IMG/VR virus record: IMGVR_UViG_3300017813_000002
Coordinates: 1 to 23,553 of that record
Length of the DNA: 23,553 nt
Reading direction: 5' to 3' (one strand)
Source: a virus
Of the stretch, positions 1 through 23,553 are shown one piece after another. Both the position numbers and the translations under genes were made by a program. Position 1 is the first letter of the stretch; every line of letters starts with the position of its first letter. The notes below the pieces were generated by a model. The model was not told where the DNA came from. It was given only the letters and a program-made list of their open reading frames with translations, and did not search any database.

Positions 1-75
1 AAGCGCTGAAACAGGCCGGGCTGATCGAGATCGTTGATCGGAAGCGACCTAATGGATCGCAAACATCTAACGCTT
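1..75. repeat. 75-bp exact inverted copy of 1375-1449
   Basis: Bases 1-75 are the perfect reverse complement of 1375-1449, which lies inside the winged-helix replication gene. Identity stops sharply at base 76 (g here, where an a would continue the copy). The copy could extend further left, outside the window. Read on the plus strand, the segment encodes part of the winged-helix domain (residues around ALKQAGLIEIVDRKR) with no start, then runs into unrelated frame. A short fragment of an internal coding region in inverted orientation at the end of a sequence is typical of a chimeric join, for example from whole-genome amplification or assembly. A real terminal inverted duplication cannot be excluded. 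The repeat itself is certain; its cause is not. Confidence 0.97.
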
Positions 76-107
76 GGCCTTGCCCGACCGGATCCCCTTT
101 GCGCCAT
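76..107 (-). pseudogene. 5' fragment of a gene downstream of ssb, cut by the inverted-repeat junction
   Basis: Five bases after the SSB stop there is an ATG (105-107, minus) followed by codons for MAQRGSGRARP, which then meet the inverted repeat at base 75. The frame stays open through the repeat to base 1, but that part is only antisense of the initiator gene. The first 11 codons may be the true start of the next gene of the early operon. No clear Shine-Dalgarno sequence precedes the ATG, so translation could rely on coupling to ssb. The product cannot be named from 11 residues. The call assumes that the sequence left of base 76 is not the native neighbour. Confidence 0.3.
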
Positions 108-111
108 GGCG

Positions 112-489
112 TCAAAATGGAATTTCGTCGTTTAGATCATCCCGGCGTGGCGCTTGGTCGTATCCACCAGATCCGCTGTCGCGCTGCTCGCCTCCGCCCA
201 TGAAAGTCAGTTCCTGCACCGATAGGGTCAGGCTGCCCTTGCCCTCGTAAACGTCCACGCCAGGACGCCCAGTCAAAACCATTTTGGTGCCTTTGCGGAC
301 GTAGTTTTCTAGGCTGGATGCGCGCTTGCCCCAGATAGAGCATTTGACCCATGTGGTCTCGCGCTTGTTGCCGTTCTTGTCCTTGCCGTTATCCACGGCC
401 AGCGAAAAGCCCAGAACCTCGTCGCCGTTTTGCGTGCGTCGGAGTTCTGCGTTTCGACCGACGTTGCCTGCTATTGTTAAGTTAATCAT
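112..489 (-). CDS. ssb: Single-stranded DNA-binding protein
   Basis: This 125-residue SSB coats single-stranded DNA during phage replication and recombination. The N-terminal ~100 residues fit the bacterial SSB OB-fold: MINLTIAGNVGRNAELR at the start, then a WVKCSIWGKRA strand and a KGTKMVLTGRP strand. A short Gly/Ser/Asp-rich linker leads to the tip DEIPF, a close variant of the DDIPF peptide that recruits partner proteins. The linker is much shorter than in E. coli SSB (about 178 residues), as is common in phage SSBs. An AGGAG-type ribosome site stands before the ATG. The gene is separated from the upstream replication gene by about 120 bases with promoter-like and operator-like sequence, so it may have its own expression control. 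Confidence 0.95.
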   Translation of the reverse strand: MINLTIAGNVGRNAELRRTQNGDEVLGFSLAVDNGKDKNGNKRETTWVKCSIWGKRASSLENYVRKGTKMVLTGRPGVDVYEGKGSLTLSVQELTFMGGGEQRDSGSGGYDQAPRRDDLNDEIPF

Positions 490-515
490 TTCTTTCTCCT
501 GAAAGGTTGGTTACT

Positions 516-527
516 GGGGCGCGCCCC
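516..527. promoter_or_regulatory. 12-bp perfect palindrome in the ssb leader
   Basis: GGGGCGCGCCCC is a perfect palindrome 27 bases before the ssb start codon and just downstream of the predicted -10 element. It could be a protein-binding site or a short RNA hairpin, although a perfect palindrome leaves little room for a loop. Function is inferred only from position. Confidence 0.4.
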
Positions 528-535
528 GTGCAATC

Positions 536-565
536 ACATTACGCGATATTTGCGCGATATGTAAA
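536..565 (-). promoter_or_regulatory. Possible ssb promoter with two tandem CGCGATAT boxes
   Basis: On the minus strand, TTTACA (560-565, five of six matches to the -35 consensus) is followed 18 bases later by TAATGT (536-541), a weak -10. Two copies of CGCGATAT (plus strand 542-549 and 553-560) sit in the spacer and touch the -35. Their 11-bp period is about one helical turn, so a regulator could bind both on one face. The region lies between the helicase-loader-like gene and ssb. The small HTH protein at 2103-2312 is one candidate regulator, but nothing ties them directly. Confidence 0.4.
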
Positions 566-609
566 CAGCGCTTTTGCTTGCGCCCGATATTTTTTGCATC
601 TTAGCCAAT

Positions 610-918
610 CTAGCTAAACCTGTTCGGCGCAAAACCAGCCTGCGCCAGTATCTCTGCCGCTCGATCCGCGCTCACCCGCTCGCGCTCTGGTTCCTTCTTT
701 TGCTGGGGAAGCTGCGCCGCCAGCTTGCGACCGCGTGCGTCTTTCATCAGCAGCAGGATGTGGCCGGGGTTGGGCCGCTTGTTGGGGTTCTCGTTCCGCC
801 ACTTCCGCAGCGCCCAGACGATCTGCTCCTGCGTCCAATCTTCCAGTGCATCGCACCAATCGGCCAGGACGCCTGCTTTGACCTGATCGGGTGGGGATGC
901 CTGCCAATAGCTGTGCAT
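610..918 (-). CDS. Putative helicase-loader-like phage replication protein
   Basis: This encodes a 102-residue protein beginning MHSYWQASPPDQ. The segment with WCDALEDWTQEQIVWALRKW followed by NPNKRPNPGHI has the pattern 'helix, ALxxW, then P-x-P-x-x-I' seen in phage helicase-loader or inhibitor proteins and in the P-like partners of phage initiators. It sits 13 bases downstream of the winged-helix initiator, as loader genes often do. The C-terminus is charged and Gln/Lys/Arg-rich. The start at 918 was chosen because GAGGTGAT stands just before it. A start at 1032 would add 38 residues but overlap the upstream gene by about 100 bases; some domain residues before M1 look family-like, so that start is not ruled out. 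Function is an inference. Confidence 0.6.
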   Translation of the reverse strand: MHSYWQASPPDQVKAGVLADWCDALEDWTQEQIVWALRKWRNENPNKRPNPGHILLLMKDARGRKLAAQLPQQKKEPERERVSADRAAEILAQAGFAPNRFS

Positions 919-931
919 TATCACCTCGACG

Positions 932-1627
932 TTAAAAGATATCCTCGCGCGGTGCTGTTCGATTTCTTGCTGCGAAAGCGATTGCGTCAATCGTGGCGTG
1001 GCGCTTGGGTTCGTCGTTGTCGGTAGGTTCATCGTTCCATCTCTCTCCGTTTAGCCACGTCGATGCGTGGGGAATATATTGCCGTTCTTTCTTCGATAGT
1101 GCTGCGAGTTGTTTATTGAGGCCAGCCGATATTTCCTCAATCGTCGCTTTTTTCATAGCAGCAGCGAACGCTTTGCGGGCGTTGCCTTTCGCTACCTTGC
1201 GAGGATAGGCGGCCCAGAAATCCTCGAAATGATCGTTAATCTTAGAAGGTTCATTTCCAAGGTTATTATTTCCAAGGTTATGGGTAGGAAAATTTAGTAC
1301 CGGGGGGTCGGAAATATTTTCCGTGGGGCTAGGAATATTTTTCCCCGTATCATGATCGGTCAGCAGCAGCTTGTAAGCGTTAGATGTTTGCGATCCATTA
1401 GGTCGCTTCCGATCAACGATCTCGATCAGCCCGGCCTGTTTCAGCGCTTCGAGGTGCGTTCTAATGCTGCGGTCCGTCATCTCGCAAACCTCGGCCAAGC
1501 GCTTGTGGCTGGGGAAGCAATCCCCGGTTTCGCCGTTGTGATGGTCTGCCAACCAATAAAGCACGATCTTCGCAGCAGGCTTTAAGCCTTTCTGTTTCAT
1601 CGCAAGCGCCGTCATGTAGTGGCTCAT
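932..1627 (-). CDS. Winged-helix phage replication initiator-like protein
   Basis: The product has 231 residues. Residues about 1-90 form a helix-turn-helix/winged-helix domain of the HTH_36 type: KPAAKIVLYWLADHHN, then CFPSHKRLAEVCEMTDRSIRTHLEAL as the recognition region, then the wing LIEIVDRKRPNGSQTSNAYKL. A polar linker follows. The second part (about 135-210) carries FEDFWAAYPRKVAKGNARKAF and YIPHASTWLNGERWND, a C-terminal module common in O-like phage replication proteins. The protein probably binds the phage origin and recruits helicase through the next gene. An AGGAG ribosome site precedes the ATG. Bases 1375-1449, in the wing region, are duplicated in inverted orientation at the window start. 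The family call is firm; the role is inferred. Confidence 0.82.
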   Translation of the reverse strand: MSHYMTALAMKQKGLKPAAKIVLYWLADHHNGETGDCFPSHKRLAEVCEMTDRSIRTHLEALKQAGLIEIVDRKRPNGSQTSNAYKLLLTDHDTGKNIPSPTENISDPPVLNFPTHNLGNNNLGNEPSKINDHFEDFWAAYPRKVAKGNARKAFAAAMKKATIEEISAGLNKQLAALSKKERQYIPHASTWLNGERWNDEPTDNDEPKRHATIDAIAFAARNRTAPREDIF

Positions 1628-1743
1628 CGGCCTCTCCTTTTTGGTGTTGTGGAGACGCCGCCCGTAGTGCTAAACTACAGCCAACGCATCCTGTTCATGC
1701 GTCCTGCCTTCCCCACGATCCTCCCCGTGGATGGGCCTTACTA

Positions 1744-1783
1744 CGGCGGGTTGAGCATTACAGTGCTCCCCGCCGCTTTTATT
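1744..1783 (+). terminator. Hairpin with short U-tract in the 156-base gap, plus-strand orientation
   Basis: The gap 1628-1783 between the VRR-NUC gene and the initiator holds no credible gene. It does hold a hairpin: CGGCGGG (1744-1750) pairs with CCCGCCG (1769-1775), and inside it AGCA pairs with TGCT around a 6-base loop. On the plus strand it is followed by CTTTTATT, which resembles a factor-independent terminator. No plus-strand gene precedes it, and on the minus strand no T-run follows, so it would not end the early operon. It may stop antisense transcription or act as an RNA structure in the minus-strand message. Two or three weaker hairpins lie at 1660-1730. Confidence 0.35.
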
Positions 1784-2110
1784 CTAACTGATCTCTCCTT
1801 TTATGGGAAGCTGTACTGTGCTGGTTTCGGTCATCGCAACATCTATGGCTTGCTCGACGCTCGACACAACATGCGCTTTTCCACGCCAGCTTGCGTGCCA
1901 ATCTTGCTGTGCTGCTGTTAGCTTCCGCGCCGATGGTGGCTTCTTGCCGTCTTTGATTTCCATCAGGATGTTTTGCTGGCGAAAGCCCACCAGAATGTCC
2001 GGGCAGCCCTCACCGACAGCGTGCAGCAGCGTGACCGAGCATCCGATGTTGCGGAGCGCGGCCACCACCTCGCGTTGATTGTCGTCTACCTTTGCGGCGC
2101 GTCTAGGCAT
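1784..2110 (-). CDS. VRR-NUC domain nuclease
   Basis: This 108-residue protein fits the stand-alone VRR-NUC fold of the PD-(D/E)xK nuclease superfamily, often found in phages and possibly acting on branched or flapped DNA. Visible catalytic pattern: E14 in NQREVV, the GCPD motif with D38, and E51-I-K53 in the MEIKDGKKPP segment, followed by a helix with LTAAQQDWH. The length is normal for viral VRR-NUC proteins. The start at 2110 (MPRRAAKVDD) was chosen because GGAAGG precedes it and the ATG overlaps the end of the upstream HTH gene; a longer frame would run back into that gene. It lies in the early replication block and probably processes replication or recombination intermediates. Confidence 0.85.
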   Translation of the reverse strand: MPRRAAKVDDNQREVVAALRNIGCSVTLLHAVGEGCPDILVGFRQQNILMEIKDGKKPPSARKLTAAQQDWHASWRGKAHVVSSVEQAIDVAMTETSTVQLPIKGEIS

Positions 2111-2312
2111 TGTCCCAGCCTTCCATCGGCACAGCGCCATCAGTTAGCTGTTCGATCCGCTTGCGCACCGCCCGCTGGGGCCGGGTGTGTCCGCCAAGCC
2201 ACCGCGAGATCGATGCAGCGTCCACGCCGATCTGATCCGCAAACCAGCCCTTGCGATAGCCGCTGTCTTTAAACCACTGCTTAAACAGGTGGCGCGATTT
2301 ATTGTCCGTCAT
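2103..2312 (-). CDS. Small helix-turn-helix protein, likely transcription regulator
   Basis: This 69-residue protein begins MTDNKSRHLFKQWF. The stretch GWFADQIGVDAASISRWLGG fits a lambda-repressor/XRE helix-turn-helix (helix 2 FADQIGV, turn, recognition helix AASISRWL), followed by TRPQRAVRKRIEQLT. It is about Cro-sized, with no dimerisation or protease domain, so it is more like a Cro or a small repressor than a full CI. It is the first gene of the leftward early operon and faces a divergent rightward operon across a ~130-base control region, the classic place for an autoregulator. The start at 2312 was chosen for its GGAG site; an upstream in-frame ATG at 2393 has no support. The last bases overlap the VRR-NUC start. 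Confidence 0.82.
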   Translation of the reverse strand: MTDNKSRHLFKQWFKDSGYRKGWFADQIGVDAASISRWLGGHTRPQRAVRKRIEQLTDGAVPMEGWDNA

Positions 2313-2328
2313 TACCGTTCTCCAATAA

Positions 2329-2400
2329 TTGATAGCCGCATCATACGGGAAAATAAATTTGGCGCAATGCAAAAAAATATGTTGCAGCCGCAATGTTGCG
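2329..2400 (+). promoter_or_regulatory. Possible rightward promoter and operator in the divergent region
   Basis: On the plus strand, TTGATA (2329-2334) and TAAATT (2354-2359) have a 19-base spacer, longer than ideal. This candidate overlaps the leftward promoter, which would make the two mutually exclusive. Farther on, CGCAA-TG-TTGCG (2389-2400) is a short inverted repeat, a possible operator. The region down to the ATG at 2446 otherwise shows only an ACCAACCAACCA-type run and the GAGGA ribosome site. The rightward promoter is not firmly located. Confidence 0.3.
2340..2367 (-). promoter_or_regulatory. Promoter for the leftward early operon
   Basis: On the minus strand, TTGCGC (2362-2367) and TATGAT (2340-2345, five of six to TATAAT) are separated by 16 bases. 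Transcription would start near 2333, about 20 bases before the HTH-gene start codon at 2312. This is the best promoter match in the early region. Confidence 0.6.
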
Positions 2401-2445
2401 TGCGTAAGGTGTCCCCACGATCAACCAACCAACCACGAGGATCAA

Positions 2446-2685
2446 ATGACAGTTTTCGGAAATTACAACGGCGAAGAAATCACGGCGCGGTTTAGCGCGT
2501 TGACCGAACCGAGCGATTACGGCGTGCCGGGTTCGCCATCTTGGGACGAGGTTGTGTACACCAGCGTCCGCATCGAAAGCCTCGAAATGCTGGGCTGCGA
2601 AGTAAACGTGAAAGACCTGCCCAAGCCGCTGCGAAGCGCAATCATGGATCTATCAGATGAAGTGGAGTTTGAACGTGAAGATTAA
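2446..2685 (+). CDS. Hypothetical protein, first gene of the rightward operon
   Basis: This 79-residue acidic protein starts MTVFGNYNGEEITARF. I do not recognise its family. It has no signal peptide, membrane segment or clear motif. The middle reads SPSWDEVVYTSVRIESLEML, suggesting alternating strands, and the end is very acidic (DEVEFERED). A GAGGA ribosome site precedes the ATG; a longer in-frame start near 2329 would lie in the control region and was rejected. As the first gene after the divergent region it is an early protein and could be a DNA-mimic-like or regulatory protein, but that is only a guess from charge and position. It overlaps the next gene by 11 bases. Confidence 0.75.
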   Translation: MTVFGNYNGEEITARFSALTEPSDYGVPGSPSWDEVVYTSVRIESLEMLGCEVNVKDLPKPLRSAIMDLSDEVEFERED

Positions 2686-2773
2686 GGATATCATCGGCGA
2701 CCTAATCGGGGTCATTGCAATCTTTGGCGGAGCATATGCGGCCATCATCATCGGACATGGACTAGGATACTAA
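2675..2773 (+). CDS. 32-residue single-pass membrane protein
   Basis: A GTG-started frame of 33 codons begins KIKDIIGDLIGVIAIFGGAY after the initiator and ends GHGLGY. The residues from about 8 to 27 are almost entirely hydrophobic and form one membrane helix. GGAG stands seven bases before the GTG. The frame overlaps the end of the upstream gene by 11 bases and stops one base before the ERF start, so it fills the gap exactly, as a real operon gene would. Its function is unknown. Early phage micro-proteins of this type may act in superinfection exclusion or membrane targeting, but nothing here shows that. Confidence 0.65.
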   Translation: MKIKDIIGDLIGVIAIFGGAYAAIIIGHGLGY

Positions 2774-2774
2774 C

Positions 2775-3377
2775 ATGACTACTCACAAAAACATCTATAT
2801 CGCCCTGTCTGCTGCCCAAACCGAAATGGGTCCAGTAGTTAAAGGAGCGGTTAATCCGCACTTTCGCAGTAAATATGCAGATCTTGCTGACGTAATGCAG
2901 GTGGCTTTGCCTGCCTTAAATAAACACGGCATCGCAGCTTGGCACAGCATTGTTGCAGCAGACGGCGCAAGCCATATGCGTACCACATTGAGCCACGGCG
3001 AAACAGATACCCATATTTCATGCGATGTGCCGCTAATTGTTGGCAAGAACGATATGCAGGGCATGAAGTCGGCTACAACCTATGCCAAGCGGATTGGCAT
3101 GGAAAGCCTCACTGGCATCGCGCCAGAGGACGATGACGGCAACGCAGCAGCGAAAGCAGCGCCAAAGAACGAACCGCCAAAGCCGATCAGCGCCGAACAG
3201 TATCAGTCAATCAGCGACCTGATCTTCGACACCGAGACGGACGAAGCCAAGTTCTGCCAATTCATGAAGGTTGAGGATCTGCACCAGCTAAACGCAGCGC
3301 AGGCCAAAGACGCCATCGCAATGCTCAACAAAAAGAAAGCCAAGATGGAGGCCGATAATGGAACAGCGGACGAGTGA
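2775..3377 (+). CDS. erf: ERF-family single-strand annealing protein
   Basis: This 200-residue protein matches the ERF family (P22 Erf type), which binds ssDNA and anneals complementary strands in phage recombination. Visible family features: IYIALSAAQTEMGPVVKGA and NPHFRSKYADLADVM near the N-terminus, a THIS-type strand before VPL, and QGMKSATTYAKRIGMESLTGI followed by the acidic EDDDGNAA. The last ~70 residues are a variable, charged C-terminal part after a Pro/Lys linker. It overlaps by 20 bases with a YqaJ-type exonuclease, giving a two-component recombinase like lambda Bet/Exo. An AGGA site precedes the start. Confidence 0.93.
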   Translation: MTTHKNIYIALSAAQTEMGPVVKGAVNPHFRSKYADLADVMQVALPALNKHGIAAWHSIVAADGASHMRTTLSHGETDTHISCDVPLIVGKNDMQGMKSATTYAKRIGMESLTGIAPEDDDGNAAAKAAPKNEPPKPISAEQYQSISDLIFDTETDEAKFCQFMKVEDLHQLNAAQAKDAIAMLNKKKAKMEADNGTADE

Positions 3378-3975
3378 ATGGTTCGCGGCGCGGCTGGGGT
3401 GCGTAACAGCATCCCGGACCGCAGACGTGATGGCCAAGACCAAAAGCGGATACAGCACCAGCCGAGCAAACTACATGGCCCAGCTTATCACCGAGCGCCT
3501 GACGCAAACGCCGACAGAAGGCTTTAGCAGCGCGGCGATGCAATGGGGGACCGAGACCGAGCCGCAAGCACGGGCCGCATACGAACTTATGACGGGCGCA
3601 GAGGTGGTCGAGGAAGGTTTCGTTGCCCACCCTACCATAGAAGGCTTTGGCGCGTCTCCTGACGGCCTTGTGGGCGCGGACGGGCTGCTAGAAATCAAAT
3701 GCCCCAACAGCGCCACCCACATCGACACGCTGCTGGCCGAAAAGGTGCCTGCGAAATACGTCACGCAGATGGAGGTGCAGATGCTTTGCACCGGGCGGCA
3801 GTGGTGCGATTTCGTTAGCTTCGATCCAAGGCTGCCGGGTGATATGAATTACTGGTGCCAGCGGGTCCAAGCGGATCCGGTGCGGCAGGCCGAGATTGCC
3901 GAGGAAGTGCAGAAATTCCTGGGCGAACTCGACGACAAGCTAAACGCGCTGAAAGCCAAGTTTGATGCCGTATAA
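3358..3975 (+). CDS. YqaJ/lambda-type 5'-3' exonuclease
   Basis: This 205-residue protein belongs to the YqaJ viral recombinase family (PD-(D/E)xK fold, lambda Exo relatives), which digests the 5' strand of duplex DNA so that the partner ERF protein can anneal the exposed 3' strand. Visible residues: RTSEWFAARLGCVTASR at the N-terminus, WGTETEP (E66 or E68), SPDGL (D102) and LEIKCP (E112, K114), in the order and spacing of the lambda Exo active site. The following THIDTLL and the segment MEVQMLCTGRQWCDFVSFDPR fit the rest of the core. A strong GGAGG site lies inside the end of erf, so the two are translationally coupled. Length is typical and no catalytic residue seems missing. Confidence 0.94.
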   Translation: MEQRTSEWFAARLGCVTASRTADVMAKTKSGYSTSRANYMAQLITERLTQTPTEGFSSAAMQWGTETEPQARAAYELMTGAEVVEEGFVAHPTIEGFGASPDGLVGADGLLEIKCPNSATHIDTLLAEKVPAKYVTQMEVQMLCTGRQWCDFVSFDPRLPGDMNYWCQRVQADPVRQAEIAEEVQKFLGELDDKLNALKAKFDAV

Positions 3976-4345
3976 GGTCAGGCTAACCGGGCAGCGCCAG
4001 CGCGCGTATGCCCACCAGCTTGTCGATGCTGCGCCGGATTATGCCATCGTCACTGTAGCCGGGGGCGACAGGACGTTAGAGCAAAACGATAAGATGTGGG
4101 CGATGCTCACCGATGTTGCGTTGGCAAGACCGGAAGGCCGCAAATGGACAACAGAGACGTGGAAATGCGCGTTCATGCACAGCCTCGGTCACGAGATACA
4201 GTTTGCCGAGGGGCTGGATAACTCTGGCCCCTTCCCCATAGGTTTCAAGTCGTCAAAGCTAAACAAACAGCAAATGTCAGACTTGATTGAGGTGATCTAC
4301 GAATACGGGTCACGCCACAACGTAGAATGGTCAGAAAAGGAATAA
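3965..4345 (+). CDS. ninB: NinB-like recombination protein
   Basis: This 126-residue protein resembles the NinB/Orf family of lambda-type phages, ssDNA-binding proteins that help the phage do RecFOR-like loading in recombination. The family pattern is seen in the TLEQNDKMWAMLTDVA segment, in KWTTETWKCAFMHSLG, and in SSKLNKQQMSDLIEVIYEYG near the C-terminus. The length is close to lambda NinB (about 146 residues). The ATG at 3965 overlaps the exonuclease stop by 11 bases; there is no strong ribosome site, so coupling is likely. It stands directly after erf and the exonuclease, consistent with its role. Confidence 0.85.
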   Translation: MPYKVRLTGQRQRAYAHQLVDAAPDYAIVTVAGGDRTLEQNDKMWAMLTDVALARPEGRKWTTETWKCAFMHSLGHEIQFAEGLDNSGPFPIGFKSSKLNKQQMSDLIEVIYEYGSRHNVEWSEKE

Positions 4346-4347
4346 CC

Positions 4348-4626
4348 ATGTTTAAACACGATCCAGCCTTTGAACAGGCAGCCGATGACGCCCAGAACGC
4401 AGCCGCCGATCAGATCCGGGCATTCATAGAACGCTTTGAGCGGCTCGAAGCCGAAAAGCAGGACATTGCCGAGCAACAGAAAGAGGTAATGGCCGAGGCG
4501 AAAGCGACGGGATACGACACCAAGGCGCTGCGCAAAATCATTGCCGACCGGAAGCGCGACGCCGACGATCTTGCCGAGGAGCAGGCCATCATTGATCTGT
4601 ATAAAAGCGCGCTGGGGATGCTGTGA
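4348..4626 (+). CDS. DUF2312 / GapR-like DNA-binding protein
   Basis: This 92-residue protein has the DUF2312 pattern: NAAADQIRAFIERFERLEAE, then an Ala/Lys-rich helix, then GYDTKALRKIIADRKRD and a final IIDLYKSALGML. Caulobacter GapR, from the same family, is an alphaproteobacterial nucleoid protein that binds overtwisted DNA ahead of forks. The family is largely alphaproteobacterial, which supports the host inference. Here the protein is in a phage recombination operon and may handle DNA topology during phage replication or replace the host protein. The start at 4348 was chosen for its AAGGA site. Family confidence is high; the role is inferred. Confidence 0.85.
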   Translation: MFKHDPAFEQAADDAQNAAADQIRAFIERFERLEAEKQDIAEQQKEVMAEAKATGYDTKALRKIIADRKRDADDLAEEQAIIDLYKSALGML

Positions 4627-4817
4627 TGCGGTTTCTTATCAAAGCCCTTGTCATGCGCCCCATCGCCATCCGCAAGCTAAACGCGCTCTACGCCGAGCGG
4701 TTTCATATACAGGAAGCCATCAACCGGGCGCGCAAGCATCGGCGCAAGGTGACGGACCTGTATTTCAGCGCGCGGCAAAACACCGAGAAATGTAGATACT
4801 GGGAAAGCTGGACTTGA
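4626..4817 (+). CDS. Small basic hypothetical protein
   Basis: This 63-residue protein begins MRFLIKALVMRPIAIRKLNA. It is rich in Arg and Lys with aromatic residues near the end (CRYWESWT). The middle (AERFHIQEAINRARKHRRKV) is likely a long amphipathic helix. I do not recognise its family. Its ATG overlaps the stop of the DUF2312 gene (TGATG) and its stop overlaps the TTG start of the HNH gene, so it is firmly inside the operon. The charge suggests nucleic-acid or protein binding; no more can be said. Confidence 0.7.
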   Translation: MRFLIKALVMRPIAIRKLNALYAERFHIQEAINRARKHRRKVTDLYFSARQNTEKCRYWESWT

Positions 4818-5179
4818 AGCGCAGCCCGCTAAAACAAAAGACGCCATTGCGTAAGGTTTCGGCCAAGCGCAAGGCGTACAGAGCGTCTCAGGAAGGCCAA
4901 GAGGCGCTTGAGCATATGCGGGCCGTAAAACAGCTTCCCTGCGCTGTATGCGGCTCTCCGCCGCCCTCAGATGCTCACCATGTGATACATGACCGCTTTG
5001 GCAGCCGAAAGGCCAGCGACTTCGATGTCATCCCGCTTTGCAAGGCCCACCATCAGGACGGGCCAGACGCAATCCACAACAACAAGCGGCAATGGCGCGA
5101 AAAGTATGGGCCGGATTATTTATATCTCGCAGGGATATTTGAGTTGCTGGGCAAGCATTTCGATGATGTGGGGGAATAG
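4814..5179 (+). CDS. HNH nuclease of the Ref/DUF968/NinG-like type
   Basis: This 121-residue protein has a basic N-terminal tail (MKRSPLKQKTPLRKVSAKRK) followed by a zinc-ribbon-style HNH core: C43-x2-C46, H55-H56, C76-x2-H79-H80 and H88. The patterns SDAHHVIHD and VIPLCKAHHQDGPDAIH match phage recombination-associated HNH proteins of the Ref (RecA-dependent nuclease), DUF968 and NinG groups; by eye I cannot choose between them. It is the last gene of the recombination operon, after the NinB-like protein, so junction or strand cleavage during recombination is likely. The start is a TTG at 4814 that overlaps the previous stop, with a GGAAAG site. Its 3' end overlaps the opposing 51-residue gene by 60 bases. 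Confidence 0.85.
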   Translation: MKRSPLKQKTPLRKVSAKRKAYRASQEGQEALEHMRAVKQLPCAVCGSPPPSDAHHVIHDRFGSRKASDFDVIPLCKAHHQDGPDAIHNNKRQWREKYGPDYLYLAGIFELLGKHFDDVGE

Positions 5180-5275
5180 ATCCTGCTCGAACTGTGCCAC
5201 AGGCTCGCCATCCCGATAGATCACTAAATGGCCATCACGGATTTGAAAAATATAAACGTGTTCGAAGTCTTTCAT
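5120..5275 (-). CDS. 51-residue hypothetical protein, last gene of the late operon
   Basis: A minus-strand frame of 52 codons starts two bases after the metallophosphoesterase stop, with GAAGGTGA upstream. It begins MKDFEHVYIFQIRDGHLVIY and continues with a DGEPVAQFEQDLF segment and a C-terminal helix ending KYPCEI. Alternating hydrophobic and polar residues suggest a small strand-rich domain followed by a helix. I do not recognise it. The last 60 bases lie antisense to the end of the HNH gene. The clean ribosome site, tight spacing and protein-like composition support it; no homologue is known to me. Confidence 0.65.
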   Translation of the reverse strand: MKDFEHVYIFQIRDGHLVIYRDGEPVAQFEQDLFPHIIEMLAQQLKYPCEI

Positions 5276-5277
5276 TA

Positions 5278-6381
5278 TCATAGGTTCACCTTCACTCGAC
5301 TGACTTCCCCAAGGTTTCGATGGTAAGTAATTCCCTGAAACTGCGCCCGCGCTGAATAGCTGTTGCTGGCCGCATAGGCATCCCGTGCTGTCACCGCCCG
5401 CAATTGCTCAACTTGTACACCGCCAACGTCCCGCATGTTAGTGTGATGTAAGTGTCCGGTGAAATAGTACCGATGCCGTGTTGCGCCCCACATCTCCGGC
5501 CACTCGTCCGCTAAATGTAGCACAAGCCGCTCCGCCTTGGCTTTGTCGCCGTGCTGCGAGGCCAGCAAGCACAGGCCAAACTGGTGGACAAAGAACTCGC
5601 CGGGACGTTTCTGCACGTTGATCCGGCTGTCGTTGCGGTAACGCTCCGCCAGAGCGAACATGACGGCCATGTAGGCGCTTTCATCGTGGTTTCCGCGCTG
5701 CACCACCACAGTCACCTTGTCGTGCTTCTGTGCGGCCATTTCAGCCGCTGCGGCGATTGCGTAGATAGCGGCCTCAAGGTTGCGATAATGTCGGCTGTCC
5801 ACATCGAGGACGTGCTTGCTCGCCGGGGTCATGTTGGTGTTGTCGTTGGCGTGCAGCAAATCGCCCAGCGCTATAATTATGGCTTCCGAAGATGCTGGGG
5901 AAGATTGAACGCACTGCCCGATGCCGGACTGGATCCGATCCACCGCAATGTCGGTGTCGTAAGCCTCGCCCGTTTCCTTCGCCCATGCGCGCATCCCGAT
6001 GTGGGCGTCCGGGATGGGATAAACCGTTAGCAGATCGGCGTCGCTCGGCCCCGTCTGCTTTGGCGGCAATTCAATTGCTGGCAATCCGGTGAAATATTCT
6101 TTGATCCGATCTAGCGTGTCGGTCGTATCATTATCTCTAGGCTGCTGAAAGTAGAGCGATGCGCCGTCAGTCTTTACCCAGCCGCTGTGCAGAATACCAA
6201 CGTCCTGCATCCCAGCTTCCGACATAGCGCCCTGCACCGCTGGGTCCGTAGTCACATATTTTTGAGCGCGCTTAAGTCTTTCGCGGATGGTGCTTTCATT
6301 TCTACCTAGTTTTCGGGCTATTTCTCGCTGAGACATGCCCTTCTTGTGCAGGTCATAGGCTTCGCGCTGCTCAGGTGTCAT
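5278..6381 (-). CDS. HTH-metallophosphoesterase fusion protein
   Basis: This 367-residue protein has two parts. Residues 1-45 form a resolvase-like helix-turn-helix (MTPEQREAYDLHKKGMSQRE, then IARKLGRNESTIRERLKRAQ). Residues ~118-320 form a calcineurin-like metallophosphoesterase: DAH at 125-127, GDLLHAND at 173-180 (D174), GNHD at 230-233, HGD at 277-279 and TGHLHH at 308-313. All main metal ligands are present, so it should be active on a phosphodiester, possibly nucleic acid. Similar phage proteins are usually annotated as DNA-repair exonuclease-like. Its ATG overlaps the Rz1 end by 11 bases, so it is transcribed with the lysis genes. The substrate is unknown. Confidence 0.85.
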   Translation of the reverse strand: MTPEQREAYDLHKKGMSQREIARKLGRNESTIRERLKRAQKYVTTDPAVQGAMSEAGMQDVGILHSGWVKTDGASLYFQQPRDNDTTDTLDRIKEYFTGLPAIELPPKQTGPSDADLLTVYPIPDAHIGMRAWAKETGEAYDTDIAVDRIQSGIGQCVQSSPASSEAIIIALGDLLHANDNTNMTPASKHVLDVDSRHYRNLEAAIYAIAAAAEMAAQKHDKVTVVVQRGNHDESAYMAVMFALAERYRNDSRINVQKRPGEFFVHQFGLCLLASQHGDKAKAERLVLHLADEWPEMWGATRHRYYFTGHLHHTNMRDVGGVQVEQLRAVTARDAYAASNSYSARAQFQGITYHRNLGEVSRVKVNL

Positions 6382-6586
6382 TGCAAATCGCCTTGCGGGT
6401 TTCGTTATGCTCCACGATCTGGCGCAATAACTTAGGGTCCGACTTCACCAATTCATCCACAACCGTATCGTTCCCGAAATAGATCGGATCTGATAGGTCG
6501 CAGTAAGTATCGCCGCTAATCGCCACCCCGCACCCACTCACGAGCGCGCTCAGCGACAGCGCCATCATCCATTTGCTGTACGTCAT
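6371..6586 (-). CDS. Rz1-like outer-membrane lipoprotein (o-spanin)
   Basis: This 71-residue protein has a lipoprotein signal: MTYSKWMMALSLSALVSGC, with the lipobox LVSGC and the cysteine at residue 19. After cleavage a ~53-residue mature lipoprotein would stand in the outer membrane and join with Rz across the periplasm to fuse the membranes in the last step of lysis. The mature part carries CDLSDPIYFGND and a final VEHNETRKAIC, a pattern I associate with alphaproteobacterial phage o-spanins. Its start lies out of frame inside the Rz gene (71-base overlap), the usual nested spanin layout. Confidence 0.82.
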   Translation of the reverse strand: MTYSKWMMALSLSALVSGCGVAISGDTYCDLSDPIYFGNDTVVDELVKSDPKLLRQIVEHNETRKAICNDT

Positions 6587-6752
6587 CTTGTACGTCCTTT
6601 GCTGTAAGCAATTTGTCTAATCGGTCGTCTTTGATTTCGTGTTCTAACTCAGTCTTGCCGTCTGCCTTGCCTCGGAAATACACCGTCACCACCGCCAGCA
6701 GTGCCGCGCCGAGAAATGCAGCATACATTTTTAGTTTGCCCATAAAGAACAT
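6516..6752 (-). CDS. Rz-like inner-membrane spanin (i-spanin)
   Basis: This 78-residue protein begins MFFMGKLKMYAAFLGAALLA. One N-terminal membrane helix (about residues 9-26) is followed by a charged helical region (KADGKTELEHEIKDDRLDKL and more) fit for a periplasmic coiled coil. It ends in REWVRGGD. The ATG overlaps the endolysin stop (TAATG). Together with the embedded lipoprotein gene it forms a two-component spanin. It is shorter than lambda Rz (153 residues), as is common in small-spanin phages. Confidence 0.78.
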   Translation of the reverse strand: MFFMGKLKMYAAFLGAALLAVVTVYFRGKADGKTELEHEIKDDRLDKLLTAKDVQDDVQQMDDGAVAERAREWVRGGD

Positions 6753-7411
6753 TAGCGGTCGCCCTTGTTCCATTTGTTGAGGCGCTCAAGGTCAATCACG
6801 CCCAGAGCCACCATCGCCACCACCGCCAGCACGCCCATAATTGCCAAGTTCTGCCACGGCAGCCCACCGACAACACCAACAAGGGGCGTGGCGGCAGATG
6901 CCACCTTCGCAACAGAACTTGCTTGGATTGTCTTGGTTTGCGCAATCTTCTGACGCTCCGGCTTCTTGGCCGTCTCCGCGCCCTTTAGCCACGGCTGAAT
7001 TTGGAAGCACGGGCACATTTTTGACGATACCGAATTATGCCCGCGAATTGTTTTGATTGCAGGATACTCCATTTGCAGGCGCGCCAGTAGTTTTCGCAAA
7101 GCGCGGTCTTGCTGCGGTGTGAAGTGCTCTTCGAACTTGTCATCCTGATCTCCGCCGTGGCCACCAAACAAAGAAATCCCGATGCTGTGCGCATTATGCC
7201 CTCTGGCGTGCGCACCAGCCCGCTCGACAGGTCGGCCCTCCGCAATGGTGCCGTCCCGGTCGATCAGGTAGTGGTAGCCGATATCGGACCACTTATTGTC
7301 CTCGACGTGCCAACGCCGAACCTCTTTGACCTTGAGGTCGGTGCTTTGATCTTCGCGCCAGTTTGCGCGCGTCGCAGTGCAGTGAACGATGATTTCGTCA
7401 ATCTTGCGCAT
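6752..7411 (-). CDS. Amidase endolysin with a C-terminal membrane helix
   Basis: This 219-residue endolysin starts MRKIDEIIVHCTATRANW. Residues 1-145 form a type-2 N-acetylmuramoyl-L-alanine amidase of the T7-lysozyme kind. The zinc ligands are H10, H125 and C133; Y46 and K131 occupy the T7 catalytic positions in GYHYL and KMCPC. It cuts the amide bond between the sugar and the peptide stem of peptidoglycan. After a Lys/Gln-rich linker (~145-165) comes an Ala/Gly region and a strongly hydrophobic segment at about 188-206 (NLAIMGVLAVVAMVALGVI), then LERLNKWNKGDR. A C-terminal membrane anchor is unusual for this class. The start at 7411 was chosen for its GAAGGG spacing and TAATG overlap. Confidence 0.92.
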   Translation of the reverse strand: MRKIDEIIVHCTATRANWREDQSTDLKVKEVRRWHVEDNKWSDIGYHYLIDRDGTIAEGRPVERAGAHARGHNAHSIGISLFGGHGGDQDDKFEEHFTPQQDRALRKLLARLQMEYPAIKTIRGHNSVSSKMCPCFQIQPWLKGAETAKKPERQKIAQTKTIQASSVAKVASAATPLVGVVGGLPWQNLAIMGVLAVVAMVALGVIDLERLNKWNKGDR

Positions 7412-7878
7412 TACCATTTCCCTTCATTTCGCCCGATAGCATACAGCAAAATGCCTAATCCCGCCACGCCAGCCAAAATAACCAGCCCGCCAAGTGTCCA
7501 AACTATCACGGCTTCTTTGATTTCAGCCTGCCGATACGCAGTTTTCTTGCGCTGGGCGCGTACACGGCGCAATGTTTCTTTGTAGTCGTCCAACCCCTTT
7601 GGGCCGTAGGTGAAGCTGATAAGCGTTTCCAAATCTCGGCGCATCTGCTGCATTTTCTTTTGTGCTGCAAATATCTCTATCGCCTCGGCCTCTGCGGATC
7701 CGGTGAGGCTTTTCCAGATGCTGGGGTTCTTGGCTTTCTCTGCGGCGTAGTTCACGTCAGACACAGCCCCGGCAAACTTGGCCAGAGCGCCCGTGGCATC
7801 ACGGCCAGCGGCAATCAGCGACTTGGCGTTGCTAACTGCGCTCGCCGCAACTGATAGGGCTGTGATGGGGTCTATCAT
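7411..7878 (-). CDS. Hypothetical lysis-region protein with C-terminal membrane helix
   Basis: This 155-residue protein starts MIDPITALSVAASAVSNAKS. The N-terminal Ala-rich helices are followed by a segment containing AAEKAKNPSIWKSLTGSAEA, then a charged helical stretch through IFAAQKKMQQMRRDLETLIS, then FTYGPKGLDDY. Near the C-terminus one membrane helix (WTLGGLVILAGVAGLGILLY) ends in a short charged tail. I know this arrangement from marine phage proteins found beside lysis genes, without an assigned function. Its ATG overlaps the stop of the 53-residue gene before it (ATGA) and its stop overlaps the endolysin start. A holin-related or membrane-scaffold role is possible but not shown. Confidence 0.75.
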   Translation of the reverse strand: MIDPITALSVAASAVSNAKSLIAAGRDATGALAKFAGAVSDVNYAAEKAKNPSIWKSLTGSAEAEAIEIFAAQKKMQQMRRDLETLISFTYGPKGLDDYKETLRRVRAQRKKTAYRQAEIKEAVIVWTLGGLVILAGVAGLGILLYAIGRNEGKW

Positions 7879-8036
7879 GCGTGGAACATCCGGTCTGCGC
7901 AGGTGTGATGTGGCGGGATAATGCGAGACAGCTTGGCATCACCGCACTGATAGGTGCAACGCTTGTAGAACACGCTGCCGATCCCATTAACGTACATATG
8001 TCCCCATCCTACGAATATGAGGACGCAGGCTGTCAC
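7875..8036 (-). CDS. 53-residue Cys/His-containing hypothetical protein
   Basis: A GTG-started frame fills the 154-base gap between two lysis-region genes, with 4-base overlaps at both ends (GTGA and ATGA). It reads VTACVLIFVGWGHMYVNGIG, then VFYKRCTYQCGD, then SRIIPPHHTCADRMFHA. An AGGA site precedes the GTG. An ATG inside (MYVNG) with GGGGA before it would give a shorter 40-residue form. The conserved-looking C-x3-C and HHTC residues suggest a metal site or disulfides. The hydrophobic start could be a weak export signal. Family unknown. Confidence 0.65.
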   Translation of the reverse strand: MTACVLIFVGWGHMYVNGIGSVFYKRCTYQCGDAKLSRIIPPHHTCADRMFHA

Positions 8037-8263
8037 TTTCCTATCCTGCCGATCAGGTCTTTGATGTCATCGCGGATCTCGGCCAGCATCGCGTTGGTTT
8101 CATCGCGGGCTTGCTTGGACATTTCCAAATCCTCCCGGCGCTGGTTCCACAGCCGCTTAATCTCTTTGCCGTTCTCAATTGATCGGCTTTCCAACCGGAT
8201 CAGCCAAACTAGAAAACCGACAAACGCAACTGCGACGGGCCAAAATGCTCTGATGATATCCAT
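8033..8263 (-). CDS. Small membrane protein, holin candidate
   Basis: This 76-residue protein starts MDIIRAFWPVAVAFVGFLVW. It has one membrane helix (about residues 5-23) followed by a long charged, coiled-coil-like region (RSIENGKEIKRLWNQRREDL through MLAEIRDDIKDLIG). One-helix proteins with a charged tail can be class-III-like holins or accessory lysis proteins. It is the first membrane gene in the transcribed direction before the endolysin. GAGG precedes the ATG at 8263; a longer in-frame start at 8284 lacks a ribosome site. The holin role is inference from topology and neighbours; the 155-residue protein and the endolysin anchor are competing candidates. Confidence 0.7.
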   Translation of the reverse strand: MDIIRAFWPVAVAFVGFLVWLIRLESRSIENGKEIKRLWNQRREDLEMSKQARDETNAMLAEIRDDIKDLIGRIGK

Positions 8264-8270
8264 GCCAGCC

Positions 8271-8597
8271 TCAAGTGATGTCATCTACAACGGTCACGAT
8301 TTCGTAACCACCATTGGGGAAGGTTTCGACAGATCCGTCCGTGTAGGTAATTTCAATCTCGGCTTCATAGCGGCCCGGCGTGTCAGTGTCCTCTGGGAAC
8401 CAATCGTATTTTACCACGCCACCCGCTGCATCGATGATGCCAGCACGCGCATCGACTTTTAGCGTCAATTCACCTTGCAGGCGCATGTGAAACCGAACGT
8501 CCAAAGCGTTGACGATATTTACCGCAGAGCCATCGGCAGCCTGCAAATTCATCCCAATCGTCGGAGACGTGTCAAATTGCTTGATTGTAAATGCCAT
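8271..8597 (-). CDS. BppU-like baseplate or fibre-associated domain protein
   Basis: This 108-residue protein begins MAFTIKQFDTSPTIGMNLQA. It is strand-rich with an Ig/jelly-roll feel. The residues AGVVKYDW-like (AAGGVVKYDWFPEDTDTPGR) and EAEIEITYTDGSVETFPNGG match the N-terminal domain of BppU-type proteins, which attach receptor-binding parts in the baseplate of siphophages. Here the protein is free-standing. It lies just downstream of two repeat-containing fibre-like genes, which supports a place in the host-recognition apparatus. GAGG stands before the ATG. Confidence 0.65.
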   Translation of the reverse strand: MAFTIKQFDTSPTIGMNLQAADGSAVNIVNALDVRFHMRLQGELTLKVDARAGIIDAAGGVVKYDWFPEDTDTPGRYEAEIEITYTDGSVETFPNGGYEIVTVVDDIT

Positions 8598-8606
8598 TGG
8601 CGCGCC

Positions 8607-9368
8607 TCATATGGTCTGACGAAGCGTCACATAGAAGATGCGCCGCTCACTAAACTGCCCGGTCAAGATGACGGGTCGACGCCAGTTTACCACATAAGTG
8701 CGTGATTGTGGAATAGTAACCAATCCACCTGTTGAGACCGCCTGCGGATCCACGCCTTCGACAGCAAAATCAACCGCGTTGGGTTTGATCGAAACGCCCG
8801 TGAATACACCCGGCGCAAACCCTGCAAGTGCCAAATCCCCAGCCGGGATATCAACCAGAACGCCTGTGCTGATTGATGAAGGCGCAGCGCCAGCGACCGC
8901 CAGATCGGCTGCGTCAGGCTTCACAGCAACGCCAGTGAATATCTGCGGCGCTACAGCGGCGAACTGGATCTCTAGCTTGGGAAGGCCATTTGCATACTCA
9001 GGCACGCCACCAGCGAGCGCAGTATCGGCAGCCGGAACCGCAATTGACTTACCTGCGGCAACCGTGGGCGCATTAGCTGCGACGATTGTGTTTGCCTGCG
9101 GAACAACAACGGCGTCGCCAAGCGAAATTGTCGGCAATGCTGTGCCGATTGTCAGACCGTTGGCCGGGGAAAATACAGACACGCCCGACGAAACAATTGG
9201 CACGCTCGCAGCGACGTTTAGGTTAGCCGCTGGGGACGTGAGCAGCACGCCCGTAGAGACGACAGGCGCAACGCCAGCAATGGCAATCGACGCCGCCGGG
9301 ATGTCGATGTAAAGGACGGTCGTATCGTCTGCGAGTGGGGCGTCTGATAAGGCTGCAAATGCCAGCAT
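8607..9368 (-). CDS. Ten-unit PAA-repeat tail/fibre-like protein
   Basis: This 253-residue protein consists of about ten repeats of 18-24 residues around the pattern PAAxLAxAGxAPxVxTGVxxx, as in PAASIAIAGVAPVVSTGV and PAGDLALAGFAPGVFTGV. The first 16 residues (MLAFAALSDAPLADDT) and the last unit (NWRRPVILTGQFSERRI) are shared with the next gene upstream (9369-9752), so the two are paralogues. Repeats of this kind occur in phage structural proteins near tail fibres and probably build an elongated beta-structure. No enzyme motif is visible. The start codon follows the paralogue stop directly. A structural, surface-exposed role is inferred. Confidence 0.72.
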   Translation of the reverse strand: MLAFAALSDAPLADDTTVLYIDIPAASIAIAGVAPVVSTGVLLTSPAANLNVAASVPIVSSGVSVFSPANGLTIGTALPTISLGDAVVVPQANTIVAANAPTVAAGKSIAVPAADTALAGGVPEYANGLPKLEIQFAAVAPQIFTGVAVKPDAADLAVAGAAPSSISTGVLVDIPAGDLALAGFAPGVFTGVSIKPNAVDFAVEGVDPQAVSTGGLVTIPQSRTYVVNWRRPVILTGQFSERRIFYVTLRQTI

Positions 9369-9752
9369 TTAAGTGCTCCCCGTCTGCCGTAGGTTGACGA
9401 ACTTAATCCGCCGCTCGCTGAACAGCCCAGTCAAAATGCGGGGTCTGTTCCATTCGATATCGTAAACAGCCAACGCATCAGGATCTATTTTTACGCCTGT
9501 TGAAACAGCAGCAGGCGCGCGCTTGATAAGCGTAATCCGACCCGGCTCTGGTTTGACGGTCACGCCGCTGGCAATAATTGGCGAAGCACCTGCTAAATTT
9601 ACATTAGCGGCTGGCGGGAAGATACGTCTGGCATTACCGACTTGATCTGGCGCAATTCCCGTTACAGCAATATTAGCCGCCGGAACCGCAATAAAGCGAA
9701 CCTCGGTATCATCCGCCAGCGGCGTATCTGCTATGGCGGCGAATGCCAGCAT
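9369..9752 (-). CDS. Four-unit PAA-repeat protein, paralogue of its neighbour
   Basis: This 127-residue protein has the same head (MLAFAAIADTPLADDTEV) and tail (WNRPRILTGLFSERRI) as the 253-residue protein next to it, but only about four repeat units instead of ten. Units include PAANIAVTGIAPDQV and PAANVNLAGASPIIASGV. It most likely arose by tandem gene duplication followed by repeat gain or loss. It probably serves in the same structure. It starts four bases after the tail assembly chaperone-like gene. No catalytic motif is seen. Confidence 0.72.
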   Translation of the reverse strand: MLAFAAIADTPLADDTEVRFIAVPAANIAVTGIAPDQVGNARRIFPPAANVNLAGASPIIASGVTVKPEPGRITLIKRAPAAVSTGVKIDPDALAVYDIEWNRPRILTGLFSERRIKFVNLRQTGST

Positions 9753-9756
9753 CGGC

Positions 9757-10218
9757 TTACTCCGGTTTTACCGGCCAATCCCCTTCGGCCAGATGCGGGA
9801 AGTTTACATGATCCGTGATGTCACGCAAAGCCTGCCGATAGGTTGTCATGGCGGCGTTCATCGTTACGTCAGTCAGAGCAAAATAATCGGTCCCGGCCAG
9901 CAACGTGTCACGCTTGGCGCGAACTTCCTTTGATTTGGCTGCGTCACGATCTGCAATCTGCTGTTCAGTTAAAGCAACAACCGTTTTTGTTAGCGTCCAC
10001 GCCCCGTCCTTGAGCACTGGCATGTTGCTATGCTGCAAACGATGGGTCATCGGATCGTAATCTGGTGCGCCTTCATAGCCCACCGGATACATCCCGTAAG
10101 AAGCCATCGTCTCCGCTGAGACAGTTTTCGGAAAGCTAGTATTTGGGTTGTCACGCCGCAAGTCGCCGACCGTGTATGGGTACTGGTCAATCTGGCCGTT
10201 TGTGATTTTTACGAACAT
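9757..10218 (-). CDS. Phage tail assembly chaperone-like protein (fibre-associated)
   Basis: The C-terminal half of this 153-residue protein, from AKRDTLLAGTDYFALTD through TYRQALRDITDHVNFPHLAE, matches the Phage_tail_APC type domain found in genes beside tail fibres. The N-terminal half (ITNGQIDQYPYTVGDLRRDN and VGYEGAPDYDPMTH) resembles the partner-binding region of such proteins. The first residues, ITNGQIDQ, also occur in the structural protein at 13138-13680, hinting at a shared attachment element. A good AGGAG site lies before the start. It probably helps the fibres to fold or assemble. Confidence 0.8.
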   Translation of the reverse strand: MFVKITNGQIDQYPYTVGDLRRDNPNTSFPKTVSAETMASYGMYPVGYEGAPDYDPMTHRLQHSNMPVLKDGAWTLTKTVVALTEQQIADRDAAKSKEVRAKRDTLLAGTDYFALTDVTMNAAMTTYRQALRDITDHVNFPHLAEGDWPVKPE

Positions 10219-10244
10219 TGTAAACTCCTATCTGTTCGATGTTA

Positions 10245-11834
10245 TTATTCGACGCCCAAGTTAAACGTAAAGACGTCATCTTGCGATTGCCCCATCATAA
10301 ACATTTGCGTGCCATCTTCTCTAAAGAAAAGGCCCTGTGGGCTTGGTTCAAAATTCACCAGACTAAAGTTCTGAGAATAGGATGCAGACGAAATATCCCA
10401 AGCCGTGCTCAAATCGTATTCGTTAATTGATAAGTTAGTATCTCCTAAAATAAACATTTTAAGTCCATCTGACTTAAAAAACAAACTTTCTGGGTTGGCA
10501 GCTTGGGGAGCGACACTAAAAGTTTGCAGGAAAGATGCAGAAGAAACGTCCCAAGCTGTGCTTAAATCGTATTCATGCACCGCGTCTGAACCAACCCCAC
10601 AAATATACATCTTTGCGCCGTCGGATCGAAAGAACACCGCTCTTGGCCCGCCCTCTTTCGCGCTAACGTCAAAGGCCTGCGAATAAGTTGCGGAAGAAAC
10701 GTCCCAAGCTGTGCTTAAATCGTATTCGTTAACACTATCGCTACTACTGCCTATGACATACATTTTTAAACCGTCGGGCTTAAAGAAAAGGCCCTCTGGG
10801 GTTGTTTCTTGGCTACCAACACTAAAAGTTTGCAAAAAAGACGCCGACAAAACATCCCAAGCCGTGCTCAAATCATATTCGTCAACGGCATTTCCGCTGT
10901 TGTCCGAAATATACATTTTAAGGCCGTCTGTCTTAAAGTGTATATCTGTTGGTAGGTTTCCTTGTGCGTTAATGTTAAAACCGCCGACAGTAAATTGATT
11001 AATAACGTCGCTTGATGCGCCTGCAATATACATCGCAGAGCCATCTGATTTGAAGAATACACCTCGTGGCGAAGTATCTTGAACGCTAGAACTTTGCAGA
11101 AAGGATGCGGAAGAAACATCCCAAGCTGTGCTTAGGTCATATTCGTAAACGTTATCTCCGGCAGACCCCAATACATAAAGTTTGCTTCCGTCGGGTTTGA
11201 AGAACAAACTTTCGGGAGACCCATCTTGGCTATTAACACTAAAGTTTTGCAGATAGGATGCAGACGAAATATCCCAAGCCGTGCTCAAGTCATATTCACT
11301 AACACTGTCGCTGGTGCTGCCTACAATATACATCTTGAGGCCGTCTTGCTTTAGGAAAACGTCTTTCAGAGCGCCTTCTTGACTTTGAACATTAAAGTTT
11401 TGCAGGTAAGAAGCAGACGAAATGTCCCAAGCTGTGCTTAGGTCATATTCGTAAACGATGTCAGCAGAAGAGCCTGCGACATAAAGTTTTGCCCCATCAG
11501 GTTTAAAGAAAATCCCTCTTGGGTTTGCGACTTCAACCGACAAATCAAAGTTTTGAGAATAGGATGCAGACGAAATATCCCAAGCTGTGCTCAACTCGTA
11601 TTCATTTATATCGTCCCCACCGCTTCCTGCTACATACATTTTAAGCCCATCTGGCTTAAAAAATATTCCTGCTGGCGCGTTTTCTTGCGAAGCGACACTA
11701 AAACTGCGAAGATTGTTGGTCGTCGAAATATCCCAACCTGGGGGGGAGTTGTAGTAAACAAATGACAAATCCCAAGCGCCCTCTGGGCTTGTAGGCGCAG
11801 CAGCGCCCATCTGCATGAGCCTTGCGATGCTCAT
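10245..11834 (-). CDS. Ten-repeat beta-propeller-like fibre or receptor-binding protein
   Basis: The 529 residues hold ten repeats of about 50 residues. Each has an FFKPDGLKMYVxGSxxDxVxEYD core followed by LSTAWDxSSASYxQNFSV and a QExxPxG turn. The pattern resembles YncE-type beta-propeller blades, so the protein probably forms one or more propellers or a long beta-stack. The last unit ends DDVFTFNLGVE without the STAWD half. Unit 5 lacks about 13 residues (its NQFTVGG replaces EYDLSTAWD). Such proteins in marine phages sit with tail fibres and may bind host glycans. The base composition looks more A/T-rich than in neighbouring genes, as if acquired separately. The gene overlaps the upstream fibre gene by four bases. 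Confidence 0.85.
   Translation of the reverse strand: MSIARLMQMGAAAPTSPEGAWDLSFVYYNSPPGWDISTTNNLRSFSVASQENAPAGIFFKPDGLKMYVAGSGGDDINEYELSTAWDISSASYSQNFDLSVEVANPRGIFFKPDGAKLYVAGSSADIVYEYDLSTAWDISSASYLQNFNVQSQEGALKDVFLKQDGLKMYIVGSTSDSVSEYDLSTAWDISSASYLQNFSVNSQDGSPESLFFKPDGSKLYVLGSAGDNVYEYDLSTAWDVSSASFLQSSSVQDTSPRGVFFKSDGSAMYIAGASSDVINQFTVGGFNINAQGNLPTDIHFKTDGLKMYISDNSGNAVDEYDLSTAWDVLSASFLQTFSVGSQETTPEGLFFKPDGLKMYVIGSSSDSVNEYDLSTAWDVSSATYSQAFDVSAKEGGPRAVFFRSDGAKMYICGVGSDAVHEYDLSTAWDVSSASFLQTFSVAPQAANPESLFFKSDGLKMFILGDTNLSINEYDLSTAWDISSASYSQNFSLVNFEPSPQGLFFREDGTQMFMMGQSQDDVFTFNLGVE
10290..11740. repeat. Tandem DNA repeat, about 150-bp period
   Basis: On the plus strand, TCCCAAGC(T/C)GTGCT followed by (C/T)A(A/G)(A/G)TC(G/A)TATTC recurs at about 10395, 10550, 10705, 10855, 11120, 11270, 11425 and 11580. 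The spacing is 150-155 bases except for one step of about 262 bases, where the unit around 10990-11090 is degenerate. These are the DNA of the protein repeats above. High identity between units makes recombination, and assembly collapse or expansion, likely here. Confidence 0.9.
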
Positions 11835-12595
11835 GCCAGCGCATCCCCAGCTTGGAAGCCGTACCAGTTGGTGCCGCCGTCTACCGTATAGAAAACAAAC
11901 ACGTCAGTTTCTCCCGAAGCTGGCGCATCAGGTGCTGTACCGCCCGGCCAATCAACGGACGCAGGCCATGTCAGCGTGTGCGTCCCGCCAGCGGTCACTT
12001 TCAGCGTAAAGCCATAGCTGTCGTTGGTGGTCAGATTGACGCCGCTGTAGTCGAAAGTGAATGTCGTATTGCCGCTGGTTGTCAGCGTGAACGAGTTGCC
12101 TTCATCGCAATCAACCGTTGGCGTGGTGCCCGACAAGGAAACAAGCGTTTCAATATATGAAGTCGCCTGCACTTCCTCAGACAAAATCACATTGCCGTTT
12201 GCGTCTGCGGTGACAGCCTTGCTCGCCTCAGATGTGCCAAGCGTTGTGATGTCGTTGTAGTTCAACTCTGCGGTCGTGGCTGTAAGGCCGTCCAGAACGT
12301 CCAGATCCGCCGCCGCTGCCGTGACAAACACCAGAGCGTTGCCCGTCAGGTTTAGCGCCGCATCTGCGTTGCTGCTGCTTTCAACACTGCGCGCAAGAGT
12401 GGTCCCGCTGGCCGTGTAAGTGCCTGTGCCGATTTCCCAGTTGTCGCCATCCTCGATGACGTAACGCACTGTGTTGGTATCAGCGACACCAGCATCTGCG
12501 AAGGATTGATAACCAGCCACAGCGGAACCGAGGGTGATTGTCCCGGTGCCGGTTGTGGCGGTATCCATTTTGGCGCGGTTTACAAACTTGGCCAT
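11831..12595 (-). CDS. Tail fibre-like structural protein
   Basis: This 254-residue protein starts MAKFVNRAKMDTATTGTGTI. The N-terminal domain (about 1-95), with GSAVAGYQSFADAGVAD, VRYVIEDGDNWEIGTGTYTA and a following TTLARSV, is a module frequent at the N-terminus of marine and alphaproteobacterial phage fibres. A middle linker (LDGLTATTAELNYND) typical of fibre shafts leads to a C-terminal beta-sandwich with ESGNTTFTFDYS-like strands and TDVFVFYTVDGGTNWYG. It is probably a tail fibre or its tip. The start at 12595 was chosen for its AGGTGG site. No chaperone domain or enzymatic motif is visible. Confidence 0.75.
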   Translation of the reverse strand: MAKFVNRAKMDTATTGTGTITLGSAVAGYQSFADAGVADTNTVRYVIEDGDNWEIGTGTYTASGTTLARSVESSSNADAALNLTGNALVFVTAAAADLDVLDGLTATTAELNYNDITTLGTSEASKAVTADANGNVILSEEVQATSYIETLVSLSGTTPTVDCDEGNSFTLTTSGNTTFTFDYSGVNLTTNDSYGFTLKVTAGGTHTLTWPASVDWPGGTAPDAPASGETDVFVFYTVDGGTNWYGFQAGDALA

Positions 12596-12610
12596 TGGGT
12601 CCACCTATTC

Positions 12611-13042
12611 TTAGCTAACTGTGAAGGTAAAGATACCCGAAGAGTTCCAAACGATTTTGAACTCTGTGCCGTCGCCAGCAGATTGCGAACCGTCGAAGTC
12701 GATAAACGCCAAGGGTGGATCGTCAGCATCGGTGTCGTTGTAGATAACGCCGTAGCTTGCTGTGATCGAACCGCCGCTTGCTGTCCATGTCACATCGTCA
12801 GCGTCAAAGCTGGCGTCGTTGGTTGTGACCGTGGAAACGGTGACGTTCGCCAATGCCTGACCGCCTGCCGTGTATCCGGTGCCTGCTGTGGCCTCGGTCC
12901 CAGTGATGCCTGCCAGAGTGTCGTCTGTTGCGTCAAATGTCGCTGCGGAATACAGCTTTACTTTATAAGTGTCTCCGGAGGCATTAGAGCCATCCGCAAA
13001 CAGTTTTGCTGTGTGGTTATACAGCGAGATCGTGACTGCCAT
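12611..13042 (-). CDS. Beta-rich phage structural protein, first gene after the fibre promoter
   Basis: This 143-residue protein starts MAVTISLYNHTAKLFADGSN. It is rich in Thr, Ser, Gly and Asp with regular strands. The segments YKVKLYSAATFDATDDTLAG and GTGYTAGGQALANVTV fit a family of phage proteins usually labelled only as structural or hypothetical. I infer a virion protein near the tail or fibre. A good GGAGG site and a sigma70-like promoter lie just upstream, so it opens a separate transcript for the host-recognition block. Confidence 0.7.
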   Translation of the reverse strand: MAVTISLYNHTAKLFADGSNASGDTYKVKLYSAATFDATDDTLAGITGTEATAGTGYTAGGQALANVTVSTVTTNDASFDADDVTWTASGGSITASYGVIYNDTDADDPPLAFIDFDGSQSAGDGTEFKIVWNSSGIFTFTVS

Positions 13043-13069
13043 GTCGGCCTCCGTTGGTTAGATGGGGCG

Positions 13070-13098
13070 ATTATGCCATAAACTTATGATTAGGGCAA
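13070..13098 (-). promoter_or_regulatory. Promoter before the fibre block
   Basis: On the minus strand TTGCCC (13093-13098) is 17 bases from CATAAT (13070-13075, five of six to TATAAT). Transcription would begin near 13063, with a ~20-base leader and a GGAGG ribosome site. The 95-base gap 13043-13137 is one of the few real gaps in the late operon and holds nothing else but a weak GGCG/CGCC hairpin. Confidence 0.6.
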
Positions 13099-13137
13099 TT
13101 GGCGCTGCAAGACGCCCCGATGTTGCTCGCAGCGATG

Positions 13138-13680
13138 TTAGACTATTCCGCCGTTGGGGTTTAGAATGACAGCAATGGTATCACAGCTAAACCGCAAAGC
13201 GTTAATATTGTTTGAAGCGCCCGCCATCGTTGTGTTTGCGAAGAAACCTTGGACGACCGGGTCTCCTGCCGCTCCATCGCAAATTGAGACAAGTGTCCCG
13301 TCGGAAAAATTAAAATACCCCATTGCAATTGCTGCCGTACTTTCGTGTCTTACATGTCCAATTTTTGCGGGCGTCGACCATGTGCTGCCATTATTGGTAG
13401 AATATTCAATAGTTACATCTTGGTCATCGGTACCTGTTCCTTCTCGTACCAGCACCTTAAACTCAACTCCTGCATAATCGTCTAAATTAGTGAAAACCGC
13501 AGTGCCGCCAGATGTTGTTGCAAATGTTCCGGCTACCTGCGCCTGCGTGGCAAACTTAGGCGCGCTGCTGTCGCCCTCTGCCATCGCAATAGGGTTGTCC
13601 CGCAAAGCCGTCATGAGCGGCTGCGTAATAGGGCTGTCTTGGTCGATCTGCCCGTTGGTGATTGCCGTATAGGTTGCCAT
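13138..13680 (-). CDS. Phage structural protein with ITNGQIDQ head
   Basis: This 180-residue protein starts MATYTAITNGQIDQDSPITQ, then TALRDNPIAMAEGDSSAP. This opening is common in phage structural proteins of marine and alphaproteobacterial phages. The remainder is strand-rich, with EFKVLVREGTG and EYSTNNGSTWSTPAKIG suggesting a beta-sandwich. The TNGQIDQ motif reappears in the chaperone-like protein at 9757-10218. It immediately follows the large tail hub-like gene, so a place at the tail tip or fibre base is likely. No catalytic motif. Confidence 0.72.
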   Translation of the reverse strand: MATYTAITNGQIDQDSPITQPLMTALRDNPIAMAEGDSSAPKFATQAQVAGTFATTSGGTAVFTNLDDYAGVEFKVLVREGTGTDDQDVTIEYSTNNGSTWSTPAKIGHVRHESTAAIAMGYFNFSDGTLVSICDGAAGDPVVQGFFANTTMAGASNNINALRFSCDTIAVILNPNGGIV

Positions 13681-15450
13681 TTATCCAATCCTTGCTGCTG
13701 TTGTGCCGTCGCTCAAAACGCCGGACGCATTGCCGATGTAGCCGCTTTTGAAGGGCACATTGTTTGGGTCGTAGTCACCGGATCCGCTCGCCATCACAAA
13801 GTAGATGCGCCCATAAAGGCTGGCGTCCTCGACAACATATTCCACGATTTCGTTAGCGACAACTTCCTCACGGCTTGTAACTGTCCACAACCGCACCCGG
13901 CGTTCGCCAAACTCGTCAACGTCGAGATAATGCGAAAGGTAAAACAGGTCGCCGATCTGATAGTCGCCGTCCTTGATATCAACGCGGAATTTGCCCTCGA
14001 CAGGCGTGTCCACATATTTGTTGATAAGTTTCGACGCCGTGCTTTCAGCAATGACGCTCTGCGTAATCCACGAGCCGAAAATCTTGCGGATAGACGCGCT
14101 GCCGTACAGTTCGTCGGTTTCGCTTTCCAGATCCGCAGCGACAAACTGGTTCTCGTAATTATTAACGCTGGTGTCGCTGTCGGTGTAGTTCCGCTGCCCG
14201 TAGTAAACCCACACCTGCGATGCGCGTTCCTTGGGCTTGTCCGTGAGCGAGAACGTGCCGGAAATTACGTTGGCTTCATCGTTCATGGTATCGGGCGGTG
14301 AGTCAAAGCCGCGAATGGTTTTCAGCTTCACAAGCTGTTCCGTTTCTTCCCACCAGATGTAGAACTGCAACTGCTCCGACAGTTCGCCAATCAACTCCGC
14401 AATCGCATAAGGCTCTGACAAAACCCGCGTCGCTCGCGCAAAGCTGAGATAATTGACCAGTTCTTCCGCGCTCGGCTCCCCGGCTGCAAAGTCGCCCATA
14501 TAGGCCGCATCTAAGCCGCCCCGCGTTTGCAACAGGTCGATCAGCGTGTCGGATATCGTTGCGTTGTCGTAGCGGATGCACTGTTGCACGCCAGCATCCG
14601 CTTTGTGGTCCTCCGCCACCGTGTTATCGGTAGCACGCCGAACGCCGGTAAACTCAATGCCGTTGGTCGATGTTGCCCGCCCGGTGTAGGTCATCAACTC
14701 GTCACCGATGCGAAGCGTGCCTGTGGCGTCGTAGTCAGCCTCGACAGCGTTAGCGACCTCGAAGCTGGTATCGGCAGCGAACACGTCACCGTAAAGCACG
14801 CCGGGCGATACCGCTGGCACCTGCGCCTGCCGTTCCTCAAGCTGCGTCAGGACGTCCTTGCACTCCATCGTGATCTGACCAGCCGAGTTTTGCTTGGTGA
14901 TCGACGTCATGATGTAGAGACGCTGGGTCATTGCCGACAGCGCCTGCCCAGAATAGCCCTCGTACACCTTTACCTGAATGTTGGTACGGTACTTGTTGCG
15001 GACGATCCAACGCGACCAGAAGCTGCCACGGTCGCGCGACAGCGGATCCCATGAGCGCCCGTCAACGTATGGATCCACAACGCGGTCGCTGTGCTGGTGG
15101 TCCCGGAAGCGGATTGTACAGACAGCCCGGTTTCCAAGCCCCTTGGCGCTGCGGTTGGCCCCGGCCAGATTAACTTTCGTCGGGCTGGTCGATACGCTTA
15201 CCAGCGACGGGAAAATATAGCTGGCCCCGGACACCGATTGCTCCGCCACCTTGCCGCTTGAAAAGAACAGGCTCAGAGGCGTGCCAAGCGCAAAGTTGGC
15301 CGTGTCTTGGCAAGTCGCCCGCGTGTTGTAGCATTTGGTGTCCGCCGTGCCTGTGGCCGTGCATGGCGAAACTCCGAACACGTTTTCGCAGAGCGGCTGC
15401 AATATCTCAACGATTTGGATTGGCTCGCGGCCAACGGGGACGTCAGTCAT
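13681..15450 (-). CDS. Large tail tip / hub-like protein
   Basis: This 589-residue protein has a Cys-containing N-terminal region: ILQPLCENVFGVSPCTATGT, then TKCYNTRATCQDTANFALGT. The four cysteines recall the DUF2163-type hub domain of gene-transfer-agent-like tails. The middle contains RFRDHQHSDRVVDPYVDGRS and QITMECKDVLTQLEERQAQ, a hub-like signature, and the region ARATRVLSEPYAIAELIGEL onward resembles a baseplate hub. It follows the putative distal tail gene, as in GTA gp12-gp13 order. No peptidase domain is visible, and no NlpC/P60 gene follows. The gene overlaps its upstream neighbour by 8 bases. The family is not firmly named. Confidence 0.75.
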   Translation of the reverse strand: MTDVPVGREPIQIVEILQPLCENVFGVSPCTATGTADTKCYNTRATCQDTANFALGTPLSLFFSSGKVAEQSVSGASYIFPSLVSVSTSPTKVNLAGANRSAKGLGNRAVCTIRFRDHQHSDRVVDPYVDGRSWDPLSRDRGSFWSRWIVRNKYRTNIQVKVYEGYSGQALSAMTQRLYIMTSITKQNSAGQITMECKDVLTQLEERQAQVPAVSPGVLYGDVFAADTSFEVANAVEADYDATGTLRIGDELMTYTGRATSTNGIEFTGVRRATDNTVAEDHKADAGVQQCIRYDNATISDTLIDLLQTRGGLDAAYMGDFAAGEPSAEELVNYLSFARATRVLSEPYAIAELIGELSEQLQFYIWWEETEQLVKLKTIRGFDSPPDTMNDEANVISGTFSLTDKPKERASQVWVYYGQRNYTDSDTSVNNYENQFVAADLESETDELYGSASIRKIFGSWITQSVIAESTASKLINKYVDTPVEGKFRVDIKDGDYQIGDLFYLSHYLDVDEFGERRVRLWTVTSREEVVANEIVEYVVEDASLYGRIYFVMASGSGDYDPNNVPFKSGYIGNASGVLSDGTTAARIG

Positions 15451-16246
15451 AGCCTCGCGCCCTCACGTTCATCGATACGCTCAGAAGGTCGCGGATGCCC
15501 ATATTGGATGGGATTGGCGTTTCGTCCGTCTGGCAATAGCCCACGTCGCCAAACGTGCCGGGACGCCATGCAAGCCAAAACGGCTCGGCCTCAGACGCCA
15601 GTTGGAAATCCGGCCAATTGTCGCGCACCCAATCGGAGGTCAGATGCTGCCACGAATAGGCCGTGGATAGATACGAACGCTGCTTTACGCGGCCCAGGTA
15701 TTCGCCTGTCTCACTGTAGTTGCTGCGCAGGATCGTCTGGCGCGCCATCGGGATCGGCTCGACGCCGCCGTAGATAGGGCGCTCCATCTGCATTGCCGTC
15801 CCAAATTTTATGACGCCGACCTCCGGCGCTGTGCCGCCCGTGATCGAAATGCGCCACCGCTGGGCCGTCTCAGGCTCAAAGATAAACATGATCGGCTCGT
15901 CGCTGGTGATAGCCGTTGCCGCCGACAGGTCCGACCATGCGGATCCGGTCCAATACTGCACCTGCACTGAGTTGCTGTTTGTGCCGAACGTATGCGCCGC
16001 GATGCAGCAATAATCCGCCTCGGCAGACGACCCGTGGTCATATTCCCATGTCGCCGTGACGCTTGAAGGCTTCCACCTCTCATAGGTCAGCGTGTTGAGC
16101 GGTGCATTGGCGAAATAGCCCGTTGCCGTGCTGGACACGCTCGCTGTGCCGCCTGAAAGCCAATTGAGGCTGTGAGCGATCCTCGCGTGGGTTAGAGGCT
16201 CGTCTCCGCTTGGCAGGCTGTAACCGCTTTCGAGAATAACTGTCAT
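15443..16246 (-). CDS. Tail protein, possible distal tail component
   Basis: This 267-residue protein starts MTVILESGYSLPSGDEPLTH. It has a carbohydrate-binding-like beta-sandwich in the first 150 residues (TATWEYDHGSS, VQVQYWTGSAWSDLSAA, FEPETAQRWRISITGG), followed by RPIYGGVEPIPMARQT and a C-terminal part with PFWLAWRPGTFGDVGYCQTD. Located between tape measure and hub, it takes the place of the distal tail protein. I do not recognise a precise family. The ATG overlaps the tape-measure stop (TGATG). A discoidin-like fold is an inference from strand pattern and not from a database match. Confidence 0.72.
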   Translation of the reverse strand: MTVILESGYSLPSGDEPLTHARIAHSLNWLSGGTASVSSTATGYFANAPLNTLTYERWKPSSVTATWEYDHGSSAEADYCCIAAHTFGTNSNSVQVQYWTGSAWSDLSAATAITSDEPIMFIFEPETAQRWRISITGGTAPEVGVIKFGTAMQMERPIYGGVEPIPMARQTILRSNYSETGEYLGRVKQRSYLSTAYSWQHLTSDWVRDNWPDFQLASEAEPFWLAWRPGTFGDVGYCQTDETPIPSNMGIRDLLSVSMNVRARGYD

Positions 16247-17880
16247 CACACAAGCCTTATTTGAGCGCCGTCATCGACCGCATCGTTGATGCCGTTGATT
16301 AGCTGGATTACTTGGTCCCGGCTAAACATATCGCCGCCCGTTAGCTGGATTGCCACGTTGTTGGACGTTTGTGGCGCAGCCGCAGCGCCTGTCGTACCGC
16401 CGCTTGGCGATGCCCCGCCGATAGCCGCACCACCACCGCCGCCAGCCGACGCAGATTTGATTGATTGAACCGCCTGCAAACCAGAAGCCAAAACAGCCCC
16501 GGCAGCCGCAACCCGCGCAAATGGTCGACCGACCAGTGCCGGATCCTTCAACACCTCTGTGAAGGCCAGATAAGAGTTTGCAAGCGCCAAGCCTGCGCCG
16601 ATCTTCTTAGAGCCTTGGAACATCGTGCCGAGGTTTTGCAACGTGCCGCGCGTCTGGTCACTGGATGCTTTGACCATCTTCTGCGAGTGTTGCAATTCTG
16701 CACTTTCCATCAGCCCGTTGTATTCTTCGCGGGTCAAAAGCTGCTGCTCAAGAGCGGATTGCAATGTCTCTTGCTGCCGCTCGAACGATGCAATTTGCAG
16801 TTCTTCTTGCGTCATAAGTGACTGCTGCAATTGGTCAAGCTGCGCGATAAGCGGGTTTTCGCGTGTCCGGCGGCTGCCTCCGCCACTTGTTCCGCCACCG
16901 GGTGCGACTAAGCCTGCCGCACCACCTTCGCCGAGCGTCAAAAATTCCCCTGTATTCATGCCGATTTGACCTGCTGCCGCAGATACTCGATCCATGATTT
17001 CGGCTAATGATGCCATCTCGGTCGTCAGCGTTATTGTATCGTCAATCGCCGTTGCAAGTTCTGACGGAATTGTCGCCGCGCTAATCCCAGCTTCGGTCAG
17101 AAATTCGTTAAGGCTTAACAGCGCCGCTTGCTGTTCTTCGAAGCCTGTGGCGTTGGATAAATTAATTAATTCTTTGCGAAGCGCCCTTGCCGTATCCCCA
17201 GCATTTTCGCTCTCAATGCCAAAATCTTTAACGATCTTGGCGAGCAATGGGGCTTCACGCGCTGCCGCAATATATTGCATTGAAAGGTCGCGAACAGCGT
17301 TACCTTGTTCCCGAAGCCTGCCTGTGGCTTGCGCCACCCGTAGTTCCGCTTGGAATGCCGCAAACTGTAAGATTGACTCGGCTGCGTCGCCAAATTTGAT
17401 GCGCGCTTCATCCGCGCTCATGCTCAATATATCCAATGATCCTTGCAGATCGTCAGAACTATCTTTTACGCTTTCCAGCGCCTCTTCGAAATCAAATGCC
17501 ACTGGCGTGATAGATTGGAACGCAAAAGCAAGCGCCGGGATACCAATACCTGCAAGAACACCAGCCACAGCGCCGAGTGCGCCAAACCCACCTAAAAGCT
17601 GCGGAAGCTGCTGCGCAAATACAGTGCTGGCCTTCGTGCCGCCTTGAAGCTGGACCGCGATATCTTGAAGCTGGAATGACGTGTTTTGGATTTTGGCGCG
17701 GGTCTGCCCAGAGACGTTGCCGAGTTTCGTCAGCCCGCCAGTAAAACCCTTGGTTTGCGTTTGCGCTGTGGTCGCGGATTGCCCAACGCGCTTTACGCCC
17801 GCTTCCGCCTTTGACAGATCAGATTGCAGATCGGCAGTGTCGCCTGTGATCTTTACGTTAAGTGCTGCGAGCTGCGTCAT
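16246..17880 (-). CDS. Tape-measure protein
   Basis: This 544-residue protein starts MTQLAALNVKITGDTADLQS. It has the usual tape-measure pattern: a helical N-terminal part, a hydrophobic Gly/Ala segment (about 93-120, GFGALGAVAGVLAGIGIPAL), a long helical and coiled-coil centre (LDQLQQSLMTQEELQIASFE and on), and a Gly-rich region before a C-terminal helix (DQVIQLINGINDAVDDGAQI). It fixes the tail length. At the usual 0.15 nm per residue the tail would be about 80 nm. No lysozyme or peptidase domain is seen. Its start overlaps the frameshifted chaperone end by 23 bases. Confidence 0.93.
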   Translation of the reverse strand: MTQLAALNVKITGDTADLQSDLSKAEAGVKRVGQSATTAQTQTKGFTGGLTKLGNVSGQTRAKIQNTSFQLQDIAVQLQGGTKASTVFAQQLPQLLGGFGALGAVAGVLAGIGIPALAFAFQSITPVAFDFEEALESVKDSSDDLQGSLDILSMSADEARIKFGDAAESILQFAAFQAELRVAQATGRLREQGNAVRDLSMQYIAAAREAPLLAKIVKDFGIESENAGDTARALRKELINLSNATGFEEQQAALLSLNEFLTEAGISAATIPSELATAIDDTITLTTEMASLAEIMDRVSAAAGQIGMNTGEFLTLGEGGAAGLVAPGGGTSGGGSRRTRENPLIAQLDQLQQSLMTQEELQIASFERQQETLQSALEQQLLTREEYNGLMESAELQHSQKMVKASSDQTRGTLQNLGTMFQGSKKIGAGLALANSYLAFTEVLKDPALVGRPFARVAAAGAVLASGLQAVQSIKSASAGGGGGAAIGGASPSGGTTGAAAAPQTSNNVAIQLTGGDMFSRDQVIQLINGINDAVDDGAQIRLV

Positions 17881-18109
17881 TCATCTTCGCCTTGTGCTTG
17901 GCGCGGGCATCGGCCCATTCAGTTTCGGAAAACCCGCCGCCTTTAGACCCGCCTTTAACCGCCTCTTGCATCTTCCTGTTTTCGGCGACCTTGCCGTCCA
18001 GTTCGATCCACCAATCATCTATCGGAAGCGCCCAAAACTCGCTGGGCTGCATCCCCCATGACCGGGCCGCCTGATACGCATTGCGCTCAAAGACGGCCCA
18101 AGTTACTCC
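17858..18109 (-). CDS. -1 frame extension of the tail assembly chaperone
   Basis: A frame open from 18109 to 17858 has no start codon of its own near its beginning. From the shift site it reads GVTWAVFERNAYQAARSWGM, then QPSEFWALPIDDWWIELDGK. The PSEFWALP motif is typical of the T-part of phage tail chaperones (gpGT-like). Read as a -1 extension of the 127-residue frame, it gives a ~209-residue fusion protein (126 + 83). An internal ATG (18052) exists but would cut off the FERNAYQAARSWG helix. Expression through frameshifting is likely but not proved. It overlaps the tape measure by 23 bases. Confidence 0.82.
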   Translation of the reverse strand, partial: GVTWAVFERNAYQAARSWGMQPSEFWALPIDDWWIELDGKVAENRKMQEAVKGGSKGGGFSETEWADARAKHKAKMNDAARST

Positions 18110-18115
18110 CCCGAC
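18103..18115 (-). other. Probable -1 ribosomal frameshift site
   Basis: On the minus strand TCG-GGG-GAG-TAA ends the chaperone frame. Five G residues (18108-18112) let a GGG-decoding glycine tRNA slip one base back onto GGG, after which translation continues as GGA-GTA-ACT-TGG. This is a P-site slip on a G-run and not a perfect X-XXY-YYZ heptamer, since the A-site GAG would not re-pair well with GGA. The stop codon two codons on would favour pausing. Confidence 0.65.
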
Positions 18116-18486
18116 GAACCGCCCTCGCTGGGCTTGTCTGCGCCGATCTCCTGCGACTTGGGTGTCACGATCATGGCGATATAATCCAAGGCGATTGCCT
18201 TAGCTTCCATGAAACCGTTTTCGACAACCATGTCCTGCACCTTGGAAAGTGACATTTCATTGCCCGCCGCCTTCATCCCGATATGCAGGATGGTTGGTAC
18301 GTTCTTGACCGTGAATTGCCACTTGGGGTGGTAGACCTGACCAACACCGGAAAGCATGGCCTCAACCTGCGCTTCGCGTGCAATGGCAAGCGGATCTCCG
18401 ACCTGTTCCGACAAGTCAGATGCCGCGCCAAATGTCGCCGCTAGTTGAAACTCATGCCCACCGAGGGAAGCTGTCAGTTTACGCAT
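18103..18486 (-). CDS. Tail assembly chaperone (upstream frame)
   Basis: This 127-residue protein starts MRKLTASLGGHEFQLAATFG and ends PSEGGSSGE. It stands between the major tail protein and the tape measure, where the gpG-type chaperone is always found in siphophages; the fold is the rcc01692/TAC type seen in GTA-like tails (HEFQLAATFGAASDLSEQVG at the start fits). It keeps the tape-measure helix soluble while the tail tube polymerises around it. The Ser/Gly-rich C-terminus ends at the slippery G-run. The frame continues in -1 as the T-part. Its ATG lies 8 bases after the major tail protein stop. Confidence 0.85.
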   Translation of the reverse strand: MRKLTASLGGHEFQLAATFGAASDLSEQVGDPLAIAREAQVEAMLSGVGQVYHPKWQFTVKNVPTILHIGMKAAGNEMSLSKVQDMVVENGFMEAKAIALDYIAMIVTPKSQEIGADKPSEGGSSGE

Positions 18487-18494
18487 TGTTCACC

Positions 18495-18896
18495 TTATGC
18501 CGATGCTGTGTAGGTCACTGCGCCGCTGGATTGGAACGTCGAGGAAAACTCAACCGCGCCGTCATGCTCGCCCGTGATTTCGAACGATGCAAGGTGGAAC
18601 GTGCCGCTGATGTTGCCGGGCGTCGTCAAGGACGATGGCAAATCAATTTGCAGCGTTTCGCCTGTGGTCGATGCGTTGTAGAACTCAGCCAACAGAACCT
18701 CGTCCGACGAAATGCCGCCGACAGTGACTTCGACCGACTTTACACCGGGCGTCGCCAAAAGCGTGCGCCAGCCTGCGTCGTCGTCAGTTGTCACGTCCAC
18801 CATCTCGTTGGAATTGGTAACGCCTCGTGTGCGGACCCCAACCAGCGTGGTGGCATCCCAGTCAATGGTCAACTCGCGACCGTTAAATCCAGCCAT
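18495..18896 (-). CDS. Major tail protein
   Basis: This 133-residue protein starts MAGFNGRELTIDWDATTLVG. The GVRTRGVTNSNEMVDVTTDDDAGW segment, where the tube subunit contacts its ring neighbours, and the following EVTVGGISSD, then DLPSSLTTPGNISGTFHLA and FEITGEHDGAVEFSSTFQSS, mark the TP901-1-type major tail protein. The subunit polymerises into the non-contractile tail tube around the tape measure. It lies between the terminator-like gene and the chaperone, the normal order. The length is standard for this family. Confidence 0.9.
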   Translation of the reverse strand: MAGFNGRELTIDWDATTLVGVRTRGVTNSNEMVDVTTDDDAGWRTLLATPGVKSVEVTVGGISSDEVLLAEFYNASTTGETLQIDLPSSLTTPGNISGTFHLASFEITGEHDGAVEFSSTFQSSGAVTYTASA

Positions 18897-18897
18897 G

Positions 18898-19302
18898 TCA
18901 GGTCTCCTTCTGGATCGTTAATCTAAAGCGCATTATCCCGTGGCGGGTTTCACCATCGGGGTCGCGCAGGGTTTCCGAAAACTCGCTAAGACAGTCTACC
19001 ACATTATAGCCTACCTTGGATAGAGCGCCTCTATTTAGGATGTCGTAGACCTCGCCCATGATTAGCTTGGTCTCTTTGAACCCGGCTGTCCGGCTCCAAA
19101 CGTGGATCTCCAAGGTGACTTCCTTGCCCAGCGTGTCGTCGGTATCGAACGGCGCAAGGCTGTCGTCACCGATCACAACGTAGGGAAAATTCTCGCGCGG
19201 CATACCTTCCGGCAGGTAGGGAACGTCATCGTAAACGCCCGCGCTGATGTTGCCGTTCAAAGCCTCGAAAACGAGTTCTTGTGCTACCGTCTCAAAACTC
19301 AC
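18898..19302 (-). CDS. Tail completion/terminator protein (DUF3168-type)
   Basis: This 134-residue protein starts MSFETVAQELVFEALNGNIS. It fits the DUF3168/gp17-type tail terminator: VYDDVPYLPEGMPRENFPYVV, then DDTLGKEVTLEIHVWSRTAG, then a helix ending MGEVYDILNRG and strands near RHGIMRFRLTIQ. This ring closes the tail and joins it to the head connector. It overlaps the neighbouring HK97-gp10-like gene by four bases and sits directly before the major tail protein, as expected. Confidence 0.88.
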   Translation of the reverse strand: MSFETVAQELVFEALNGNISAGVYDDVPYLPEGMPRENFPYVVIGDDSLAPFDTDDTLGKEVTLEIHVWSRTAGFKETKLIMGEVYDILNRGALSKVGYNVVDCLSEFSETLRDPDGETRHGIMRFRLTIQKET

Positions 19303-19736
19303 ATCCGGCCCTCCAGCTTGGATTTCAGTTCCTTGGCCACGCCCTCAGACGCCTTGCGGAAGCTGGGCATCAGCCACGGACGCGCTGCCATCTTGGACGT
19401 GCCAAACTCAAGATAAGCGCCATATTGTATATTGGTGCCGACGACAGCGACCTTGCGGGACTTGTTGGCCACCTCAAACTCGACGTTAGCCGCCAGACGC
19501 CCGGTGTCGCTCATAGGGAACTGCCCCGGCGCAGATGCCTTGTGCGTTACTGTCCCGCGCTTGTAAGTCCGCCCGCTTGCTGGACCGCGCTGGATCCCAC
19601 GAACGGCATTAGCTTGCGTATCCATGACCAGATCGTTGAGCGTATCGACAACCAGATCGTCGCTGATTTTGCCCAGCTTAGACAGATCGGCCATCAATTC
19701 CTCGATGCCATCAACCTTGACGCTGACCCGGCTCAT
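19299..19736 (-). CDS. HK97 gp10-like head-tail joining protein
   Basis: This 145-residue protein starts MSRVSVKVDGIEELMADLSK. The HK97 gp10 family pattern is visible: an initial VDGIEEL strand-helix, TQANAVRGIQRGPASGRTYK, RDGRLAANVEF-like DTGRLAANVEFEV, then GTNIQYGAYLEFGTSKM and ARPWLMPSFRKASEGV. It contributes to the neck of the virion. The ATG at 19736 was chosen because it overlaps the preceding stop (ATGA); a longer frame begins inside the other gene. Confidence 0.9.
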   Translation of the reverse strand: MSRVSVKVDGIEELMADLSKLGKISDDLVVDTLNDLVMDTQANAVRGIQRGPASGRTYKRGTVTHKASAPGQFPMSDTGRLAANVEFEVANKSRKVAVVGTNIQYGAYLEFGTSKMAARPWLMPSFRKASEGVAKELKSKLEGRM

Positions 19737-20092
19737 GACGGCTCGCCTTCCGCCAGCATCAATTCCAGCCAATCCTGCATCCCGTCCACATCGTAAACGT
19801 ACCGGATATTGTACGTTCGGCCCCGATATGTAACGCGATCCGCTGCGCTGTAATATGGCGCGCCGTTAGCATCGCCCCGAAAACGTATCACAGCCTTGAT
19901 TGATAGGGTTGGCTCTATGCCCATAGCCCGAACGCGCTCAGAGCCGCTCTGTGGCTGCCATATGGCCCAAACATCGTCGCCCGCGCTCCATTCCTCGGTC
20001 CAGCCACCCAAGCCATCCGCAGTCTGCGTTTTGGTCTGGATTTTGATCCGATTGCGAAGCTGGCGCGCATTATATTTGGACGAACATCTCAC
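19733..20092 (-). CDS. Phage head-tail adaptor (joining) protein
   Basis: This 119-residue protein starts at a GTG overlapping the connector stop (GTGA). It matches the SPP1 gp16-like head-tail joining family: RIKIQTKTQTADGLGGWTEE, WAIWQPQSGSERVRAMG, and VTYRGRTYNIRYVYDVDGMQ near the C-terminus. The family docks below the connector and stops the DNA. A second GTG lies one codon upstream, so the exact start is uncertain by one residue. No ATG occurs in frame near the beginning. Confidence 0.88.
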   Translation of the reverse strand: MRCSSKYNARQLRNRIKIQTKTQTADGLGGWTEEWSAGDDVWAIWQPQSGSERVRAMGIEPTLSIKAVIRFRGDANGAPYYSAADRVTYRGRTYNIRYVYDVDGMQDWLELMLAEGEPS

Positions 20093-20727
20093 CACGCCAG
20101 TTCGTCCCCACGGCGATACGGCGCAAGCAAACGCTGCACTTCCGCTGTCATGCCATCGCAGCCGTCATACATCTGCGTGACGTAGGCGCGGATTGCTTGC
20201 AGGATAGGGGCCGGGATATTGCCGACACCATAGCCCGCAACGTAAGTCACCTCTACGGCGTCCTGCGCGCGCAGATCGGAAGGCCATGTTGACCCCTCGT
20301 TGAGATACACCCGGCCAGATTGCAGATCGACCTGATATTGGCTGGCGTCATATGTGCTGGCATTGTTGCCACGGTCATACGTCACGATGCCGGTAACGGA
20401 TTGCAGCGGCGGATATGGGATGTCCAACGTCTCGCCACCGCCGAGCAAATACGGGCGGCTGGCCGTGTGAACGCCAGGACCAAGCGCAAGGATCCGGTCA
20501 TCGCCATCAACATACGCAAACCCGTCAGCCTTAAACACGAACGTCTCAGTCAGGATTGAGCGCCGCATATATTGCTTGAGCGCCTCAGTTGCCGTCTGAA
20601 TGTAGGCTGTAATCACGGCGTCGTCTGCATCGTTATCAACGCGCAGAAACTCTTTCATGTCATACAGCGCGACCGCCAGTTGGCTGGACGCTTGCGTCAC
20701 ATATACTGATTTTCGGTTAAACCTCAT
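20089..20727 (-). CDS. Head-tail connector protein (gp6/gp15-like)
   Basis: This 212-residue protein starts MRFNRKSVYVTQASSQLAVA. The helices LYDMKEFLRVDNDADDAVIT and ATEALKQYMRRSILTETFVF match the HK97 gp6/SPP1 gp15-type connector domain (Phage_connect_1 family). A middle beta-part with LDIPYPPLQSVTGIVTYD and VYLNEGSTWPSDLRAQDAVE and a final helical part (AILQAIRAYVTQMYDG-like) complete it, in the style of GTA gp6. It binds under the portal ring. The ATG overlaps the preceding gene by 11 bases. Confidence 0.88.
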   Translation of the reverse strand: MRFNRKSVYVTQASSQLAVALYDMKEFLRVDNDADDAVITAYIQTATEALKQYMRRSILTETFVFKADGFAYVDGDDRILALGPGVHTASRPYLLGGGETLDIPYPPLQSVTGIVTYDRGNNASTYDASQYQVDLQSGRVYLNEGSTWPSDLRAQDAVEVTYVAGYGVGNIPAPILQAIRAYVTQMYDGCDGMTAEVQRLLAPYRRGDELAW

Positions 20728-20881
20728 CGGCCCCATCCAATTCCTCAAGCACAGAAACAGCCGTCAGAGCCGCCACAACGTCCGCTAATAGCCACTTCTT
20801 AACATCTTTGGGCAGTTCACGCCAGCGAGGCTTGATCGTGTCCAGAGCCGCTTGTGCCAGCTTGTCCATGTCATGATCCAT
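20717..20881 (-). CDS. 54-residue hypothetical protein in the connector block
   Basis: The product starts MDHDMDKLAQAALDTIKPRW and ends EELDGADEV. Two amphipathic helices are likely (LPKDVKKWLLADVVAALTAV). I do not know its family. It is fully tied into the operon, overlapping both neighbours by 11 bases. AGGA precedes the ATG at 20881; M5 at 20869 is an alternative. A longer in-frame extension upstream runs in the wrong frame of the previous gene and has no ribosome site. Confidence 0.65.
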   Translation of the reverse strand: MDHDMDKLAQAALDTIKPRWRELPKDVKKWLLADVVAALTAVSVLEELDGADEV

Positions 20882-21095
20882 GCTTTGCGTTCCTTTGCTT
20901 GCGCTTCGTTGTAACGGCTTTGTTTTCCGGTGCCGCTTCGACAGCTTGGTTTTCCACCAGAGCAACAGCACCGCTTTGAATTAGGCCGCGCAGAAGATCG
21001 TCTTCTACCATATGCCGTGAACCTTTAAGCCACGTTTGCACGCGGATCCCGTCAACAGAAACGGGCTTGGTTTCTAGCATTTCGATTTCGGTCAT
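20871..21095 (-). CDS. 74-residue hypothetical protein in the head block
   Basis: The product starts MTEIEMLETKPVSVDGIRVQ. The N-terminal part looks like a small SH3-like strand domain (SVDGIRVQTWLKGSRHMVED), followed by a helix LLRGLIQSGAVALV and a basic C-terminus (TTKRKQRNAKHGS). Similar 'KPVxVDGxRV' mini-proteins are common next to head-joining genes of phages, with unknown function. Its ATG overlaps the stop of the upstream gene (ATGA). Confidence 0.68.
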   Translation of the reverse strand: MTEIEMLETKPVSVDGIRVQTWLKGSRHMVEDDLLRGLIQSGAVALVENQAVEAAPENKAVTTKRKQRNAKHGS

Positions 21096-21670
21096 GGACT
21101 GTGCGTCCTTTGAATAAAGATGGCTTTGTCCCAAACACTAACATTTTCGGAACAATTCAGGAAGAACCGAGCGCCATGCGCGCCCATCGGTCCGGTGGCA
21201 AACAGGGTTCCGTTGAAAAACAGGAAATCGTCAACGCCGCTGCCCTTGATAAGCGGGCGACGATCCTCTGCTACTAGAATATCGTAATTCTCGCCAATCA
21301 TTACCTCGATGCGCATATAGATTTCGTTCGACGACGACTTGCTAACGCGGAAGGTGAGGTTGATTTCAAACGTCTCGCCAGTTGCTTGCGGCTGCAACGT
21401 GCTATTGTCCCAAACATCCAGCGGAACGCCGCGACGAAAGCTGGTCTCGCTGTCGCTTGCCAACCCGTCAATCGTCACAAGCGTTTCGGTGTCGGCAGTG
21501 ATAGATTGCTTATTGTCTACGGTATGCGTGGCATCGTGCAGATACAGCCAACCGCCGTCATAACCTGTGCGACGTTCCTCGCCGTTATCAAGGCGCAGCA
21601 GCAGATCCGATGCGCGCTTATTATCTTCGGTAGCGTCGGGGATGCTATCCCAAGGAATATTTGATGCCAT
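21092..21670 (-). CDS. Capsid-region structural protein, jelly-roll-like
   Basis: This 192-residue protein starts MASNIPWDSIPDATEDNKRA. The first 35 residues (to EERRTGYDGGW) are typical of a marine-phage structural family. The rest is strand-rich: TADTETLVTIDGLASDSETS, RRGVPLDVWDNSTLQPQATG, ETFEINLTFRVSKSSSNEIY and MRIEVMIGENYDILV suggest a jelly-roll or TNF-like fold, as in head fibres or decoration proteins. It lies after the decoration-like gene and the hairpin at 21694-21715. Virion location is inferred. Confidence 0.7.
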   Translation of the reverse strand: MASNIPWDSIPDATEDNKRASDLLLRLDNGEERRTGYDGGWLYLHDATHTVDNKQSITADTETLVTIDGLASDSETSFRRGVPLDVWDNSTLQPQATGETFEINLTFRVSKSSSNEIYMRIEVMIGENYDILVAEDRRPLIKGSGVDDFLFFNGTLFATGPMGAHGARFFLNCSENVSVWDKAIFIQRTHSP

Positions 21671-21693
21671 ATCGTTCCCCTAACCTCAGAGAT

Positions 21694-21715
21694 AGGGGCA
21701 ACCGAAGCCGCCCCT
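21694..21715 (-). terminator. UUCG-capped hairpin after the capsid/decoration genes
   Basis: On the minus strand AGGGGC...GCCCCT forms a 6-bp stem, extended by two G-T pairs and a C(TTCG)G loop, so nine pairs with the very stable UUCG tetraloop. It begins 11 bases after the decoration gene's stop. It is followed by ATCTCT and not by a T-run, so it may be a weak or partial terminator or an RNA-stability hairpin that keeps capsid messages abundant. Confidence 0.6.
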
Positions 21716-21726
21716 ACTGTCAAAGA

Positions 21727-22176
21727 TTAGGTCGCAGCCGTGCCAGCGTCGATTGTCGCTGTGCCCATGCTTGCGCCTTTGCGCTTAGTCGCGTGAACCG
21801 CAACAACAGCGTTTGTGCCAGTTGTGCCGACAGCAGTCATGCGGACATAACGCTTGGAACCACGGTAGCCGATGGAACCAATCATTTTGTCGTCGTCGTC
21901 GTCGGACGTGACAGTCAGGTCGCTTTCCGCGCCGATCAGGTCAGCATCTGCAACAGCGGTCGCGCCTGCGTCCGTTGTGTCGTCGCCTTCCTCAACTTGG
22001 AAAGAGAAGCCAGAGGCCGTGCCAGCGTCTGTGACGGTCCCGGTGGAAACCGAGAACGTGACAGCTTGCCAGCCCTGCATGTCGATCCAATCGCCTTCGG
22101 CTTTGGTCGTGCCTGACAGTGTAGCAGAAAGGCCGAGGCCATATTCTGCGTCGTTGCGTGTATCAAAAACAGCCAT
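21727..22176 (-). CDS. Capsid decoration-like structural protein
   Basis: This 149-residue protein starts MAVFDTRNDAEYGLGLSATL. It contains an acidic Asp run (TSDDDDDKM) and the segment IGSIGYRGSKRYVRMTAVGT, a motif frequent in phage proteins encoded right after the major capsid protein. The fold appears to be all-beta (QAVTFSVSTGTVTDAG, GFSFQVEEGDDTTDAG). Decoration of the capsid or a role in the head is inferred from position. It starts 12 bases after the capsid gene's stop, with GGAG in between. Confidence 0.72.
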   Translation of the reverse strand: MAVFDTRNDAEYGLGLSATLSGTTKAEGDWIDMQGWQAVTFSVSTGTVTDAGTASGFSFQVEEGDDTTDAGATAVADADLIGAESDLTVTSDDDDDKMIGSIGYRGSKRYVRMTAVGTTGTNAVVAVHATKRKGASMGTATIDAGTAAT

Positions 22177-22188
22177 TGTGTTTTCTCC

Positions 22189-23412
22189 TTATGCTGCGAC
22201 TTTGCCGATGGCGATTGCATCGAACGATGTGACGTCACCGCCAACACGCTGCGTGGTGTAGTAAGTCACGAAGCCTTTGTTGGTGAAGGGGTCACGGAGA
22301 ACTTGCAGACCAACGCGATCAAGGATCGTGTAGGCTTGCGCGAAGTCAGCGTAAACAACCGACAGAGCGTTTGCTGCAACCGCTGGCATGTCATCCATGA
22401 AGATAACAGGCTTGCCCAACAACTGCATGGACGCTTGACCGTTTGCCAACAACACTGGCGAGAAGAAGTAGTTGTCCGCGCCTTTAAGCTGCAAAGCTGC
22501 GCCGAATGTGGTGCGCTTCATGCCAAAGACAGCACCGGGCTGGTACTCTTCTTTCAGTGCGTTTTGAACGGCAATCAAACCGTCTGCGTTGAGCGCGTCA
22601 GCCGTGCCCATTGCAACTTGGTTGATTTTGTTGCGCTCGTAGGTGCCGGATGTTGCTTGTGCAGCATACGTCAGGAAACCGCGTGGCTTGTTTACGCCGT
22701 CGCCGTTGACGAAAGCAGAGTTTTGCGTGCGTGCAAACTTGTCTGCCACCTTGCCGGACAACCATGCCTCGATGTCGAGGTAGCTGTCTTCGATCATTTC
22801 AGTTGTCATGCGCGGATCGGCTTCGATCTTGTGCGCAGCGATAACTTTCTGACCGAGTTCTGGCGTGTCGGTTTCGCCGCCGGAAGCGCCTTCACCTGCC
22901 CAGCGCGCGCCTGCCTCGTTGTCATCGATCAGGATGTCGATGGACTTGGCACCAGTGCGCTCAACATTTGCAACACCGCGCAGAGGCGACGTTTCAAAGA
23001 TGCGGGACACGATTGTGTCGGACAGTTCTGGGCGAACCAGATAACCGCCGTCAGGGTTGACGTCCGTGGACATGGCTTTGATTTCCACGCCTTCGGATCC
23101 AGCTTTGAAGCCTGTTGGCAACGTGCCGTAAGCCATATACTCGCGCAGAGCGTCGCGGTGCTTCGCTTCGATTTCTGCGTCTGTGCCTTTGGCTTCACCG
23201 CCGGGACGCTGCATTGCAGCTTCCAGCTTGGCTTGCTTGGACTGCATCTCAGCCATTTTGGCCGTGATGTCTTCCGCCATGCGGTTGTGCTTTTCTTCTG
23301 TGATGACGTCCTTGGGTGTGTTGGACTTCATCTCGTCGATTTCGCTGCGGAGTTCCACCAGCGTCGGGTTGATCTTTTCGACCAAGCCCTTGATTTCTGC
23401 AAAGTCAGTCAT
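22189..23412 (-). CDS. Major capsid protein, HK97 fold, with N-terminal scaffold region
   Basis: This 407-residue protein starts MTDFAEIKGLVEKINPTLVE. Residues 1 to about 110 are charged and helical (coiled-coil-like, KMAEMQSKQAKLEAAMQ), matching the delta-domain scaffold that the prohead protease removes. The mature part begins near STDVNPDGGYLVRPELSDTI. HK97 features follow: SRIFETSPLRGVANVERTG (N-arm), AGARWAGEGASGGETDTPEL (E-loop), KIEADPRMTTEMIEDSYLDI (spine helix), FVNGDGVNKPRGFL, and the P-domain with GKPVIFMDDMPAV. The likely cleavage is around residues 105-115. GGAGG precedes the ATG, which overlaps the stop of the gene before it. Confidence 0.95.
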   Translation of the reverse strand: MTDFAEIKGLVEKINPTLVELRSEIDEMKSNTPKDVITEEKHNRMAEDITAKMAEMQSKQAKLEAAMQRPGGEAKGTDAEIEAKHRDALREYMAYGTLPTGFKAGSEGVEIKAMSTDVNPDGGYLVRPELSDTIVSRIFETSPLRGVANVERTGAKSIDILIDDNEAGARWAGEGASGGETDTPELGQKVIAAHKIEADPRMTTEMIEDSYLDIEAWLSGKVADKFARTQNSAFVNGDGVNKPRGFLTYAAQATSGTYERNKINQVAMGTADALNADGLIAVQNALKEEYQPGAVFGMKRTTFGAALQLKGADNYFFSPVLLANGQASMQLLGKPVIFMDDMPAVAANALSVVYADFAQAYTILDRVGLQVLRDPFTNKGFVTYYTTQRVGGDVTSFDAIAIGKVAA

Positions 23413-23553
23413 GATTGACCTCCAATTTGGTGCAGGGTTGCGTTTAGTAGGGCTTTGAGTTCGTCAACCTCGCGCTGATCGGCCTCCGGAACAACAGCGT
23501 CTGCCTCACGCAGAACGTCATCGCGCCGCTTCCAAGCCGCCGTCGCCATTGCT
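23409..23553 (-). CDS. Partial gene upstream of capsid (possible prohead protease end or small protein)
   Basis: The frame enters from the window edge, reads MATAAWKRRDDVLREADAVV, then PEADQREVDELKALLNATLH, and ends QIGGQS with its stop overlapping the capsid start (ATGA). An ATG at 23547-23549 would give a complete 46-residue protein, but the ribosome site would lie at the very edge and cannot be judged. In this position a prohead protease C-terminus or a small chaperone-like protein is expected. It is helical and charged. I cannot name it. Confidence 0.55.
   Translation of the reverse strand, partial: AMATAAWKRRDDVLREADAVVPEADQREVDELKALLNATLHQIGGQS

Follow-up and report, generated by a model that had tools for sequence, protein, structure and literature searches.

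Gene content of the locus

The window analyzed here spans an entire IMG/VR virus record (23,553 bases). Profile and open reading frame annotation identified it as part of a tailed phage encoding a capsid protein (PF05065), a tape measure protein, and tail proteins, after which come a tail-tip region, an amidase gene, and replication and recombination genes. In the recombination set (positions 2775 to 3975 and 4814 to 5179 on the plus strand and 112 to 489 on the minus strand), which could assist module exchange, genes for an ERF annealing protein, a YqaJ exonuclease, and an SSB are accompanied by a DUF968/RecA-dependent-nuclease-like gene.

The gene under study, designated PROP, occupies positions 10245 to 11834 of the minus strand, stop codon included, and encodes a presumed receptor-binding protein of 529 residues. 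An earlier note on this DNA had placed a ten-unit repeat protein at these positions, and its coordinates and unit number were right, the region being a single open reading frame with ten units. Pfam profiles SGL (54.5 bits; cut-off, 26.3) and Lactonase (47.5 bits; cut-off, 21.7) each matched PROP over two stretches, and every match to the NCBIfam profiles was below the cut-off. Upstream, on the same strand, a gene for a tail-fibre-like protein (11831 to 12604; phrog_9017) overlaps PROP by 4 nucleotides. It is separated from the preceding tail protein gene by two small tail-region genes encoding 143 and 180 residues (12611 to 13680, minus strand), the longer product being best conserved over its first ~40 residues. 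Directly after PROP lies a gene (9757 to 10218, minus strand) for a tail-fibre assembly chaperone of the Phage_tail_APC type (PF16778; 52.1 bits, above the curated cut-off of 26.6), presumed to be cognate to PROP.

Repeat units of PROP

The ten units, of the FFKPDG type, start at residues 57, 108, 159, 210, 259, 298, 349, 400, 451, and 502, corresponding to spacings of 51, 51, 51, 49, 39, 51, 51, 51, and 51 residues. According to these spacings, unit 5 (residues 259 to 297; positions 10944 to 11060, minus strand) is reduced to 39 residues by the absence of 12, and two residues are missing from unit 4. The presence of one shortened unit had been correctly recognized: the long interval separating two STAWD motifs measures 264 nucleotides instead of the 306 expected for two units, close to the values of about 262 and 300 reported previously.

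The units had also been described as nearly identical in DNA, which they are not. The seven full-length units (21 pairs) displayed mean identities of only 63.5% for nucleotides and 58% for amino acids, and Tandem Repeats Finder recovered only 2.7 copies in PROP. The between-unit DNA similarity of PROP was 0.569 (median, 0.646), the 24th value from the bottom among 106 runs in viral loci. At codons specifying the same residue in different units, identity at the third position was 0.59 in comparison to a mean of 0.44 for synonymous shuffles, and none of 500 shuffles reached the observed value. This excess indicates that the units share ancestry or past conversion, although not of recent date.

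Unit numbers in homologues

Searches with PROP as the query returned 5 viral contigs and 19 phage records, including Lentibacter phage ICBM2, Roseobacter phages CRP-2, -9, -13, and -738, and Synechococcus and Maribacter phages, all with less than 60% identity. For marine phages, a likely receptor-binding family is thereby named, the members of which are mostly deposited as hypothetical proteins. In the homologues, the units are grouped by fives; a strand of the YDxxxASYDSxSFSV type leads into each block, and the last unit of the block is devoid of the STAWD loop. An alignment of 13 five-unit blocks was used as the query for a wider search; this query might favor loci with such blocks but does not set run length. 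In viral contigs, the search yielded at least 563 relatives, and the top 80 were retained; in genome contigs, it yielded 406, from which 79 loci were retained.

Units were counted with a 26-residue unit profile on the open frames of all loci collected, excluding the 26 of 265 runs that were cut by contig ends. Multiples of five accounted for 212 of the 239 untruncated runs, with 5 units in 164, 10 in 45, and 15 in 3; the remaining 27 comprised 1, 2, 3, 4, 8, or 9 units. After clustering of the runs of at least three units at 70% identity, 111 of the 157 clusters had 5 units, 30 had 10, 3 had 15, and 13 had other numbers. Runs of 5, 10, or 15 units also made up 30 of the 42 untruncated runs in loci chosen via the chaperone rather than the propeller, and 7 of 24 in loci chosen via the fibre gene, where the remainder were mostly single matches (13 runs). 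Inspection by eye indicated that several of the runs departing from fives contain a degenerate unit missed by the profile (e.g., L051, L092, and L094), and the exceptions that appear to be real are L129, with 8 units, and L140 and L177, with 4. In some homologues (L003, L004, L005, L007, and L219), the rings form separate linked domains or genes.

Fifteen-unit versions of ~800 residues, in which the first seam spans 39 to 40 residues, were detected in L049, L054, L100, L284, L287, and L288, and are presumably three rings in one chain. The five-unit domain was also present in genome contigs (L111 to L189) whose assignments include Pelagibacteraceae, Patescibacteria, Bacteroidetes, and archaea, and some copies lie within very large open reading frames; these could be cell surface proteins, prophages, or binning errors.

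Two predicted five-bladed propellers

The AlphaFold2 model of PROP, generated with 31 homologues (32 sequences), had a pLDDT of 92.7 and a pTM of 0.82, with four strands in each full unit; the model of L069, a homologue with a seam of 56 residues, had values of 94.2 and 0.86, respectively. With the runs quantized in fives, the model is consistent with rings of five four-stranded blades. Each 51-residue unit would form one blade, units 1 to 5 (residues 57 to 282; positions 10989 to 11666, minus strand) making up ring 1 and units 6 to 10 (residues 298 to 529; positions 10248 to 10943, minus strand) making up ring 2, an assignment drawn from the units, the model, and the ranges of the PDB alignments. 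By the same evidence, ring 1 would be closed by an N-terminal outer (D) strand (residues 33 to 50; positions 11685 to 11738, minus strand).

The best whole-length PDB matches of the PROP model were two-propeller chains, such as LRP6 E1E2 (Z score, 16.1; rmsd, 17.9; 383 residues aligned), and those of the L069 model were of the same kind. The Foldseek PDB list contained mostly two-propeller eukaryotic chains with 9 to 14% identity and TM-scores below 0.45, and was taken as an indication of fold class only. The fold search against viral models retrieved deposited relatives and no convincing named function. The ranges of the single-propeller alignments were tallied from 50 PDB rows per model following removal of the rows with more than 230 aligned residues (21 of 50 for PROP and 24 of 50 for L069). 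For PROP, 14 of the 29 remaining rows covered ring 1 alone, 2 covered ring 2 alone, and 13 extended from residues 19 to 32 to residues 493 to 529. The distribution was similar for L069 (n = 26), with 14 rows on ring 1, 1 on ring 2, and 11 joining the N-terminus to ring 2.

These ranges bear on the possibility that PROP is a single closed ring of ten blades, one of which would have a shortened outer strand. Ten units in one chain are found in sortilin (Vps10), which forms one ring of ten, and a published account indicates that ten-bladed rings exist and that some ten-repeat proteins could be either one ring or two rings of five (PMC2716378). In PROP, however, the single-propeller matches split at the seam into those of one half and those of the other, and the homologues include many free-standing five-unit domains and genes in addition to showing counts in fives. 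We consider a ten-bladed ring to be highly improbable. Structure prediction had been suggested in the earlier note as a means to verify closure with ten blades, and the AlphaFold2 model and the PDB ranges fit two rings of five instead.

The seam and proposed closure of the second ring

In ten-unit proteins, the odd spacing is located at gap 5. It amounts to 39 to 41 residues in PROP and 9 others, 54 to 59 in most others, and 51 in a few, and short seams were found again in the chaperone-chosen loci. As the short unit occupies the 5|6 boundary in many homologues, it represents an inherited boundary. Judging from these sequence comparisons, short unit 5, which provides the final blade of ring 1 and the seam, is most likely a conserved feature at the junction between two five-bladed rings rather than a recent deletion. 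A change in repeat number by partial loss of a unit, as previously envisaged, does not fit a seam conserved in many homologues or numbers that move in fives. The length of unit 5 would be accounted for by the seam, since the chain would leave ring 1 without the usual loop and the first half of the outer strand (STAWDISSASYLQ).

The seam itself (residues 284 to 297, GGFNINAQGNLPTD; positions 10944 to 10985, minus strand) is the putative second half of the strand closing ring 2. The first half would be provided by GAWDLSFVYY (residues 19 to 28; positions 11751 to 11780, minus strand), an extra N-terminal half-strand element that most likely packs into ring 2, so that the closing strand of this ring would be composed of the N-terminus and the seam. 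This split closure is suggested by the alignment ranges: rows covering ring 1 start at residues 31 to 50, those joining the N-terminus to ring 2 start at residues 19 to 32, and the element at residues 19 to 28 is therefore the probable contributor to ring 2. Assignment of the N-terminus to a ring in this manner uses the first and last aligned residues, not coordinates.

The distribution of the elements differs between the two classes of seams. In most long-seam proteins, an insertion containing proline interrupts the outer strand at its middle, both at the N-terminus and at the seam; short-seam proteins have an extra WDLSYAYYD-like element at the N-terminus instead. Two N-terminal W[DN] elements were detected in 10 of 13 short-seam and none of 28 long-seam proteins. 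Using a strict profile, with repeated sequences removed by signature, the seam element was found in 27 of 29 proteins with a long seam and none of 17 with a short one, and a pair of N-terminal elements passed in 8 of the 17 short-seam and none of the 29 long-seam proteins; the first element of PROP itself fails this profile.

That failure speaks for an alternative in which each ring is closed by its own neighboring strand and GAWDLSFVYY, close to the leader, is only linking or ornamental. Such plain closure is used by L074 and by the linked domains of L003 and L004. Against it stand the 13 of 29 single-propeller PDB alignments that join residues 19 to 32 to the C-terminal ring, the association of the N-terminal element with the short seam, and the confidence with which GAWDLSFVYY is modeled (pLDDT block means of 89 and 86 over residues 21 to 40). 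Plain closure of both rings thus appears to be a minority possibility, albeit one of some weight, and we favor split closure of ring 2.

Ring 1 and ring 2 of PROP are 56% alike. A recent duplication of ring 1 generating ring 2 was considered and rejected, since the identity of the two rings within short-seam proteins (0.563; 10 pairs) hardly exceeded that between proteins (0.552; 90 pairs). In long-seam proteins, the identity between ring 1 and ring 2 was somewhat higher within (0.675) than between (0.609) proteins. Copying of units 1 to 5, in order, as units 6 to 10 was also rejected, the pairwise unit identities showing no such register.

A probable exchangeable adhesin slot with its own chaperone class

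The gene order fibre, propeller, chaperone recurs among relatives of the window. Viral loci in which five or more units form a run numbered 82; a relative of the chaperone was present in 66 and a relative of the fibre gene in 39. The chaperone encoded beside short-seam propellers (present in 11 of 12 cases) was on average 66% identical to that of the window, versus 38% beside long-seam propellers (25 of 29). Of the 46 loci chosen via the chaperone, 44 were tabulated (L049 and L091 were left out). Where chaperone identity was at least 56% and the upstream open reading frame was complete, a propeller was located upstream in 12 of 12 loci, some of which are near-duplicates, and the seam spanned 39 to 40 residues in the 10 loci where the run was resolved. 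Below 56% identity, the upstream gene encoded a propeller of either seam kind or an unrelated protein.

The same slot accommodates other proteins. In the tabulated loci recovered with the fibre gene (18 of 80), it was mostly filled by proteins of ~290 to 390 residues, and in 12 of these 18 loci an 'LM.AAG'-like leader followed the fibre gene, usually with a chaperone next. The leader of PROP (residues 1 to 18; positions 11781 to 11834, minus strand), delineated from the model and the slot comparison, resembles those at the start of unrelated adhesins in this slot; residues 3 to 11 are modeled as a helix of low confidence. Relatives with other adhesins share with the fibre gene product its N-terminal ~100 residues and its C-terminal part. 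The clearest case of exchange is L208, in which the fibre gene is 86% identical, the flanking genes 73% and 67%, and the chaperone 52%, and the adhesin is different. By capsid, the nearest relative is L011 (95%; tail protein, 83%), which encodes a 1,322-residue protein that has only its first ~97 residues in common with the fibre gene product. Because related loci such as L208 and L011 have other proteins in the slot, a joint exchange of adhesin and chaperone between related phages is well supported. When 22 loci were retrieved by means of the tail protein encoded upstream, none contained a unit run in the stretch compared, but many of them end soon after that gene. L219, which lies on the same contig as L020 (capsid, 89%), carries two single-ring propeller genes and a chaperone gene upstream of the capsid gene; therefore, the group does possess the gene, and the adhesin module can also lie elsewhere in the genome.

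We propose, with a probability of about 0.75, that PROP is a phage adhesin composed of two tandem five-bladed propellers with a split-closure seam, encoded in an exchangeable slot (fibre gene, leader plus adhesin, chaperone) that has its own class of tail-fibre chaperone. The protein would be located in the virion, where it likely serves as a receptor binder that grips the host, its rings probably recognizing a sugar or a protein of the host surface. An enzymatic role, as a lactonase or a glycan hydrolase, would account for the Pfam SGL and Lactonase matches above the cut-offs, and a structural spacer at the tail tip may also be considered. Both are unlikely, since unrelated proteins that start with a similar leader also occupy the slot, with a fibre chaperone next to them, which is the pattern of a receptor-binding module.

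A broader proposal, which we regard as doubtful at this stage, is that this adhesin family gains and loses only whole five-bladed rings, that a large branch of it uses a split closing strand, that the chaperone holds the ring open or completes its closure, and that phages and cells may have the scaffold in common, given the occurrence of the five-unit domain in genome contigs. As a propeller has to close, the repeat number would change by entire rings. The first half of the split strand, at the N-terminus, would be made first and the second half some 260 residues later. If correct, action of the chaperone on ring closure would explain why the chaperone lineage tracks the seam type. The present analysis replaces a recent deletion in a repeat by a testable rule, according to which the repeat number of the adhesin moves by whole rings, and draws attention to a chaperone with a possible role in ring closure. 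With nearly the same blade in proteins of one, two, or three rings, the family also provides a natural set useful for the study of the evolution of closed-repeat proteins.

Base composition and the question of recent acquisition

The GC content of PROP (0.444) and its GC3 (0.425) compare with means of 0.551 and 0.618 for the 34 other genes of the record. The comparison with neighboring genes proposed in the earlier note was thus performed, and among the 35 genes PROP ranked lowest in GC content and deviated most in codon use (z = −7.5), its codon use not being equal to that of the neighbors. The chaperone gene is not A/T-rich (GC, 0.524). Propeller runs (n = 104) were on average 6.6 GC points below their own contigs. 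On contigs with a GC content of at least 0.53 (n = 22), the mean deficit was 10.5 points, in comparison to 12.2 for PROP, and 18 of these 22 runs had a deficit of 8 points or more. The A/T-richness noted previously is therefore real but mostly a family trait, and since low GC is family-wide, it constitutes weak evidence for acquisition and loses its value as a sign of a recent event.

A comparison of the window by blastn with the loci collected returned, for the propeller/chaperone region, only short or low-identity pieces, the longer ones being ~64 to 72% identical. Recent transfer from a near donor was rejected, as blastn revealed no near DNA match among these loci. Recent acquisition of a ten-bladed propeller in which one unit has just been partly deleted, resulting in a host-range switch, had been suggested on the basis of the repeats and the unusual composition. 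The GC content and codon use of PROP, which differ from those of its neighbors, speak for this scenario, as does the lack of the gene in the stretch compared for L011, the closest relative by capsid. Nonetheless, it is the least probable of the explanations considered, since the short unit is present at the same place in many diverged homologues, the units are only ~60% alike in DNA, A/T-richness extends to the family, and no near donor was found by blastn among the loci collected. The proposal of a receptor-binding protein gained by recombination therefore holds in part: a propeller lies at a receptor-binding position in a slot for module exchange, where it would presumably bind the host, and neither a recent origin nor a host-range switch was supported.

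Relation to known systems

A five-bladed propeller is present in the receptor-binding protein gp45 of Staphylococcus phage phi11, in which an N-terminal strand closes the last blade together with three C-terminal strands (PMC4901313). Each gp45 monomer combines a single propeller with a triple-helical stem and a tower at the C-terminus, whereas PROP consists of two rings and almost nothing else. Proteins of the gp45 type are located on the baseplate and bind a sugar of the host cell wall. No stem or tower of the gp45 type is apparent in the PROP model, which contains the 9-residue leader helix and otherwise propeller strands, and gp45 was not among the 12 PDB sequences matched by PROP.

Homologous units (31 to 43% identity) occur in Lentibacter phage vB_LenP_ICBM2 (vBLenPICBM2__51) and Roseobacter phages CRP-2, -9, -13, and -738. 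The ICBM2 protein comprises one five-unit ring and a C-terminal domain and is flanked by tail assembly chaperone genes, and that of CRP-13 contains several rings in 1,213 residues; both are annotated as hypothetical.

The TAPE domain of EML1 has two propellers per chain, and a blade of its C-terminal propeller is assembled from distant parts of the sequence (PMC4761370). The EML1 structure (4ci8) aligns to the L069 model over residues 23 to 535 (Z score, 14.8; rmsd, 8.2; 334 residues aligned). A likeness of PROP to an EML-type split blade is suggested by alignment ranges only, and EML rings are made of WD repeats, have more blades, and belong to a eukaryotic microtubule protein; no homology is claimed.

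For Alteromonas phages V22 and A5, two reports describe a tail fibre and its cognate chaperone as a host-recognition module common to distant phages (PMC10579305 and PMC7289586). The chaperone domain is DUF4376 in that module, as opposed to Phage_tail_APC (PF16778) in the window, and the word propeller appears in neither report. Searches of the open-licence literature listed no description of the PROP family or of phage propellers with split closure.

Additional genes of the record

Two adjoining genes of the minus strand (8607 to 9368 and 9369 to 9752) encode proteins with a common start (MLAFAA..DxPLADD) and repetitive bodies, which matched no family; gene starts of the MLGFxPLASAPLADDG type are present in many relatives. 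The 367-residue product of the gene at positions 5278 to 6381 (minus strand) has an N-terminal HTH/sigma-70 region 4 as its sole match, and relatives of this protein were found in L003 (30%) and L208 (67%).
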